Positions 1 to 64,000 of a DNA stretch of 64,000 nucleotides are shown piece by piece. This DNA is from Gemmatimonadetes bacterium T265 (GTDB lineage: Bacteria; Gemmatimonadota; Gemmatimonadetes; Gemmatimonadales; Gemmatimonadaceae): NCBI GenBank assembly GCA_019973575.1, contig BPUI01000003.1, forward strand, positions 248,001 to 312,000. The letters are read 5' to 3'. Positions within the stretch are counted from its first letter, which is position 1; each line of letters starts with the position of its first letter. The notes under the pieces were generated by a model. The model did not search any database, was not told the DNA's origin, and saw nothing but the letters and a program-made list of their open reading frames with translations. Position numbers and translations under genes: made by a program.

Positions 1-1032
1 GACGCGCCGAGCGACACGCGCGAGGGCGCGCCCCGCTGGAACGCGACGTTGGACCGCGTGCTCGCACGCGTCGGCGCGCTCCGGGGCGTCGCGGGCGTGG
101 CCCCGGTGGGCACGGGCCCGTTCAAAGGGAGCGCCGGCTGGATCATGATGCCCGAGGTCGAGGGGGCCGGGGCCGGGGACACCGCCCGCACGCCCTGGCT
201 CCACTTCGAGGTCACGACGGGCGCCTTCGCGCGCACGGCCGGCGTTCCGCTCCTGCGCGGCCGCTTCCTCACCGACGCGGACCGCGAGGGTGCGCCGGGC
301 GCGGTGGTGCTGAGCGAACGGGCGGCCCGGGCCATGTGGCCGGGCGGCGACGCGGTCGGCAAGCGCGTGCGGTTCGGGCGCCACGACCCGTTCGGGTGGC
401 GCGCCGTGGTGGGGGTCGTCGCGGAGACGCGCTGGCAGGACCTGCGCACCCCGCAGGGGGCCATCTACATCCCGTACCGGCAGTTCGCGGCAAGCCCGAC
501 GCTGCTCCTCGTCCGCAGCCCCGACGACCCGGCGCTCCTCCTGCCCGCCGTGAGGCGCGTGGTCGCGGAGGTGGCCCCCACGGTCCGGGTCACGGCAACC
601 AACACGCTGCGCCGGCTGGTCGCCGTGCCGCTCGCCCGCCCGCGGCTGCTCTCCGCGCTGCTCGCCGCGTTCGCCCTCGCCGCCGTCGCGCTCACCGCGG
701 TCGGTCTCTTCGGCGTGGTGGCCGCGTCGGTGGCCGAGCGCGGGCGGGAGCTGGCGGTGCGCTCTTCGTTGGGCGCGCGGCCGGGCGACCTGCGCGCGCT
801 CGTTGTCGGCGAGGGGCTGCCGGTGGCGGGCGGCGGCGCCGCGGTCGGGCTCGCCGCGGCGCTCGCGCTCGGGCGGCTCGTCGCGGGGCTCCTGTACAAC
901 GTGCGCCCGGCCGACCCGGCAGCGTTAGGCGGGAGCGCGCTCGCGCTGCTCTTGGTGTGCGCCGCGGCGTGCCTCGTGCCCGCGGCCCGCGCGGCGCGCG
1001 CCGACCCCGCGGCCGCGCTCCGCGCCGAGTAG
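1..1032 (+). CDS. ADOP/MacB-type ABC transporter permease, C-terminal part (5' cut by window edge)
   Basis: The reading frame is open from base 1, so the start lies upstream; 343 residues are visible. The first half is a periplasmic MacB-type core domain with the recurring motifs VVLSERAARAMWP and a VVGVV strand. The second half is an FtsX-type permease domain with about three membrane segments (LLSALLAAFALAAVALTAV, a second near residue 275, a third near 315). It carries the family motif RELAVRSSLGARPGDLRALV and the ADOP ending RADPAAALRAE. ADOP proteins are inner-membrane permease-like subunits encoded in tandem, often without their ATPase; the substrate is unknown. It is followed after 35 bases by a second family member in the same direction. 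Family assignment is secure, function is not. Confidence 0.88.
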   Translation, partial: DAPSDTREGAPRWNATLDRVLARVGALRGVAGVAPVGTGPFKGSAGWIMMPEVEGAGAGDTARTPWLHFEVTTGAFARTAGVPLLRGRFLTDADREGAPGAVVLSERAARAMWPGGDAVGKRVRFGRHDPFGWRAVVGVVAETRWQDLRTPQGAIYIPYRQFAASPTLLLVRSPDDPALLLPAVRRVVAEVAPTVRVTATNTLRRLVAVPLARPRLLSALLAAFALAAVALTAVGLFGVVAASVAERGRELAVRSSLGARPGDLRALVVGEGLPVAGGGAAVGLAAALALGRLVAGLLYNVRPADPAALGGSALALLLVCAAACLVPAARAARADPAAALRAE

Positions 1033-1067
1033 TCGAACCTCCCCCGGCACCTCTCCCCGAGGCCCCC

Positions 1068-3563
1068 ATGCTCGCCGACCTCCGCGCCGCCGCCCGCCGC
1101 CTCCGCCGCGCGCCCGGCTTCTCGCTGCTCGTCGTCCTCGTCCTCGCGTTAGGCATCGGCGTGAACGTGGCGACGTTCGGCGTGCTCGACGCCCTGCTCT
1201 TCCGGCCGCCGGCGGGGGTGCGCGCGCCGGACCGCGTGCGGCGCCTGGAGGTCGCCCCGCGCGAGCAGCCGGGCCGGCAGGTGTTCATCAACCTCGGCTT
1301 CGCGCAGGCCGACGTCGACGCGCTGCGCGCGCGGCGCGACCGCTTCGCCCCGCTCGGCGCCTACTCGGCGGGATGGGAGGCCACGCGCACCGACCCGGCG
1401 CTCGCGGCGGTGGACCCCGAGCGGCGCCGCGTGCGGGTCACCGTGGCCGACCCCGACTATTTCCGTGCGTTGGGCGTGGCCCCCGCGCGGGGGCGGCTCT
1501 TCGGGGACGACGAGTCGCGCCGCGGCGCGGGCGACGTCGTCGTCGTCACCGACGGGTTCTGGCGGCGCGCCATCGGCGCCGACCCCGCCGCCGTCGGGCG
1601 CACGCTCCACCTCAACGGCCGCGCGTACACGATGGTCGGCGTGCTTCCGCCCGGCTTCCGCGGCGTGGACGTCGAGCCCGCGGACGTCTTCGCGCCACTC
1701 GCCTCGGGCGTTGCCCTTACGGGGTACGGCGCGGTCGCCCCCGACCCGAACATGCCGTGGCTCAGCGTCGTCGCGCGGCTCGCCCCCGCGGCCGACGCAC
1801 GCGGGGCGGCCGCGGTCGCGTCCGCGGTGCTGCGGGCCGCCGACGCGGCGCGCCCCCAACCGGTGCTCGGGTTCGGCGCGGGCTCGGCCGGGCGGCAGGT
1901 ACGGGCGCGCGCGCTGACCGAGCACTTCGCCGGCGGGCACACGGGCCCCGAGAGCCCGGTGCCGCTCTGGCTCTTGGGCGCGACCGCGGCCGTCCTCCTC
2001 GTCGCCTGCGCCAACGTCGCCAACCTCCTCCTCGTCCGGGCCGAACGACGCCGGCGCGAGATCGCGACCCGGGCGGCCGTCGGTGCCGGGCGCGGGCGGC
2101 TCGTGCGGCAACTCCTCGCCGAGGGGCTGGTGCTGGCCGCCGCGGGCGGGGCATTCGGGCTCGCGCTCGCGGCGCTGGCCGCGCGCCTCTTTCGGCTCGT
2201 CCCCGGGGTGCCCGCCGTCGACGGGCTGGTCGGTGGGCGCGCGGCGGGGTTCGCCGTCGCGGTCACGGCGGCGACGACGCTGCTCTTCGCGCTCGCGCCC
2301 GCCGTCGCCGCGGCGCGCGCGGGCGACGGCGCCGAGCTGCTCCGGAGCGGGGCGCGGCAGCTCGCGCGCGGCGCGCCGCTCCGCACGGCACTCATCGGCG
2401 TGCAGTTCGCGGCGTCGTTGGCGCTGTTGGGCGCGGGCGGCCTCTTCGTGCGCTCGCTGCGGAACGTGCGGGCGGTCGACCTCGGGTTCGACGCCGAGCG
2501 GCTGCTCGTGGCGTCGGTCGACTGGCGAGCGTTCGGCCTGAGCGACGCGGCGCGAGGCGTGGCGCAGCGCGCGGCGGCCGAACGGCTGCGCGGCACGCCG
2601 GGGGTCGCCGCGGTGTCGCGGGCCATGATGGCCCCGTACGCGGGCGTCGCGATGAAGAGCCTGCGCGTCCCCGGGCGCGGCGACCTGGGCGCGGTCTCGG
2701 GCGTGCCCGGCGGCATGTTCTTCACGAACGAGGTCGACACCGCGTACGCGACCACGTTAGGCACGCCGGTCGTGCGCGGCCGGTGGCTGGCGCCCGGCGA
2801 CGAAGCGTTCCCCGGCGCGGTGGCGGTCAACGAGGCGTTCGCGCGCCGCGTGTGGCCGGGTGAGGACGCGCTCGGCCGGTGCGTGTTCCTCGACGCCGAC
2901 CGCGACGTCTGCACGCGCGTCGTCGGGGTAGTGCGGGACGCGCGGTTGTTGGAAATCACGGGCGAGGTCGCGCCGATCTTCTACCGCCTCGCGTCCGACG
3001 CCAACGCGGCCGGCGAGATCCTCGTGCGCGTGCGCCCGGGGGCCCCGCCCGCGGAGGTCGCGCGCGTCGCCGCCGCGGTCGGCGCGAGCCTGCGCGCCGC
3101 CGAGCCGCGCGTCGGCTTCGCGACCGCGGCCACGGTGGCGGACCGCGCATTCGGCCAGGCACTCGCGCCGTACCGCCTCGCCGCGGCGGCGTTCACCCTG
3201 TTCGGCGCGCTCGCGCTGGGGATAGCCGCCGTCGGTCTTTACGGCGCCGCGGCCTACGTCGTCGCCCAGCGCGCGGGCGAGTTCGGCGTGCGCATGGCGT
3301 TGGGCGCGCGCGGGCGCGACGTGGCCGCGCTCGTCCTCGCGCAGGGGCTGCGGACCGTCGCGCTCGGCGGGGCGGCGGGCGCCGCGGGCGCGGTCGCCGT
3401 CGGGCGGCTGCTCCGGGCGCGGCTCTACGGCGTCGGGCCGCTCGACCCGGTGTCGTTAGGCGTCACCGCGGCGGTGCTCGCGGGCGCGGCGCTCCTCGCG
3501 GCGTGGCTCCCGGCCCGGCGCGCGGCGCGCGTGGACCCCGCGACGGCGCTGCGGACAGAGTAG
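1068..3563 (+). CDS. ADOP-family ABC transporter permease (MacB/FtsX type)
   Basis: A protein of 831 residues, full length for the ADOP family (about 800-900). The start is the ATG of MLADLRAAARRLRRAPGF, the normal family N-terminus. One membrane helix near residues 18-40 carries LALGIGVNVATFGVLDALLF. Then come a periplasmic MacB-type domain, a central block of helices beginning near residue 300 with the hallmark VACANVANLLLVRAERR, a second periplasmic domain and a C-terminal FtsX block containing FGVRMALGARGRDV. It ends VDPATALRTE. No ATPase gene lies next to it. It is the second of three permeases in a row, so these probably act as a set. Transport of a macrolide, lipid or peptide would be a guess. 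Confidence 0.9.
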   Translation: MLADLRAAARRLRRAPGFSLLVVLVLALGIGVNVATFGVLDALLFRPPAGVRAPDRVRRLEVAPREQPGRQVFINLGFAQADVDALRARRDRFAPLGAYSAGWEATRTDPALAAVDPERRRVRVTVADPDYFRALGVAPARGRLFGDDESRRGAGDVVVVTDGFWRRAIGADPAAVGRTLHLNGRAYTMVGVLPPGFRGVDVEPADVFAPLASGVALTGYGAVAPDPNMPWLSVVARLAPAADARGAAAVASAVLRAADAARPQPVLGFGAGSAGRQVRARALTEHFAGGHTGPESPVPLWLLGATAAVLLVACANVANLLLVRAERRRREIATRAAVGAGRGRLVRQLLAEGLVLAAAGGAFGLALAALAARLFRLVPGVPAVDGLVGGRAAGFAVAVTAATTLLFALAPAVAAARAGDGAELLRSGARQLARGAPLRTALIGVQFAASLALLGAGGLFVRSLRNVRAVDLGFDAERLLVASVDWRAFGLSDAARGVAQRAAAERLRGTPGVAAVSRAMMAPYAGVAMKSLRVPGRGDLGAVSGVPGGMFFTNEVDTAYATTLGTPVVRGRWLAPGDEAFPGAVAVNEAFARRVWPGEDALGRCVFLDADRDVCTRVVGVVRDARLLEITGEVAPIFYRLASDANAAGEILVRVRPGAPPAEVARVAAAVGASLRAAEPRVGFATAATVADRAFGQALAPYRLAAAAFTLFGALALGIAAVGLYGAAAYVVAQRAGEFGVRMALGARGRDVAALVLAQGLRTVALGGAAGAAGAVAVGRLLRARLYGVGPLDPVSLGVTAAVLAGAALLAAWLPARRAARVDPATALRTE

Positions 3564-3596
3564 GTAGGCCCACGTCGCTCACCAGAGATCGACATC

Positions 3597-6098
3597 ATGC
3601 GCACCCTCCGCTACGCCGTCCGCACCCTGCTCCGGACCCCGGCGCTCACCGCCGTCGCGCTGCTCTCGCTCGCGTTAGGCATCGGCGCCAACGCGGCCGT
3701 CTTCTCGCTCTTCGACCAGCTCCTCCGGCGCCCGCTCCCGGTGCGGGACCCCGGACGGCTCGTCAACATCTCATCGCCCGGCCTGCGGGCGGGCAACATG
3801 GCGACCGGCGCCCCCGGCGGCGCCGACGAGATCTTCAGCTACCCGATGTTCCGCGACCTCGAACGCGCCGCGCCGCGCGCGGGGCTCGCCGGGCTCGCCG
3901 CGCACGTCCCGTTCGGCGCGAACGTCGCCTTCCGCCGCCAGACGCTCGACACGCAGGGCGCGTTCGTCTCGGGCGCGTACTTCCCGCTCCTCGGCCTCGC
4001 CCCCGCGTTAGGCCGCCTGCTCGGCCCCGCCGACGACGGCGCGCCCGGCGCGCACCCGGCGGCCGTGCTGAGCCACGCCTACTGGACCGCCCACCTCGGC
4101 GCCGACCCCGGCGTGCTCGGGCAGACCGTGCTCGTCAACGGCCGTCCGCTCACCGTCGTCGGCGTCGCGCCCCGCGGCTTCGCCGGCACCACGCTCGGCA
4201 CGCGCCCCGACGTGTTCGTGCCGGTCGCCATGCGCCGAGTCCTCGAGCCCGACTCGCCCACGCTCGACAACCGGCAGGCGTACTGGGCCTACCTGTTCGG
4301 GCGGCTCCGCCCCGGCGCCACGCCCGGGGACGCGCGGCGGCAGCTCGACGCCGTCTACCGCGCGGCCCTGCTCGACGTCGAGCTCGTGCAGCAGAGAAAT
4401 CATGACCCGCGTTACCTCGCCGAGTTCCGCGCGCGGCACCTCGTCCTGACGCCGGGGGCGCGCGGGCAGAGCGCGCTGCGCGCCGACGCGGCGCTCCCGG
4501 TCGCGCTCCTCGGCGCGACCACGGGCGTCGTGCTGCTCATCGCCTGCGCGAACGTGGCCAACCTGCTGCTCGCCCGCGGGGCGTCGCGCGCCGGCGAGAT
4601 CGCGGTGCGCATGTCGTTAGGCGCCGGGCGGCGCCGGCTGCTGCGTCAGCTGCTGACCGAGTCGTGCGTGCTGGCCGTCGCGGGCGGGGCCGCCGGGCTC
4701 CTGGTCGCGCGCCTCACCCTCGCCGGGATCACCGCCATGCTGCCGGCCAACGTCGCCGGGAGCGCGGTCGTGCCGTCGCTCGACTGGCGGGTGGTGGCGT
4801 TCGCGCTCGCGGCGGGCGTGGCGACGGGGCTCGCCGCCGGTGCCTTCCCGGCGCTCCACGGCACGCGCCCCGACCTGATCGCCGCCGTGCGCGCGGGCGC
4901 CGGGCACATCGCGGGCGGGCCGCGCGCCGCGGCGCGCTTCCGCAACACGCTCGTCGGCGCACAGATCGCCCTGTCGATGGTGCTGCTCGTCACCGCCGCC
5001 CTCGCCCTCCGCAGCCTCGTGAACGTGAGCCGCGTCGCGCTCGGCGTGCGCGTCGACCACGTCGTGACCTTCGGCGTCTCCCCCGGGCGCAACGGCTACG
5101 GCGGTGCGCGGTCGCAGCAGCTGTTCGCCCAGCTCGAGGGCGAGCTCGCGGCGCTCCCGGGCGTCACCGGCGTCGGCGGCTCGATCGTCCCGATGCTCGC
5201 CAACAGTCAGTACGGCAACGACGTTACGGTCGAAGGAGTCCGCCCCGGCGGCGACAACAACGCGAGGCTCGACCGCGTCAGCGCGGGCTACTTTCGCCTG
5301 TTCGGCGTGCCGCTCTTGGCCGGGCGCGAGTTCGCCGCGGGCGACCGCGCCGGCCGGCCCAAGGTGGCGATCGTCAACGAGACGTTCGCCAGAACCTTCG
5401 GGCTCGGGCGCGCGGCGGTGGGGAAGCGGATGGCCGAAGGCGACCAGGGGCCGCTCGACCTCGAGATCGTCGGCGTGGTGCGCGACGCGAAGTACGGCAG
5501 CGTGAAGGACTCTGTCCCGCCGGTCTACTTCACCCCCTACGCCCAGGACACCTCGGTCGGGCGCGTGCAGTTCTACGTGCGCACCGCGCAGGACCCGGCG
5601 GCGGTGCTGCGCGGGGTCGTGGCCGCGGTCGCCCGCGTCGACCCCACGCTCCCGGTCGAGGGGCTGACGACGCTCCCCGCGGCGGTGCGCGAGGGGACGA
5701 CCGCCGACCGCGCCATCGGCACGCTGGCCGGCGCGTTCGCGGGGCTCGCGACGCTGCTCGCGGGCGTGGGGCTGTACGGGGTGCTCGCCTACGCGGTCGG
5801 CCAGCGCACGCGCGAGATCGGCGTGCGCGTCGCGTTAGGCGCCTCGGCCCGCGCGGTGCGCGCGCTCGTCTTCGGCCAGGCGGGGTGGCTCGTGCTCGCG
5901 GGCGGCGCGGTGGGGCTCGTCGGCGCACTCGTCGTGGGTCACCTGGCGCGCGCGTTCCTGTTCGGCGTCGAGGGGCACGACCCGGCGGCCGTCGCGGCGG
6001 CGGCCGCGGTGGTGGCCGCGGCGGGGCTCGCCGCCGGCTACTTCCCGGCGCGGCGCGCGGCGCGCGTCGACCCGATGCAGGCGCTGCGGGCGGAGTAG
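3597..6098 (+). CDS. ADOP-family ABC transporter permease (third in tandem)
   Basis: A protein of 833 residues starting at the ATG of MRTLRYAVRTLLRTPALTA, 33 bases after the preceding permease. It has the full ADOP order. An N-terminal helix carries LALGIGANAAVFSLFDQLL; a MacB-type periplasmic domain follows. Next is a central FtsX block near residue 300 with LIACANVANLLLARGASR, then a second periplasmic domain and a terminal FtsX block with EIGVRVALGASARAVRALV. It ends VDPMQALRAE. Overall similarity to the upstream gene suggests tandem duplication followed by strong divergence. The sigma54 regulator and kinase downstream are the sort of neighbours these permeases often have, but here a toxin-antitoxin pair sits between them. 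Confidence 0.9.
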   Translation: MRTLRYAVRTLLRTPALTAVALLSLALGIGANAAVFSLFDQLLRRPLPVRDPGRLVNISSPGLRAGNMATGAPGGADEIFSYPMFRDLERAAPRAGLAGLAAHVPFGANVAFRRQTLDTQGAFVSGAYFPLLGLAPALGRLLGPADDGAPGAHPAAVLSHAYWTAHLGADPGVLGQTVLVNGRPLTVVGVAPRGFAGTTLGTRPDVFVPVAMRRVLEPDSPTLDNRQAYWAYLFGRLRPGATPGDARRQLDAVYRAALLDVELVQQRNHDPRYLAEFRARHLVLTPGARGQSALRADAALPVALLGATTGVVLLIACANVANLLLARGASRAGEIAVRMSLGAGRRRLLRQLLTESCVLAVAGGAAGLLVARLTLAGITAMLPANVAGSAVVPSLDWRVVAFALAAGVATGLAAGAFPALHGTRPDLIAAVRAGAGHIAGGPRAAARFRNTLVGAQIALSMVLLVTAALALRSLVNVSRVALGVRVDHVVTFGVSPGRNGYGGARSQQLFAQLEGELAALPGVTGVGGSIVPMLANSQYGNDVTVEGVRPGGDNNARLDRVSAGYFRLFGVPLLAGREFAAGDRAGRPKVAIVNETFARTFGLGRAAVGKRMAEGDQGPLDLEIVGVVRDAKYGSVKDSVPPVYFTPYAQDTSVGRVQFYVRTAQDPAAVLRGVVAAVARVDPTLPVEGLTTLPAAVREGTTADRAIGTLAGAFAGLATLLAGVGLYGVLAYAVGQRTREIGVRVALGASARAVRALVFGQAGWLVLAGGAVGLVGALVVGHLARAFLFGVEGHDPAAVAAAAAVVAAAGLAAGYFPARRAARVDPMQALRAE

Positions 6099-6142
6099 CC
6101 GGGCTCTCCCGTGTGCTCGGCTTGCCTGGGGACGGACCGTTG

Positions 6143-6152
6143 GTTAGCTAAC
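6143..6152. promoter_or_regulatory. perfect palindrome GTTAGCTAAC, candidate operator of the toxin-antitoxin pair
   Basis: A 10-bp perfect palindrome in a locally AT-rich patch, 27 bases before the antitoxin ATG. Phd/YefM antitoxins repress their own operons by binding short palindromes, so autoregulation here is a reasonable inference. The half-site GTTAGC also resembles the dispersed GTTAGGC motif of this genome. Confidence 0.5.
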
Positions 6153-6179
6153 AAGTGAACTCACCGCCCCGAGGCCGCC

Positions 6180-6425
6180 ATGACTCGCGTCACGATCCAC
6201 GCCGCCAAGACCAACCTGTCCAAGCTCCTCGCCCGCGTCGAGGCGGGGGAGAAAATCCTTATCGTCCGCGGGCAGAGTAAGGAGCCCGTCGCGCGCCTGG
6301 TGCCGCCGCGCCGCAAGCGGAAGGTCCCGCGGGCGGGATGGTTGAAGGGACAGGTCGCGGAACTCGACCCGAATGTCTGGGCCCCGATGACGGACGATGA
6401 GTTGCGAGAGTGGGGGCTACTCTGA
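6180..6425 (+). CDS. type II antitoxin, Phd/YefM family
   Basis: A protein of 81 residues. It begins MTRVTIHAAKTNLSKLLARV, the Phd/YefM DNA-binding fold with its NLSKLL helix, followed by GEKILIVRGQSKEPVARLVP. The C-terminal part (about 45-81, ending DDELREWGLL) is the segment that in this family wraps around and neutralises the toxin. It ends one base before the toxin start, the usual tight arrangement. The role is to bind the PIN-domain toxin and repress the operon. It is inserted between the permease row and the two-component genes. Confidence 0.9.
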   Translation: MTRVTIHAAKTNLSKLLARVEAGEKILIVRGQSKEPVARLVPPRRKRKVPRAGWLKGQVAELDPNVWAPMTDDELREWGLL

Positions 6426-6426
6426 C

Positions 6427-6813
6427 GTGCACCTCCTGCTCGACACGCACGCCCTGCTCTGGCATGCGAGCGACGACGTGCAGCTGCCGCCCGGCGCGAA
6501 AGCCGCGATCGAGGACCCCGCGAACGTCATCTTTGTGAGTGCGGCGTCGGCGTGGGAGATCGCGACCAAAACTCGACTCGGCAAGCTGATCGGCGGCCGC
6601 CTGGCTATGGCGTTCGTCGCGGCGGTGCGGGAACAGGGCTACCACGTCCTCTCCGTCAGCGCGCAGGACGCGCAGGACGCCGGCAGCCTCCCCGGCCCGC
6701 ACGGTGACCCGTTCGACCGCATGCTCGCCGCGCAGGCGCTCAGCCGCGGACTGACGCTGGTGTCGAATGACGCCGTGCTCGACCGTTTCGGCGTGGTGCG
6801 GCTCTGGACGTGA
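6427..6813 (+). CDS. vapC: PIN-domain toxin ribonuclease, VapC type
   Basis: I chose the GTG at 6427 because it gives VHLLLDTHALLWH, the canonical VapC N-terminus, immediately after the antitoxin stop; an in-frame ATG at 6397 would overlap the antitoxin. The product is 128 residues, the normal family length. The acidic Mg-binding residues of the PIN fold are visible: Asp in LLLDTHALLW, Glu in SAWEIATK, Asp in DPFDRMLAAQA and Asp in LVSNDAVLDRFGV. VapC toxins cleave specific RNAs (tRNA or rRNA); the target cannot be read from sequence. The toxin looks intact. Confidence 0.9.
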   Translation: MHLLLDTHALLWHASDDVQLPPGAKAAIEDPANVIFVSAASAWEIATKTRLGKLIGGRLAMAFVAAVREQGYHVLSVSAQDAQDAGSLPGPHGDPFDRMLAAQALSRGLTLVSNDAVLDRFGVVRLWT

Positions 6814-6839
6814 CCCCGCGCGCTGTCTAACGCCCGGCC

Positions 6840-8258
6840 GTGCCCGCCGCCGACGCCCCCGCCCCCCTCCGCGTCCTCGTCGCCGACGACCAGCCGGCGA
6901 TCCTCGACGCGCTCGCCCTGCTGTTAGGCGACGAGGGCTTCGCCGTCGAGACCGCCCGCACACCGCGCGAGGCCGTCGCCGCCGCGGGGCGCGCCGCCGC
7001 GCGCGGGGCCGACGTCGACGCCGCGCTCGTCGACCTCAACTACACGCGCGACACGACGAGCGGCCGCGAGGGCCTCGACCTCATCCCCGCGCTCCTCTCC
7101 TTCGACCCCACGCTCCCCATCGTCGTGATGACCGCGTGGGGGAGCGTCGAGAACGCGGTCGAGGCGATGCGCCGCGGCGCGCGCGACTACGTCACCAAGC
7201 CGTGGGACGACGCGCGCCTCGCCGCCACCCTCCGCACCCACGCGGAGCTCGGCCGCGCCCTCCGCCGCGCCCGCGCGCTCGAGGCCGAGAACCGCGTGCT
7301 GCGCCAGGACGCGACCGGCGGCAACGGCGCGCCCGCGCCGATGCTGGCCGCGAGCGCGGCGATGCGCCCCGTCCTCCAGCTCCTCGAACGCGTGGGGCCG
7401 AGCGACGCGCACGTCCTCGTCACCGGCGAGCACGGCACCGGCAAGGAACTCGTCGCCGGCCGCCTGCACGCGATGAGCGCCCGCGCCGGCCGGCCGCTCG
7501 TCGTCGTCAACATGGGCGGCCTCTCCGAAGGCGTGTTCGAGAGCGAGCTGTTCGGCCACGTGCGCGGCGCCTTCACCGACGCCAAGGCCGACCGCGTCGG
7601 GCGCTTCGAGCTCGCCGACACGGGCACGCTCTTTTTGGACGAAGTCGGCAACATGTCGCCGGGGCAGCAGGCCAAGCTCCTCCGCGTGCTGCAGGAGGGG
7701 CAGGTCGAGCGCGTCGGCTCCTCGCGCGCGCGGCGCGTCGACGTGCGCGTCGTGAGCGCGACCAACGCCGACCTCCGCGCCGACCTCGCCGCGGGCCGCT
7801 TCCGCGAGGACCTGCTCTACCGCCTCAACACGGTCGAGATCCGGCTGCCGCCCCTCCGCGAGCGGCGCGAGGACGTCCCCCTCCTCGCCGCGCACTTCCT
7901 CGCCCGCCACGCGGCGCGCTACGCGCGCCCCGCGCAGACCTTCGCGCCCGACGCGCTCGCCGCCCTCCTCGCCCACCCGTGGCCGGGCAACGTCCGCGAG
8001 CTCGGCCACGCCGTCGAACGTGCCGTGCTCATGGCCGCCGGCCCCGAGGTCCGCGCGGCCGACCTCGCCCTCGCCGCGCCCGCGGGCGACGCCGCCGCCG
8101 GCGCTGGCGCCCTCGAGTCGATGCCCCTCGAGGACGTCGAGCGCGTGCTGATCGGCAAGGCGCTCCAGCGCCACGGCGGCAACGTGAGCCACGCCGCGCG
8201 CGCGCTCGGCCTCTCGCGCAGCGCGCTCTACCGCCGTATGGCGCACTTCGGCCTCTAG
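6840..8258 (+). CDS. sigma54-dependent response regulator, NtrC family
   Basis: A protein of 472 residues from a GTG start. The receiver domain (about 10-130) has the acidic pair D16-D17, the phospho-acceptor D65 (in LVDLNY), T98 and K120. An AAA+ domain (about 165-395) has Walker A GEHGTGKE near 196, Walker B LFLDE near 264 and the arginine-rich REDLLYRLN segment. A Fis-type helix-turn-helix lies at the C-terminus ([20 protein letters not shown]). The sigma54-contacting loop reads GAFTDA rather than GAFTGA. The phosphorylated protein should remodel sigma54 holoenzyme at target promoters. The kinase gene follows after 13 bases, so the two form one signalling pair. Confidence 0.93.
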
Positions 8259-8271
8259 CGCGCCGCCGCGC

Positions 8272-9720
8272 GTGAGGCGAGTCGCCGTGCCGCGCCCCTC
8301 CCACGCGACCCGCGTCACCCTCGGCGTGCTCGCCGCGGGCGCGCCGGGCGTCGCCGCGGCGTGGTGGCTCGCCTGGCGGGCGGGCACCCGCGCGGGGCCG
8401 GGCGGCGCGCCCGGCGCGACGCTCGCCGCCGCGGCCGCGACCCTCGCCCTCGTCGCCGGCGCCGCTGCCGTCCGCGCGCGCGTCGAACGCCCGCTGCAGA
8501 CGCTCGCCAACCTGCTCGCCGCCCTCCGCGCCGGCGACTTCTCGATGCGCGGCCGTCCGCCCGACCTCGCCGGCGCCGCGCGCTCCACCGCCCCCCGCGC
8601 CGACGACGCCCTCGGCCTCGCCCTGCTCGAAGCCAACCGTCTCGCCGACACGCTCCGCGGCGAGCGGCTCGGCGCCCGCGAGAGCGCGGCCCTCCTCCGC
8701 CGCGTCCTCGCCACCGTCGACGTCGCGCTCTTTGCCTTCGACCAGGACGGCCGGCTCCGCCTCGCCAACCCCGCGGCCGCGCGCCTGCTCGCCCGTTCGG
8801 GCGACGCCGCGATCGGCGAGACCGCGGCCGCGTTAGGCCTCGACGTCTTCCTCGCCGACGCGGGGCGGGGCGCGGGGCCGCAGGTCGTCAGCGCGGCCTT
8901 CCCCGGCGGGGGCGGGCGGTGGGAGGTCCGCACCGGCGCCTTCCGCCAGGACGGCCGCCCGCACCGCCTGCTCGTCGTCACCGACCTGAGCGAGACCCTG
9001 CGCGCCGAGGAGCGGCTCGCCTGGCAGCGCCTCGTCCGGGTATTGTCGCACGAGATCAACAACTCCCTCGCGCCGATCAAGACGATCGCCGGCAGCCTCG
9101 CGCGGCGCGCCCGCCGCGCCCTCGCCGACGGCGACGCCGGCGCGCTCGACCCCGCGGCGACCGCGCGCGGCCTCGACACCGTCGCCGATCGCGCCGACGC
9201 GCTCGCCCGCTTCGTCGGCGCCTACGCCCGCCTCTCGCGCCTCCCCCCGCCCGCGCGGCGCCCCGTCGACGTCGGCGCGTGGGTCGCCCGAACCGCGGCG
9301 CTCGAGCCGCGACTCCCCGTCGACGTCCGCCCCGCGCCCGGCGCCGCCCCGCCGGTCCTCGTCGACGCCGACCCGGACCAGCTCGACCAACTGCTCATCA
9401 ACCTCGTCCGCAACGCGGCCGACGCCGCCCTCGAGACCGGCGGCGGCGTGCGCGTCCTCTGGGAGGCCGACGGCGCGGCGCCCGCCCCCGTGCGCGTCGC
9501 GGTCGAGGACGACGGCCCCGGCCTCGCCGCGACCGCCAACCTCTTCGTCCCGTTCTACAGCACGAAGCCCGACGGCAGCGGGATCGGCCTCGCGCTCGCG
9601 CGCCAGATCGCCGAGGCGCACGGCGGCACGGTCACGCTCGCCAACCGCGACGACGGCGCGCGTGGGTGCCGGGCCGTGGTTACGCTTCCTCGGCGGCCCG
9701 CCCACCCCGGCGCGCCGTGA
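8272..9720 (+). CDS. sensor histidine kinase, NtrY-like
   Basis: A protein of 482 residues from a GTG start. Two membrane helices (about 17-35 and 45-66) with only a very short external loop argue against a large periplasmic sensor domain. A HAMP-like stretch follows (VERPLQTLANLLAALRAGDF), then a PAS-like region, the phosphorylation site at H260 in LSHEINNSLAPIKT, and a C-terminal ATPase domain with N box LINLVRNAADAAL, G1 box EDDGPGL and G2 box GSGIGLALA. It phosphorylates the adjacent NtrC-type regulator. With no obvious external domain, the signal is probably sensed in the membrane or by the PAS region; that part is inference. Confidence 0.92.
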   Translation: MRRVAVPRPSHATRVTLGVLAAGAPGVAAAWWLAWRAGTRAGPGGAPGATLAAAAATLALVAGAAAVRARVERPLQTLANLLAALRAGDFSMRGRPPDLAGAARSTAPRADDALGLALLEANRLADTLRGERLGARESAALLRRVLATVDVALFAFDQDGRLRLANPAAARLLARSGDAAIGETAAALGLDVFLADAGRGAGPQVVSAAFPGGGGRWEVRTGAFRQDGRPHRLLVVTDLSETLRAEERLAWQRLVRVLSHEINNSLAPIKTIAGSLARRARRALADGDAGALDPAATARGLDTVADRADALARFVGAYARLSRLPPPARRPVDVGAWVARTAALEPRLPVDVRPAPGAAPPVLVDADPDQLDQLLINLVRNAADAALETGGGVRVLWEADGAAPAPVRVAVEDDGPGLAATANLFVPFYSTKPDGSGIGLALARQIAEAHGGTVTLANRDDGARGCRAVVTLPRRPAHPGAP

Positions 9721-9740
9721 CGCCCCCGCCGACGGCCCCG

Positions 9741-10307
9741 ATGATCCGTCCCCGCCTCCGACGCGCCGGCCTCCTCGCCGCCGCGGTCCTGCTCTCGCTC
9801 GCCGCCCCGGCCGCCCGCGCCGCCGCCCAGCCCGCGGCGCCTCCCGCCGCGTTAGGCACCACGCTCGTCGTCCGCCGCGCGGGCGGCGACTCCGTCGTGC
9901 TCACCGCCGCGCAGCTCGGCGCCCTCCCGCGCCGCGAGGTCGACGCGACCGAGCACGGCCGCGCGGCCCACTTCGCCGGCGTCCCGCTCCAGGACGTGCT
10001 GCGCGCCGCCGGCGTCCGCTCCGACTCGCTCCGCGGCGCGGCCCTCGCCACCGTGCTCGTCGCCGAGGCGGCCGACGGCTACCGCGTCGCCTTCGCCCTC
10101 GGCGAACTCGCGCCCGACCTCGGCGCCCGCGCCGTGCTCGTCGCCGACCGCCGCGACGGCGCCCCGCTCGGCCCGTCCGAGGGCCCGCTCCGGCTCATCG
10201 TCCCGGGCGACCAACGCCCGGCGCGCTGGCTGCGGCAGCTCCGCGCCCTCGTCGTCCGCGCGGCGGCGCCCGCGCCGCCCAACGCCGCCGGCCACGGGCC
10301 GGCCTAA
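9741..10307 (+). CDS. secreted sulfite-oxidase-fold (molybdopterin-binding-like) protein without the Mo cysteine
   Basis: The ATG at 9741 gives 188 residues with a clear signal peptide (AGLLAAAVLLSLAAPAARA, cleavage near AAAQ). A GTG at 9717 in the same frame would overlap the kinase stop. The mature part resembles the oxidoreductase molybdopterin-binding fold: an AALPRREVDATEH-like strand, HFAGVPLQDVLRAAGV, DGYRVAFALGEL and the ending LRLIVPGDQRPARWLRQL. The protein contains no cysteine, so the residue that ligates Mo in true sulfite-oxidase-type enzymes is missing. A binding or sensory role beside the kinase is more likely than catalysis; that is inference. The stop codon lies inside a GCCTAACG motif. 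Confidence 0.72.
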   Translation: MIRPRLRRAGLLAAAVLLSLAAPAARAAAQPAAPPAALGTTLVVRRAGGDSVVLTAAQLGALPRREVDATEHGRAAHFAGVPLQDVLRAAGVRSDSLRGAALATVLVAEAADGYRVAFALGELAPDLGARAVLVADRRDGAPLGPSEGPLRLIVPGDQRPARWLRQLRALVVRAAAPAPPNAAGHGPA

Positions 10308-10350
10308 CGACCAGGGAACGCCGCGGCGCGGGCGGGTATTGGGTGGGGAG

Positions 10351-12063
10351 ATGCCGCCGCGACCCCGCCCCCGCACGCTCCTCTTCGTCGCCCCGTGGGA
10401 GGCGTCGCGCGCCGTCACCCGCGTGCCGGCGGCGCCGACGGACCGCGTCGTCGTGTGCTTCGTCGAGTCGCAGGAGATGGGCGCCCGGCTCCCCTGGCAC
10501 CGGCACAAGCTCGTCCTCGTGCTCTCGGCCATGCGGCACTTCGCCGACGAGCTGCGCGCCGCCGGCCACGCGGTCGACTACCGCCGCGCCGACGATTACG
10601 CCGCCGGCGTGCTCGCGGCCGCGCGGGCGCACGGCGCCGAGCGCGTCGTCGCGACGCGCGCCCGCGACTGGTACGTCGGCGGCGAGTGGGCGCGCCTGCG
10701 CGCGGCGCTCGCCGACCTCCCGCGCCCGCCGCGCCTCGAGCTGCGCGAGGACCCCGCGTTCCTCGTCACGCCGGAGCAGTTCGGCCGTTGGGCCCTCCGC
10801 CACCGCGAGCGCCGCTTCGAGGCCTTCTACGAGGCGATGCGCCGCCGCTATGGTGTGCTGCTCGACGCGCGCGGCCGCCCCGAAGGCGATCAGTGGCACT
10901 ACGACCACGAGAACCGCAAGCCCTGGCCGAAGGGCCGCCCCGCCCCCGCCGTCTGGAGCGAGCCGCCCGACGCCCGCACCCGCCGCGTGGCCGCGCGCGT
11001 CGCGCGCTGGCCGTGGTGCTGGGGGGCGGCCGACGGCTTCGCGCTGCCCGTCACCCGCGACGGCGCGCTCGCCTGGCTGGAACGGTTCGCGGCCGAGCGG
11101 CTGCCCGAGTTCGGGCCGTACGAGGACGCGATGGTCGACGGCGCGCCCGACCTCCTGCACTCGACGCTCGCGCCGCTGCTCAACGTCGGGCTGCTCCACC
11201 CGCTCGAGGTCGTCCGCCGCGCCGAGCGCGCGTACCGCGACGGCGCGGCCCCGCTCGCGAGCGTGGAGGGCTTCGTCCGGCAGGTGCTCGGCTGGCGCGA
11301 GTACGTGCGCGGCATGTACTGGCTGCTCGGCCCGGAGTTCGAGCGCGCGAACGCCCTCCGCGCCGCGCGCACGCTCCCGCGCGTGTTCTGGGCGCCCGAC
11401 GGGGAGGCGTACGGCGACGGGAGCACCCCGCCCGCGGCCCCCGACGCGCGCCCCGACCCCGCGCTCGCGATGCGCTGCCTCACCGACGCCGTGCGCCACG
11501 TGCGCGACCGCGCGCGCGTGCACCACATCCCGCGCCTCATGGTCCAGGCGAACTTCGCGACGCTGTTAGGCGTCCGGCCGCAGGACCTCAACCGCTGGTT
11601 CTGGGCCGCGTTCACCGACGCGGCCCACTGGGTGACGACGCCCAACGTCGTCGGCATGGGCACCTGGGGCGACGGCGGCCGGATGATGACCAAGCCGTAC
11701 GTCGCGAGCGGGGCCTACGTGCGCCGCATGGGCGACCACTGCGGCCCGTGCGCCTACGACCCGACGCGGCGCTCCGGACCGGGCGCGTGCCCGCTCAACA
11801 CGCTCTACTGGGACTTCGTCGCGGGTCACCGCGCCCGCTTCCTCGCGCACCCCCGCCTCGGCGTCATGGTCCAGCAGCTCGACCGCATACCCCCGGGCGA
11901 GTTGGCCGCTGTCCGCGCCGACGCCGCGGCGTTCCGCGACGCCGTCGCCTACGACGCGCCCTACGAGCCCGCCCCGGTCCGGCCGGACGCCCTCGTCACG
12001 ACGTGGAACGCCCCGCACGTCGCGCCGGCCGCCGCGCGGCCGCGTCCGCAGCCCGCGGCGTGA
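10351..12063 (+). CDS. iron-sulfur bacterial cryptochrome/(6-4) photolyase (FeS-BCP, CryB/PhrB type)
   Basis: About 570 residues from the ATG at 10351; a TTG at 10339 is also possible. The N-terminal antenna domain (LLFVAPWEASRAV, ESQEMGARLPWHRHKL) is the DPRP type found in photolyase-related proteins. The C-terminal half binds FAD (LNRWFWAAFTDAAHWV, TPNVVGMGTWGDGG, MTKPYVASGAYVRRMGDHCG). Four cysteines at about 376, 464, 467 and 480 have the same spacing (88, 3, 13) as the Fe4S4 ligands I recall for Agrobacterium PhrB. The family repairs (6-4) photoproducts in light or acts in light signalling. The gene meets the DUF1499 gene tail to tail with no bases between the stops. Confidence 0.92.
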   Translation: MPPRPRPRTLLFVAPWEASRAVTRVPAAPTDRVVVCFVESQEMGARLPWHRHKLVLVLSAMRHFADELRAAGHAVDYRRADDYAAGVLAAARAHGAERVVATRARDWYVGGEWARLRAALADLPRPPRLELREDPAFLVTPEQFGRWALRHRERRFEAFYEAMRRRYGVLLDARGRPEGDQWHYDHENRKPWPKGRPAPAVWSEPPDARTRRVAARVARWPWCWGAADGFALPVTRDGALAWLERFAAERLPEFGPYEDAMVDGAPDLLHSTLAPLLNVGLLHPLEVVRRAERAYRDGAAPLASVEGFVRQVLGWREYVRGMYWLLGPEFERANALRAARTLPRVFWAPDGEAYGDGSTPPAAPDARPDPALAMRCLTDAVRHVRDRARVHHIPRLMVQANFATLLGVRPQDLNRWFWAAFTDAAHWVTTPNVVGMGTWGDGGRMMTKPYVASGAYVRRMGDHCGPCAYDPTRRSGPGACPLNTLYWDFVAGHRARFLAHPRLGVMVQQLDRIPPGELAAVRADAAAFRDAVAYDAPYEPAPVRPDALVTTWNAPHVAPAAARPRPQPAA

Positions 12064-12777
12064 TCACGCCGCGAGCCGGGCGAGGTACGCGCGGATGCGC
12101 GCCGCGTTGGTCCCGATGTCGCTCCCCCCCACGCGCGACACCGACCGCACGTCGACGCGCGACCCCGCGCCCGCCGGCCGCACGCGCACGACGACGTCGT
12201 CCTTGAACCCGAACCACCGCGTCGTCGCCGTCGCCTCGACCCGCCCCGCCGCCGAGTCCGCGGCGACGATCTCCCACCCCATCGCCCGCGCCGCCGCGAG
12301 TGCCCGCGCGTAGGCCGCGCCCGGCGGGACCGCGAGGTCGACGGGGTGCAGGTCGGGGTACCCCTTGTGCTGTAGCGCCGCGACGCTGTCGCCGCCGTAC
12401 GCGGCGGGGTTGAGCGCCCCCGCGCGCAGCGGCAGCACGGCGACGAACGGCGGCGGGTCCTGCGTGTCGGTCGTGATGTCGTGGATCGGCGGTACCGCGC
12501 GCGCGCCCTGCAGCCCGCGCCACGGCACGAAGACCGCGACCCCCGCCATCAGCAGCGCCCCCGCGAGCGCCGTCAGCGCCCCGCCGCGCGGCCGCGTCGC
12601 GACGAGGGCGGCGAGCACGAGCAGCACTCCGGCGATCCCCGCATACGCGGCCCACTTCAGCAGCCCGAGCCCGGTGTGAAAGTCCCATACGCCGAGCCGC
12701 GTCCCCGGGCCGGCCACGGCCAACAGCAGCAGCGCGAACCCGCTCACGACGACGGCGATCCCGCGAAATTGCTTCAT
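12064..12777 (-). CDS. DUF1499-domain membrane protein
   Basis: The start at 12777 is fixed by a strong GAGGAG six bases upstream and gives 237 residues. Three membrane helices come first (about 9-25, 35-60 and 66-85). A soluble C-terminal domain of DUF1499 type follows, with DPPPFVAVLPLR, GDSVAALQHKGYPDLHPVDL, RVEATATTRWFGFKDDVVVRVR and SRVDVRSVSRVGGSDIGTNA. The ending motif RVGGSDIGTNAARI is typical of the family. The function of DUF1499 is not established. It is divergent from the VOC dioxygenase gene and convergent with the photolyase gene. Confidence 0.85.
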   Translation of the reverse strand: MKQFRGIAVVVSGFALLLLAVAGPGTRLGVWDFHTGLGLLKWAAYAGIAGVLLVLAALVATRPRGGALTALAGALLMAGVAVFVPWRGLQGARAVPPIHDITTDTQDPPPFVAVLPLRAGALNPAAYGGDSVAALQHKGYPDLHPVDLAVPPGAAYARALAAARAMGWEIVAADSAAGRVEATATTRWFGFKDDVVVRVRPAGAGSRVDVRSVSRVGGSDIGTNAARIRAYLARLAA

Positions 12778-12783
12778 CAGACG

Positions 12784-12789
12784 CTCCTC
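12784..12789 (-). promoter_or_regulatory. ribosome binding site GAGGAG for the DUF1499 gene
   Basis: On the minus strand GAGGAG lies six bases before the ATG at 12777. It is one of few strong Shine-Dalgarno sites in the window and decides this start over longer in-frame candidates. Confidence 0.7.
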
Positions 12790-12797
12790 GGAGTGTG

Positions 12798-12824
12798 GCG
12801 CCGCGCGCATCTCGCGCGCGGCGC
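12798..12824. other. GC-rich hairpin in the divergent intergenic region
   Basis: An 11-bp perfect stem (arms 12798-12808 and 12814-12824) with a five-base loop sits between the divergent DUF1499 and VOC genes, 36 bases before the VOC start and 20 before the other. It would fold in the leader of either transcript. Its role is unknown. Confidence 0.5.
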
Positions 12825-12860
12825 GTGCGCGACCCGCGACATGGTAGCACACCTTTCCTC

Positions 12861-13823
12861 ATGACGACCACCACGCACGACCTCTTCGGCGACGCCGCCG
12901 GCGCGCAGCCCGCGACGCCGGGCAGCTACGGGATGCCGCCTGGCGGGTACCGCCTCCCCGCCTCGACGCGGCTCGGCCCCGTACAACTCCAGGTCGCCGA
13001 CCTCGCGCGCTCGCTCGCCTTCTACGAAGGGGTGCTCGGCTTTCGCACGCTCGCCCGCGACGACGCCAGAGTCACCCTCGGCGCGCAGGCGCCAGTCGTG
13101 GGCGGCGAGGCCCCGGCGCTCGTCGAACTCGTCGAACACCCCGGCGCCCGGCCGATGACGCCGGGCGCCCGACTCGGTCTCTACCACGTCGCCATCCTCC
13201 TCCCCGACCGCGCGGCCCTCGGCCGCTTCGTGCGCCATCTCTCGGCGGTCGGCGCGCGCGCCGGGGCCGGCGACCACCACGTGAGCGAGGCGTTCTACCT
13301 CCACGACCCCGACGGCCTCGGGATCGAGGTCTACGCCGACCGTCCGCGCGACGCGTGGCGGCGCGTCGGCCGCGAGCTGATGATGGCGACCGACCCCGTC
13401 GACGTCCGCGGCCTCGTGCGCGCCGTCGGCGACGCGCCGTGGACGGGGATGCCGGCCGGCACGACCGTCGGCCACGTCCACCTCCACGTCGGCGATGTCG
13501 CCGGGGCGGCCGCGTTCTACGCCGAGGGGCTCGGCTTCGACCGCACGGTGTGGAGCTATCCGGGCGCGCTCTTTCTCAGCGCGGGCGGCTACCACCACCA
13601 CCTCGGCACCAACACCTGGGCCGGCCCGCGCGCGCAGGCCCCGCGGCCCGACGACGCGCGGCTGCTCGAATGGGCGATCGTGCTGCCCGACGCCGCGGAC
13701 GTGCGCGCCGCGGCCGGGAGGCTCGCGCGCGCCGGCCACGCGACGGAGGAGGGCGGGGGAGGCGACGTCGTCGCGACCGACCCGTGGGGCACGCGCGTCC
13801 GCCTCGCCGCCGCGGCCGCCTAA
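12861..13823 (+). CDS. VOC-family ring-cleavage dioxygenase-like protein (CatE/YfiE type)
   Basis: A protein of 320 residues starting MTTTTHDLFG. Two pairs of vicinal-oxygen-chelate modules are visible. The N-terminal half has GPVQLQVADLARSLAFYEGV, LYHVAILLPDR and YLHDPDGLGIEVYADRP. The C-terminal half has VGHVHLHVGDVAGAAAFYAE, LEWAIVLPDA and a final TDPWGTRVRLA. This two-domain layout matches bacterial catechol-2,3-dioxygenase CatE and relatives, which bind Fe(II) through two His and one Glu; the substrate here is not determined. No strong ribosome site is seen. The stop codon TAA lies inside a GCCTAACG motif. The gene ends 15 bases from the convergent recombinase. Confidence 0.85.
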   Translation: MTTTTHDLFGDAAGAQPATPGSYGMPPGGYRLPASTRLGPVQLQVADLARSLAFYEGVLGFRTLARDDARVTLGAQAPVVGGEAPALVELVEHPGARPMTPGARLGLYHVAILLPDRAALGRFVRHLSAVGARAGAGDHHVSEAFYLHDPDGLGIEVYADRPRDAWRRVGRELMMATDPVDVRGLVRAVGDAPWTGMPAGTTVGHVHLHVGDVAGAAAFYAEGLGFDRTVWSYPGALFLSAGGYHHHLGTNTWAGPRAQAPRPDDARLLEWAIVLPDAADVRAAAGRLARAGHATEEGGGGDVVATDPWGTRVRLAAAAA

Positions 13824-13838
13824 CGCTGCGCGGCCCCC

Positions 13839-15053
13839 TCAGCGCCGCAGCGCGCCCCCCGAGCTGAGCTGCTCCATCGTGCGGAACCGCTGCGCCTCGT
13901 TGGCCTCGACGTAGACGGTCGTCGTGCGCACGTCCTCGTGGTCGAGCAGCCCCTGCACGTCGGTGAGCGAGTGCCCGTCGGCGAGCGCGTGGTAGGCGAC
14001 CGCGTGCCGCAGCTTGTGCGGCGAGAGCTGGCGCACGACCGCCGGGCTCAGCCCCGCGGCCTCGCCGGCGAGCAGCAGCCGCTCCCACGCGCGCCGGCGC
14101 GAGAGCACGCGCCCCGTCCACGGGTGCAGGAACAGGTACGCGTCCGGGTCGCCCGTGGGGCGCGAGAGCGGGCTCGTCGCGTCCGGCTTCCGGCGCCGCA
14201 GGTGCGCGCGCGGCGTGAGCGTGAGGCGGATCGCGAGCCACCGCTCCACGTCCGCCTTGACCACGCCCGCGATCACCTTGCGACGCGGCTTGTTGCCCTT
14301 CACGTACGCCGTCGCGATCCACCGGTCCGGGTCCGCGAGGTCGAGCGCGCGGAGCTGCAGCGCCTGCGCCGAGCCGACGCGGAGCCCGAGGTGGTAGCAG
14401 AGCCGGAAGAGCGCGACGTCGAGCACGTGCAGCGCGCGCTCGCGGCGGGCCGCGTCCGTGCCTAACGTGTCGAGCGCGGCGATCCGTTCCTCCCACCAGT
14501 CGAAGAGCCGGCGCAGCGCCTCGCGGGCGAGGCGGACCGGGTCGGGGCGCGCGAAGGCCGGCGCGCGCAGCTGTGCGACGGGGTTGAACGTGACGAGCGG
14601 CAGCGGTTCGCCGGCGTCGTAGTCGGCGGGCACGGGGTCGCCGTAGGCGGGGTCGCGCGGGGTGTTGCGGGCCCACGCGTAGAACGCCTTCAGCACGGCG
14701 AGCTTGCGCGCGGCGGTGCGCGGCGTCCAGGCGCCCCGGCCGCCGGGCACGGCCGGGTCGCGCGTGTGCTCGCGCAGCCAGCGGCGCACGTCCTCCGCCT
14801 GCACGTCGCGCAGCGACTGGGGGCCGAGCGCGGCGGCAAAGAGCAGCAGGTCGGTGCGGTAGGCGGCGCGCGTGCTCGCGGCGACGTCGCGGGCATCGAG
14901 GAAGCGCGCGACGAGCCCCTGGTTGTCGTGCGAGGGCTGTGGCCCGGGGTCGGCGACCTCGGGCGCGTCCATCGGCCGGAGCGCCGCGCTCCGGAGCGCG
15001 GGGGCGGCGCGCGGCGGCTGCTTGGCTTTCCGCGCGATCGTGCGACGTGGCAT
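13839..15053 (-). CDS. tyrosine recombinase/site-specific integrase (XerC/D-like)
   Basis: A protein of 404 residues. An N-terminal SAM-like core-binding domain (about 45-150, RFLDARDVAASTRAAYRTDL) is followed by a catalytic domain with all expected residues: Arg in HLGLRVGSA, Lys in VKGNKPRRK, the HxxR box SPHKLRHAVAYH, His in LLDHEDVRTT and the nucleophile Tyr in TTTVYVEAN. It should cut and join DNA through a 3'-phosphotyrosine. No partner recombinase, excisionase, phage gene or att-like direct repeat is visible nearby. It could be an Xer-like housekeeping enzyme, a relict of a mobile element or an orphan integrase. Its start faces the TMEM175 gene across a 127-base divergent spacer. Confidence 0.9.
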   Translation of the reverse strand: MPRRTIARKAKQPPRAAPALRSAALRPMDAPEVADPGPQPSHDNQGLVARFLDARDVAASTRAAYRTDLLLFAAALGPQSLRDVQAEDVRRWLREHTRDPAVPGGRGAWTPRTAARKLAVLKAFYAWARNTPRDPAYGDPVPADYDAGEPLPLVTFNPVAQLRAPAFARPDPVRLAREALRRLFDWWEERIAALDTLGTDAARRERALHVLDVALFRLCYHLGLRVGSAQALQLRALDLADPDRWIATAYVKGNKPRRKVIAGVVKADVERWLAIRLTLTPRAHLRRRKPDATSPLSRPTGDPDAYLFLHPWTGRVLSRRRAWERLLLAGEAAGLSPAVVRQLSPHKLRHAVAYHALADGHSLTDVQGLLDHEDVRTTTVYVEANEAQRFRTMEQLSSGGALRR

Positions 15054-15180
15054 CCGACGGAGGTTCGTGTGCGGCGGGACGGGGCGGCCGAGTTACGGCG
15101 GCGTCCGCGAATGGTAAGCGCCCGTTCGCGTCGGGTCGCCGGCCCGTGACACGCGGCCGCGACGACCTTACGCTTCCCGC

Positions 15181-15831
15181 ATGAACCCCGCGCCGCCCGC
15201 GAGGCCGCCGAAGCACGCGATGGGCCCCGGCCGGCTGGAGGCGTTCAGCGACGGCGTGCTCGCGATCATCATCACGATCATGGTGCTCGAGCTGCACGTG
15301 CCGCACGAGACGCCGGGCGCCGCGGACCTCGCGGCGCTCCGCCCGCTCCTGCCCGTGTTCGCGAGCTACGTGCTGAGCTTCGTCTACGTCGGCATCTACT
15401 GGAACAACCACCACCACATGCTGCACCTCACGCGGCGCGTGGACGGGGCGATCCTCTGGGCCAACCTGCACCTGCTCTTCTGGCTCTCGCTCGTCCCGTT
15501 CGTCACGGGCTGGATGGGCGAGAACCACTTCGCCCCCGTGCCGACGGCGGCGTACGGGGGCGTGCTGCTGCTCGCGGCGGTCGCGTACTGGGTGCTGCAG
15601 CGGACGATCATCGCGAGCCAGGGCCCCGGCTCGGCGCTCGCCGCGGCGGTCGGTGGCGACTGGAAGGGGAGGCTGTCGCCCGCGCTCTACGCCGCGGCGG
15701 TCCCGCTCGCGCTGGTGCGCCCGTGGGTGGCCGGCGCGCTCTACGCCGCGGTCGCGTTGATGTGGCTCGCGCCGGACCCGCGGATCGAGCGCGCGGTCGC
15801 GTCGGGCGCCGGGCCGGACGCGGCAGCCTAA
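15181..15831 (+). CDS. TMEM175-family (DUF1211) potassium channel
   Basis: A protein of 216 residues. The signature RLEAFSDGVLAIIITIMVLEL in the first helix is the TMEM175/DUF1211 pore motif (R/K-x3-FSDG); isoleucines and leucines that line the pore follow it. Further helices are visible near 58-78, 90-112, 123-142 and 165-200. NNHHHMLHLTRRV between helices two and three is also typical. Bacterial TMEM175 proteins form tetrameric K+-permeable channels in the inner membrane. The start could be the first ATG or the internal one at MGPGRLEAF. The stop lies inside a GCCTAACG motif. Confidence 0.88.
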   Translation: MNPAPPARPPKHAMGPGRLEAFSDGVLAIIITIMVLELHVPHETPGAADLAALRPLLPVFASYVLSFVYVGIYWNNHHHMLHLTRRVDGAILWANLHLLFWLSLVPFVTGWMGENHFAPVPTAAYGGVLLLAAVAYWVLQRTIIASQGPGSALAAAVGGDWKGRLSPALYAAAVPLALVRPWVAGALYAAVALMWLAPDPRIERAVASGAGPDAAA

Positions 15832-16017
15832 CGCGAGCCCCCGCGCCGGCCCGCGTCGTCCGCGCCCGCCGGTCCGCCCGGGTCGCGCCCCGCCGCCTCG
15901 TCGGCGGGGAACGGCGCCGCCGCGGCGCCCGTCTATACTCTGCTACCCGCGGCGGCACGCGCGGCGGCAGCCGTCGGTGCGGCGTGACTCACTAGGCGTG
16001 ACCAGGAGTGGCAATCG
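15832..16017. promoter_or_regulatory. promoter region of the VCBS lipoprotein gene with two hairpins
   Basis: An 8-bp stem with a six-base loop lies at 15888-15909, terminator-like after the channel gene but without a T tract. A 7-bp stem follows at 15913-15929. A TATACT at 15934-15939 is the best -10 candidate; no convincing -35 is visible. AGGAG at 16004-16008 serves the next gene. Confidence 0.45.
16004..16008 (+). promoter_or_regulatory. ribosome binding site AGGAG
   Basis: AGGAG lies nine bases before the GTG at 16018 and supports that codon as the start of the VCBS-repeat lipoprotein. Confidence 0.6.
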
Positions 16018-17664
16018 GTGTATCGGAGTAGACGCATCGCCCGGGCGTTCGGCGCGGCCCTCGTCGGACTCGGCGCGCTCGCGCCCGCCGCGTGCAACCG
16101 GCCGGACGGCCGCGGGGCGGACGTGAGGTCGGGGCCCCCCGCCTCGGGGCAGCAGCTCGCGGCGCGGTACTGCCAGAGCTGCCACATCCTCCCCACCCCC
16201 GGCCTCCTCGACACGGCCAGTTGGGACCAGTGGGTGCTCCCGCGCATGGCCCGGCGGCTCGGCCTAACGGGCGTCGGGGACCCGACGCACCTCGAGCGGA
16301 TCGAGGGCGGCGTCGCCGGGGAACTCGTCCGCGAGGCGCACGTCTTCCCCGACTCGGCGCTGATCTCGCGCGCCGAGTGGGACCGGCTCGCCGCGTACTA
16401 CCTGCGCGGGGCGCCGGCCGTCCTGCCGCGGGCCGCGACGCCGCCGGTGGTCGTCGGGCTGCCGGGGTTCCGCGTGCGCGTGCCGGACTTCCACGTCGCG
16501 AACCCGATGGTCACGCTCGTCCACGTCGACGCGGCGCACGGCCGGACCTACATCGGCGACGCGAACCCCGGCCGCAGCACCCTCGCCGTCCTCGACGCCC
16601 GCGGGCGGCCGGTCCAGTCGTACCCGCTCCCGTCCCCCGTCGCGAACCTCCGCGTGGCCGGCGACACGCTCGGCCTCGTGTTCATGGGGCGGCTCGACCC
16701 GTCGGACGTCCCGCGCGGGTCGCTCGCGGTGATCCCGTCGTGGCACCCCGGGGCCGCGCCGACGATCGCCTGGGAGGTCGACACGCTGCGGCGGCCGGTG
16801 TTCGCGTCGTACGCCGACCTGAACGGGGACGGCCGCGAGGACGCCGTGGTGAGCGAGTTCGGCAACCTCACCGGACGGCTCGCGTGGTACGAGCGGCTGC
16901 CCAACGGCGGCAGTCGCCGCCACCCGCTCACCGCCGAGCCGGGCGCGATGAACACCGTCGTGCGGGACTTCGACGGCGACGGCCGCCCCGACATCCTCGC
17001 CCTCAACGCGCAGGCCGACGAAGGCGTCTCGCTCTTCCACAGCCGCCCCAACGGCCAGTTCGTCCGCGAGTGGCTCCTCCGCTTCCCGCCGTCGTACGGG
17101 TCGAGCTCGATGGAGCTGGCGGACGTCGACGGCGACGGGTACCCCGACATCGTCTACACGAACGGCGACAACGGCGACTACCCGAGCCCACCCAAGCCGT
17201 ACCACGGCATCCACGTCTTCCTGAACGACGGCCACTGGCACTTCGCCGAGAAATACTTTTTCCCGATGCCCGGCGCGTACAAGGCCATCGCGCGCGACTT
17301 CGACGGCGACGGCAAGGTCGACATCGCGGCGATCGCCTTCTACCCGGACTACACCGCGCCCGCCCCGCTCCCGTTTGTGTTCCTGCACGGACTCGGCGGG
17401 ATGCGCTTCGAGGCCCGCACCTTCCCCGACGCGAACCGGGGGCGCTGGCTCACGATGGACGCGGGCGACGTCAACGGCGACGGCCGCGACGACCTCGTCC
17501 TCGGCGCGTTCGCGGCGATGGGCGCGCCGGGCGACCGGAGCGGGCTCGCCGCGCGCTGGCACCGGCCGGACGCGCCGACGGTCCTCATCCTGGAGAATAC
17601 CAGCACGCGAGCCGGCGCCCCGTCGTCGGCGCGCCGGACGCGGCCCGCGTTAGGAACGCGTTAG
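16018..17664 (+). CDS. lipoprotein with N-terminal heme-c motif and VCBS/FG-GAP beta-propeller repeats
   Basis: A protein of 548 residues from a GTG with AGGAG upstream. The signal peptide ends in a lipobox (GALAPAAC). A CQSCH heme-c attachment motif lies near residue 54 and is followed by a c-type-cytochrome-like helix region (residues about 55-130). The rest is a seven-bladed-type VCBS/FG-GAP domain with repeated Ca-binding loops DLNGDGRED, DFDGDGRPD, DVDGDGYPD, DFDGDGKVD and DVNGDGRDD. It is probably anchored on the outer side of a membrane and exposed. Heme plus propeller suggests electron transfer linked to binding or oxidation of an extracellular substrate; that is inference. The stop codon overlaps a CGTTAGAC motif. 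Confidence 0.82.
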   Translation: MYRSRRIARAFGAALVGLGALAPAACNRPDGRGADVRSGPPASGQQLAARYCQSCHILPTPGLLDTASWDQWVLPRMARRLGLTGVGDPTHLERIEGGVAGELVREAHVFPDSALISRAEWDRLAAYYLRGAPAVLPRAATPPVVVGLPGFRVRVPDFHVANPMVTLVHVDAAHGRTYIGDANPGRSTLAVLDARGRPVQSYPLPSPVANLRVAGDTLGLVFMGRLDPSDVPRGSLAVIPSWHPGAAPTIAWEVDTLRRPVFASYADLNGDGREDAVVSEFGNLTGRLAWYERLPNGGSRRHPLTAEPGAMNTVVRDFDGDGRPDILALNAQADEGVSLFHSRPNGQFVREWLLRFPPSYGSSSMELADVDGDGYPDIVYTNGDNGDYPSPPKPYHGIHVFLNDGHWHFAEKYFFPMPGAYKAIARDFDGDGKVDIAAIAFYPDYTAPAPLPFVFLHGLGGMRFEARTFPDANRGRWLTMDAGDVNGDGRDDLVLGAFAAMGAPGDRSGLAARWHRPDAPTVLILENTSTRAGAPSSARRTRPALGTR

Positions 17665-17702
17665 ACCTCGACGGGCGGTCTCGTCGGGGATGCTCGCCCG
17701 GC

Positions 17703-17721
17703 GTATATGCGTGACATATAC
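17703..17721. promoter_or_regulatory. inverted repeat GTATATG-N5-CATATAC, operator/promoter candidate
   Basis: Seven-base perfect arms separated by five bases, in a strikingly AT-rich patch ending nine bases before the BrnT-like ATG. It also contains a TATACT -10-like hexamer (17716-17721 region). Ribbon-helix-helix antitoxins such as BrnA bind repeats of this sort, so it is probably the operator of the former brnTA unit. Confidence 0.5.
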
Positions 17722-17729
17722 TCTCCCGT

Positions 17730-18038
17730 ATGGCTGACCTGCCCGCGCACCTCGCCCGGGCGACCGGCTTCGAGTGGGACGCCGGCAACGCGTCGAAGAA
17801 CTGGACCACGCACACCGTCAGTCAGCCCGAGTGCGAGCAGGTGTTCTTCAACGTCCCGCTGGTGCCCGCCGGAGATCCGGCCCACTCGACGCGGCAGGCG
17901 CGCGACTTCTGCGGTCCGTGCGCCGCGCGGGTCAGTGCGGCTCGTCGAGCACCATCGCGACGGCCGCGGCGGCCTCCGCCGTGTGGCCCCGCCGCTCGCG
18001 CACCGAGGCCCGGTCGGGCCCGTCGGGGTGCACGTTAG
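17730..18038 (+). pseudogene. truncated BrnT-family toxin remnant
   Basis: The first 60 residues match the BrnT ribonuclease-toxin family well: GFEWDAGNASKNWTTHTVSQ, then CEQVFFNVPLVPAGD and HSTRQARDF. In intact BrnT proteins this is followed by a beta-strand core (roughly G-x-T-D-x-G-R-xLFVVFT) and an ISAR-D-M box. Neither appears in any frame downstream; after about base 17909 the frame turns into Arg/Pro-rich low-complexity sequence. No BrnA antitoxin gene follows. The gene is therefore probably a decayed or truncated toxin whose promoter region survives. It is not excluded that a short functional protein is made. Confidence 0.6.
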
Positions 18039-18231
18039 ACGGGGACGGCGTCCCGGAGCGCCGCCCGGCGCACCGGCTCGCGTAGCCCGTCGGCCGCGCG
18101 GTTCGTGCTGCCCGCGGGCGGCCCGACGCAGGCAGTGTTCGACGCGGTCGGGCTCTCGGCCGAGGGGCTGCCGACGCTCTCCGCGCCGTTCGCGATCTCA
18201 CAGGAAAGTCGGCAGCCCCGGCCACCCGCCG
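17910..18231. other. gene-free stretch after the BrnT remnant
   Basis: About 320 bases without a recognisable gene on either strand. Short open frames exist (for example minus 17932-18225 and plus 18105-18371) but their products look like composition artefacts and match no family I know. It contains one CGTTAGAC motif (18033-18040). It is probably debris from loss of the toxin-antitoxin unit. Confidence 0.45.
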
Positions 18232-18996
18232 TCAGTCGTACAGCGCGTCGGGGTCCGCCGCCGCGAGCTCGACGAGGAACCCCGCGACCCGCGCGGCGAC
18301 CGCGTCGAAGAACCGTTCTCCCTTCGCCGGCGTCGCCGCCCGCGGGTCGCCGACGCCGGTGTCGGCGCTGACCTGCGTCCAGCGCCGCGGCGTCCACGCC
18401 CACCGCTCCCGGAACCCGGCGATCTTCGGCCGGCGCTCGTGCCCCGACCCCGCCTCGGCGAGCGGCAGCACGAGTTCGGGCGCGAGGTGCTGCATCACGC
18501 TCGTCTCCATCTCGCCCGCGTGGTCGCCGAGGTCGTCGAAATAGCCGCGCGGGTCGACGCACGAGTACCAGTTGACCGCGCAGAGCAGCACGCGCGTGCG
18601 CGGCTGCAGCTCGCGGATCATCTGCCGGAAGTCGTTGCCGCCGTGCCCGTTGAGCACGACGAGCTTGCGGACGCCCTGTCCGTCGAGTGAGGCCGCGACG
18701 TCGCCGAGCATCGCGGCCTGTGTCGACGGGTTGAGGTTGATGCAGAAGGGGATGTCGAGCTGCCCCGTCTGCACGCCGTACGGCACCGCGGGCAGCACGA
18801 CCACCCGCGCCCCGGCCTCCCACGCCCGCCGCGCCGCCTCCGCCGCGACGTGGTCGCACTGGATCGTGTCCGTGCCGTACGGCAGGTGGAAGTTGTGCGC
18901 TTCCGTCGCGCCCCACGGTAGGACGGCGACGTCGTAGGCGTGACCGGAGACGAATTGCCAGGGCGTTTCGGCGAGGACGTACGGGCGGTAGCTCAT
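18232..18996 (-). CDS. creatininase-family amidohydrolase
   Basis: A protein of 254 residues, the normal size for the creatinine amidohydrolase family. Metal ligands are visible: Glu in WGATEAHNFHLPYGTD with the following His and Asp, His in LNGHGGND, and Glu in DHAGEMETS. These enzymes bind two divalent metals and hydrolyse cyclic amides; members act on creatinine, on mycofactocin precursors or on riboflavin-pathway intermediates. No mycofactocin genes are nearby, so the substrate is open. It is a single gene transcribed in the same direction as the exopolysaccharide operon upstream of it, with a 50-base gap. Confidence 0.85.
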   Translation of the reverse strand: MSYRPYVLAETPWQFVSGHAYDVAVLPWGATEAHNFHLPYGTDTIQCDHVAAEAARRAWEAGARVVVLPAVPYGVQTGQLDIPFCINLNPSTQAAMLGDVAASLDGQGVRKLVVLNGHGGNDFRQMIRELQPRTRVLLCAVNWYSCVDPRGYFDDLGDHAGEMETSVMQHLAPELVLPLAEAGSGHERRPKIAGFRERWAWTPRRWTQVSADTGVGDPRAATPAKGERFFDAVAARVAGFLVELAAADPDALYD

Positions 18997-19046
18997 CGGA
19001 CGGGGCGGGGGAGGAAGCGACGCCCCGACAACCTACCGCGTGTGCC

Positions 19047-20429
19047 TTACGCCGTGCGCCGCGACCAGAGGGCGAGCGCCGGGTGCCGCCGCGCCGCGTA
19101 CGCGTAGGCGACCAGCGTAGTGCCGGCCACCGTCGCCTGCGTGAGCAGATGCGCCCCCACCGCGCCCGGCAGCCCGAGCCGCGGCGTCAGCCACGCGTTC
19201 GCGACGACGGCGACGCACGCGCCGCCCACACACGGGACGACGAGCCACCGCTGCAGCCCGACCGCGTAGAGCACCGACGAACACAGCCCCGCGCCGCCGC
19301 AGACGGACCGGGCGAGCACGACGCCGACGATCGTCCAGCACCACGGGTCGTACTTGCGGAGGACGAGCGACACCGCGAGCGTCGGTAGCACCATCGACGC
19401 CACGACGAGGCCGACCCACGCGGCCCCGAAGCGGCGCGCGCGCGACCGCAGCGCCTCCGCGAACGCCCCGGGGTCGCCCCGGAACGCCACCGCGAGCCGG
19501 GGCTGCCACGCGTCGAGCATCGCGGCCGCGGGGAGCAGCAGCATGTTCGACAGCTGCAACGCGACGCTCACCACCGCCACGCCCGTCAGCCCCGACGGGC
19601 TGTGCTCGAGGAAGTAGATCTCGACCCGGCGCAGCACGGCGACGTCGAGCATCGCGAGCCCGCCCACGCCGTACACGCTCGGCAGGAGCGCCGCCGTCCC
19701 GCGCGCCGTCAGCTCGCCCGCCGTCATCCGCGTCCGGCGCTCGGCCAGGTACCACGCCACCGCCGCGCCCGCGGCAACGCACTCGACGGCGACGGCCGCC
19801 GACGCGGACCACGACCCGGCGTGCGGCACGGAGAGCAGCAGCCCGAGCGTCGACGCGAGCAGGACGCCCCCGCAGACCGACTCGGCCCGCAGCACGGTCC
19901 CGAACGCGAGCCGCGCCTTCGCGCGCGCGCCTAACAATCCGAGGACCACGCCCGCGGCGACGTTCGCGGCGAGCACGAGCGTCGCGTCCCGCCCGCCCGA
20001 CGGCGAGAGCAGGCTCGCGCCGACCGCCCCGACGACGCCGAGGAGCAGCGCGTGCATCACGAGCCCGAGCACCGGCAGCGTCCGGCCGGCCTCGCGGATG
20101 ATCGCCTGCGGCGCGCCGAGCGTCGCGAACTGGACGACGACCACCGAGAGCGCGATCAGTACGCTGTAGCGCCCGTACACGGCGACCGGCAGGAGCGCCG
20201 GGAGCGCGAGACTCCACCCCGCGCGCGCCGCGGTGCGCACGCCGATCGCCGCCATGTACTGCCCCGTGCCCGACGCCGCCCGCTCCCGCAGCCGCGCCAC
20301 GAGCGGCGCGAGGCGCCGCGCCCCCGCGCCTCCCCGCGCCGCGCCGACCGCGACGGGTAGACCGACCGCGGGCGTGGAGATGGCGATCGTCGACGCAGCC
20401 GCGGCGGCCGCTGGTGCGCCCGGGATCAT
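19047..20429 (-). CDS. polysaccharide flippase, Wzx/MATE-like
   Basis: The ATG at 20429 overlaps the stop of the preceding glycosyltransferase in ATGA and gives 460 residues. About 12 hydrophobic helices are spread over the protein, starting with GWSLALPALLPVAVYGRYSV and continuing through repeated Val/Ala/Leu segments to the C-terminus. Low similarity and many helices are typical of O-antigen/exopolysaccharide flippases, which move lipid-linked repeat units across the inner membrane. It is the last gene of the nine-gene minus-strand operon, and its position beside a polymerase and a sugar-phosphate transferase supports the role. A longer in-frame extension upstream only reads through the glycosyltransferase in the wrong frame. 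Confidence 0.75.
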   Translation of the reverse strand: MIPGAPAAAAAASTIAISTPAVGLPVAVGAARGGAGARRLAPLVARLRERAASGTGQYMAAIGVRTAARAGWSLALPALLPVAVYGRYSVLIALSVVVVQFATLGAPQAIIREAGRTLPVLGLVMHALLLGVVGAVGASLLSPSGGRDATLVLAANVAAGVVLGLLGARAKARLAFGTVLRAESVCGGVLLASTLGLLLSVPHAGSWSASAAVAVECVAAGAAVAWYLAERRTRMTAGELTARGTAALLPSVYGVGGLAMLDVAVLRRVEIYFLEHSPSGLTGVAVVSVALQLSNMLLLPAAAMLDAWQPRLAVAFRGDPGAFAEALRSRARRFGAAWVGLVVASMVLPTLAVSLVLRKYDPWCWTIVGVVLARSVCGGAGLCSSVLYAVGLQRWLVVPCVGGACVAVVANAWLTPRLGLPGAVGAHLLTQATVAGTTLVAYAYAARRHPALALWSRRTA

Positions 20430-21532
20430 GCGGCGTGACTCCGCGCGGCGCGCAGCGCCGCCGCGCCCACCGTGCGCGCCGCGCCGGCACGGCGCGCGTC
20501 GCGCCCGTGGCGGCGGAGCCCGGCCCACGCGCCCGCCGCGACGTCCCACGCCAGCCCGGGCTCGCGTTTCCGAATCCCGTACACGGTCGCCGCGACGAGG
20601 TTGAGGGCCGTGCGGGCGACGTACCGCGCGCGCCAGAACGCTCGGTCGCCGATCGCGCGCCGGACGAAGGCGACCCGCCGCTCCTCCTCGGCGCGCACGA
20701 GATCGGCGACCACGGGCCGGTTCGTCGCGCTGGGGTAGTGACGCACCGCGAGCCGCTGGGTCGAGACCAGGCGCCACCCGGCCGCGCGCAGCCGCACGCA
20801 GACGTCCACGTCGTCATAGCCGTAGTTGCCGTACGTCGCGACGAACGGCCCGTCCCCCGCCGGCGCCGACTCGATGCCGCCCTCGACCGCGAGCGCATCG
20901 AGCGCGGCGCGGCGGAACGCCATGTTGCACCCGCTCAGCCAGTCCGCGGGCTGGTCCTCGTCCGGGTGCCCGGAGTAGGGCATCGTGTGATAGCCGCCCC
21001 AGTCGACCCGGTACCGGCGCGAGGCCATGCCGAGCAGCGGGCGCAGGACGCGGACGCCGGGCGCGTCGCACCCGGGGTGCCACACGTAGCCCCCGACGCC
21101 GCCGAGGTTCGGCGCGTCGAAGTAGGGCAGCAGCGTCGCGACCCAGTCCGGCGCGAGCCGGACGTCGTCGTCGAGGAACGCGACCACGCGGCCCCGCGCG
21201 TGCCGCAGCGCCTCGTTGCGCGCGCCGTGGACGCCGAGCCCCTCCGCGTGCTCCACGATCCGGAGTTCCGTCGGGCCGCGCGCCCCCGGGTCCGCCCCCC
21301 CGCGCGCCGCGGCGAACGCCTGTGTTAGGCGATCCGCCTCGCCGGCGGGGTACGCCTGGAGGACGCAGACGACCTCGACGCGCGCGGCGGCGTGCTGCGC
21401 GGCGACGTCGCCGAGCGTGGCGTAGAGGTCGTCCGGCCGGCGGTACGAAATCAGCAGGATCGACAGATCGGGGGGGGCGCCCGCACGCGCGGGCGCCCCC
21501 AGATCGTCGGGCCGCATCGAATCGTTAGACAC
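20426..21532 (-). CDS. glycosyltransferase family 2
   Basis: A protein of 368 residues from a GTG. The GT-A fold shows in DLSILLISYRRPDDLYATL at the N-terminus, ARNEALRHARGRVVAFLDDD with the metal-binding DDD near residue 120, and the acceptor-side SGCNMAFRRAAL and GYDDVDVCVRLRAAGW. This places it among inverting transferases that add one sugar to a lipid-linked repeat unit. The donor sugar is unknown. It overlaps the flippase gene by four bases and follows the sugar-phosphate transferase after 15 bases. Its first codons contain a CGTTAGAC motif on the opposite strand. Confidence 0.88.
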   Translation of the reverse strand: MSNDSMRPDDLGAPARAGAPPDLSILLISYRRPDDLYATLGDVAAQHAAARVEVVCVLQAYPAGEADRLTQAFAAARGGADPGARGPTELRIVEHAEGLGVHGARNEALRHARGRVVAFLDDDVRLAPDWVATLLPYFDAPNLGGVGGYVWHPGCDAPGVRVLRPLLGMASRRYRVDWGGYHTMPYSGHPDEDQPADWLSGCNMAFRRAALDALAVEGGIESAPAGDGPFVATYGNYGYDDVDVCVRLRAAGWRLVSTQRLAVRHYPSATNRPVVADLVRAEEERRVAFVRRAIGDRAFWRARYVARTALNLVAATVYGIRKREPGLAWDVAAGAWAGLRRHGRDARRAGAARTVGAAALRAARSHAA

Positions 21533-21547
21533 GTTCGGACGGTCCGT

Positions 21548-23110
21548 TCAGTGCGCGCCGTGCTGCGCGAGCACGGCCGGGATCGTGCGCGCGAGGATCG
21601 TCAGGTCGAGGCCGACGCACCAGCGGTCCACGTACTCGAGTTCGACGTGCGTGCGCTGCGGGTACGCCATCGCGCTCCTCCCGCTCACCTGCCAGAGCCC
21701 CGTCACGCCCGGCTTGAGCGCCAGCAGCCGCAGGCCGTGCTCCTCGTAGTGCCCGATCTCCGCCGGCACGATCGGGCGCGGGCCGACGAGCGACATCTGC
21801 CCGCGGACGACGTTCCACAGCTGCGGCAGCTCGTCGAGGCTCGTCCGCCGCAGGAACCGGCCGAGCGGCGTGATCCGCGGGTCCTCGTCCTGCGGGAGCT
21901 TGTAGTCGGCCCGCACGTACGCGGCGTGGAGCTCCGGATCGCGGTGCAGGCGCGCTTCGGCGTCGCGGTACATCGACCGGAACTTGTAGCAGCGGAACCG
22001 GCGCCCGTGCCGCCCGAGGCGCGGCTGCGCGAACACCGCGGGCCCGTCGCTCGTGAGGCGCACGGCGGCCGCGAGCACGGCGAGTAGCGGCGCCGTGAGG
22101 ACGAGGAGCGGGAGCGCGATGGCGAGGTCGAGCGCGCGCTTGAAGGCGAGCTGCGACGCGCGCAGGCCCACCGGGCGCAGCGCGATGAACGCCGTCCCGT
22201 GCCGCCAGCGCACCTCGGGGCGCGCCCCGCTGCTCTCGTACGCGCGCGAGGGCGCCAGCACCTCGCAGCCGAGCATCGTGGCCGCGCCCAGCACGCTCGA
22301 GAGCTCCGCGTCCGACACTCCGCCCACCAGCAGCACGGTGTCGGCGTGGCTCGCGTTGACGATCGACGTGAGCACCTCGGCGATCCCGTCCGGACCTTCG
22401 ATCGGCGTCGTGTCGGTGTGGAGCGCGCCGACGTACGTCAGCGCCTGCTCGCGAGCCCAGCTCGTGTCCGCCTGACGCGCGGCGCAGGCGCCGGCCGGTC
22501 CGACGAGGAGCACGCGCCCGGTCGGCAGCTGCAGGGCCCCGCGCTCGACCAGCGCGCGGTGGACGCGGTCGGCCGCCGCCCGCCCGGCCCACAGAGCGCC
22601 GGCGAGCGCGGCGGCGAGCCACAACGCGTCGAGCGCCGCGGTCACCGGCGTCACCCAGAGCGCCGGCCACACGAGCACGCCCGACGCGACGAGCGCCGCG
22701 ACCAGCAGGCCGCGGACGTTCCGCCGCCAGTTGCCGCCGTCGTAGCACTGGCCGGCGATCAGCGCGATCATCGTCGCCGCCGCGAGAGGCGCCCACGCCC
22801 GCGCCGCGTGCACGCCGAACGACGCGGCGCCGGCGTGCACGGCCGCGACCGCGGCGACGTCGCACGCGACGAGCGCGCCCACCCGGCGCGCGACGCGGAG
22901 GGCGTGCGCGCGCACGTTCCAGGCGGCGATCACGCCGCCGGCCACGCCGGTCACCGGCGCGTCGATGTGCACCGGGTACGCGTCGGCGACGTGGCGGTCG
23001 CTGGGCGCGGCGTGGCGGACGGGCGCCGCGGCGCGGGGACGCGCGGCGCGGGGGCGCCTAACGTGGGCGCGTTGCGGGGAGAGCGGCGGGGAAAACGTCG
23101 GGGCGGTCAT
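21548..23110 (-). CDS. undecaprenyl-phosphate sugar-1-phosphate transferase (WbaP/WcaJ type)
   Basis: The ATG at 23110 ([16 protein letters not shown]) gives 520 residues. Four N-terminal helices (about 65-175) and a CoA-binding-like middle domain ([14 protein letters not shown]) precede the catalytic domain. That domain starts at [20 protein letters not shown] and includes [51 protein letters not shown] and [14 protein letters not shown]. These are the bacterial sugar transferase signatures. The enzyme starts the repeat unit by moving hexose-1-phosphate from a UDP-sugar to undecaprenyl phosphate. It is the seventh gene of the minus operon; an 85-base gap separates it from the acyltransferase. 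Confidence 0.93.
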
Positions 23111-23195
23111 GGCGGACGGAAGGGAGATCCCGGCGCGGGCCGGGGACCGGGCAGGTGAGGGGCGTGGCGCGGGGCCGGCGGCGGGGCCGTCCGGG

Positions 23196-24374
23196 TTAGC
23201 CGGCGAGGGAGTCGGCAAGCGGGACCGGCGCGGCGCCCGCGGAGCGCCGGGGCGAGGCGCGACGCGCGTGCGGGCGGGCGGCGAACGCGCCGGCGCACCA
23301 CGCGGCGGCCGAATCCAGGCCCGCGAGCACGCGCGGCTCGGCGGCGCGGGCGACGGCGAACGCGACGCCGACCATGCCGACCACCAGCGGGACGAACACC
23401 ACCGCCGGCGCGACACGCCCGCGCGTGGCGTTCAGCACCATGTACCCGAGGTGCTGGTGCACGAGGTAGAGCGGGTACGTGACCGCGCCTAACGCGGGCC
23501 AGAGCCGCGACGGGCGCACGTCCCACCCGCGCACGGTCGCGAGCCCGAAGCCGAGGTGCGTGAGGCAGAGCACCCCCGCGACGACCGCGGGCGCGAACTC
23601 CGCGTGGTAGTGGGCGGACTGCGCCGCCGCGTCCCGCAGGGCGTACGCGACCGAAAGGGGCACCGCGACCGCCAGCGCCGCCCAGTCCCGCCAGCCCGCG
23701 CGGCCGCGCGCGACGGCCGCGTAGCTCACGCCGGCCGCGAACAGCGGGGCGTACTGCAGCCAGAGCGCGCCGTGCCGGTACGGGATCGGGCGCAGGTAGT
23801 CGGCCGCGGCGAGCGCCATCCAGAGCGCCGTCGCGGCGGGGAGCGTGCGCGCGATGGCCCGCGGCCGCCACCACAACAGCAGGGCGACCATCGCGTAGAA
23901 CCGGAGCTCGACCTGCAGCGACCAGTACGCGCCGTCGACGAGCCCCGCGGCGACCGAGCCGACCGCGATGCGCGCCATGCTCAGGTTCCCGAGCAGCTCC
24001 GGGACCGTGACGGCGAACGCGGGCTGGCCCGACACCCACGCGCCGGCCGCGGTCAGGAGGCAGCACACCCACAGCGCCGGCACGAGCCGGCGCGCGCGCG
24101 CCCACGCGAACGCCCCCGCCGTCCGCCCCTCGGCGCTCTGCGCGATGACGTAGCCGCTGACGACGAAGAACGCGTTGACGCCGAGGTAGCCGTAGCGGGC
24201 GAACGCGCCTAACGTGTCGAAGCGGACGGCCGACAGCCCGTCGGCCGCGTACCCGCGGAAGCCGTAGTGGAAGACGACGACGGCGAGCGCGACCGCGAAC
24301 CGCACCAGGTCGAGCGCGTGGAACCGCGCGGCGCGCGGCGTCGCGGCGCCGCCCGCCACGGCGGCGCCCGTCAC
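23196..24374 (-). CDS. acyltransferase 3 family membrane protein (OafA/YrhL-like)
   Basis: The GTG at 24374 overlaps the previous stop (GTGA) and gives 392 residues. About ten helices are seen. The family motifs are present: LDLVRFAVALAVVVFHYGF with the catalytic-type His, the second motif LGVNAFFVVSGYVIA, and the arginine pair in WARARRLVPALWV. The C-terminus from about 365 is a soluble Arg/Ala-rich tail. Such proteins add acetyl or other acyl groups to sugars of exopolysaccharide or O-antigen. The setting within a Wzx/Wzy operon fits that role. Two CGTTAGGC sites fall inside the gene as Leu-Gly codons. Confidence 0.88.
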   Translation of the reverse strand: MTGAAVAGGAATPRAARFHALDLVRFAVALAVVVFHYGFRGYAADGLSAVRFDTLGAFARYGYLGVNAFFVVSGYVIAQSAEGRTAGAFAWARARRLVPALWVCCLLTAAGAWVSGQPAFAVTVPELLGNLSMARIAVGSVAAGLVDGAYWSLQVELRFYAMVALLLWWRPRAIARTLPAATALWMALAAADYLRPIPYRHGALWLQYAPLFAAGVSYAAVARGRAGWRDWAALAVAVPLSVAYALRDAAAQSAHYHAEFAPAVVAGVLCLTHLGFGLATVRGWDVRPSRLWPALGAVTYPLYLVHQHLGYMVLNATRGRVAPAVVFVPLVVGMVGVAFAVARAAEPRVLAGLDSAAAWCAGAFAARPHARRASPRRSAGAAPVPLADSLAG

Positions 24375-25393
24375 GCGAACGCCTCCCCGCGCCGGTCGCG
24401 CGGCGCGGCGAACTCGCCGCGCACGAACAGCCACGCGCCGACCGCGCACAGCGCCAGCGCGCTCGCCAGGAACCCCTTGATCGCGAGGTGGCGCGGCGTG
24501 GGCACGAGCGTCGCCGGGACGCCGTCGACGACGGCCAGTGCCGGCGTGTCCTCGAGCTCGTGCGCGATCGCCTGCTCGCGGTCCTGCAACGCCTGCGTGT
24601 TCACGACGTTCGCGTTCGCCACGTCCCGCTCGATGCGCGTCCGCTCGATCGTCGCGTCGGCGTACGCGGCGTACGCGCGGTGGCCGGCGATGAAGTCGGC
24701 GAGCCGCTCCTCCGCGCGCCGCAGCTGCCGCGCGGCGCTGTCGACCCGCTCGGCCGTCGCGAGGCGCTGCTGCGCCGCCTGTGCGCGGCTCACGAGGCGG
24801 TACTGCGACTCCGCAGCCGCCGTCACGGCGAGGGCCGTGCGGCGCGCGACCGCGCTGTCGCGCAGCGTCACCGTGAGCGTGACGATCCCGGTGTTCTTGT
24901 CGACGTCGTTGGTCACGACCTCGCGCATCGCGGGCTCGATCTCCCCCGGCGCGATCCGCGCGCGCGGGCGGCGGGCGACGACCTCGATCACCTTCTCCGC
25001 GCGCCCGGGCGTCGCGGGCAGCTCCGCGACGCCGAGCATCACGCCCCGCATGCCGAGCAGCGCGGCGACGAAGCGCGGCGTGGCCTGTAGGCCGCCAGTC
25101 TGCCCGGCGGCGAGCAGGGCCGAGATCCCCCCCGAGAGCGCCGCGGTCTTGGGGTTCGGCACGGCCGCGAGGGCGATCGACGCGCTGTACTCGCGCGGCT
25201 GCAGCACCGTCGCGCCGACGGCGGCCCAGGCGAGCCCGAGCGCGACCGCGACGGCGCGCCAGTGCCGCCGCCACGGCTGCACGAGCGCCGAGAGCGAGAC
25301 CTCGGCGCCGTCGCCGACCGGCACGGCGTGGCGGGCCGGCACGCCGCCGACGGCGATCGATCCCATCGGCGTCGGCCGGAGTGCGACGCTCAC
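24371..25393 (-). CDS. chain-length determinant (Wzz/GumC-like) without kinase domain
   Basis: The GTG at 25393 overlaps the previous stop (GTGA) and gives 340 residues. One helix lies near 40-62 (WRAVAVALGLAWAAVGATVL) and one near the C-terminus (GFLASALALCAVGAWLFV). Between them is a periplasmic domain with a long coiled-coil stretch (about 200-275, rich in Ala, Arg, Glu and Gln). No Walker motifs or tyrosine cluster follow, so this is a polysaccharide co-polymerase without its own BY-kinase. It should set chain length and link the polymerase to export. A kinase-bearing relative lies in the second operon at 56.4 kb. Confidence 0.78.
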   Translation of the reverse strand: MSVALRPTPMGSIAVGGVPARHAVPVGDGAEVSLSALVQPWRRHWRAVAVALGLAWAAVGATVLQPREYSASIALAAVPNPKTAALSGGISALLAAGQTGGLQATPRFVAALLGMRGVMLGVAELPATPGRAEKVIEVVARRPRARIAPGEIEPAMREVVTNDVDKNTGIVTLTVTLRDSAVARRTALAVTAAAESQYRLVSRAQAAQQRLATAERVDSAARQLRRAEERLADFIAGHRAYAAYADATIERTRIERDVANANVVNTQALQDREQAIAHELEDTPALAVVDGVPATLVPTPRHLAIKGFLASALALCAVGAWLFVRGEFAAPRDRRGEAFA

Positions 25394-26850
25394 GCGGCCT
25401 CCCGGCGCCCGCGGGCGACCGGCGCGGCCGGCTCCGTCGTCCGCCGCACGGGCGCGCCCGCGGCGGCCCCGGCATCGACCACGTCGTACTCGAGCGCGTC
25501 GTAGACGGCGGCCGTCCGCCGGAGCATGTCGTCGAGCGCGAAGCGGGCGGCGTGCGCCCGCGCGCGCGCCTGCATCGCCGCCCGGGCGTCGGGTGCGTTG
25601 CAGAGCGCGACGACCCGCGCGGCGAGCGCCGACACGACCTGCGTCGCGCCCCACGGCACGTTAGGCGGTGACGCAACGAGGTACCCGGTCCGGCCGTCGA
25701 CGACGCACGAGGCCACGCCCCCGACGTCGGTCGTCACGACGATCGCGCCCGCGTTGAGCGCCTCGAGCACCGTGTACGGCGCCGACTCGTACCGGCTCGT
25801 CATGAGGAAGACGTCGAACGCGGGGATCACGTCGGCGCCGAGCGCGGCGGGCAGCCACGTCACCGCGTCCTCGAGCCCGAGGCCCGCGATCATCGCGCGC
25901 ACCGTCGCCGCGTCGGGCCCGTCGCCGGCGAGCACGCAGCGGACCCGCCCGCCGCCGGGCGCCTCGCCGCGCGCGCCGGCGCGCCCGAGCTGGCGTTCGG
26001 CCGCGCGCTGCGCCGTGACGGCGTGGAACACGGCCAGCGCGAGGTCGGGCGCCTTCTGCGCCGCGAGCCGCCCGAGGTACCCGACGACCACGTCGCCCGG
26101 CGCGACGCCGAGCGCGGCGCGCGCGTCCGCCCGCCGGCGCGCGGCCTCCTCCGCCGACCAGAGCGCGATCCCGTTCTCGACGAGCGCGATGCGCGCGGAG
26201 GGAATGCCTAACGCCAGGCCATGCTCGACCTCGGGGGCCGAGACGGCGATCGTGCGGTCGGTGAGCCGCGCCAGCCCGGACTCGACCGCGGCGTAGACCC
26301 GCCGCGCGGGCGCGCCGAGCGCCGGCGACATCGTGTAGTACGCGTGCGGCGTGTAGACGACGCGCCGCGCGCACCCGGCGCGCGCGAGCCGCGCGAGCGC
26401 GCCGCCCTTCGACGAGTGCCCGTGCAGCACGTCGACGCGGCGCCCGCCGGCGAACCGGCGGATCGCCCGGCGGAGCTGCCAGACGCCGACCACGTCGCGA
26501 GGGCCGGGCGCCCGCCCCACGTCGACCGTCGCGACGGCGTAGCCGTACGCCGCGTGCCGGGCGACGCGCTCGCGGAAGCCGTGCCCCTCGCGCCCCGGGG
26601 CGTAGACGAGCAGCACGTCCCAGCCGAGCGCGGGCAGCCCCTCGGCGAGGTCGAGCACGTGCTTGCCCGCGCCGCCGCTGGCGGCCTCGCAGACGAGCGC
26701 GACCGAGCGCCGCGGCGCGTCGGACGCCGCCGGACGCGGCGCGGCGGCCCGCGGCGCGAGCGGCAGCGGGGTGACGGGGGTGGGACGCAACGCGGGCGGC
26801 GCGCCGACGGGGTCTGACAGCACGGAAGGCACGGGGGACGCGGACGGCAT
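25390..26850 (-). CDS. glycosyltransferase family 4
   Basis: A protein of 486 residues with a Pro/Ala-rich N-terminal extension of about 45 residues before the GT-B fold. The N-terminal Rossmann domain has VALVCEAASGGAGKHVLDLA and VDVLHGHSSKGGALARL. The donor-binding domain has VVGYLGRLAAQKAPDLAL, VLAGDGPDAATVRAM and the Glu-rich DVFLMTSRYESAPYTVLEAL. It is probably a retaining transferase acting on the cytoplasmic face. It overlaps the chain-length gene by four bases. The donor is not identifiable. Confidence 0.9.
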   Translation of the reverse strand: MPSASPVPSVLSDPVGAPPALRPTPVTPLPLAPRAAAPRPAASDAPRRSVALVCEAASGGAGKHVLDLAEGLPALGWDVLLVYAPGREGHGFRERVARHAAYGYAVATVDVGRAPGPRDVVGVWQLRRAIRRFAGGRRVDVLHGHSSKGGALARLARAGCARRVVYTPHAYYTMSPALGAPARRVYAAVESGLARLTDRTIAVSAPEVEHGLALGIPSARIALVENGIALWSAEEAARRRADARAALGVAPGDVVVGYLGRLAAQKAPDLALAVFHAVTAQRAAERQLGRAGARGEAPGGGRVRCVLAGDGPDAATVRAMIAGLGLEDAVTWLPAALGADVIPAFDVFLMTSRYESAPYTVLEALNAGAIVVTTDVGGVASCVVDGRTGYLVASPPNVPWGATQVVSALAARVVALCNAPDARAAMQARARAHAARFALDDMLRRTAAVYDALEYDVVDAGAAAGAPVRRTTEPAAPVARGRREAA

Positions 26851-26888
26851 GGCGGGGGTGGGGCGCGGCGGGGGTGGACCCGCGAGTG

Positions 26889-27833
26889 TTAGGCAGGGAG
26901 GGGGCTAGGGGCCGCGGGCGGGGCGGAGGCGCGCGGCCCCGGCCGCCCGCGGGTGCGGGCCCGCTTGAGCGCCACGATCAGGCGGTAGGGCAGCACGCGC
27001 AGCGCGCCGGTCTTCGCGAGGCCGTACCAGGCGAGCGGGTCGCCGGCGCGGAAGTGCTCGCGCTGGATGCGCCACCGGCTGGCGAGCTGGCGCGCGCGGC
27101 GGCGCTGCGAGATCCCCGCGCCGTCGAAGCGCGTCGTTACCAGCACGTCGCGCAAGCACGCCACCCGCCCCGCGCCGGCCATGCGCCAGAACAGCGCGTA
27201 GTCCTCCGCGGCCGGGTACGCCGTCGGGTACGCGCCGACGACCTCGAGCACCGCGGTGCGGAACATCACCGTCGGGTGGATCAGCGGGACCGTGTGCGCG
27301 AACGCGCGCACGATCGCGTCGTGCCCGGTCGGGGGGCGCACGCAGAACACCTCGCGCCCCGCGTCGTCGACCCACGCCACCGACGAGCCGAGCAGGACGA
27401 CGTCGGGGTGCGCGTCGAGGTGGGTCGCCTGCCGCGCCAGCCGGTCGGGTGCGCAGAGGTCGCCGTTGTCCAACCGCGCGACGTACGGGACGCCGGCCCT
27501 CCGGATCGCCGTGAGCCCCGCATTGAGCGCCGCCTCGATCCCCCGGTTGACCGGCAGCCGGAGGTGGACCGTCGGGAACGGCGCCGCCGCGGGCGACACG
27601 TCGAGGGGGACGGCGCTCCCGTCGTCGACGACGACGAGCGCGAACGGCACGGTCTGCGCGCGGAGCGACGCGAGGGTCGCCGCGAGGCGGCCGTCGTCCT
27701 GGTACACGGGAACCAGGACGGCTACGCGTACGCCCGCGGCGCGGGGCGCGTCGCGCAGGTCGTCCCGGACGACGCGCACGTCGTCGCGGCGGGCGGTGTC
27801 GTTAGGCGCCCGGCCGGGGGTGGCGGTGCTCAT
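26889..27833 (-). CDS. glycosyltransferase family 2
   Basis: A protein of 314 residues starting MSTATPGRAPNDTARRDD at an ATG that overlaps the ligase stop (ATGA). The GT-A core shows as VRVAVLVPVYQDDGRLAATL, VVVDDGSAVPL, NRGIEAALNAGLTAIRRAG and VARLDNGDLCAPDRL. The usual DxD position reads LDNGD. The C-terminal region has AYPAAEDYALFWRMAGAG, typical of this family. It ends in a Pro/Ala-rich tail. The stop codon lies in a GTTAGGC motif. Role: addition of a sugar to the exopolysaccharide repeat unit. Confidence 0.88.
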   Translation of the reverse strand: MSTATPGRAPNDTARRDDVRVVRDDLRDAPRAAGVRVAVLVPVYQDDGRLAATLASLRAQTVPFALVVVDDGSAVPLDVSPAAAPFPTVHLRLPVNRGIEAALNAGLTAIRRAGVPYVARLDNGDLCAPDRLARQATHLDAHPDVVLLGSSVAWVDDAGREVFCVRPPTGHDAIVRAFAHTVPLIHPTVMFRTAVLEVVGAYPTAYPAAEDYALFWRMAGAGRVACLRDVLVTTRFDGAGISQRRRARQLASRWRIQREHFRAGDPLAWYGLAKTGALRVLPYRLIVALKRARTRGRPGPRASAPPAAPSPLPA

Positions 27834-29215
27834 GCGGGGAGCGACTGGATCACGAAAGGGGCGGGGCCCGTCGTCCGGGCGGCTGCAGTCCGCGCCCGGG
27901 GCGCCGGGGCGGCGCGCCCACGCCGGCGGTCGCCGCCGACCTGCAGTCCGTAGACGAACCACAGCAGGGCGTCCGCGCCGCGGAACTGCACGGTCGAGAG
28001 CAGGAAGTAGAGCGCGCAGAAGAGCACGAGCGGGTCGCGCCCGCGCGTGGTGACGGCGCGCGCCCAGGTCAGGACGGCGAGCACCACGTAGGCGAGGCAG
28101 CCCTGCGGGCCCGTCTCGACGAGGTGCTGCAGGAACTGGTTGTGCAGGTTGTCCTCGGGGAGCGCCTCGCCCGCCGCGTGCGCCACGGCGTCCATCGCGT
28201 TCCCCTGCCCGACGCCGAACGGGTGCGCGGCGAACACGTCCGCGGCGGCCCGCCAGAGCGTGAGACGCCCCTGCGAACCCTTGTCCTCGCCGACCGTCGC
28301 GAAGCGCTCGGCGAGGTACGCCGTCACGCCGTCCGACGGGAGCGCGCGCCCGACGGCGCGCGCCCCGAGCCCGCACGCGCCGACGAGGCACGCCGCCACG
28401 GCGACGCGCCGGACGGCGAGGCGCGTCCGAGCGGCGGAATGCCTAACGAGTGCCGCCGCGCGCCGCGCGCGGCGCGCCCGGACCGCCGCCGTCACGAGCA
28501 CCGCGACGGCCACCATGATCCCGATCCGGCTCACGTACAGCACCGAGATGACGAGGCTGACGAGGGCGTAGGGCACGCCCCACGGCGTGCCGAGGAAGAA
28601 GAGCCCCGCCGCCGCGACCCACGTCGCCTCGAGGTTCGGGCCGCCGCCAAAGAACCCGGGGATCAGCGGGTGCCCGTCCGGCGCCGCAAAGAACGCGAGG
28701 AAGAGGTCGCGGAAAGCGACTAACTTCACGCACACGGCGACCGCCGTGACCGCGGCCGCCGCGCGCAGGGCGACGAGCGTGCGCGCCGGCCCCGCGAGGT
28801 ACCCGAGCGTCGCCGCGACCGTGGCCGCGAACGCGGCGACGAGCATGTTGGCGAGGAAGGCGCGCGCGCCGAAGCTCAGGTACGCCGCCGCCGACGAGAC
28901 GCACGTGACGGCGAAGTAGCACGCCATCTCCGGGCGCCACCGCACCACGCGCCCGCGCCGCAGCACCAGCAGCCCGAGCACGAGCAGCGCGACGTGGTAG
29001 GGCTTCGCGGACGGGCCGGCCGCCGGCCCGTCCGCCTCGTCGATGATCCGCCCGGTGAGCGTCACCGCCTGCAGCGTGAGCAGCACGTACGTGACCCCGA
29101 CGCACCACGCCGCCCGCGCGGCGGCCCGCGCCGCGGCGTGCGGCTCCGACACGTCAACGTCCCGCACGTCGACGTCCTCGGCCGGCGTCACGTTCGAACC
29201 CGTGACGTCGGCCAT
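27830..29215 (-). CDS. O-antigen ligase/polymerase family membrane protein (Wzy-like)
   Basis: About 461 residues from the ATG at 29215; a GTG at 29230 is also possible. Eleven or so helices are visible. A large periplasmic loop ends in the family motif LPEDNLHNQFLQHLVETGPQG, preceded by GRLTLWRAAADVFAAHPFGVGQGN. This Wzy_C/O-antigen ligase signature is shared by polymerases and ligases. In an operon with flippase and chain-length protein, the polymerase role (joining repeat units on undecaprenyl pyrophosphate in the periplasm) is more likely. It follows the SLBB export gene closely. Confidence 0.85.
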   Translation of the reverse strand: MADVTGSNVTPAEDVDVRDVDVSEPHAAARAAARAAWCVGVTYVLLTLQAVTLTGRIIDEADGPAAGPSAKPYHVALLVLGLLVLRRGRVVRWRPEMACYFAVTCVSSAAAYLSFGARAFLANMLVAAFAATVAATLGYLAGPARTLVALRAAAAVTAVAVCVKLVAFRDLFLAFFAAPDGHPLIPGFFGGGPNLEATWVAAAGLFFLGTPWGVPYALVSLVISVLYVSRIGIMVAVAVLVTAAVRARRARRAAALVRHSAARTRLAVRRVAVAACLVGACGLGARAVGRALPSDGVTAYLAERFATVGEDKGSQGRLTLWRAAADVFAAHPFGVGQGNAMDAVAHAAGEALPEDNLHNQFLQHLVETGPQGCLAYVVLAVLTWARAVTTRGRDPLVLFCALYFLLSTVQFRGADALLWFVYGLQVGGDRRRGRAAPAPRARTAAARTTGPAPFVIQSLPA

Positions 29216-29243
29216 CACTCCGACTCGCACGGCGCCGGCGGCG

Positions 29244-31916
29244 TCAGCGCTTCGCGACGGCGACCAGCCCGACGATCGCGGCGAGCGACGAGCCTAACGC
29301 GCCGAGCAGCGGCGCGATGTCGTGGTGGTCGCTCGCGTCCCGCACCGGGACCGTCACCACCGCGCCCGCCGCCGGCTCCGGCTGCGCGTCCCCGCCGAGC
29401 CGGCGGTGGTGCGTGCTCTCGATCATCCCGTTCGGCTGCCGCACGTACACGCGCCGGACGTCGGCCTGCCGCGTCGCGCCGCCCGCGGCGCGCACGTAGT
29501 AATCGGCGTCCGCCCCCGGCACGTAGGCCACCGTCGTGGGCGAGTACACCGCCCCCTTCACGACCACCACGCCCTGGAAGTGCGGCACGGTGACCGTGTC
29601 GCCGTCCTCCAGCACGACGTTGTCGCGGTACGTCGGGTCGCGCAGCACGCGCGGCAGGTCCACGCTCACGTAGCCCAGGCTGTCCGTCACCCGCCGGAGC
29701 GTCGCGCCGCGCGCGTACGCCTGCGGCGTGAGGCCGCCCGCGCGCGCCAGCACGTCGGCCAGGCGCTCGTCCTTGCGCGTCAGCGTGTACTGCCCGACCG
29801 CACGGACCTCGCCCAACACGGTCACCGTGCGCGGGAGCGTGAAGTTCGGCTCGCGGAAGATCAGCACGTTGTCGTACGGGCGCAGCGCGTAGTCCTGGCG
29901 CGGGAGCCCCGCACGCGCGGCGCGCACGCCGGCCCCGAGCGTGTCGCAGAACACGTAGCTCGAATCGAGGGGCACGCGCTCGGGGCGCGCCTCCGCGCCG
30001 CTCGCACGGTCGCTCGCCGCGTGCGCGACCTCGGCGTGACTCACGGACGCGCCTTCCGTTAGGCCGCCCGCGAGCAGCGCGGCGTCGCGGAGCGTCATCC
30101 CCTCGCGGTACGGGATGCGGCCGGGCCGGCGCACCGCGCCCGTGATCGCGACGTAGCGCGCCGGGCGGAACTCGCTCGTCGAGAACACCTGGATCTCGTC
30201 CGCGTCCGCGACGGCGAAGTCCTGCCGCACCGCGCCCGTCGTGTCGACGAGCGTCGCGTGGAGCTGCACGCGCGACGAGTCGCCGCGCAGCCGGCTCACG
30301 AGCACGTCGCCGAGGTAGGTGTCCGACTTGAGCCCCGCGCGCGCGAGCACCTCGCTCAGTCGCATGCCCGGCACGATCCCGCGGTCGCCGGGCGCCCAGA
30401 CGTTGCCGCGCACGCTCACGCGGCTCGTCACGCGGGCCGTCACCGGCGCCACCCGGACGACGTCGCCGCCGACGAGCGGCAGGGCGGGGACGTTCCCATC
30501 GGCGAGCTGCGCGGCGCTCACGTCGAGCAGGACGCGCTCGCGCCCGATGCCCGTCCGCTGCGCGGGCGGCAGGATCCGCTCGATCTGGACGCGCTGGTGC
30601 GCCGCCGCCGCCGTGAAGTTGCCCGCCATCAGGATGATGTCGGCCAGCGTTTCGCCGGTCTGCAGCTCGTACACCGCCTGGCGCCGCACCTCGCCCCGCA
30701 CCTGCACCTGCGGCCCCACGACCGGGACGAACACCACGTCGCCGTTCTCCAGCCGGACGTCGTTGCTCGCGTCGCCGGTGAGGAGGTAGCGGTAGAGGTC
30801 GAGCGTCGCGACGATGACGCCCCCGCGCCTCACGAGGACGTGGCGCATCGTGCCGCCGGCCGTCGGACCGCCGGCCGCGTACAGAGCGGAGAGCCCGGTC
30901 CCCGCGCTCGAGATGCGGTACGTGCCCGGCGCGGCGACCTCGCCGACGACGGCGATCTGGTTCGAGCGCATCTTCGCGACGCTGGCCGTGAACCGCGTGA
31001 CCGATGGCGAGGCCGGCCCGGTGCCGCGCGCGACCGCGCCGAACGCGCGCCGCAGCCGCTGCTCCAGCAGATCTTCGAACTGCCCGAGCGTCAGGTTCGC
31101 GACCGGTAACTGCCCGACTTGCGGGATCACGACGAACCCCTCGCGCGTCACGTCCAGCGTGTACGCCTGCTCGACCGCGCCCGAGAGCAGCACGACGATG
31201 CGGTCGCCCGGCCCGAGCCGGTACCCCGCGTCGACCGGGCCCGCCATGTTCGGGTCGAACGCCGTCGACCCCCGCGCGAAGAGCGACATCCCGAAAACGG
31301 GGAGCACGTCCGTCGCCGCGCTCGTCGAGTTCGCGTTGCGCCACGGGCGCCCGGACTCCGAATCCGCGCTCGCCCGCCGGAACCGGTCGCGGCGCGTCCC
31401 CACGCTCGACGCCGTCGAGTCGGCGTCGTCCGGGTCGGACAGGCCGAGCGCCGCGACGGCGGCCAGCACGGTCGCGCTCGGCGTCGCACCACGCGCGGCC
31501 GCTGTGTTGCCCCCAGCCGCCGACGACCCGCCGGGGAGATACGCGTCGAGCAGGCTCTCCGGATATCCGAGCGCCTTCAGACGTTCGCGGATCTGCTCCG
31601 GCGTCATCCCGCTCGCCTGCATTTTCTGCTGCAGCGTCGCGACCATGTCGGGACGCGTCTGGAGCAACGTCTCGGCTTCCTGCGTCGACGGGCGCGAGCC
31701 GCTGCGGACGTCGGGCGTCCCCTGCGCTCCGGCCGTCCGCGCGCCAACGAGCGCCGCGGCCAAGACAAAGCCGTACCGCGACGCGAGCCGCCCGGGGTGC
31801 CAGCGAGCCCGCGCGTTGCGGGCGTCCGAGTCGTCCGCGGCGCCGGTCACCGACGGCGCGGCACTGTCGTGCAACTGACCTGCGCCGCACGCGTCGCGGC
31901 GGAGAGAGAACGTCAT
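29244..31916 (-). CDS. long SLBB-domain polysaccharide export protein (Wza-like)
   Basis: A protein of 890 residues, much longer than Wza (about 380). A signal-like segment lies near 46-65 (YGFVLAAALVGARTAGAQ). A stretch at about 80-125 resembles a helical repeat (MTPEQIRERLKALGYPESLL). The poly-export domain begins near 225 (GYRLGPGDRIVVLLSGAVEQ). About five SLBB domains follow, each with a GEV..PGTY-like strand (VVGEVAAPGTYRI, VRGEVRRQAVYEL, VRGNVWAPGDRGI, ITGAVRRPGRIPY, VLGEVRAVGQYTL). A terminal hydrophobic segment (LLGALGSSLAAIVGLVAV) could sit in the outer membrane. It is the first gene of the nine-gene operon and probably forms the export channel. Confidence 0.9.
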   Translation of the reverse strand: MTFSLRRDACGAGQLHDSAAPSVTGAADDSDARNARARWHPGRLASRYGFVLAAALVGARTAGAQGTPDVRSGSRPSTQEAETLLQTRPDMVATLQQKMQASGMTPEQIRERLKALGYPESLLDAYLPGGSSAAGGNTAAARGATPSATVLAAVAALGLSDPDDADSTASSVGTRRDRFRRASADSESGRPWRNANSTSAATDVLPVFGMSLFARGSTAFDPNMAGPVDAGYRLGPGDRIVVLLSGAVEQAYTLDVTREGFVVIPQVGQLPVANLTLGQFEDLLEQRLRRAFGAVARGTGPASPSVTRFTASVAKMRSNQIAVVGEVAAPGTYRISSAGTGLSALYAAGGPTAGGTMRHVLVRRGGVIVATLDLYRYLLTGDASNDVRLENGDVVFVPVVGPQVQVRGEVRRQAVYELQTGETLADIILMAGNFTAAAAHQRVQIERILPPAQRTGIGRERVLLDVSAAQLADGNVPALPLVGGDVVRVAPVTARVTSRVSVRGNVWAPGDRGIVPGMRLSEVLARAGLKSDTYLGDVLVSRLRGDSSRVQLHATLVDTTGAVRQDFAVADADEIQVFSTSEFRPARYVAITGAVRRPGRIPYREGMTLRDAALLAGGLTEGASVSHAEVAHAASDRASGAEARPERVPLDSSYVFCDTLGAGVRAARAGLPRQDYALRPYDNVLIFREPNFTLPRTVTVLGEVRAVGQYTLTRKDERLADVLARAGGLTPQAYARGATLRRVTDSLGYVSVDLPRVLRDPTYRDNVVLEDGDTVTVPHFQGVVVVKGAVYSPTTVAYVPGADADYYVRAAGGATRQADVRRVYVRQPNGMIESTHHRRLGGDAQPEPAAGAVVTVPVRDASDHHDIAPLLGALGSSLAAIVGLVAVAKR

Positions 31917-32171
31917 GAGCGGGGAGAGCGTGATCGTAGGCGCGGACGGCAGCGAGCGGGATCCACTGACTTCGCCATCCCCGCGGCGACGCCGTCCTCG
32001 TATCCGAGTCCGTTAGACCGATGACGTGGACCGCCGGCCGTGCTGCCATCCGGCGGGTCCAGTTCCCGGTCCGACCTGTGGCATGGACGCCACAGCCACG
32101 TCCGCGCAACACGCTGCGCGCGCGCTACGTCCGCGCGCCGGAACGATCACGACGCGCTCGTCATCCGCCCG
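31917..32171. promoter_or_regulatory. leader region of exopolysaccharide operon 1, with a hairpin
   Basis: This spacer separates the PAP2 stop from the first operon gene on the minus strand. It holds a 7-bp stem with six-base loop at 32076-32095, an imperfect GC stem around 32030-32061 and one CGTTAGAC motif at 32011-32018. No T tract or JUMPstart/ops element is seen. The hairpins could end PAP2 transcription or shape the operon leader. Confidence 0.4.
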
Positions 32172-33140
32172 TCAGAATGCCCCAACGATTCCCACCCGGG
32201 CGCGGCCGTCGCCGCCCGGTTGCAGGAGCGCGCGCAATGTCGGCGATCGACGCACCGGCTCCTGATCTTCGCCGTACGCATCGGCGCGCGCAGTCTCCTT
32301 ACGCCGGCCATGAAACCGCGCCCGCGTCAGCTGCCACGCGACGGCGCCGACGGCCGCGCCCGCCGTCACGTCCGTTGCCCAATGCGTGTCGCGGTAGACG
32401 CGCGACACGCCGTCGCCGACCACGGCCGTCCAGATGAGGGCCCGTAGTGGACGCGCGAACGGCGACTTCCACGCCTCGCTCTCGCCCGACAGGGCGAACG
32501 CGGCCGCGAACGCGCCGGCGGCGTGGCCCGACGGGAACGAAGCGTACGCCTCACGGTGTGGGAATCCTCGCCCGAACTGGAACGACGACGCGCGACTGAT
32601 GCCGATCCAGTACGGGCGGCCTCGTCCCGCAATCCCCTTCGCGACGAAGCTGATGCCGCTCGCGAGCACGTAGGCGTCGGCGACGTGGAATCCGGCGTCG
32701 ACGAGCGCCGGGCGTCGGGCGAGCACGCCGAGGCCCATCAACACCGGGCCGGCGACTTCCGCGTCCACCGCACCGACCCGATCGAACACCGCCATCGTCG
32801 CGCGGAGGGGCGCCGAGCGAAGCGCCGTCGGGGATCGCAGCGCGGCGACGATGCGCTCGTCGAACGGAAGGAGTGCAGCAGTTCCCGCGGCGAGCGCGAT
32901 CGCCATGCGACCGGTGCCAGGCAGCGGTTGCGGCCGCCCGGCCTGCGATGAGCCGATCGTATCCGGCGCGCCGGCGCACGGAAGGCCGGCGGAAGACAAA
33001 TCGGGTCGTGCCTGCGCGGACGCGCGCGCGTGCGCGATGCCGAGTGAGGCGATGGCGGCGACGACGCGGCGCGTCCGCGCGTGCGTTGCGGGGCGGGAAG
33101 CCAACGGAAGAGAACGCGGGAACATGAGGCGGTCAGGCAT
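32172..33140 (-). CDS. PAP2-superfamily phosphatase
   Basis: The ATG at 33140 gives 322 residues with an N-terminal signal-like region. The three phosphatase motifs are intact: KGIAGRGRPYWIG (K-x6-RP), SFPSGHAAGAF (PSGH) and SRVYRDTHWATDV (SR-x5-H-x3-D). Enzymes of this class remove phosphate from lipid phosphates such as undecaprenyl pyrophosphate or phosphatidic acid. Placement directly before the exopolysaccharide operon suggests recycling of the undecaprenyl carrier; that is inference. Codon use is slightly less GC-biased than in the neighbouring operon. Confidence 0.88.
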   Translation of the reverse strand: MPDRLMFPRSLPLASRPATHARTRRVVAAIASLGIAHARASAQARPDLSSAGLPCAGAPDTIGSSQAGRPQPLPGTGRMAIALAAGTAALLPFDERIVAALRSPTALRSAPLRATMAVFDRVGAVDAEVAGPVLMGLGVLARRPALVDAGFHVADAYVLASGISFVAKGIAGRGRPYWIGISRASSFQFGRGFPHREAYASFPSGHAAGAFAAAFALSGESEAWKSPFARPLRALIWTAVVGDGVSRVYRDTHWATDVTAGAAVGAVAWQLTRARFHGRRKETARADAYGEDQEPVRRSPTLRALLQPGGDGRARVGIVGAF

Positions 33141-33205
33141 CGCGTCCGTCGCGCGGGTTTCGGTGCGACGCGGCAATGGGCACGCGTGCCGACGCGCGGC
33201 TCCGT

Positions 33206-33219
33206 GTTGTGATCACAAC
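33206..33219. promoter_or_regulatory. 14-bp perfect palindrome GTTGTGATCACAAC
   Basis: It lies 66-79 bases upstream of the PAP2 start, in an AT-rich spacer that also holds the run at 33230-33290. The TGTGA/TCACA halves recall CRP/FNR-type sites, but the spacing is much shorter than theirs, so a GntR- or other dimeric repressor is as likely. No regulator gene is adjacent. Confidence 0.5.
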
Positions 33220-33280
33220 GGAACCGCGAACCGTTCTTCTGGGTTCCGCATTTTAGCGTAACACCAACACATACAACAAC

Positions 33281-34636
33281 TCACGACGGCGGCGGCAGGA
33301 CGGGCGCAGACGCCGCAGCGCGCCCCTCACCGCGCGCAGACGCATCGGGCAGCGGCACCATCGCGCCATCCTTCATCACCAGGCGCACCTGCCGGAGCGC
33401 GTGAATGTCGCGCGTCGGATCGCCGGCGACCGCGACGAGGTCCGCGAACCGGCCCGGCGTGATGACCCCGCGATCGGCGAGGTGCAGGACGCGCGCGTCC
33501 ACCACGGTCGCCGCCTGGAGCGCTTCCGCGGGGCTCATCCCGTACTCGACGAGCAGCTCCAGCTCGCGTGCGTTGTCGCCGTGCGGGTACGGGCCGACGT
33601 CGCTGCCGTTGCAGATCGCGACGCCCGCGGCCCGAGCCGCCGCGAACGTCCGGTGTTTGAGCGCGACGGATGCAGGCATCGGGTCGACGCCCTTGCGCCA
33701 CCCGCGCGTCACGTACCCGAGCTCGCTTACGGAGAGCGTCGGGCAGAGCGCCACGCCGCGCGCGGCCATCAGCCGGAACACCTCGGGCGTCACCGAGTCG
33801 CCGTGCTCGATCGTCGTCACGCCCGCGAGCACGGCGCGCCGGACCCCCTCGTTGGTCGCCGCGTGCGCCGCCACGTCGCGCCCCGAACTGCGCGCCGCCG
33901 TCACGGCCGCACGCAGCTCGTCCTCCGTGAACGTCGGCTCCGCCTCGCCATGCGGGCCCCAACGGTAGTCCGCGTACAGCTTGATCCAGTCCGCACCGTG
34001 CTTGATCTGCTCGCGGACGGCGAGTGTCACGCCCTCGACGCCGCTCGCCTCCTGTGCGCCCTGCGGCACGTCCCAGCGCGTGTCGAACCCGGTTGGGCCG
34101 TAGCTGCCGGTCGCGACGATCGCCCGCGTGACCGTGAGCACGCGCGGCCCGGGGATGATCCCCTGATCGATCGCCTGCTTCAGACCGACGTCGGCGTCGC
34201 CCGCGCCCTCCGTGCCGAGGTCGCGCACGGTCGTGAACCCCGCCTCGAGCGTGCGGCGCGCGGCGACCGTGGCCCGCGCCACCCGCAGCGCGAGCGACTC
34301 GTGCAGCACCTGGTCGTTCCACGACGTCTCCGCGTACGGGTGCAGCAGCAGGTGCGAGTGGCCCTCGATGAGCCCCGGCAGGAGCGTCGTCCCGGGCAGA
34401 TCGATCTCGCGCGTTCCGGCCGCGACCGATACTGTCGCGCGCGGACCGACCGCCGCGATGCGGCCGCCGCGGACGAGCACCACCCACTCGGGGCGCGCGA
34501 CGCCGGCCGGGGCGTCGAACACGCGCGCCGGGACGAGGAGCACCGCCCCCGAATCGCGCGGCGCCTGCTGCGCCGCGACGGAACCGCCGCAGCACAACCC
34601 CGCCACGATCGCGACGCCCACGAGCACCCGCGTCAC
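33281..34636 (-). CDS. secreted amidohydrolase (imidazolonepropionase-like)
   Basis: The GTG at 34636 has GGGAGGT six bases upstream and overlaps the previous stop (GTGA), giving 451 residues. A signal peptide is clear ([20 protein letters not shown]). The metal-dependent amidohydrolase barrel has the HxH pair in [14 protein letters not shown], the carbamylated Lys in [10 protein letters not shown], His in DVAAHAATN, His in TIEHGD and Asp in [12 protein letters not shown]. This subgroup includes prolidase-like and imidazolonepropionase-like enzymes acting on peptides or cyclic amides. The substrate is not predictable. Co-transcription with the oxidoreductase upstream is indicated by the overlap. 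Confidence 0.88.
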
Positions 34637-35649
34637 GCGGGCACCTCCCACCGGCCCGACTCGGCGGAGCGAAAGAGCGCGTCGAGCACCGCCATGTTAC
34701 CGATCGAATCCTCCAGCGACACCGGAACCGTGCCGACGCCGCGCACGGCCTCCGCGAAGCGGTCGGCCTGCAGCACGTACTGATCGACGGCCGGGAACTC
34801 GATCACCTCGTCGGCGTCGCCCGGCCGGCCGCCCGCGTCCACGCGCACCCGCGCGGGGCCGTCGGCCGGCGGATTGAACGGACGCTCGACGTCGATCCGC
34901 CCGGTCGTGCCGAAGACCTGGATGCGCTGGTGGTAGACGAGCTGGCTGCTGCACGTGAACACCGCCTGCCCGCGCGCGAACTGCAGCATCCCGGACGCGA
35001 GCCGGTCGACGCCGAACGAGGGGTCGTACTCGAGCATGCCGACCACCGCCGTCGGCTCGGCGCCGAACAGCCAGCGCGCGAGCGTGATCGGGTAGCAGCC
35101 GACGTCTAGCAGCGCGCCGCCGCCCCACTCGCGGCGGCTGCGCACGTCGGCGGGGTCGACCTTGTAGTAGCTGAAGTGGCCGGCGACGACGCGGAGCTCG
35201 CCGATGCGCCCCCGCTCCACGAGCTCGCGCACCGCGAGCCACCGCGGGTGCGCCCGCACCATGAACGCCTCGGCGATCTGCACGCCCGTCCGGTCGCGCG
35301 CGGCGAGCAGCGCGCGGGCCTCCGCCGCGGACAGGGCCAGGGGCTTCTCGCAGAGCACGTGCTTGCCCGCCTCCGCCGCGCGGACGGACCAGGGCACGTG
35401 CAGGTGGTTGGGCAGCGGATTGTAGACCGCGTCGACGTCCGGGTCGGCCAGCAACTCCTCGTACGAGCCGTAGGCGCGCGGGATCCCGGCCGCGTCGGCG
35501 GCCGCGCGCGCCTTCGCGAGATCGCGCGAGGCAATCGCCACGACCTCTCCGTGTTGGCTCTCGCGGATCGCCGGAATGACGCGCCGCAGCGCGATGCTCG
35601 CGGCGCCCAGCACGCCCCAGCGCAGGGGCGCGATCGCGGGCGGGCTCAT
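34633..35649 (-). CDS. Gfo/Idh/MocA-family NAD(P)-dependent oxidoreductase
   Basis: A protein of 338 residues. The N-terminal Rossmann fold begins [20 protein letters not shown] and continues [18 protein letters not shown], then [16 protein letters not shown] and the family signature [18 protein letters not shown] with the catalytic-region EKP. The C-terminal alpha/beta domain has [21 protein letters not shown]. These enzymes oxidise or reduce sugar hydroxyls, including inositols and nucleotide sugars. It is the first gene of a two-gene unit with the amidohydrolase. The promoter must lie in the 155 bases shared with the divergent peptidase gene. Confidence 0.92.
34643..34649 (-). promoter_or_regulatory. 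ribosome binding site GGGAGGT for the amidohydrolase
   Basis: On the minus strand GGGAGGT sits six bases before the GTG at 34636 and inside the end of the upstream gene. It decides the start against the in-frame GTG at 34651, which the site itself overlaps. Confidence 0.65.
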
Positions 35650-35804
35650 GCGATGTAGAGGTTGCGCACTGTCGTTTCCCTTGGTGGCCGGGTGGCTGGA
35701 TGCCTGCGCGATCAGAAGGGCGGGCTCCGTCGCGAGAAGGACTATACGTGTAAGTCATCGCGCGCCCGCGCGTCAGCGCGACCGGACTCGCCACACGCGG
35801 TATC
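35650..35804. promoter_or_regulatory. divergent promoter spacer with TATACG -10-like element
   Basis: This spacer separates the minus-strand oxidoreductase from the plus-strand M1 peptidase. TATACG at 35743-35748 lies in the only AT-richer patch and is the best -10 candidate for the peptidase. No -35 or operator is evident. Confidence 0.35.
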
Positions 35805-38495
35805 ATGCGTCCAGCCATGCCGCATGCCGTCCGCCGCCCCACCCTCGCGACGCCCGCCCTGCGCCGAGCGGCCCACCTCGGCGTCGCGCTCGCGTGGGCC
35901 GGGACTGCGGCCCGGGCGGGCGCCCGTCCTGTCAGGCCGGCGCCCCCGATCGGCCCCGGCGTCCCCGCCGCACTCGCCCGCTGGCGCGCCGCCCGGGTGC
36001 GCGACGTACGCTACGCCCTCGCCTTCGACCTCACCGGGCATGACACCGCGACCGGGCACGTCGAGATCCGCTTCACGCGCCTGGGCGGCGACGACGTGGT
36101 GCTCGACTGGCGCGGGCTCCGGCTGGCGAACGCGCGCGCCAACGACCGCCCCGTGGCCGTGTCGGCCGACGGCGAGCACGTGCGCGTCCCGGCCGCCGCG
36201 CTCCGGGCCGGCGCGAACGTGCTCGCCTTCGACGTCGCCGCGGCCGTGGCCCCCGCCGGCGCGAGCGTCATCCGCTACCACGACGCGACCGACGGCGCCG
36301 ACTACCTCTATACCCTGCTCGTCCCCGGCGACGCGCACGCCCTCTTTCCCTGCTTCGACCAGCCCGACCTCAAGGCGCGCGTCACGCTCGCCCTGCGCGT
36401 CCCGGCCGGGTGGACCGCCGTGGCCAACGGCGCCGCCGCCGACTCGGCCGCCGACACCGCTCCGTCCAACCGGTTAGGCGCCCGGACCTTCCGGTTCGCC
36501 GAGACGCGCCCAGTCAGCACCTACCTCGTCGCGTTCGCCGCGGGGCCGTGGGCGACCGTCCGGCGGACCGCCGCCGGGCGCGCGATGACGCTCTACGTGC
36601 GCCGTTCGCGCGCCGCGGAGGTCGAGGCGGACTCGATCCTCGACGCGAACGGGCGCGGGCTCGCGTGGCTGGAGCGGTACTTCGCGCGGCCGTACCCGTT
36701 CGGCAAGTTCGACGCGGTGCTCGCGCCCGCGTTCCCGTTCGGCGGGATGGAACACCCGGGCGCGGTGTTCTACAACGAGGAGACGTTCATCTTTCGCGAG
36801 CGCCCCACGCTCCCCCAGCGGCTCGCGCGCACGGCCACCGTCTACCACGAGGTCGCGCACCAGTGGTTCGGCGACCTCGTGACGATGCGCTGGTTCGACG
36901 ACCTGTGGCTCAAGGAGGGCTTCGCGACCTACATGGCGGCCAAGATGCAGGCCGACCTCGACCCGGCGAGCGAGGCGTGGAAGACGTTCTATCTCCGCAA
37001 CAAGCCGGCGGCCTACGCCGTCGACGCCTCGCCCGGCACCACGCCCGTCTACCAGGCGCTCGCCAACCTCGACCAGGCGAAGAGCAACTACGGCGCGATC
37101 GTCTACAACAAGGCGCCCGGCGTGCTCAAGCAGCTCGAATACGTGGTCGGCCCCGCGGCGTTCCGCGCGGGGCTCCGCGACTACCTCGCCGCGCACGCGT
37201 ACGGCAACGCGACGTGGCAGGACCTGCTCGCGTCGGTGGGGCGCGCCGCGGGGCGCGACCTCGGGGCGTGGGGCGCCGCCTACATCCTCCGCCCCGGGCT
37301 CCCGGTGCTCGAGGCCGTGCCTAATGCGTCGGCCGTTGTCGTCACGCAGCGGCCCGCGCAGCCCGCGGTCTCGGGACCCGCGCCGTGGCCCGTCCGCGCC
37401 GAGTTGCTCGTCCGGGACGACGGCGACCCCGCGGGCGCCGCGCCGCTCCGGCGCCCCGCGTCGCTCACGGCGCGCGCGACGCGCGTCCCGCTCCCGGGCG
37501 CGCCTAACGGACCGGGCGCGCTCGTCTTCCCCAACGCCCGCGACGAGGCGTACGCGCTCGTGCTGCTCGACTCGGCCAGCGTGGGCTGGACCGAGCGCCA
37601 CGTCTCGGCGGTGGGCGACGGGCTGCTGCGCGCGCAGCTCTGGGGCGCCCTGTGGGACCTCGCGCGCGAGGCGCGCTACGCGCCCACACGCTTCCTCGCG
37701 CTCGCCGAACGCGCGCTGCCCGCGGAGCGCGACGAGCAGGTCGCGCAGTTCGTGCTCGCCCGCGTCGCGCGCGCCGCCACGCGCTGGCTCGGGCCCGCGC
37801 AGCGCGTCGCGCTGCTTCCCGGGCTCGAGGCCGCGCTCGCGCGCGCCGCCGACGACACGGCGCGCCCGTACGGCATCCGCAAGGCGCACCTCGACGCGCT
37901 CGTCGCCGTCACCGCCACGCCGGCCGGGCTCGCGGCGCTCGACGCGCGCCTCGACTCGGCCACCGCCGCGGGCGCGCCGCTCCGCCCGCCCACACGTTGG
38001 GCGATCGTCACCACGCTCGTCACACGCGGCGCCCCCTCGGCCGAGCGGCGCCTCGCGGACGAGACGCGCCACGACTCGACGAGCGAGGGGCGGCGGCGCG
38101 CCTTCGTCGCCGGCGCCGCGCGGCCTAACGCGGGCGCGAAGGCCGACTACTTCCGCCGCTACTTCGCCGACCGCGCGCTCAACGAGGAGTGGGTGACGGC
38201 GAGCCTGCCGGCCTTCGCCGCGCCCGGGCAGGAGGCGCTCGCCCTCCCGTACGTCGCGCCGGCCCTCGACTCGCTCCCCTGGGTTCAGAAGAACCGCCGA
38301 ATTTTTTTCCTCGGCAGCTGGCTCGACGCGCTGGTCGGGGCGCAGACGCGGCCCGAGGCGCTGGCGGCGGTGGACGCGTTCCTCGCGGCCCACCCCGCCC
38401 TCCCGGCGGACCTGCGGCGCAAGGTGCTCCAGAGCGCCGATGAGCTACGGCGCACCGTCGCGGTACGGGCGCGGTTCGCGCCGGACGCCGAATAG
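35805..38495 (+). CDS. M1-family zinc metallopeptidase (aminopeptidase N-like)
   Basis: A protein of 896 residues; the start may be the first ATG or the one four codons later. A signal peptide-like N-terminus (HLGVALAWAGTAARAGA) suggests secretion. The catalytic domain has FPFGGMEHPG in place of the usual GAMEN and the zinc site VYHEVAHQWFGDL with the downstream Glu in LWLKEGFATY (HExxH-x18-E). The last 400 residues form the helical M1 C-terminal domain. It should cleave N-terminal residues from peptides in the periplasm. The Asn-to-His change in the exopeptidase loop is unusual but seems tolerated in some bacterial groups. Confidence 0.93.
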   Translation: MRPAMPHAVRRPTLATPALRRAAHLGVALAWAGTAARAGARPVRPAPPIGPGVPAALARWRAARVRDVRYALAFDLTGHDTATGHVEIRFTRLGGDDVVLDWRGLRLANARANDRPVAVSADGEHVRVPAAALRAGANVLAFDVAAAVAPAGASVIRYHDATDGADYLYTLLVPGDAHALFPCFDQPDLKARVTLALRVPAGWTAVANGAAADSAADTAPSNRLGARTFRFAETRPVSTYLVAFAAGPWATVRRTAAGRAMTLYVRRSRAAEVEADSILDANGRGLAWLERYFARPYPFGKFDAVLAPAFPFGGMEHPGAVFYNEETFIFRERPTLPQRLARTATVYHEVAHQWFGDLVTMRWFDDLWLKEGFATYMAAKMQADLDPASEAWKTFYLRNKPAAYAVDASPGTTPVYQALANLDQAKSNYGAIVYNKAPGVLKQLEYVVGPAAFRAGLRDYLAAHAYGNATWQDLLASVGRAAGRDLGAWGAAYILRPGLPVLEAVPNASAVVVTQRPAQPAVSGPAPWPVRAELLVRDDGDPAGAAPLRRPASLTARATRVPLPGAPNGPGALVFPNARDEAYALVLLDSASVGWTERHVSAVGDGLLRAQLWGALWDLAREARYAPTRFLALAERALPAERDEQVAQFVLARVARAATRWLGPAQRVALLPGLEAALARAADDTARPYGIRKAHLDALVAVTATPAGLAALDARLDSATAAGAPLRPPTRWAIVTTLVTRGAPSAERRLADETRHDSTSEGRRRAFVAGAARPNAGAKADYFRRYFADRALNEEWVTASLPAFAAPGQEALALPYVAPALDSLPWVQKNRRIFFLGSWLDALVGAQTRPEALAAVDAFLAAHPALPADLRRKVLQSADELRRTVAVRARFAPDAE

Positions 38496-38550
38496 ATCTG
38501 GCACATCATCGCTTCCTGCACATAATCTTCCCCGCGTCGATCCCCCGCCC

Positions 38551-39561
38551 GTGGAGCTCCTCGTCGTGAACCAGCAGGAGGTCGCGGCGCTCCTGCCGAT
38601 GGCCGAGTGCATGGACGTGATGGCCGACGCCCTGCGCGCGCTCGCGGCGGGGGAGGCGGCGGTCCCGCTCCGGACGGTCGTGCGGCTCCACGACGGCCGG
38701 AGCGCGTTCGCGACAATGCCGGCGACGCTCACGCCCGCGAACGCGCTCGGGGTCAAGGTGATCACCGTGTTCCCGGACAACGAGGGGACACGCCTCGACT
38801 CGCACCAGGGCGCCGTGCTGCTCTTCGAGGCGGAGCAGGGACGGCTGCTCGCAGTCATGGACGCGAGCGCGCTCACGGCCGTCCGCACCGCGGCGGTCTC
38901 GGGCGTCGCCACCCGCGCCCTGGCGCGGGAGGGCGCGGCCGACCTCGCGATCCTCGGCGCCGGCGTGCAGGCCGAGACGCATCTGGAGGCGATGTGCCTC
39001 GCGCGGCCGGTCGCACGCGTGCGCGTCTGGAGCCGCACCCCCGACCGGGCACGCCGCTTCGCGCGCCGCGCCGCCGATCGCCTCGCCATCGACGTGCAGC
39101 CCGCGGCGTCGGCCGAGGCCGCGGTGGACGGCGCGGCGATCGTCTGCACGGTGACCGCGTCCCGCGAGCCGGTGCTTCGGGGCGCCTGGCTCGCGCCGGG
39201 CACGCACGTCAACGCGGTCGGCGCGAGCCTCCCGGCCGCGCGCGAGCTCGACACCGAAGCGGTGCGTCGCGCCCGCCTCTACGTCGACCGCCGCGAATCG
39301 GCGCTCGCCGAAGCCGGGGACTTTTTGATCCCGAAGCGGACGGGCGCGGTCGCGGACGACCACATCGTCGGCGAACTCGGCGAACTGCTGCTCGGCCATG
39401 TCGTCGGGCGGCGGTCGGCCGCGGAGGTCACGCTCTTCAAGTCGCTCGGCCTTGCCGTGGAGGACGTGGCCGCGGCGCACCACGTGTACGCGCGGGCGGT
39501 TGCGGTCGGGGCCGGCACACGCGTGTCGTTCGGCGGCGAGCGACCAGACGACCGGGCGTGA
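38551..39561 (+). CDS. ornithine cyclodeaminase/mu-crystallin family protein
   Basis: The GTG at 38551 gives 336 residues and the normal family N-terminus (VELLVVNQQEVAALLPMAEC); a GTG at 38566 is possible. Family motifs: GVKVITVFPDNEG, SHQGAVLLFEAEQGRLLAVMD, the ALTAVRTAAVSGVATRALA segment, the NAD-binding LAILGAGVQAETHLEAM, and the HVNAVGASLPAARELD box. Members include ornithine cyclodeaminase, alanine dehydrogenase and ketimine reductases. The first enzyme makes proline from ornithine. No arginine- or proline-pathway gene is adjacent, so the substrate is open. Confidence 0.9.
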   Translation: MELLVVNQQEVAALLPMAECMDVMADALRALAAGEAAVPLRTVVRLHDGRSAFATMPATLTPANALGVKVITVFPDNEGTRLDSHQGAVLLFEAEQGRLLAVMDASALTAVRTAAVSGVATRALAREGAADLAILGAGVQAETHLEAMCLARPVARVRVWSRTPDRARRFARRAADRLAIDVQPAASAEAAVDGAAIVCTVTASREPVLRGAWLAPGTHVNAVGASLPAARELDTEAVRRARLYVDRRESALAEAGDFLIPKRTGAVADDHIVGELGELLLGHVVGRRSAAEVTLFKSLGLAVEDVAAAHHVYARAVAVGAGTRVSFGGERPDDRA

Positions 39562-39808
39562 GCCGCGCGTCGCGGAGTTGGACGACAGAATCCAGCAGAT
39601 TGCCGCTAGAATGCGGGACTGCGCACGGGACCCGACTTGCGAGGCGGACGCGCACGGCGACATATGTCCACCGTTCGGTCCCGTGACCCCGGCCGAATCG
39701 AGTCGTCCGGCGGGTACCCCGGGGTTGCTCGACGGCAACTCGGGAGGAATGGGCAGCGACGCCCGTTCCGGACCTGCCCGCAGTCGGCCGCTCTGTCGAA
39801 CAGGCGCT

Positions 39809-40852
39809 ATGGATCTGCACGCCACCGAAGTGTCGCCGCCAAGTATCGGCACGACCCCGCCCAGACTCGACGCGTACGTCGTCGGCGGGCGGCGCGAGCG
39901 CTACCCCAACGCCGACCTGTACGACGCGGTGCATTGCGCGACCGGGACGCCGTACCGGCTTTACGTCCTGCGGCCGCACGCAATGGCAAACGGCGCGCTC
40001 CTGCATCAGATCGCGTGTGAGGCCGACGCGGCCCGCTGGCTCCAACATCCGGCCGTGCCGAAGCTCGACGTGCTCGGCACCACGCCGGGCCGGCGACACT
40101 ACCTCGCCGCCGAACACCGGCCGGGGCCGTCGCTCCGGACCCTCGTTGCCGACAGCGGCTGGCTGCCCGCCGAGTACGTCGTGCGACTCGCGGCCCCGCT
40201 CGTCGAGGTGCTCGACGAAGCCCACGCGCTCGGTCTGGTGCACGGGCGCCTGACCCCCGACGTCGTCCACGTAACCGAGGCGCCCGCCTACGGTGGGACG
40301 GGCGTCACGCTCACCGGTCTGGGGCTCGCGGCGGTCACCCGCGGCGTCGAGGTCACGTCCGACGAGCGGCCGTTCATCAGCCCCGCGCAGGCGGCCGGCG
40401 GATCACCCACGGCGAGCGACGACGTGTACGGCCTCGCGTCCCTCCTGGACTACGCGCTGCACGGCGAGGTGTGCGCGACGGAATGCGTCGCGGAGAATGC
40501 CGGCCCGCGGAAGACGGTGAGCTGCGTGTTGCGAGCGGCGCGGTCGCCCAACCCGGCCGACCGCCCGCCGAGCGTCCGTGTGTTCTGGGAGGAGCTGCTC
40601 TCCGCGCTCGTGGCCGGCGACTCGACGGCCGACGCTCCCCGTCGGTCCCACACCGGAACCCGGGTCCGCGCGCCGATGCCGCCGACGCGGTACCGGCGCC
40701 GCGTGCCGCGCGCCTACATCTGGTGGCTCGCCGTACCGATGCTGGCCGCGCTCGGCGCGCTCGCGCGTGGTACGGCGGGAGCCACCCACCGCGGTCCGAC
40801 GCGCGGGGGCGAGCTCGGGCACGGCCTTCGTCAACTCGCCGGTACGCGCTGA
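39809..40852 (+). CDS. membrane-anchored Ser/Thr protein-kinase-like pseudokinase
   Basis: The ATG at 39809 gives 347 residues; an ATG at 39749 has GGGAGGA directly against it and seems less likely. The kinase fold is recognisable from YVVGGRRERYPNADLYDAVH, the AEHRPGPSLRTLV hinge, VRLAAPLVEVLDEAHALGLV and the activation-segment region ERPFISPAQAAGGSPTASDDVYGLASLL. The catalytic loop reads HGRLTPD near 145 instead of HRDxKPxN. The DFG position reads LTGLGLA, so the catalytic and Mg-binding Asp residues are missing. One C-terminal helix (about 303-320, IWWLAVPMLAALGALA) anchors it. Probably a scaffold or regulator; its partner is unknown. Confidence 0.75.
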   Translation: MDLHATEVSPPSIGTTPPRLDAYVVGGRRERYPNADLYDAVHCATGTPYRLYVLRPHAMANGALLHQIACEADAARWLQHPAVPKLDVLGTTPGRRHYLAAEHRPGPSLRTLVADSGWLPAEYVVRLAAPLVEVLDEAHALGLVHGRLTPDVVHVTEAPAYGGTGVTLTGLGLAAVTRGVEVTSDERPFISPAQAAGGSPTASDDVYGLASLLDYALHGEVCATECVAENAGPRKTVSCVLRAARSPNPADRPPSVRVFWEELLSALVAGDSTADAPRRSHTGTRVRAPMPPTRYRRRVPRAYIWWLAVPMLAALGALARGTAGATHRGPTRGGELGHGLRQLAGTR

Positions 40853-40877
40853 CGCACGGCGCGGACGACGCGCGAGC

Positions 40878-43004
40878 TCAGCGTCGCAGCCGGAGCGACA
40901 CCTCGAACGTGCGCGGCTGGCCGGGCGAGATCACCCCGCCCGCGATCAGCTCCGGATAGCGGCGGTCCAGAACGTTGCGGACGCCGCCGCTGAGTTCCGC
41001 GCCGCGCGCCAACCTGCCGAGGTCGACCGCGCCGCCGACGTGCAGGAGCGCCCAGGCGCCGGTGACCACGCCCGGCTCGTCGAACGGCGAGTACGGACCG
41101 TTGAACGTCCCGCTCACCCGCGCGCGCCAGGCGCGCGACCCCGGGCCGACGTCGAACGCCGCGAGGCCGACGTACTTCGACGTGTTGTAGACGCGTAACC
41201 CGTCGAGCACCGCCGGGTCCCCGCCGTCGTCGGGCGCGATGGCCGCGGTGCGGTAGCGCGCGTCGTTGAACGTCCAGTCGCCCGAGAGCGTCGCGCCGAC
41301 GCCGCCGGCCGCCGGTGCGGCGACGACCGGCACGCGCCACTCCACTTCGACACCCTGCCGCCGGCTCCGGCCGCCGTTGGTCGCGAGCAGCGTGATCGGG
41401 TTGATCGACTGCTCGTTGCTCACGTCCATGCGGAAGAGCGCCGCGCGCGCGTACGCGTCGCCGCGCGTCAGCTTCAATCCGCCCTCGTAGGCCCACGCCG
41501 TGATCGGCGTCAGCGTGGGGTCGGTGATCACCCCGTCGGACGAGCGGAACCCCCGCGACACGTTGCCGTAGACGCCGAGGAGTGAGGTGAGGCGGTAGAG
41601 CGCCCCGAACTTCGGACTCACCACCGCGTGCGTCGCGCGCGTCGCCTCACCGCCGTCCGGCGTCGAGCGCGTGCCGAGCGCGTCGTAGCGCGCGCCGACG
41701 TCGACGCGCAGGCGGTCGGTGACGTCGGTGTGGCCCTGGACGAACACCGCGCCGAGCAGCTGACGCCCGGTGACGAGCGCGTTGACCGAATCGCGCGCGC
41801 GCGCCGTCGTGTAATAATTTTCGTATTGCGACTCGTCCCAGCGCCCCTCCACGCCGACGGTCGCCTCTCCGGCCCGCGGGAGCGCCCACGTGAGCGCGCT
41901 CGTCGCGCCGTAGCCGTGCCGGCGGTCTTCCTCTTCCGTCTGGCTCCCCGTCCCTTCGAACTGCCCTCCCGCCGGCGGGATGGTCAGGAAGAGCGACCAG
42001 CGGCTCTGCGTCGCGTACGCGGTGGTGCGCCAGAGCGCGCTGCCGGCGAGCACGCTCAGGCTCACGCGTTCCTGCGCGCGCCGCTTGAAGCCGCCGTCGC
42101 TCGGGTTGGAGACGACGTCGTACTGGCCGGCCGCGAACTCGTCGGCGCTGAGGTAGCCCGGCGACCGCCAGCCGCTGCTGTAGAGTTCGACGCCGCCGTC
42201 GACGCGCACGCCGGGCGCGAGGTCGTGGACGAGGCGCGCGTGCCCCTGGCCGAGGTTGTAGCCGGCGTTCGGGCGGAATCCGTCTTCGCGGGCGAAGCGG
42301 AGGCCGAGCACGCCCCCGCCCGTCGCGCCGTGGTCGAACCCCGTCAGCAGCATCCCTTCGCCGCGGCCGAACGCGCCGCCAGTCACCGTAGCCTCCGTGC
42401 CCGACATGCGTTCGAGCGTGCGCACGTTGACGACGCCCGAGAGCGCGAAATTGCCGAACAGGGCGCTCGTCGGGCCGCGGATGACGTCGATGTCCTGGAC
42501 GCCGCCCGGAAAGAGCACGTTCCAGTCGTTGTACCCCTCGGCGTGGCCGTTGACCGGCTCGTTCACGGGAACGCCGTCGATCCAGAGCGCGACGTCGGTC
42601 GAGTGGTCGGAGCTGAACCCACGCAGCGAGGCGTCGGACGCGAAGCCCGGGCCCTGTCCCTGCTCGTGCACGGCCACGCCGGCCGTCTGACGCAGCAGGT
42701 CGTACGGGCTGTTCGACGGCGTGACCGCGATCGTCGCGGCATCGACGTGGGTGGCACCGAGCGGTGCCCCGCGTTCCGTCGGCGTTGCGACCACGGTCAC
42801 GGGGCGGAGTTGGATCGCGCGTGGCCGCGCGCCGGCGGGAGCGGCGCTGTCGCCGCGCGCGGTCGTGTCGGGGCGGGCGGTCGGGCGCTGGCCGGCGAGC
42901 GGCGCGGCCGCGACAAGGACGAGGCAAACGGCGGGCGCGACGCCAGCAGACGCGCGCACGGCGGTGCGCGCGGTGGCGCGCACGGTCGGACAGAGGATGA
43001 GCAC
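40878..43004 (-). CDS. TonB-dependent outer-membrane receptor
   Basis: About 708 residues from a GTG at 43004, chosen because it gives a signal peptide (AVCLVLVAAAPLAGQ). The plug domain (about 70-180) has LRPVTVVATPTERG, YDLLRQTAGVAVHEQG, LRGFSSDHSTDVALWIDGVP and VIRGPTSALFGNFALSG. The beta-barrel that follows ends FEVSLRLRR, with Arg rather than the usual aromatic residue last. Such receptors import iron complexes, cobalamin, copper or oligosaccharides using TonB energy. The Cys-rich protein upstream on the same strand hints at a metal; that is inference. Confidence 0.9.
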   Translation of the reverse strand: MLILCPTVRATARTAVRASAGVAPAVCLVLVAAAPLAGQRPTARPDTTARGDSAAPAGARPRAIQLRPVTVVATPTERGAPLGATHVDAATIAVTPSNSPYDLLRQTAGVAVHEQGQGPGFASDASLRGFSSDHSTDVALWIDGVPVNEPVNGHAEGYNDWNVLFPGGVQDIDVIRGPTSALFGNFALSGVVNVRTLERMSGTEATVTGGAFGRGEGMLLTGFDHGATGGGVLGLRFAREDGFRPNAGYNLGQGHARLVHDLAPGVRVDGGVELYSSGWRSPGYLSADEFAAGQYDVVSNPSDGGFKRRAQERVSLSVLAGSALWRTTAYATQSRWSLFLTIPPAGGQFEGTGSQTEEEDRRHGYGATSALTWALPRAGEATVGVEGRWDESQYENYYTTARARDSVNALVTGRQLLGAVFVQGHTDVTDRLRVDVGARYDALGTRSTPDGGEATRATHAVVSPKFGALYRLTSLLGVYGNVSRGFRSSDGVITDPTLTPITAWAYEGGLKLTRGDAYARAALFRMDVSNEQSINPITLLATNGGRSRRQGVEVEWRVPVVAAPAAGGVGATLSGDWTFNDARYRTAAIAPDDGGDPAVLDGLRVYNTSKYVGLAAFDVGPGSRAWRARVSGTFNGPYSPFDEPGVVTGAWALLHVGGAVDLGRLARGAELSGGVRNVLDRRYPELIAGGVISPGQPRTFEVSLRLRR

Positions 43005-43099
43005 TGGGCCCCACGGCAGAGGTCGCGCGGGGGCGGCGGACGTGCGCTCCCCGCGGCACGTCGCGCGCCCGCCGGAGGGCGACGCGCGACGCACGAACG

Positions 43100-43528
43100 T
43101 CAGGCAGGGAGGCCGACGGGGGGACCGACCGAGGGAGGGCGCGCGTGCTCGGGCGCGCTCGGGTGATACACCGGCGGGATCGCCGGCGGAGTCGGACGAA
43201 GAGCGAGCGCGGCCACGGCCGCGACGAGCGCGCGAGGCGGGTCCGCGACGAGGGCGGCGGCCGCGTGGCAGCACGAGCCGAAGCAGACGCAGCACTGATG
43301 GTCGCCCGAGCGGGACCCGTGTGGCGCCGCGTGCCGCATGCCGTCGGCCGTCATCATGCCTGCGCAGGCGGCGTCGGCGCCGGGTGCCGCGGCGGCCGCG
43401 CCGGCGGCCACGCGCGCGACCGCCGCGGGAAGTGCCAGGGGCGCGCCGAGTGCGACCGCGCACCACGCCGCAGCGAGCAACGCTGTGGCGCGGGACCACC
43501 ACGATCGCCGTCGGACCCGAGAGTGCAT
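43100..43528 (-). CDS. small Cys/His-rich exported protein, DUF2946-like
   Basis: The ATG at 43528 gives 142 residues. A signal peptide or single helix (about 12-45, LLAAAWCAVALGAPLALPAA) is followed by a His/Cys cluster: DHQCCVCFGSCCHAAAA with five cysteines and two histidines. A Pro-rich tail follows (PPVYHPSAPEHARPPSVGPP). This arrangement resembles DUF2946-type proteins that accompany TonB receptors and metal genes. The cluster could bind copper or another soft metal. The gene sits between marR and the TonB receptor, all on the minus strand, with a 95-base gap before the receptor. Confidence 0.6.
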   Translation of the reverse strand: MHSRVRRRSWWSRATALLAAAWCAVALGAPLALPAAVARVAAGAAAAAPGADAACAGMMTADGMRHAAPHGSRSGDHQCCVCFGSCCHAAAALVADPPRALVAAVAALALRPTPPAIPPVYHPSAPEHARPPSVGPPVGLPA

Positions 43529-43573
43529 GCGCGGGAAACTACCCCGCCCCGTGACGCGCGGCCACGACGCGGG

Positions 43574-43601
43574 GCGGCGCATCGCGGCCGCGATGCGCCG
43601 C
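43574..43601. other. 28-bp perfect palindrome between marR and the Cys-rich gene
   Basis: Fourteen bases each side of a centre at 43587/43588 pair without a mismatch; the core is GCGGCCGC. It begins two bases past the marR stop and ends 46 bases before the Cys-rich gene start (both on the minus strand). It could be a hairpin terminator without a T tract, or an operator for the downstream pair. A 28-bp perfect palindrome is not expected by chance here. Confidence 0.7.
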
Positions 43602-43602
43602 G

Positions 43603-44124
43603 TTACTCGCCCGGCTGTCCGGCGCGGAGCCCGCGCGCGAGCACGTGCAGGTTGCGCGCGAGCGCCGCCGTCTGCCGCGCGCCGAGGGATTCGAGCGCGT
43701 CCGTGACGCGGGCGAGCGCGCTCGCCGGAGCGCGCGCGGCGAGCGTGCGGCCGCTCGCGGTCACCTTCAATTCGGTGCGCCGCCGGTCGCCGTCGGCCTC
43801 GACGCGCGTGACGAGCCCGCGCGCGACGAGCCGCTGCACGACGACCGACGCGGAGCTCGGGTCGGTGTGCGTGCGCTCGGCCAGTTCGGCGAGCGAGCGC
43901 GCGGGGCGCGCGGCCAGTTCGCGGAGGGCGTGAAGTTGCGCGGGGGGCAGCCCCGGCCGACCGTCGGGATCCCGCTCGGCGAGCCGGAGTTCACGCGTCA
44001 CGGCGCGGAGCGCGTCGAGCACCGCGCGCGCGTCGGCGGCGGCCGGGGTGACCGGCGCGGGCGCGACCGACGAGTCGACGCGGGCGCGCGGCGCGGAGAG
44101 AGCACGGGGAGGAGCGGACGACAT
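43603..44124 (-). CDS. MarR-family transcriptional regulator
   Basis: A protein of 173 residues starting MSSAPPRALSAPRARVD. The winged helix-turn-helix is clear: LPPAQLHALRELAARPARSL, AELAERTHTDPSSASVVVQ, RLVARGLVTRVEADGDRRRT and ELKVTASGRTLAARAP. The D-x-D-R-R-R wing motif is typical of MarR. It probably represses the Cys-rich/TonB genes behind it or the divergent SDR, or both; the 163-base divergent spacer has no obvious palindrome, while the 28-bp palindrome lies on the other side. The ligand is unknown. Confidence 0.9.
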   Translation of the reverse strand: MSSAPPRALSAPRARVDSSVAPAPVTPAAADARAVLDALRAVTRELRLAERDPDGRPGLPPAQLHALRELAARPARSLAELAERTHTDPSSASVVVQRLVARGLVTRVEADGDRRRTELKVTASGRTLAARAPASALARVTDALESLGARQTAALARNLHVLARGLRAGQPGE

Positions 44125-44273
44125 GCGCGGCGGGAAGACGGGCGAGCGAGCGGAACACTCCGCCAACACGCAAACGCCCGATCCCGTTCCGCACGCGCGG
44201 GAGCGCGCGCATCTTGCGGCGAAACGCGCGCGGAACGCCCGGCCGGACGTCGAGCGGGCGCGGGGTACGAGCC

Positions 44274-44280
44274 GGGGAGA
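44274..44280 (+). promoter_or_regulatory. ribosome binding site GGGGAGA for the SDR gene
   Basis: GGGGAGA lies seven bases before the GTG at 44288 and decides that start against the longer in-frame opening upstream. Confidence 0.7.
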
Positions 44281-44287
44281 ACGGCCA

Positions 44288-45070
44288 GTGGAACTGACGG
44301 ATAAGGTCGCACTCGTGACGGGTGCGGGGTCGGGCATCGGGGCCGCCACGGCCAAGCGCTTCGCGCGGGCCGGCGCGCGCGTGATCCTCGTCGGCCGCAC
44401 CGCCGACGAGTTGGCGCGGGTCGCGGACGAAATCGGCGCGGCCGGCGGGCAGGCCCGCGTGGCCGTCGGCGACGTCGCCGACGACGCGGCCGTCCGCCAG
44501 CTGACCGACGACGCCGTGGCGGCGTTGGGACGCCTCGACGTCGTCGTCGCGAACGCGGGCGTCAACGGCGTCTGGGCGCCGATCGAGGAACTCGACGTCG
44601 AGGAGTTCGCGTCCACCCTCCGCACCAACCTCGTCGGCACCTTCGTGACGATCAAGCACGCGGTGCCGCACCTGAAGCGCCGCGGCGGCGCGGTGATCGT
44701 CACGGCGTCGGTCAACGGCACGCGCATTTTCAGCAACACCGGCGCGACCGCCTACTCCGCGTCGAAGGCCGGCCAGGTGGCGATGACGAAAATGCTTGCC
44801 GTCGAACTCGCGAAACACCAGATTCGGGTCAACGTGGTGTGCCCCGGCGCGATCGACACGGCGATCGACGACAACACCGAGCGCCGGGATCTCGAGTCCG
44901 CCAAGGTGCCGGTCGAGTACCCGGCGGGGAACATCCCGCTCACCCGCGGCCGGCCCGGGACTTCAGACGACGTCGCCGATCTGATGCTTTTTCTGGCCTC
45001 GGACGCCGCGCGCCACGTCACGGGAACGGAGGTGTGGATTGACGGCGCCGAGTCGCTCGTAGTAGGCTGA
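44288..45070 (+). CDS. short-chain dehydrogenase/reductase, FabG-like
   Basis: A protein of 260 residues from a GTG with GGGGAGA upstream. The classical SDR motifs are all present: TGAGSGIG cofactor loop near residue 12, DVADD, VVANAG, the catalytic Ser in VIVTASVNG, and YSASK. The C-terminus has [13 protein letters not shown] and [22 protein letters not shown]. It is an NAD(P)-dependent oxidoreductase; typical substrates are sugars, steroids, ketones or acyl chains. The gene is divergent from marR, a common pairing in which MarR controls the reductase. It is followed by a hairpin at 45073-45117. Confidence 0.92.
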
Positions 45071-45072
45071 CG

Positions 45073-45117
45073 ACCGGCGGCTCCCGTCCGGCGGTGGCTC
45101 CCGCCGAGGCCGCCGGT
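45073..45117. terminator. nested GC hairpin after the SDR gene
   Basis: Nine-base perfect arms (45073-45081 and 45109-45117) enclose a smaller GGCGG/CCGCC stem. It starts two bases after the SDR stop. No T tract follows, so it may be a weak terminator or part of the cold-shock gene leader. Confidence 0.45.
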
Positions 45118-45188
45118 TGGTCCGTGCACGCGTCCTGCATGCACCGACCCCGTTCCCGAATCCCTCCCTCTTTTTCGAAGCGTTCACG

Positions 45189-45617
45189 ATGCGGACGACC
45201 GGCACAGTCAAGTGGTTCAACAACGACAAGGGCTTCGGGTTCATCGCGCCCGAAAACGGCGGTAAGGATCTCTTTGTCCATCACTCGGCGATCCAGGGCT
45301 CTGGGTTCAAGTCGCTCGACGAGGGAGAGCGCGTCGAGTTCGACATCGTCGAAGGGCAGAAGGGCCCCGCGGCCGAAAACGTGACGCGGCTCGGCGGCGG
45401 CACGCCGAACAGCGGCGGCGGCGGTGGTAGCCGCGGCGGGTACGGCGGTGGCGGCGGTGGGAGCCGCGGCGGCTACGGTGGTGGCGGCGGCGGTGGTGGT
45501 GGCCGCGGCGGCTACGGCGGCGGCGAGGGCGGCCGGGACAGCGGCTATGGGGACGGCGGCGGCCGTGGTGGGTACGGCGGCGGTGGTGGCGGCGGCGGGC
45601 GCCGGCGCGACTACTAA
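45189..45617 (+). CDS. cold-shock domain protein with Gly/Arg-rich RGG-type tail
   Basis: A protein of 142 residues. The first 70 residues are a complete CspA-type domain with the RNA-binding motifs [11 protein letters not shown] (RNP1) and DLFVHHSAI (RNP2). The remaining 72 residues are almost only Gly, Arg and Tyr, in repeats of the RGGYGGGG type, ending RRRDY. Bacterial Csp proteins usually stop at about 70 residues; a tail of this kind is known from plant GRP2 and bacterial glycine-rich RNA-binding proteins. It probably binds single-stranded nucleic acid and may self-associate. A 118-base leader precedes it and a 26-bp perfect hairpin follows. Confidence 0.92.
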
Positions 45618-45623
45618 CACGCC

Positions 45624-45682
45624 CATCCCGGATCGGAGCGGAGCGCGGTGATCGCGACCGCGCTCCGCTCCGATCCGGGATG
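45624..45682. terminator. 26-bp perfect-stem hairpin after the cold-shock gene
   Basis: Arms 45624-45649 and 45657-45682 pair over 26 bases with no mismatch around a seven-base loop (gatcgcg). It starts seven bases after the csp stop. No T tract follows on either side, so it is not a classical intrinsic terminator. It could block 3' exonucleases, be an RNase III substrate or act in both directions. Confidence 0.75.
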
Positions 45683-45986
45683 TAGCCTGCCGGTTCGTTC
45701 GATGGCCGCGCGCTACCGTGCGCGGCGGGCTACGGCTGCGCTGTACCCCGGGCGACGGTAGGGTCAGCGCCGCCGTGCAGAATTGGGCACAAATTATCGA
45801 ATGGGTCCAAATCGTCGCGTAGGACCGGTGCCTGTTGCCGGCGCGGGGGACGACGGCCCCGGGGCGCGCAGCGGGCCGGAGCGTGGCGCACGTCACACGC
45901 GCCCTCGGCAGTAGCGCTGGACGCCGGGTTTGCTCACGTTTCGGCGCCCACCCGGCCGCCGCCTCTGCCCACCCGCGCCCCCGCCG
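45683..45986. promoter_or_regulatory. spacer before the aminotransferase, with hairpin and AT-rich patch
   Basis: With the hairpin region this is a gene-free stretch of about 370 bases. A 7-bp GC stem with eight-base loop lies at 45705-45726, enclosed by GTAGCC (45682-45687) and GGCTAC (45728-45733). An AT-richer patch at 45780-45815 is the likely promoter of the aminotransferase. No RNA family is recognised. Confidence 0.35.
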
Positions 45987-47243
45987 ATGCCGTCCCACGT
46001 CCTCGACCATATCTCGCTCGGCAAGATCGTCCAGATCCGCGAGCGGCTGCTCAGCGCGCAGGCCGCGGGGCGGACGGTCTACCGTTTCGAGTCCGGCGAC
46101 CCGAGCTTCGCCCCCGCGCCGCACGTCGTCGCCGCGCTGGCCGACGCGGCCGCGCGCGGCCAGACGCACTACCCGCCCAACAACGGGATCCCCGCCCTGC
46201 GCGCGGCGATCCGCCGCAAGCTCGCGCAGGTGAACGGCATCGAGCTGCCCGACGAGGACGGGATTTTCGTGACGAACGGGTCGATGCACGGGCTGTTCGT
46301 CACCTTCTCCGCCCTGCTCGACCCGGCCGACGAGGTGATTCTCCCCGACCCGATGTGGACCGAAGTCGCCGAGAACGTGCGGCTCGCGGGCGGCGTCGCG
46401 ACGGGCATCCCGCTCTCCGCGGCGGACGGCTACGTCTACGACCCCGACGCGATCACGCGCCGGATCACGCTGCGCACGAAGGCGATCTTCGTGAACACGC
46501 CGCACAACCCGACGGGCGCGGTCGCCGACCGCGAGCGGCTGCTCGCGATCCTGCGCCTCGCCGACGCGCGCGGGCTCTGGGTCGTCAGCGACGAGGCGTA
46601 CGAGGACGTGATCTACGCGCCCAACGTCCACCACTCGCTGCTCGCGCTCGCCCAGCGGCACGTGCCGGGCGTGGCGGACCGCGTGGTCAGCCTGTGGTCG
46701 TTCTCCAAGAGTCACGCGATGAGCGGGCTGCGGGTCGGCTACACCGTGACGACGAACGCGGAGCTGCGCGACCGTTTCCCGAAGGTGCTGCGCTGCTCGA
46801 TCAACGGCGTGAACAGCCTCGCCCAGTGGGGCGCGACCGCCGCGATCGAGGGGCCGCGCGACTACGTCGCGGCGATGCGCGCCGAGTACGCCGAGCGCCG
46901 CGACGTGATGCTCGATGCGTTAGGCGGGATCGACGGGGTGCGGCCGTTCGTGCCGCGCGGCGGCTTCTACCTCTGGTGCGAGCTCGACCCGTCGCTCTAC
47001 GCCCGGCTCGGCGTGCGCGACGCCGACGCGCTGTCGACGCGCCTCGCCGACGCGGGCGTCGGGAGCGCGCCGGGCGACGCGTTCGGCGAGAGCTGCCGGC
47101 ATGCGATCCGCTTCGCGTACAGCTGCTCGAGCGAGATGGTCCGGGCCGGCGCGCCGGTCCTTCGCGCGCTGCTCACCGGCGGGCGCGCGCCGGCCGCCGC
47201 GACGCCCGACGCCGGCGCGCGCGCGCCGTTCCAGGCCGCGTGA
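45987..47243 (+). CDS. PLP-dependent class I/II aminotransferase
   Basis: The ATG at 45987 gives 418 residues. Fold-type I features: ESGDPSFAPAPHVV, THYPPNNGIPALRAAIRRKL, VTNGSMHGLFVTFSALLDPA, the Asn of FVNTPHNPTGAV, the Asp and Tyr of VVSDEAYEDVIY and the PLP-binding Lys in SLWSFSKSHAMSGLRVGY. The substrate-carboxylate Arg is in AIRFAYS near the end. The next gene overlaps it and encodes an omega-amidase-like nitrilase. This pair suggests glutamine transamination followed by hydrolysis of 2-oxoglutaramate, as in methionine salvage; the amino acceptor is inferred only. Confidence 0.9.
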   Translation: MPSHVLDHISLGKIVQIRERLLSAQAAGRTVYRFESGDPSFAPAPHVVAALADAAARGQTHYPPNNGIPALRAAIRRKLAQVNGIELPDEDGIFVTNGSMHGLFVTFSALLDPADEVILPDPMWTEVAENVRLAGGVATGIPLSAADGYVYDPDAITRRITLRTKAIFVNTPHNPTGAVADRERLLAILRLADARGLWVVSDEAYEDVIYAPNVHHSLLALAQRHVPGVADRVVSLWSFSKSHAMSGLRVGYTVTTNAELRDRFPKVLRCSINGVNSLAQWGATAAIEGPRDYVAAMRAEYAERRDVMLDALGGIDGVRPFVPRGGFYLWCELDPSLYARLGVRDADALSTRLADAGVGSAPGDAFGESCRHAIRFAYSCSSEMVRAGAPVLRALLTGGRAPAAATPDAGARAPFQAA

Positions 47244-48052
47244 CGGCGCCGCTCCGGGTCGCGCTCGTCCAGCTCGCCGTGGCCGACGGCGAGCCGGCGG
47301 ACAACCTGGCGCGCGCCGCGGCGCTAATCCGCGGCGCCCCCGCGGCCGACCTCTACCTGCTGCCCGAGCTGTTCACGACCGGCTACGCGCACGACGCGTG
47401 GGCCCAGGCGGCGCGCGAGAGCACGCCGGGCGTCGCCGCGACGCTTCAGCAACTCGCCGACGCGCGCGGCGCGTGGATTGGCGGCAGCATGATCGCGGAG
47501 GTCGCCGGCGGCGGGCTGGCCAACCGCTTCCACCTGTTCGCCCCCGCCGGCGCGGCGGGCGCCGCGCCCGTGACGTACGACAAGGCGCACCTCTTCCCGC
47601 CGATGGGCGAGCCCGGGCGCCTAACGCCCGGCGGGGCGCGCGTGCGGAGCTGCGTCGGGCGCGGCGTGGCGGCCGACGTCGCGCTCAGCATCTGCTTCGA
47701 CCTGCGCTTCCCGGAGCAGTACCGGCTCGACGCCGTCGCGGGCGCGACGCTCTTCGCCTGCGTCGCCGAGTGGCCGCACCCGCGGGGCGACACGCTGCGC
47801 CTGCTCGCGCGCGCCCGCGCCGCGGAGAACCAGGCGTGGCTGGCGCTCTGCAACCGCGTCGGGCCGGCGCGCGACGGGACGGTGTTCTGCGGTGGGTCGT
47901 GCGTGATCGCGCCGGACGGTGCGGTCGTCGCCGACGCCGGCGACGGCGTCGACACCGTGACGGTGGCCGAGGTCGACGTCGGCGCGGCGCACCGCGCGCG
48001 CGCCGGATTCGCGGTGCTCGGATTGCGCGTGCCCGGGGTCGACGCGGAGTAG
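47240..48052 (+). CDS. carbon-nitrogen hydrolase, omega-amidase-like (nitrilase superfamily)
   Basis: The GTG at 47240 overlaps the aminotransferase stop (GTGA), giving 270 residues. The catalytic triad is visible: Glu in LLPELFTTGY, Lys in YDKAHLFPPMGEP and Cys in LSICFDLRFPE. The KAHLF and CFDLRFPE boxes are those of the omega-amidase/YafV subgroup rather than of aliphatic amidases. It should hydrolyse 2-oxoglutaramate or 2-oxosuccinamate to the keto acid and ammonia, pulling the transamination forward. A hairpin follows at 48054-48078. Confidence 0.88.
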   Translation: MTAPLRVALVQLAVADGEPADNLARAAALIRGAPAADLYLLPELFTTGYAHDAWAQAARESTPGVAATLQQLADARGAWIGGSMIAEVAGGGLANRFHLFAPAGAAGAAPVTYDKAHLFPPMGEPGRLTPGGARVRSCVGRGVAADVALSICFDLRFPEQYRLDAVAGATLFACVAEWPHPRGDTLRLLARARAAENQAWLALCNRVGPARDGTVFCGGSCVIAPDGAVVADAGDGVDTVTVAEVDVGAAHRARAGFAVLGLRVPGVDAE

Positions 48053-48053
48053 A

Positions 48054-48078
48054 CGCGGGCCCGCGTACGCGGCCCGCG
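48054..48078. terminator. GC hairpin after the omega-amidase gene
   Basis: Eight-base perfect arms (48054-48061 and 48071-48078) with a nine-base loop begin two bases after the stop. No T tract is seen. It is terminator-like by position only. Confidence 0.45.
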
Positions 48079-48158
48079 CGGGAGTGACCGGCCCACACGC
48101 GGGGTCGTCCCCGGACGGTCACGCTGGTCTCCCTGCCCCACCCCGGGTCCCGCCCGCC

Positions 48159-50600
48159 ATGCGCCCTCGCGCGCCGCGCCGGCCGCTACTGCCGCCCGCC
48201 GTCCTCCTCGCGCTCGCGTCCGCGGCCTGCAGCGGGCGCGACGCCGTCACCCCGACCGCCCCCGCCGCCGCGCCCGCGCTGGCGGCGTCGACGGCGACGG
48301 CCTCGTCCCGCTGGTCCGACCCGGCCACCTGGCCGGGAAAGTCCGTGCCCGCGGCCGGCGCGGCGGTCGTCGTCCCCGCGGGGCGCACGGTCGTGCTCGA
48401 CGTGAGCCCGCCCGCCCTCGCGAGCGTCACCGTGGCCGGCACGCTCAGCGTCCCCGACAGCGCGGACGTGCGCCTAACGACCGGGGCCGTCGTGGTCGCC
48501 GACGGCGGGCGGTTCGAGGCGGGCGGCGAGCACCGGCCGTTCGCGCACCGCCTCACCATCACCCTCACCGGCGCCGACGACGGCAGCAGCGTGATGGGGA
48601 TGGGCTCGAAGGTGCTCGGCGTCATGGGCACGCTCGAGCTGCACGGCGCCCCGCGGGCGGGGTGGACCCGCCTCGGCGCGTCGGCGCGCGGGGGCGCGAG
48701 CGTGCTGACGCTGGCGAGCAACCCGGGCTGGATCGCCGGCGACCGGCTCGTCGTGTCGTCGACGGAGTTCGTGCCCACCGACGCCGAAGAGGTCACCGTG
48801 GCGGCCGTGCAGGGCACGAGCGTGACGCTCGCCCAGCCGCTGCAGAATTTCCACTTCGGCGACCTGCAGACGATCGACGGGCGCACGGTCGACGAGCGCG
48901 CGGAGGTCGGGCTCCTGACGCGCAACATCGTCGTGCAGGGCGACAGCGCGTCGTCGGCATCCGGGTTCGGCGGGCATGTGATGGTCATGCGCGGCGGCAC
49001 GGCGCACGTCGAGGGGGTGGAGTTCTTCCGCATGGGACAGCGGGGGCACCAGGCGCGCTACCCGATGCACTGGCACCTCGCGGGCGACACCAAGGGCCAG
49101 TACGCGCGGCGCAACAGCATCTGGCACACCGAGAACCGGTGCCTCACGGTCCACGGGACCAACGGCGTGCTCGTCCAGGGCAACGTCTGCTACGACCACC
49201 CGGGGCACGGCTACTTCGTCGAGGACGGCTCCGAGACCGGCAACACGTTCGACGGCAACCTCGGCCTCGGCACGCGCGTCCCGGCCCCCGGGGCGGTGAT
49301 CCTCCCGAGCGACAGCACGCCGTCGACGTTCTGGATCACCAACCTCGACAACACGTTCCGCAACAACGTCGCGGCCGGGTCGTCGGCGTTCGGGTTCTGG
49401 GTCGCACTCCCCGACCACCCGACCGGGCTGTCGGCCAACACGACGCAGTGGCCGCGGCAGACGCCGCTGCGCGAGTTCTCGGGGAACGTCGCGCACTCCA
49501 ACCGGCGTGTCGGACTGAACGTCGACAACGGCCCGCGCCCGGACCACACCACCGAGGTGACGGTGTACGCGCCCGTCGCGACGCCGGGCACGGCCTCGGC
49601 GCCGGTCGAGGCGGTGTTCCAGAACTTCACCGCGTACAAGCACCCGGGACGCGCGGTGTGGCTGCGCGGGCGCAACCTGCGCATGACCGGCGCGGTGCTG
49701 GCCGACAACGGCACGGGCGCGACGTTCGCCGCGGTGGAGGGCTACCTCGACGGCGCGCTCGTGGTGGGCGAGTCGGGGAACAACCGTAACCCGTTAGGCG
49801 GTCCCAACCCAACGCGCGGCTTCCAGTTCTACGACGGGCGCGTCGCGGCGGTGCGCTCGACGTTCGTCAACTTCCGGCCGTCGGCGGGGCTGACGACGGC
49901 GGCGCTCAGCTTCAACCCGGCGAACTCGTTCGACGTGAGCACGCTGAACTTCGCCCAGGGGCTGCGCTTTATCGGGTCGGCGCCCATCTACGTCGACACG
50001 CCGGACCCGGACAAGGACGGCGACCGCGCGGCCGTGGTGCAAGACGCGGACGGGAGCCTCACGGGGAGCGCCGGCGCGTACGTCGTGGCCGACGTGCCCG
50101 TGCTCGTCTCGGCGGGCTGCACGCGCCACGCCGACTGGAACGCGTACGTGTGCACCAACCGGTACGCCCAGTTCGAGGTGATCGCCGCGGGGAGCGGCGC
50201 GCTGCGCGTCGCCCCGCTCGACCTCACGCGCGACGACGGCGCGACGATGCGGATGGTCGGACGCGGCAACGGGCCGCGCCGCGTGCTCGCGTCGTTGCCG
50301 GTCGGGCGCGGGTACGTGGTGCGCTTCGCGGGCGGCGCGATCGACCAGCCGCGCCTCACCGTGCGCGAGCTCTCGGCGGGCGACTGGGTGCGCCTCGCCG
50401 TGCCGGTCGCGAGTCCCGCATTTGCCGTGACGCGCGACGACGACCCGACGCACCCGCTGACCGCGGCGGCCTCGCTCGCGGCGCTCGACGCGAGCGCCGG
50501 CGACCGCTATTACCTCGACGCCGCGGCGGGGCTCATCTACGTCAAGGCGATCGCCGCCGCGGGACAGACGACCGTCACGTTCAGCATCGACCCGCAGTGA
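48159..50600 (+). CDS. G8-domain lipoprotein, CEMIP/TMEM2-like with parallel beta-helix
   Basis: The ATG at 48159 gives 813 residues with a lipobox (ALASAAC). Residues about 50-170 form a G8 domain: SRWSDPATWPGKSVPAAGAA, TVVLDVSPPALASVTVAGTL, FAHRLTITLTG. A right-handed beta-helix region follows, with GTAHVEGVEFFRMGQRGHQ, RYPMHWHLAGDT, NRCLTVHGTNGVLVQGNVCY and GHGYFVEDGSETGNTF. This order matches the CEMIP/TMEM2/fibrocystin-L group, whose animal members degrade or bind hyaluronan. In a bacterium it is probably a surface polysaccharide-binding or -cleaving protein; the activity is inference. A further beta-rich domain lies at about 640-813. Confidence 0.78.
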   Translation: MRPRAPRRPLLPPAVLLALASAACSGRDAVTPTAPAAAPALAASTATASSRWSDPATWPGKSVPAAGAAVVVPAGRTVVLDVSPPALASVTVAGTLSVPDSADVRLTTGAVVVADGGRFEAGGEHRPFAHRLTITLTGADDGSSVMGMGSKVLGVMGTLELHGAPRAGWTRLGASARGGASVLTLASNPGWIAGDRLVVSSTEFVPTDAEEVTVAAVQGTSVTLAQPLQNFHFGDLQTIDGRTVDERAEVGLLTRNIVVQGDSASSASGFGGHVMVMRGGTAHVEGVEFFRMGQRGHQARYPMHWHLAGDTKGQYARRNSIWHTENRCLTVHGTNGVLVQGNVCYDHPGHGYFVEDGSETGNTFDGNLGLGTRVPAPGAVILPSDSTPSTFWITNLDNTFRNNVAAGSSAFGFWVALPDHPTGLSANTTQWPRQTPLREFSGNVAHSNRRVGLNVDNGPRPDHTTEVTVYAPVATPGTASAPVEAVFQNFTAYKHPGRAVWLRGRNLRMTGAVLADNGTGATFAAVEGYLDGALVVGESGNNRNPLGGPNPTRGFQFYDGRVAAVRSTFVNFRPSAGLTTAALSFNPANSFDVSTLNFAQGLRFIGSAPIYVDTPDPDKDGDRAAVVQDADGSLTGSAGAYVVADVPVLVSAGCTRHADWNAYVCTNRYAQFEVIAAGSGALRVAPLDLTRDDGATMRMVGRGNGPRRVLASLPVGRGYVVRFAGGAIDQPRLTVRELSAGDWVRLAVPVASPAFAVTRDDDPTHPLTAAASLAALDASAGDRYYLDAAAGLIYVKAIAAAGQTTVTFSIDPQ

Positions 50601-50650
50601 CGCGCCGCGCCGGCGCGTCCGCAATCACGCGCCCGCGGTAACGCATCCAC

Positions 50651-50693
50651 GTAGCAGGTCCGTCGCCCACATCTGCGGCAACGGACCTGCTGC
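50651..50693. terminator. 13-bp hairpin after the G8 lipoprotein gene
   Basis: Arms 50651-50663 and 50681-50693 pair over 13 positions (one G-T) around a 17-base loop. It lies 50 bases after the lipoprotein stop and 39 before the next start. No T tract is present. A terminator or leader structure is possible. Confidence 0.5.
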
Positions 50694-50732
50694 ACTGGCA
50701 CGCGCGGGCCGACGCGTGCAAGTTGGCTTGCC

Positions 50733-51356
50733 ATGTCCACCGCCACCCACGTGCAGTTCGGCTGCGGCCACTGCGCGCCGCCCACGTGGCGCAACTTCGA
50801 CGCGTCGCCCACGCTGCGCTTCGAACGCCTGCCGCTCGTGGGGCGCCTGTACTCGAAGAACGCGCGGCGCTTTCCGCCCAACGTCGAATTCGGCGACATC
50901 CTGCGCGGGCTGCCCGTCGCGTCGGCGTCGTGCGCCGCGGTGTTCAGCAGCCACGTCCTGCAGGACCTGACGCTCGAGCAGTCGCGCGAGGCGATCCGAC
51001 GGACGTTCGCGCTGCTGCGCCCCGGCGGCGTCTACCGCACGGTCGTGCCCGACCTCGCCGTGGCCGTGCGGCGCTACGCCGAGTCCGACGACCCGCTCGC
51101 GGCGTACCGGTTCCTGCGCGAGACCAAGACCGGCCTCGAGACCACCGTCCCGCGGCGCGCGAAGATCGCCGCGGCGCTCGGCAGCCGCCAGCAGTGGCAG
51201 TGGGACTTCCCCTCGCTCGCGCACGAGATGCGCGAGGCGGGCTTCCGCGCCGTGCGCCGCTGCGAGATCGGCGACGCGGCCGACCCGCTGTTCGCCGACG
51301 TCGAGGACCCGACGCGCTTCCGCGAGGCGCTCGCCGTCGAGTGCGTGCGCCCGTGA
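50733..51356 (+). CDS. SAM-dependent methyltransferase-like protein, class I
   Basis: A protein of 207 residues. It starts THVQFGCGHCAPPTWRNFDA, a shortened form of the SAM-binding glycine loop, then FGDILRGLPVASASCAAVFS, SHVLQDLTLEQSREAIRRTF and LLRPGGVYRTVVPDLAVAV. This is the Methyltransf_11-like pattern seen in many genes near polysaccharide loci. A C-terminal part has WDFPSLAHEMREAGFRAVRR. The substrate is unknown; proximity to an FkbM methyltransferase and a deacetylase suggests modification of surface sugars. Confidence 0.8.
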   Translation: MSTATHVQFGCGHCAPPTWRNFDASPTLRFERLPLVGRLYSKNARRFPPNVEFGDILRGLPVASASCAAVFSSHVLQDLTLEQSREAIRRTFALLRPGGVYRTVVPDLAVAVRRYAESDDPLAAYRFLRETKTGLETTVPRRAKIAAALGSRQQWQWDFPSLAHEMREAGFRAVRRCEIGDAADPLFADVEDPTRFREALAVECVRP

Positions 51357-51383
51357 GCCCCGCCCGTTCCGGACAACGTCCCC

Positions 51384-52292
51384 ATGCTTGATACCCTCCG
51401 CGCCCCGGCCGCGCGCCTCAACCGCCAGGTCGTCCGCCACTGGCCCGTCGCGCTCGGCGGCGCCCTCGCGCACCGCGCGCTGCACAAGTTCTCCGCCCGC
51501 CCCGGCGTACGGTTGGACGGCACCGCGACGTGGGGCGGGCGCTTCCGCTGCGACCTGCACGATTTCATCGCGTCGCGGATCTATTACTTCGGGGTCTGGG
51601 AGCCGAACCTCACGTCGCTCCTGATGCGGCGGCTCGCCCCGGGGGACGTGTTCGTCGACGTCGGGGCGAACATGGGCTACTTCAGCCTGCTCGCCTCGCG
51701 CCTCGTGGGCGACGCGGGCGGGGTGGTCGCGTTCGAGGCGTCGCCCGCGACCTACGCCGTGCTCGCCGAGGATGTGGCGATGAACCGGGCGACCAACGTG
51801 CGCGCGGTGAACGTGGCGGTGTCGGACCGGCCGGGAACGCTGGCGCTCTACTCGGGCCCGAGCGACAATCGCGGGGCGACGTCGCTCCACGCCGAACGCG
51901 GCGGGCGGTTCGAGGCGAACGTCCGCGCCGCCCCGCTCCTCGACCTGCTGGAGCCGGAGGAGCGCGCGCGCGTGCGGCTGATGAAGATCGACGTCGAAGG
52001 CGCGGAGCTGCCGATCCTGCTCGACGTCCTGGAGCACCTGGGCGACTACTCGCCGCGGATGGAGGTCGTCGTGGAGGTCGCGCCCGACGAGATGCGGGCC
52101 GCGGGCGTCCCGGTGGAGGCGCTTCTCGCCCGGTTCGCCGCGCACGGGTTCCACTGGTACGAGCTCGAGAACCACCACGACCCGCGCGCGTACTTCGACG
52201 CCCGGCCGCAGGCCGCGGTGCGCGGGACGACGGTGCCGACCCGGCGCACGGACGTGGTCTTTTCGCGCGAGGACGCGCCGGCGTTGGCGTAG
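51384..52292 (+). CDS. FkbM-family methyltransferase
   Basis: A protein of 302 residues. The SAM site shows in GDVFVDVGANMGYFSLLASR, followed by GVVAFEASPATYAVLAEDVA, NVAVSDRPGTLALYSGP and the FkbM box RLMKIDVEGAELPILLDVLE. Family members O-methylate sugars or polyketides. It begins 27 bases after the previous methyltransferase gene and is probably co-transcribed. The target is likely a glycan of the nearby exopolysaccharide systems; that is inference from place. Confidence 0.9.
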   Translation: MLDTLRAPAARLNRQVVRHWPVALGGALAHRALHKFSARPGVRLDGTATWGGRFRCDLHDFIASRIYYFGVWEPNLTSLLMRRLAPGDVFVDVGANMGYFSLLASRLVGDAGGVVAFEASPATYAVLAEDVAMNRATNVRAVNVAVSDRPGTLALYSGPSDNRGATSLHAERGGRFEANVRAAPLLDLLEPEERARVRLMKIDVEGAELPILLDVLEHLGDYSPRMEVVVEVAPDEMRAAGVPVEALLARFAAHGFHWYELENHHDPRAYFDARPQAAVRGTTVPTRRTDVVFSREDAPALA

Positions 52293-52408
52293 CGCGCGTT
52301 CCGTGTGGCAGCGACACGGTGCGCCTCGTAGCGGATTCGCCGCGTTTATGATGTGACCGTCATTACCTCTTGCCAGCAGCGACTCGACGCTGCACACTGC
52401 TGGGCGTT

Positions 52409-53167
52409 GTGGGCACCAAGCCTTTGTCTCTCGACCCGGCTCTGCCGGGACTGAACCGGCCCGGAATCGTTTATACCGGGGCGCACCTCGTCACGTCCGC
52501 GCCGGGCGTCAAGAATTCGCTCGAGCCGGCGCGCCTCGACCGGCTGCTAGGCGAGGCCCGGGCTGCGGGGTGGTCCGTCGACCTGCGCGATCCGAACCCG
52601 CGCAAGCTCATCCTCACGTTCGACGACGGACGTCGGATCGACGCGGAGTTCGCCGACGTGCTCGACCGGCATGCGGCGACGGCAATCTTCTTCGTGTGTA
52701 CGGCGCGGCGCCTCGCCTGCTACGCGGACGAGTCGCCGTACTGGGAGCTGACCGAGGAGAACCGCCGGTACCTCCTCGAGCGGCACGTCGTGGGCGGCCA
52801 CACGCACGCCCACGAGCACCTGGGCCGCCTGCCCGCCGCCGAACAGGCCGGCGTGCTCGCCGAGGGGGCGGAGCGGTTCCGCGAGTGGTTCGGCTTTACG
52901 CCGCGCTGCTTCTCGTTTCCGTGGGGTGCGTACCGCGGTGCCACGTTGCGGGCGCTGCGCGCCGGCGGTGTGCGGTACGCGTTCCTCGGTCGGGCGGGGC
53001 GACTGCCGACGCACGATTACCTCATCCCGCGCGTCTTCCTCGACACCGGCGAGTGGCGCGGAGACCTCGCGTTCGTGCACCGCAAGCGGGGCGAGGCGGT
53101 CAGCAACGGGAAGCTGCTGTTACGGCAAGTCCACGCGGGCGTGCACCTGGTTGGGGCGGCGGCGTAA
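52409..53167 (+). CDS. polysaccharide deacetylase (NodB domain)
   Basis: A GTG at 52409 gives 252 residues; a TTG at 52370 in the same frame is possible and no ribosome site decides. The NodB signature is present: KLILTFDDGRR with the metal-binding and catalytic Asp pair, GGHTHAHEHLGRL (H-x3-H metal ligands) and CFSFPWGAYR. A signal peptide is not obvious. Such enzymes remove N-acetyl groups from chitin-like oligosaccharides, peptidoglycan or exopolysaccharide. The gene precedes the second exopolysaccharide operon by 376 bases and may modify its product. Confidence 0.87.
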   Translation: MGTKPLSLDPALPGLNRPGIVYTGAHLVTSAPGVKNSLEPARLDRLLGEARAAGWSVDLRDPNPRKLILTFDDGRRIDAEFADVLDRHAATAIFFVCTARRLACYADESPYWELTEENRRYLLERHVVGGHTHAHEHLGRLPAAEQAGVLAEGAERFREWFGFTPRCFSFPWGAYRGATLRALRAGGVRYAFLGRAGRLPTHDYLIPRVFLDTGEWRGDLAFVHRKRGEAVSNGKLLLRQVHAGVHLVGAAA

Positions 53168-53543
53168 CGCGGAGTGTTGCGGAGGCGCGACGGGATGTGG
53201 GGAGGCGGAGACAGGGAACGACATCGCGCCCGACCTGCGGGCACCAGCACCGGCCCCGCGCCTCGTAGTCGGGGGCGGCGGCGGCGGCGGCGCGCCTTGC
53301 TGCGCGCCCCGGGCCGGCCGTGCGGCGCGGACCAAACTGCTACATAAGCAATACGGCACATTATTCGCCCGGGATGGTATACGCCGACGCGATGGTTGCG
53401 CGCGGCGTGCCGCCCGGCGCGCCCGGCGCGGGCGCCGGATGAGCGCCGGGGACCGGTTTTCACGCATTCAGTAATGCACGCAGTTCGCCCGCCCGTCTGC
53501 ACGCCCGCCGCACGGGCGCGCGCCGTCTAACGGCGCGCCCCGC
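53168..53543. promoter_or_regulatory. 376-base promoter/leader region of exopolysaccharide operon 2
   Basis: A GGC trinucleotide run lies near 53272-53290. An AT-rich island at about 53333-53382 (with ACATTATTC and TATAC) is the only plausible promoter patch. A short GCATT/AATGC repeat occurs at 53464-53477 and a hairpin at 53518-53538. I recognise no riboswitch or JUMPstart element. Confidence 0.4.
53518..53538. other. 9-bp hairpin with CTA loop just before operon 2
   Basis: GCGCGCCGT and ACGGCGCGC pair perfectly around a three-base CTA loop and end five bases before the GTG at 53544. The loop side contains one CGTTAGAC motif (53525-53532, complementary strand). It would cover the ribosome-binding zone of the first gene. 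Confidence 0.55.
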
Positions 53544-55700
53544 GTGTCGCCACCTCCACGCCGCGACGTGTCCTTGTCCGACTCACCCGCCCTCCCCGCT
53601 CTGCGTCCGCCCCGGGCCGAGCGCCGGCCGCAGCTCCCGCCGGCGGTCCCCGAGTTCGTGTTGCGGCACCGTCGGGTGCTGCTCGTCGGCCTGCACGCGG
53701 TGCTCCTCCCGGTCGTTTACGCGATCGCGTACGCCCTGCGGTTCGACGGGGACGTGCCCGCGCCTTACGTCGTGACGTTCTGGGCGACGCTGCCGCTGCT
53801 CTTCGTCGTGCGGCTCGTGGTATTCGCCCTCTTCCGGCAGTACAACGGCTGGTGGCGGCACGCGGGCCTCTACGACCTCGCGGAGCTCGGCAAGGCGGCG
53901 ACGCTCAGCTCGGTGCTGTTCTGGGGCGTCGCCGCGCTCGCGCGGCTCGTGCCGGGGTTCCCCGAACCGGGGTTCCCGCGCTCGGTGGTGATCCTCGACT
54001 GGGGCGCGACGGTGCTCTGCCTCGGCGGTCTGCGCTTCGGGCTGCGCTGGATGCGCGAGCGCGAGGTCGCCGGCGCCTGGCCCCGCGACGCGCGGCGCAC
54101 CCTGATCGTCGGCGCCGACGTGACGGCGGAGCGGCTGCTCGGGCAGCTGCGCCTCGACCGCAACAGCGGGATCCACCCGGTCGGCCTCGTCGACGACCAC
54201 CCGGCCAAGGCGGGGATGCGCCTCCAGGGCGTGCCGGTGCTCGGCACCGTCGACGACCTCGCCCGGCTGGTGCCGCGGCACGGCATCGAGCTCGTGGTGG
54301 TCGCGATCACGGCCGCGACGCGGCGCGAGATGATGCGCATCATCGAGCGCTGCACCGGACTCGGCATCGAGGTCAAGATCGTGCCCTCGTTGCGCGAGAT
54401 GCTCGAAGGGCGCGCGCGCCTCAACGAGCCGCGGACGGTGCGGATCGAAGACCTGCTGGGCCGCGCGCCGGTCGCGCTCGACCTCGCGGCCGTGCGGGCC
54501 GACCTCGCGGGAAGCGTCGTGCTGATCACGGGCGGGGCGGGCTCGATCGGGTCGGAGCTCGCGCGCCAGGTCGCGCGCCTCGGGCCGCGGCGGCTCGTGC
54601 TCATGGACCAGGCGGAGAGCCCGCTGTTCTTCGTCCACAACGAACTCGTCGCGCGCGACCCGGGGCTCGACGTCGTGCCGGTGATCGCCGACATCGCCCA
54701 CCCGCGGCAGCTCGAGCGCGCCTTCGCCCTGCACCGCCCCGACTACGTGCTGCACGCCGCGGCGTACAAGCACGTGCCGATGATGGAGGCCAACGTCATC
54801 GAGGCGGTGCACAACAACGTGCTCGGCACGTTCGCCGTCGCCGAGTCTGCGGTGCGCCACGGGGCGAAAAAGTTCGTGATGATCTCGACCGACAAGGCCG
54901 TGAACCCGTCGAGCGTGATGGGCGCGACCAAGCGCGCGGCCGAGCGGCTGGTGCTGGAGTGGCCGGACTTCCGGCACGCGGGAACGGACTTCCGCGCCGT
55001 GCGCTTCGGCAACGTGCTCGGCTCGAACGGCTCCGTGGTGCCGGTGTTCACGCAGCAGATCGCGGCGGGTGGCCCGGTGACGGTGACCCACCCGGAGACG
55101 ACGCGCTACTTCATGACGATCCCCGAGGCCGTGCAGCTCGTGCTGCAGGCGGCGGCGCTGCCCGAGGCGAGCGGCCGGATCGCGATGCTGGAAATGGGCG
55201 AGCCGGTGCGCATCCGGGAGATGGCCGAGCAGCTCATCCGGCTGTCGGGGCTCGAGCCGTACACGGAGATGCCGATCGTCTTCACCGGGCTGCGGCCGGG
55301 CGAGAAGCTGCACGAGGAGCTGATGACGGTCGGCTGCACGACGCGCCCGACCTCGGTGGACAAGATCCGCGTGCTCCACGAGCCGGCGATCGGCGGCGCG
55401 CTCGTCCCGGCGACGGTGACGCGGCTGCGCGCGGCCGTCCAGGCCGGCACGGCCGCGACCGCGCTCCGCGTACTGCACGCGATCGTCCCCGAGTGGGAGG
55501 CGCCGGACGACGTCGGCCCGTCAGGCGTCGAAGGCGACGCGATCAGCGACGCGATGGGCGACCTCGTCAGCGAGGGCGCGCCGGCCGATGGCGGTCGCCC
55601 GATCGTTGCGGTGCGGGAGCGGTACGCGCGGGCCGCGGCGACGAGCGTCGCGGCCCCGAGCGCCGCGCGTCGCTCCGCCACTCCGCCCCCTGCCGCGTGA
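53544..55700 (+). CDS. membrane-bound UDP-sugar 4,6-dehydratase (PglF/WbpM/CapD family)
   Basis: A protein of 718 residues from a GTG. Four N-terminal helices (about 42-150) are followed by a CoA-binding-like domain (RTLIVGADVTAERLLGQL) and the SDR-type catalytic domain: VVLITGGAGSIGSELARQV, VLHAAAYKHVPMMEANV, the STDKAV box in place of YxxxK, and GEKLHEELMT. These enzymes convert UDP-GlcNAc to the 4-keto-6-deoxy sugar that leads to bacillosamine or fucosamine-type residues. The hydrophilic C-terminal tail (about 620-718) is longer than usual. It is the first gene of the second operon and overlaps the export gene by four bases. Confidence 0.93.
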   Translation: MSPPPRRDVSLSDSPALPALRPPRAERRPQLPPAVPEFVLRHRRVLLVGLHAVLLPVVYAIAYALRFDGDVPAPYVVTFWATLPLLFVVRLVVFALFRQYNGWWRHAGLYDLAELGKAATLSSVLFWGVAALARLVPGFPEPGFPRSVVILDWGATVLCLGGLRFGLRWMREREVAGAWPRDARRTLIVGADVTAERLLGQLRLDRNSGIHPVGLVDDHPAKAGMRLQGVPVLGTVDDLARLVPRHGIELVVVAITAATRREMMRIIERCTGLGIEVKIVPSLREMLEGRARLNEPRTVRIEDLLGRAPVALDLAAVRADLAGSVVLITGGAGSIGSELARQVARLGPRRLVLMDQAESPLFFVHNELVARDPGLDVVPVIADIAHPRQLERAFALHRPDYVLHAAAYKHVPMMEANVIEAVHNNVLGTFAVAESAVRHGAKKFVMISTDKAVNPSSVMGATKRAAERLVLEWPDFRHAGTDFRAVRFGNVLGSNGSVVPVFTQQIAAGGPVTVTHPETTRYFMTIPEAVQLVLQAAALPEASGRIAMLEMGEPVRIREMAEQLIRLSGLEPYTEMPIVFTGLRPGEKLHEELMTVGCTTRPTSVDKIRVLHEPAIGGALVPATVTRLRAAVQAGTAATALRVLHAIVPEWEAPDDVGPSGVEGDAISDAMGDLVSEGAPADGGRPIVAVRERYARAAATSVAAPSAARRSATPPPAA

Positions 55701-56353
55701 CCGTCTCCGTGCCCGCTTCCGTGCGCCGCTCCGTGCGGCTCGTCGTTCTCTCCGCCGCTGCCGCCGTCGTCGTCGGCGCGCGCGGCCTCGCCGCCCAGTC
55801 GGGCGCGGAGTCCGCCACGCTCAACCCCGGCGACCACGTGCTCATCGCCGTGTTCCGCGCGCCGGAACTGAGCGGCGACTTCCCCGTCGGCAGCGACGGC
55901 ACGATCACGCACCCGCTCTACCACGCGGTGCGCGTCGTCGGCCTCACGCAGCCGGACGTCGAGGCGCGCGTGCGCGGCGTGCTGTCGCGGCTCGACGCCA
56001 ACCCGCAGTTCGTCGTGCAGCTGCTGCTCCGCGTCTCGGTCGGTGGCGAGGTGACGCGCCCCAACCTGTTCACGCTGCCGCCCGAGACGTCGGTGGCGCA
56101 GGCCGTCGCGCAGGCGGGCGGCGCCACCGAGCAGGGGCGCCTCGACCAGGTGCGCCTGCTGCGCGGCGGGCAGGTGCTCGTGCTCGACCTCACACAGCCC
56201 GGTGGGGGGCTCGCGACGCCGATCCGGTCTGGCGACCAGATCGTGGTCGAGCGCCGCCGGTCGACCTTCCGCGACGTCATCGCCCCGCTCGGCAGCGTGA
56301 TCGCCGGCATCGCGGGCGTGGCGAGCCTGATCGTGAGCGCCAACAAGAAGTGA
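55697..56353 (+). CDS. short polysaccharide export protein (Wza/poly-export + SLBB)
   Basis: The GTG at 55697 overlaps the dehydratase stop (GTGA), giving 218 residues. A signal peptide (LVVLSAAAAVVVGARGLAAQ) precedes the poly-export domain (LNPGDHVLIAVFRAPELSG, FPVGSDGTITHPLYHAVRVV) and a single SLBB domain (VGGEVTRPNLFTLPPETSV). A C-terminal hydrophobic stretch (VIAGIAGVASLIVSANKK) may cross the outer membrane. It lacks a clear lipobox Cys. With the Wzc-type kinase behind it, it forms the export pair of operon 2, in contrast to the 890-residue protein of operon 1. Confidence 0.88.
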   Translation: MTVSVPASVRRSVRLVVLSAAAAVVVGARGLAAQSGAESATLNPGDHVLIAVFRAPELSGDFPVGSDGTITHPLYHAVRVVGLTQPDVEARVRGVLSRLDANPQFVVQLLLRVSVGGEVTRPNLFTLPPETSVAQAVAQAGGATEQGRLDQVRLLRGGQVLVLDLTQPGGGLATPIRSGDQIVVERRRSTFRDVIAPLGSVIAGIAGVASLIVSANKK

Positions 56354-56359
56354 TGCGCC

Positions 56360-58867
56360 ATGCCTGAGCCCTTCCAGTACTCGTCGCCCGGCCGCGGCGG
56401 CCCCCCGGGGCCGAACGCGCCGTCGCACGCGCCGCCGTACGCGCCGTCTTACGGGCAGGCCGGGCGCGAGGCCGCCGGCGACCGCCTGAACCTGCGCGGC
56501 GTGCTCGCCTCGCTGCGCCCGCACGCGCTGCTCATCGCGATGTTCACGCTGCTCACGGCGGGGGTGACGGCGTTCCTCGTCTCGCGCGAGGTGCCGACGT
56601 ACCGCGCGCGGGCGCTCGTGCAGGTCGTCGACCCGCGCAACGTGCTGCCGAAGACGCTGGGCGGGCAGGTCGCGGACCAGGGCGGCGGCGACCAGCGCTC
56701 CGACCCGGTGCTCTCGCAGCTCGTCATCCTGCAGGGGCGCGGCGTGCTCGGCGAGGCCGTGGACCGCGAAGGGCTGCGGCTGGTCTCGCGGGCGGACTTC
56801 CCGCGCAGCCGCCTGGGCGACGTGCAGGTCACGTTGCCTAACGACGCGCGCGATGCCGTCGGCCTCACGTTCGGGGCCGGCGAGGTCACCGCGCGGCGCG
56901 GGGCGCAGACGGCGCGCGCCGCGTACGGCGCGCCGGTGGTGCTCGACGGCGTGCGGTTTGTCGTACCCGCGCGGCCGGCGGTCTCGCGCGCCACGCTCGC
57001 CGTGATCCCGCGCGAGGACGCGATCGACTCGGTGGGGCACGCGCTCCGCGCCACGCCGCGCGAGGCGACCAACGGGGTCGACGTCGAGTACATCTCGCCC
57101 GACTCGGCGGCCGCGGTGCGCGTGACCAACGCCGTACTCGAGGCCTTCCAGCACGTCGACGCGACGACCGCGCAGCAGGACGCGAAGCGGCGGGGCCTCT
57201 TCCTCGCCAAGCAGCTCGTCGGCGTGGACAGCCTGCTCGCGCGGGCGCAGGGGCAGCTCACGCAGTTCCGCCGCACGCGGCAGGTCTACAACTCGCGCGA
57301 CCAGCTCGTCGCCGAGCAGGGGAATCTGCTGGCGCTCGACACGCAGCGCGAGCAGCTGGAGGCGGACCGGCGGACGTACCAGACGCTGCTCGACGCGCTC
57401 ACGCGCTCGCCGCGCGGCGGCGACCTGCAGGCGCTCGTCTCGGCCGGCGCGGGGACGTCGAACCCGGTGATCGCGCAGCTCTACGGGCAGCTCGTGCAGT
57501 ACGAGACGGCGCGCGACTCGCTGACGTCGGGCGAGTGGGGGCGCGCGTCGACCAACCCGGACGTGCAGCGGCAGAACGCGCTCGCGGCGGCCGCGCGCGC
57601 GCGGCTGATCGCGGCGACGCAGAGCCAGCTCAGCGCGCTCGGCGCGCGCGTGTCGGCGGTCGACGTGCAGCGCGGGCGGCGCGCGGCGGTGCTGCAGACG
57701 CTGCCCGGCGCGGAGGCCGAGGAAGAGCGGCTCGGGCAGCAGGTGAGCTCGCTCAACACGACGGCCGAGGAGCTGCGCGCCGAGTACCAGAAGGCGCGCA
57801 TCGCGGAGGCGGTCGAGACCGGGCAGGTGAACGTGGTGAGCAGCGCGTCGCGCGCGCAGCTCGTCGGCACGCACCGCGGCGCGCGGCTCGTCTTCGGCGT
57901 CGCGCTCGGGCTGCTGCTCGGCGTGGGCGCGGCGTACCTCATCGACCACTTCAACACGTCGATCCGGAACCGCGACGAGCTGGAGGCGGTGCTGCAGATC
58001 CCGGGGCTCGCGGTCATCCCGCCGGTCGAGCGGGGCGCGCCGTCGCGCGCGCGCCTGCGGCTGCCGGAGCTCGCCGCGTTCGGGCGGGGGGGGCGCGCCG
58101 CCGGGGACGGGCGGCGCCGGCGCCCAACCCCCATCGCGGCGCTCGCCGCCGGCGGGTCGCTCGACGGAGCGGACCTTCCCGCGCCGGCCAACCGGCGCAA
58201 CACGCCGGCGATGGCACACGCGGCGGCGGCGGCGGAGGCGTACCGCGCGCTGCGCACGAACCTGCTGTACGCGCAGACGAGCGGCCCGCTCAAGACGCTC
58301 GTCGTGACGAGCCCCGCGGCCGCGGACGGCAAGACGACGACGGCGGTGAACCTGTCGGTCGCCTTCGCGCAGCAGGGGCTGCGCGTGCTGCTCGTCGACT
58401 GCGACCTGCGGCGCCCGGGACTCGCGGCCGCGCTCGGCGTGCCGTCGGACCCGGGGGTGACGGACCTGCTGCTCGGGCGTGCGGAGCTGCCGGCGGGGGT
58501 CTACGCGACGCGCGTGCACCGGCTGGACGTGCTGCCGTGCGGGACCTCGCGCGGCGACGCGGCGGAGCTGTTAGGCAGCCCGCAGATGCGCGCGCTCGTC
58601 GACCGGCTGGCCGGGGAGTACGACCTCGTCGTGATGGACACGCCGCCGGTGCTCGCCGCGTCGGACGCGGTGGTACTCGCGGCGCGGGCCGACGGCGTGC
58701 TGCTCGTGCTGCGCGCGGGGGAGACGGACCGCGGCGCGGCGCAGTTCGCGCTGCAGCAGCTGACCGGAGTGCGCGCGCGCGTCGTCGGCGGCGTGCTCAA
58801 CGACCCCGACGCGAAGCTCGCCCGCTACGGCGGCTACTCGGCCTACGGGTACGCGTATGCGGGATGA
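56360..58867 (+). CDS. Wzc-type chain-length/BY-kinase protein
   Basis: A protein of 835 residues. A Wzz domain with two helices (near 52-72 and 512-532) frames a periplasmic coiled-coil region (about 270-480). The cytoplasmic part has the BY-kinase Walker A (SPAAADGKTTT near 650), A' (LLVDCDLRRPGL) and B (LVVMDTPPVLA) motifs. The end carries a tyrosine cluster, RYGGYSAYGYAYAG, with five Tyr in twelve residues, the expected autophosphorylation sites. Such proteins control polymer length and export through phosphorylation cycles. No matching Wzb phosphatase gene is seen in the window. The start is six bases after the export gene stop. Confidence 0.93.
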   Translation: MPEPFQYSSPGRGGPPGPNAPSHAPPYAPSYGQAGREAAGDRLNLRGVLASLRPHALLIAMFTLLTAGVTAFLVSREVPTYRARALVQVVDPRNVLPKTLGGQVADQGGGDQRSDPVLSQLVILQGRGVLGEAVDREGLRLVSRADFPRSRLGDVQVTLPNDARDAVGLTFGAGEVTARRGAQTARAAYGAPVVLDGVRFVVPARPAVSRATLAVIPREDAIDSVGHALRATPREATNGVDVEYISPDSAAAVRVTNAVLEAFQHVDATTAQQDAKRRGLFLAKQLVGVDSLLARAQGQLTQFRRTRQVYNSRDQLVAEQGNLLALDTQREQLEADRRTYQTLLDALTRSPRGGDLQALVSAGAGTSNPVIAQLYGQLVQYETARDSLTSGEWGRASTNPDVQRQNALAAAARARLIAATQSQLSALGARVSAVDVQRGRRAAVLQTLPGAEAEEERLGQQVSSLNTTAEELRAEYQKARIAEAVETGQVNVVSSASRAQLVGTHRGARLVFGVALGLLLGVGAAYLIDHFNTSIRNRDELEAVLQIPGLAVIPPVERGAPSRARLRLPELAAFGRGGRAAGDGRRRRPTPIAALAAGGSLDGADLPAPANRRNTPAMAHAAAAAEAYRALRTNLLYAQTSGPLKTLVVTSPAAADGKTTTAVNLSVAFAQQGLRVLLVDCDLRRPGLAAALGVPSDPGVTDLLLGRAELPAGVYATRVHRLDVLPCGTSRGDAAELLGSPQMRALVDRLAGEYDLVVMDTPPVLAASDAVVLAARADGVLLVLRAGETDRGAAQFALQQLTGVRARVVGGVLNDPDAKLARYGGYSAYGYAYAG

Positions 58868-60068
58868 CGTGACGGGCCAAGCCCCGGCGCGCGGGGGCCG
58901 GATGCGCGTGCTGGTCGTCGCGGCGGCGCGCCCGAACTTCATGAAGGTCGCGCCCGTGCTCGCCGCGCTCGCGCGCGACGGCGCCGAGCCGGTGCTCGTG
59001 CACACCGGGCAGCACTACGACGCGCGGATGTCGGACGCGTTCTTCCAGGACCTCGCGATCCCGGCGCCGGACTACCACCTGGGCGTGGGCTCGGGGACGC
59101 ACGCGCAGCAGACGGCGCGCGTGATGGAGGCGTTCGAGCCCGTGCTGCACGAGGTGCGGCCGGACTGGGTCGTGGTCGTCGGCGACGTGAACGCGACGCT
59201 TGCCTGCGCGCTCGTCGCGGCCAAGCTGCGCGCCGAGCTGGGGTGCCGCGTGGCGCACGTGGAGGCGGGGCTCCGGAGCGGCGACTGGCGGATGCCGGAG
59301 GAGGTGAACCGCGTGCTCACCGACCGGATCGCCGACCTGCTGCTCACGCCGTCGCGCGACGCGCTGCCCAACCTGCTCGCCGAGGGGATCGCGGCGGAGC
59401 GCGTCGCGTTCGTCGGGAACGTGATGATCGACACGCTGTTCGCGCACCTGCCGCGGGCGCGGGCGGCCGACCTCGCCGGGCGGATGGGGCTCGCGCGCGG
59501 CGGCTACGTCGCGGCGACGCTGCACCGGCCGTCCAACGTCGACGACCCGCGGGCGTTAGGCACGCTGCTCGACGCGCTCGCGGAGGTCGCGGCGGACCGG
59601 CCGGTGGTCTTCCCCGTGCACCCGCGGACGCGCAAGCAGGCGGAGGCGTTCGGCCTCGCGCCCCAGCTCGAGCGGCTGCACGTGCTCGAGCCGCTCGGCT
59701 ACACGGAGATGCTCTCGCTCACCGAGGGCGCGGCCGTGGTGCTCACGGACTCCGGCGGGCTGCAGGAGGAGACGACGGCGCTCGGCGTGCCGTGCGTGAC
59801 CCTTCGCGAGCAGACCGAGCGTCCGGTGACGGTGACCGAGGGGACGAACCGCCTCGCGCCGTGGCCGCTCACCGTGGACGGGGTGGTCGGCGCGTACCGG
59901 GCGGCGCTCGGGCGGGCAGGTGACGCGGCGGCCGCGCGCCGGCCGGAGGGGTGGGACGGGCGGGCGGCGGAGCGGATCGTGGCCGAACTGCGCGCGCACA
60001 CGCCGGGGCACGCGCGGGCGGTGTCGCCCGCCGACGTGGCCGAGCCGGAGCCGGCGGGGGTCGCGTGA
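58857..60068 (+). CDS. wecB: UDP-N-acetylglucosamine 2-epimerase (non-hydrolysing)
   Basis: A protein of 403 residues from an ATG that overlaps the kinase end by 11 bases; the conserved N-terminus MRVLVVAAARPNFMKVAPVL begins 15 residues later at 58902, which may be the true start. Family motifs: VLVHTGQHYDARMS, VVVVGDVNATLACALVA, RVAHVEAGLRSGDWRMPEE, ATLHRPSNVDDP, FPVHPRTRKQAEAFG, VLTDSGGLQEETTALGVPC and TERPVTVTEGTN. The enzyme interconverts UDP-GlcNAc and UDP-ManNAc, feeding ManNAc-type sugars into the repeat unit. It overlaps the flippase gene by four bases. Confidence 0.92.
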   Translation: MRDDVTGQAPARGGRMRVLVVAAARPNFMKVAPVLAALARDGAEPVLVHTGQHYDARMSDAFFQDLAIPAPDYHLGVGSGTHAQQTARVMEAFEPVLHEVRPDWVVVVGDVNATLACALVAAKLRAELGCRVAHVEAGLRSGDWRMPEEVNRVLTDRIADLLLTPSRDALPNLLAEGIAAERVAFVGNVMIDTLFAHLPRARAADLAGRMGLARGGYVAATLHRPSNVDDPRALGTLLDALAEVAADRPVVFPVHPRTRKQAEAFGLAPQLERLHVLEPLGYTEMLSLTEGAAVVLTDSGGLQEETTALGVPCVTLREQTERPVTVTEGTNRLAPWPLTVDGVVGAYRAALGRAGDAAAARRPEGWDGRAAERIVAELRAHTPGHARAVSPADVAEPEPAGVA

Positions 60069-61384
60069 TCCAGCAGCTCGCGACCGGGCTGCGGGACCCG
60101 CGCGCCGCGGCGCGCGTGGCCCTGCGTTCGCCGACGGTGCGCACGTTCCTCGTGAACGCGCTCGTGCTCGGGCTCGGGCTCGTGAGCGGCGTGCAGCTCG
60201 CGCGCGGGATGGGGCCGGCCGGGCGCGGCGAGCTCGCGGCCGCGTGGCTCTGGCCGATGCTGCTGATGTACCTCGCGAGCATGGGCGTCATCCAGTCGGT
60301 GGTCTACTTCGCCGCGCTTCCGGACGCCCGCCCCGGGCGGGTGCTCGGCACCGCGCTCGCCTGCGCGACGGTGCAGAGCGCGGTCGGGATGGCGGTCGGC
60401 TACGTCGTGCTGCCGCTCTTGCTCGCGAAGCAGACGCCGCAGGTGGTCGCCAACGGGCGCGCGTACCTCTGGGTGATCCCCGTCAGCCTCGTGAGCCAGT
60501 ACGGGCTCGGGGTGCTGCAGGCGCGGCTGCACTTCACGGCGTTCAACTGGATCCGGCTGCTCACGCCCGTCGGCTACGTGGTGGCCGTGCTCGGGCTGGA
60601 GCGGGCGGGGGTGCTGACGGCGTCGACGGCGCTCCGCGCGCAGCTCTGGCTCAACGTGCTCGTGTTAGGCGCGACGGCCGTGGCGCTCTGGCGCACGGGC
60701 GCGGTCGCGCGGCTCGGCGATCTGCGGCCCGACCGCGCGCTCGCGGGGCGGATGCTGCGCTACGGCGCGAAGGTGCAGGCCGGCGGGATCCCGCAGACGG
60801 CGAACCTGCGGATGGACCAGGCGCTCCTGGCCGCGTGGTTCCCTCCCGTGCAGCTCGGCCTCTACGTCGCCGCGGTGAGCGCGGCGGGGGTGGGGGACGT
60901 GCTGTCGACCGCGGTGCGCACGGTTGCGACGCCGTCGATCGCGCAGCAGGGCGCGGCGGCGGGCGTGCGGCGGCTGCAGGCCACGTTCCGCAAGTACGCG
61001 CTCGTGAGCGTGGCCGGCACGCTCGCGCTCGCGGCGGTGCTGCCGTTCGCGATCCCGTTCGTCTACGGGGACGCGTTCGCCGGCGCGGTGCCGCCGGCGC
61101 TCGTGCTGCTCGCGGCCGGGCTCTGTCTCGGCGCGAAGCAGGTGCTCGCGGGCGCGGCGCAGGCGTTAGGCGACCCCTGGCTCGCCAGCCGCTCCGAGAT
61201 CGTCGGGGCGGTGGTCACGGTGTGCGCCCTGCCGCTGCTCCTGCCGCGGCTCGGCATCATGGGGGCGGCGCTCGCCACCCTCGCGGCGTACGCGACGCAG
61301 CTCGCGGTCGTGCTCGCCGGACTCTCGCGGACGCACGCCATCGGCGTGCCGTCGCTCATGTGGGCGCGGCCCGGCCGCGCCTAA
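60065..61384 (+). CDS. oligosaccharide flippase (Wzx-like)
   Basis: The GTG at 60065 overlaps the epimerase stop (GTGA), giving 439 residues. About 12 helices are seen, starting TFLVNALVLGLGLVSGVQLA with the RGMGPAGRGELAAAWLWP motif of polysaccharide flippases. The central region has GAKVQAGGIPQTANLRMDQ and the later helices LALAAVLPFAIPFVYGDAF, typical for the family. It moves lipid-linked repeat units to the periplasm. This is the second flippase in the window, so each operon has its own. The stop codon lies in a GCCTAACG motif. Confidence 0.88.
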   Translation: MIQQLATGLRDPRAAARVALRSPTVRTFLVNALVLGLGLVSGVQLARGMGPAGRGELAAAWLWPMLLMYLASMGVIQSVVYFAALPDARPGRVLGTALACATVQSAVGMAVGYVVLPLLLAKQTPQVVANGRAYLWVIPVSLVSQYGLGVLQARLHFTAFNWIRLLTPVGYVVAVLGLERAGVLTASTALRAQLWLNVLVLGATAVALWRTGAVARLGDLRPDRALAGRMLRYGAKVQAGGIPQTANLRMDQALLAAWFPPVQLGLYVAAVSAAGVGDVLSTAVRTVATPSIAQQGAAAGVRRLQATFRKYALVSVAGTLALAAVLPFAIPFVYGDAFAGAVPPALVLLAAGLCLGAKQVLAGAAQALGDPWLASRSEIVGAVVTVCALPLLLPRLGIMGAALATLAAYATQLAVVLAGLSRTHAIGVPSLMWARPGRA

Positions 61385-61403
61385 CGTACCGCCCGCCGTC
61401 CCC

Positions 61404-62441
61404 ATGCCGCACCCGACCCCCGCCGCCCCGGCGCCGGACGCGCCCGCGCAGGACGCGCGCCCGCAGGACGCGCGCCCGCAGGCCACCGTGGCCATCGTGA
61501 CCAAGAACCGCCGCGAGTACGCCCGCGCGGCGATCCGCTCGGCGCTCGCGCAGGTGCCGCGCGTGGAGGTGCTCGTCTGCGACGACGGCTCGACCGACGG
61601 CACGCCCGAGATGGTGCGCGCGGAGTTCCCCGAGGCGGTGCTGCACGTGTCGGAGCGCTCGGCCGACATCGCCGTGCAGCGGACGCGCGCCACCGCGCTC
61701 GCCTCCGCCCCGTTCGTCTTCTGCATCGACGACGACGCGGCGTTCAGCTCGCCCGACACGGTGGCCGAGGCGCTGCGGCTGTTCGACCACCCGCGGGTCG
61801 CGCTCGTCGCGATGCCGTTCGTGAACGTGCGCGTGAGCGACCGCGTGCTGCAGCGCGCGCCGGCGCCGGAGGGGACGTACGTCGCCTCGGGGTTCGTCGG
61901 CACGGCGTACGGCGTCCGGCGAGACGTGTTCGTCGCACTCGGCGGGTACCGGCCGCTGCTCGTGCATCAGTACGAGGAGGAAGACTTCGCGATCCGGCTG
62001 CTCGACGCGGGCTACCTGATCCGGCTCGCGAGCACGCCGCCGATCCACCACTTCCACTCGCCGACGCGGAACCGCGAGGGGATGGACCGGTGGGGCGCGC
62101 GGAACACGATCCTCTTCACCTGGCACAACGTGCCGATGCCGTACCTCGTGGCGCACATGGCGGCGACGTCGGTAAACGCCTTCGCGGCCGGCGTGCGCGC
62201 GGGGACGACGGGGCGCAAGCTGCGCGGGATGGCGGCCGGCTACGCGGACTGCCTGCGGCAGCGGCAGGAGCGCACGCCGGTGCGGGGTGAGACGTACCGC
62301 CTCTACCGACGGCTGAAGACGGGCGGGCCGCTGCCGGCCGCGGTCGCGGAGGGGACGGCGTGGGGGCGGGTGGCCGCGGGCGCGGCGGAGTCGGCGCGTA
62401 ATGCCACGGCGGCGCGGCGGCCGCAGGCGGTGGTCGCGTGA
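61404..62441 (+). CDS. glycosyltransferase family 2
   Basis: A protein of 345 residues. After a 25-residue Pro/Ala/Gln leader made by a short DNA repeat, the GT-A domain reads TVAIVTKNRREYARAAIRSA, VEVLVCDDGSTDGTPEMV and PFVFCIDDDAAFSS with the DDD near residue 113. GTAYGVRRDVFVALGGYRP and QYEEEDFAIRLLDAGYLI mark the acceptor side. It probably adds a sugar in operon 2. The GTG of the next gene overlaps its stop (GTGA). Confidence 0.9.
   Translation: MPHPTPAAPAPDAPAQDARPQDARPQATVAIVTKNRREYARAAIRSALAQVPRVEVLVCDDGSTDGTPEMVRAEFPEAVLHVSERSADIAVQRTRATALASAPFVFCIDDDAAFSSPDTVAEALRLFDHPRVALVAMPFVNVRVSDRVLQRAPAPEGTYVASGFVGTAYGVRRDVFVALGGYRPLLVHQYEEEDFAIRLLDAGYLIRLASTPPIHHFHSPTRNREGMDRWGARNTILFTWHNVPMPYLVAHMAATSVNAFAAGVRAGTTGRKLRGMAAGYADCLRQRQERTPVRGETYRLYRRLKTGGPLPAAVAEGTAWGRVAAGAAESARNATAARRPQAVVA
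61447..61476 (+). repeat. 15-bp tandem repeat in the glycosyltransferase leader
   Basis: Two exact copies of GCAGGACGCGCGCCC followed by a partial third. It encodes the DARPQ repeats of the N-terminal leader. In-frame slippage would change leader length only. Confidence 0.75.
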
Positions 62442-63667
62442 GTACCGCCGTGTTGGACCCGCGCGCCGCCCGCCCCGCGGCGCCCTGCGACGAGCCGCGT
62501 CGCGCCGCGCGCCGCGGGCAGCGGCCGTCCGACGGCGCGCGCCGCGGGCCGCGCGTGCTCGTCGTGCAGCGCATCGTCCCGCCGTACCGGGTGCCGCTCT
62601 TCCGCGCGCTCGCCGCGTCGTCCGAAGTCGCGTACGAATTCGCGTACGGCGAGCAGCGCGCCGGGTCGGCGCTCGAGAGCGTCGTCGCGCCCGACGGGCT
62701 CGCCGTGCGGCCGGTGCGCAACACGTACTTCGCGTCGCGCGGGCGCGAGCTCGCGGTGTGGCAGCGCGGCGTGTCGCGGCTCGTGCGCTCGGGGACCTAC
62801 GACGCCGTGATCGCGGAGTTCAACCCGCGCATCGCGTCCAACGTGCAGGCGTTCGCGGCGGCGCGGCTGCGCGGCGTGCCGTTCGTGTGGTGGGGGCACG
62901 GCGCGGGCCCCAACGCGGGGCGGGCGACGGTGCGCGCGCGCGTCGCGCTCGCCCGCGTGGCCGACGCGGTGATCTTCTACAACGAGGCGCAGGCCGAGCG
63001 CTTCGTCGCGGCCGGGCTCGCGCCCGAGCGGGCGTTCGTGGCGCCGAACTCGCTCGACGTGTCGGCGATCACCGCCTTCGCGCGCCCGCCCGAGCGGGCG
63101 GGGGACCGCGCCGGGCGCGACCGCGTGCTCACCGTCGGGCGGCTGATCCCGGAGAAGCGGGTCGACCTGCTCGTGCGCGCGTTCGCGCTCGCGCGCGGCC
63201 GCTTCGGCGGGCCGCAGCGCCTCACGATCGTCGGCGACGGCCCGGAGCGCCCCGCGCTCGAGCAGCTCGCCGCGTCGCTCTGCCTAACGGACAGCGTCGA
63301 GTTCGCGGGGTCGCTGTACGACCCGGCGGCGCTCGCGCCGCACTTCAACGCGGCGTGGGCGATGGTCTCGCCGGGCGGGATCGGCCTCGCGGCGGTGCAG
63401 AGCCTCGCGTTCGGCGTGCCGGTCGTGCTGGCCGCCGGCGAGCCGCACGGGCCCGAGGCGTCGGCGCTCGCGGACGGGCAGAACGCGGTGTTCTTCCCCG
63501 GCGGGCAGGTCGAGGCGATGGCCGACGCGCTCGTCGCGCTCGACGCCGACCCGGCGCGCTGGCTCACGATGGCGCGCGCGGCCCGGGCCACCTCTGACGC
63601 GCGCTTCGGCCTCGACCGGATGACGGCGGCGTTCGACCGCGCCGTGCGGCATGTCTGTCCGGCCTGA
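62438..63667 (+). CDS. glycosyltransferase family 4
   Basis: A protein of 409 residues from a GTG overlapping the previous stop. After an Arg-rich leader of 35 residues the GT-B fold begins RVLVVQRIVPPYRVPLFRAL. Motifs: AVIAEFNPRIASNVQAF, PFVWWGHGAGPNAG, VGRLIPEKRVDLLVRAFALA, TIVGDGPERPALEQLA and WAMVSPGGIGLAAVQSLAFG. The usual EPFG-type glutamate position reads SPGGIGLAAVQSL, a variant. It acts on the cytoplasmic side in repeat-unit assembly. The next gene begins 17 bases before its stop. Confidence 0.88.
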   Translation: MSTAVLDPRAARPAAPCDEPRRAARRGQRPSDGARRGPRVLVVQRIVPPYRVPLFRALAASSEVAYEFAYGEQRAGSALESVVAPDGLAVRPVRNTYFASRGRELAVWQRGVSRLVRSGTYDAVIAEFNPRIASNVQAFAAARLRGVPFVWWGHGAGPNAGRATVRARVALARVADAVIFYNEAQAERFVAAGLAPERAFVAPNSLDVSAITAFARPPERAGDRAGRDRVLTVGRLIPEKRVDLLVRAFALARGRFGGPQRLTIVGDGPERPALEQLAASLCLTDSVEFAGSLYDPAALAPHFNAAWAMVSPGGIGLAAVQSLAFGVPVVLAAGEPHGPEASALADGQNAVFFPGGQVEAMADALVALDADPARWLTMARAARATSDARFGLDRMTAAFDRAVRHVCPA

Positions 63668-64000
63668 CCCCCGGGGCCGCTGGACCGTCGTCCACAAGGG
63701 CGCGCGCGACTCGTACCAGACGTCGCTCGCGCTCGCGGAGGCGGGGGTGCTCGACGCGCTCGTCACGGACTGGTACTCGCCGCTCGACCGGGGCTGGTTC
63801 GACGGGCTGACGCGGCTCGCGCCCCCGGGCGTTAGGCGCGAGCTCGCGCGGCGCTACCGCGCGGGCCTGCCGTCGGCGCGCGTGCGCGTTTACCCGCGCG
63901 ACTACGTCATGGCGCGCTTCGAGGACGCGCGCGACCGGCGGGGTGACGCGGCGATCGGCCGCTACGCGGGGCGCCGGGCACGCGCACGCGGGACGGGGCT
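63651..64000 (+). CDS. glycosyltransferase-like protein, N-terminal part (3' cut by window edge)
   Basis: An ATG at 63651 opens a frame that runs to the window end without a stop; 116 residues are visible. WTVVHKGARDSYQTSLALAE and VLDALVTDWYSPLDRGW match the N-terminal donor-side region of a GT-B (family 4-type) glycosyltransferase group often found in exopolysaccharide operons. It overlaps the previous gene by 17 bases. It contains a CGTTAGGC in the Val-Arg frame. Confidence 0.7.
   Translation, partial: MSVRPDPRGRWTVVHKGARDSYQTSLALAEAGVLDALVTDWYSPLDRGWFDGLTRLAPPGVRRELARRYRAGLPSARVRVYPRDYVMARFEDARDRRGDAAIGRYAGRRARARGTG

Follow-up and report, generated by a model that had tools for sequence, protein, structure and literature searches.

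The question raised by this locus is what a bacterial lipoprotein with a G8 domain does at the cell surface, and whether it can inform a dispute about the animal CEMIP/TMEM2 proteins that it resembles. The gene lies in a window of 64,000 nucleotides from Gemmatimonadetes bacterium T265 (the whole stretch of DNA that was analysed, positions 248,001 to 312,000 of contig BPUI01000003.1). Both the claim that TMEM2 and CEMIP are hyaluronidases and the location of their active site are disputed. As excerpted, one paper reports no activity for TMEM2 and assigns no active site (PMC10206443), a second reports that human TMEM2 is inactive and mouse TMEM2 active (PMC10276149), and a third reports that TMEM2 is active (PMC10474455). 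A search of the open-licence literature found no study of a bacterial CEMIP/TMEM2 homologue and no measured activity for bacterial members of the family.

The gene begins with an ATG at 48159, its stop codon ends at 50600, and it encodes a protein of 813 amino acids on the forward strand (Table 1). By codon position, its G+C content resembles that of the window's other genes (GC3 0.96), and a search of the host genome found it to be the sole G8 match. The gene itself is of an ordinary kind and its family is already annotated publicly as "G8 domain-containing protein"; what is newly described here is the minimal, lectin-less architecture of the product. The first-pass annotation had proposed a lipobox followed by a G8 domain and a beta-helix with an HWH segment, and this layout was borne out by Pfam, by the sequence and by conservation among homologues. 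The G8 domain scored 108.9 bits against a cut-off of 22.9 and the CEMIP_beta-hel domain 234.4 bits against 27.3, the latter over its full profile. The HWH segment is part of RYPMHWH at residues 300-306, and both of its histidines are 98-99% conserved in 91 homologues.

Table 1. Coordinates of the gene, its encoded domains and the hairpin that follows it, in positions of the window
Feature	Coordinates	Strand	Basis
Whole gene, 813-aa G8/CEMIP-beta-helix lipoprotein	48159..50600	+	ORF, Pfam; phylum homologues in 31/395 genomes
Lipoprotein signal peptide, residues 1-23	48159..48227	+	Sequence: basic start, hydrophobic core
Lipobox Cys24, Ser at +2	48228..48230	+	Sequence, lipobox pattern
G8 domain, residues 57-172	48327..48674	+	PF10162, E 2e-31
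Small beta-barrel/sandwich, residues ~166-254	48654..48920	+	TMEM2 alignment, structure comparison
CEMIP beta-helix Pfam domain, residues 269-453	48963..49517	+	PF24606, E 1.6e-69, profile 1-212 of 212
Candidate active face, residues 301-356 (Y301, H304, H306, R327, H332, H350, E355, D356)	49059..49226	+	Conservation, coil position
C-terminal beta-sandwich, TMEM2 domain X counterpart (start approximate)	49956..50597	+	Structural alignment; conserved C654/W660/C665
Strong hairpin without T tract	50651..50693	+	MFE -37.4 kcal/mol, z -5.9; 15-nt arms

The N-terminus is lipobox-like (ASAA-C24), with the cysteine placed after a hydrophobic stretch in the manner of a lipoprotein signal peptide. A PROSITE-style lipobox pattern was found in 28 of the 30 Gemmatimonadota-type homologues (this protein included) versus 6 of the 61 others, most of which have a standard Sec-type signal peptide. 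The protein would be lipidated at Cys24 and then displayed at the outer membrane or in the periplasm. The serine at +2 presumably points to the outer membrane, if the rule from E. coli applies.

Resemblance to CEMIP/TMEM2 had also been suggested from the letters of the sequence, and it proved to be true homology across nearly all of the ordered chain. Searched as a single sequence against every PDB chain, the protein gave one convincing match, the human TMEM2 ectodomain 8c6i (E 3.3e-83), and a profile built from 62 bacterial members scored 517 bits against the same chain. The structure prediction and overlay on TMEM2 that had been recommended gave a CEMIP-like fold rather than an unrelated one: an AlphaFold model from the same 62 sequences (mean pLDDT 91.3, pTM 0.90) superposed residues 48-813 on TMEM2 119-1157 with a Z score of 40.2 and an rmsd of 1.9 A over 741 residues at 33% identity, and Foldseek agreed (1.5e-50). 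The overlay covers the core fold of the animal subfamily, that is the beta-helix including G8, which is reported to form the first turns of the helix in TMEM2 (PMC10206443, as excerpted), together with domain X. The bacterial protein therefore has the G8 domain, small beta-sandwich, beta-helix and domain X common to TMEM2 (CEMIP2) and its paralogue CEMIP/KIAA1199/HYBID, and it shares nearly all invariant polar residues with human TMEM2. It differs in being a lipoprotein, whereas the animal proteins are type II membrane proteins or secreted. In the tree TMEM2 sits on a branch of length 2.56 with weak support (16).

A further difference is that the protein has neither of the two lectin-like domains. 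From residue 175 to residue 185 and their TMEM2 equivalents, the intervening stretch is 9 residues long in the bacterial protein and 174 in TMEM2, the roughly 165 extra residues being lectin-like (GG) domain 1, and in the 91 bacterial homologues the anchors L172 and W191 are never separated by more than 18 residues. Nor is there a C-terminal lectin-like domain 2, since the protein stops at the position equivalent to residue 1157 of the 1381 in TMEM2. This bears on the active site, since the substitutions reported to abolish TMEM2 activity (R265C, D273N and D286N) all fall within lectin-like domain 1, where the three residues are considered to have a sugar-binding and not a catalytic role (PMC10206443, as excerpted). 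Because that domain is missing, these residues have no counterpart here. The expectation that the known active-site residues would be conserved held in part: R265, D273 and D286 are lacking from the alignment, and none of the conserved beta-helix residues is missing. Two long loops of TMEM2, 627-662 and 733-756, are described as obstructing its groove midway (PMC10206443, as excerpted). Both are shorter in the bacterial protein, where the corresponding stretches between fixed anchors have 24 residues versus 45 and 37 versus 48.

These absences weigh on the most literal reading of the homology, that the protein is a true hyaluronidase acting on animal hyaluronan. Homology to TMEM2/CEMIP argues for it, but the protein does not have the lectin-like domain that carries the activity-abolishing substitutions, a profile search of the host genome gave no match to GH88, and the record titles show that the related loci come mostly from environmental metagenome bins. 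A host hyaluronidase was accordingly ruled out as the main explanation by the missing lectin-like domain 1 and the lack of a GH88 match, and this reading is regarded as very improbable indeed. On the same two grounds, absence of the animal sugar-binding domain and of GH88, hyaluronan is unlikely to be the natural substrate.

The residues that bacteria and animals have in common point elsewhere. Conservation was assessed in 91 full-length bacterial homologues (119 were called and 28 short ones omitted), which gave 87 columns at least 95% identical between residues 185 and 700; 86 of these align with human TMEM2 and 76 hold the same residue. The conserved pairs, bacterial residue first and human numbering assuming a 23-residue tag ahead of residue 106 at the start of the chain, are H232/H471, D245/D480, R247/R482, E249/E484, H273/H519, H304/H550, H306/H552, R327/R580, H332/H585, H350/H603, E355/E608, D356/D609, H446/H722, D456/D732, K494/K781, R503/R790, D516/D803 and D559/D875. 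For D385 the human counterpart is uncertain, as two alignments give different aspartates, and C654, W660 and C665 are conserved in the C-terminal sandwich. Within the helix (residues 257-571) 12 of 17 conserved charged or histidine residues, six of the 17 being invariant histidines, are located on the first strand of a coil or no more than two residues away from it, although such positions number 113 of 315 (p 0.003); the comparison with non-conserved charged residues, of which 10 of 43 are so placed, gives p 0.0009. Strands were assigned by hand from the DSSP string and the cluster was derived from strand order rather than coordinates, so that on the model the conserved polar residues appear to be concentrated on one face of the beta-helix.

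The reading favoured here, and considered probable, is that the protein is a surface-anchored polysaccharide-active enzyme built on the bare CEMIP/TMEM2 core (G8, right-handed beta-helix and C-terminal beta-sandwich), with the conserved face as its catalytic site. A polysaccharide chain, most likely acidic, would run along the concave side of the helix, and the cluster of H304, H306, R327, H332, H350, E355 and D356 with its neighbours would cleave or modify a glycosidic unit through acid/base catalysis, perhaps with the help of a bound metal. The outcome could be a cut or an epimerisation by this set of His, Asp, Glu and Arg residues. The active site of human TMEM2/CEMIP would then be the same face (H550, H552, R580, H585, H603, E608 and D609), and the lectin-like domain would just present the substrate. 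It should be noted that HYBID/CEMIP has been described as endo-beta-N-acetylglucosaminidase-like and specific for HA, which fits poorly with a lyase- or epimerase-like site.

Other beta-helix proteins also speak for this reading. After TMEM2 the closest folds are the alginate epimerases AlgE6, AlgE4 and AlgG (Z 23-24), NosD (23), an alginate epimerase/lyase (22) and tailspikes that depolymerise polysaccharides (~21). The alginate C5-epimerases and epimerase/lyases have the right-handed beta-helix in common with the protein (Z 22-24 over ~320-350 residues, with rmsd 3.0-3.3 A for AlgE/AlgG), but identity is only 13-16% and the epimerases have neither a G8 domain nor domain X. In an alginate epimerase histidine and acidic residues of the groove catalyse (Y149, D152 and H154). 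The catalytic motif of the C5-epimerases is DPH(D/E), and reading the 813-aa translation by eye found none. HWH with Y301 and R327 resembles the epimerase set in kind, a likeness of residue composition. In a fragment model of residues 48-312 the last strand was unformed, and VIA-align with this model gave no AlgE row among the matches. A phage tail-tube identity was tried and rejected: both a weak NCBIfam match on residues 718-809 and a PDB tail-tube match on the small barrel are taken to reflect a shared beta-barrel shape. No phage matched the protein, and the viral fold library gave only generic tailspike-like beta-helices. The small barrel (residues 166-254, 48654-48920) resembles phage tail-tube, V-ATPase and elongation-factor beta-barrels in shape, with Z up to 12.3.

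NosD is the beta-helix of an ABC transporter complex that serves copper maturation, and its place among the close folds agrees with a second reading, in which the lipoprotein serves for binding or as a scaffold: its beta-helix would retain a polysaccharide or a metal at the cell surface but cut nothing. The human TMEM2 ectodomain was also without hyaluronidase activity in one careful study (PMC10206443, as excerpted). However, about 17 charged or histidine residues kept between bacteria and human on one face are more than binding usually needs, and another study finds TMEM2 active (PMC10474455, as excerpted). Binding alone is therefore thought unlikely, and that the bacterial protein binds or cuts polysaccharide at all is itself what the fold and the conserved face suggest.

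The surroundings of the gene offer a candidate substrate. As the first-pass annotation had described, methyltransferases, a deacetylase and exopolysaccharide genes follow, although one exopolysaccharide gene set was seen by Pfam where two operons had been proposed. The first genes downstream encode a protein with a weak match to methyltransferases, an FkbM methyltransferase and a polysaccharide deacetylase. After them come a protein of the nucleotide-sugar dehydratase type, an export protein, an ATPase and a UDP-GlcNAc 2-epimerase, and farther on a glycosyltransferase (62402-63664), with the export and biosynthesis genes starting at 53544. The protein could on this basis be a dedicated processing enzyme for the cell's own exopolysaccharide and part of the downstream locus: the deacetylase, export protein, 2-epimerase and more distant glycosyltransferase all lie within ~13 kb, and beta-helix epimerases and lyases such as AlgG work within exopolysaccharide loci. 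Against this, the hairpin in Table 1 stands between the G8 gene and the next one and is probably the end of the transcript, though a scan for T-tract terminators did not pick it up. In addition, the neighbours of homologues are hardly conserved. Clustering and a Pfam scan found only ABC transporters, peptidases and scattered families to recur. For 105 proteins encoded up to two genes away from 30 homologues of Gemmatimonadota type, the 25 most frequent Pfam families include none for polysaccharide synthesis. The proposed functional link to exopolysaccharide is thus unsupported by conservation, and a dedicated role in this locus is distinctly improbable. A second strong inverted repeat, likewise without a T tract, lies directly after the gene at 50599-50619. 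Upstream, 45117-45617 encodes a cold-shock-domain-like protein with a long Gly/Arg-rich tail and RGG-like repeats.

Relatives of the protein are spread unevenly over bacteria. The domain is present in 31 of 395 genomes of the host phylum; for the phylum to which an Altererythrobacter with a homologue belongs, the count is 3 of 398. When species genomes were scanned, 67 loci came up, most of them from Pseudomonadota, with some from Acidobacteriota, Planctomycetota and Gemmatimonadota and one from a Trueperaceae bin. In the tree the 30 rows of Gemmatimonadota type group together with support of 99, and the group includes one bin labelled Thermoleophilia (Actinomycetota); its copy (L003:702-3089) is of Gemmatimonadota type and sister to G088, which indicates either transfer or a mis-binned contig. 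The "G8 domain-containing proteins" of Erythrobacteraceae and Gammaproteobacteria have the same domain order and invariant residues (~36-42% identity in the fuller matches), but they carry a soluble Sec-type signal instead of the lipobox, and their first groove loop is longer (median 51 versus 24). Bins of both groups are multi-copy, with up to 12 copies per genome, often close together; one 3.0-Mb Altererythrobacter bin (G395, locus L036) has twelve CEMIP_beta-hel matches, and neighbouring pairs are common in the group. On a Croceibacterium atlanticum plasmid (L129) a G8 gene adjoins the genes of a TonB receptor and of two DUF6152 proteins, another G8 gene being close by, and on Vitreoscilla filiformis pVF1 (L130) a G8 gene lies just past the ccm cytochrome c maturation cluster.

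Some of the Erythrobacteraceae and gammaproteobacterial genes have cytochrome c or PQQ dehydrogenase neighbours. At Proteobacteria-type loci CxxCH occurs in 13 of 102 direct neighbours versus 9 of 333 genes farther out (p 0.0002, for loci that are related and not independent). Of the eight CxxCH neighbours that were scanned, four are mono-haem cytochromes c, three are PQQ dehydrogenases that also contain a cytochrome domain, and the last is a PSD/PSCyt protein; among 105 scanned neighbours, cytochrome c was found in 11 and PQQ dehydrogenases in 3. Small CxxCH genes stand beside the proteobacterial G8/CEMIP gene at L004, L007, L014, L018, L031, L043, L050 and L065, mostly divergent and 230-415 bp off, and PQQ dehydrogenases take their place at L005, L019 and L028. 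These redox proteins, and the lack of recurrent glycan genes beside homologues, weigh against an enzyme acting on polysaccharide. They raise the alternative of a metal-dependent or redox-coupled enzyme, whose histidine-rich face with its six invariant histidines would bind metal and which in Proteobacteria would exchange electrons, itself or through its product, with the cytochrome c or PQQ dehydrogenase. The TMEM2 crystal lists one Ni2+ (PMC10206443, as excerpted), which may however stem from the His tag or purification, and TMEM2 is reported to need Ca2+ (PMC10474455, as excerpted). No CxxCH was found in the 61 direct neighbours of Gemmatimonadota-type homologues, and this alternative is judged to be a long shot. 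A wider proposal, which is speculative and rather unlikely to hold as a whole, would take the bacterial proteins as the ancestral lectin-less form of CEMIP/TMEM2 and the histidine-rich, perhaps metal-binding face (TMEM2 H550/H552/R580/H585/H603/E608/D609) as the true active site, outside the published mutagenesis found; in Proteobacteria the enzyme would work with periplasmic electron-transfer proteins, and cleavage or the next step would be oxidative.

The data presented in this study amount to a sharp hypothesis about a known family and not to a new system. The comparison of bacterial and human proteins narrows the candidate residues to about 20 with exact human numbers, a new short list for the disputed active site of TMEM2. 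Since the bacterial protein keeps these invariant residues in a core that has no lectin-like domain, the question of TMEM2 activity becomes directly testable, and expression of such a homologue is probably less difficult than that of the human ectodomain, which is glycosylated. If the bare bacterial core does act on polysaccharide, the beta-helix would be catalytic, and this would separate the two hypotheses about where activity in the family resides.
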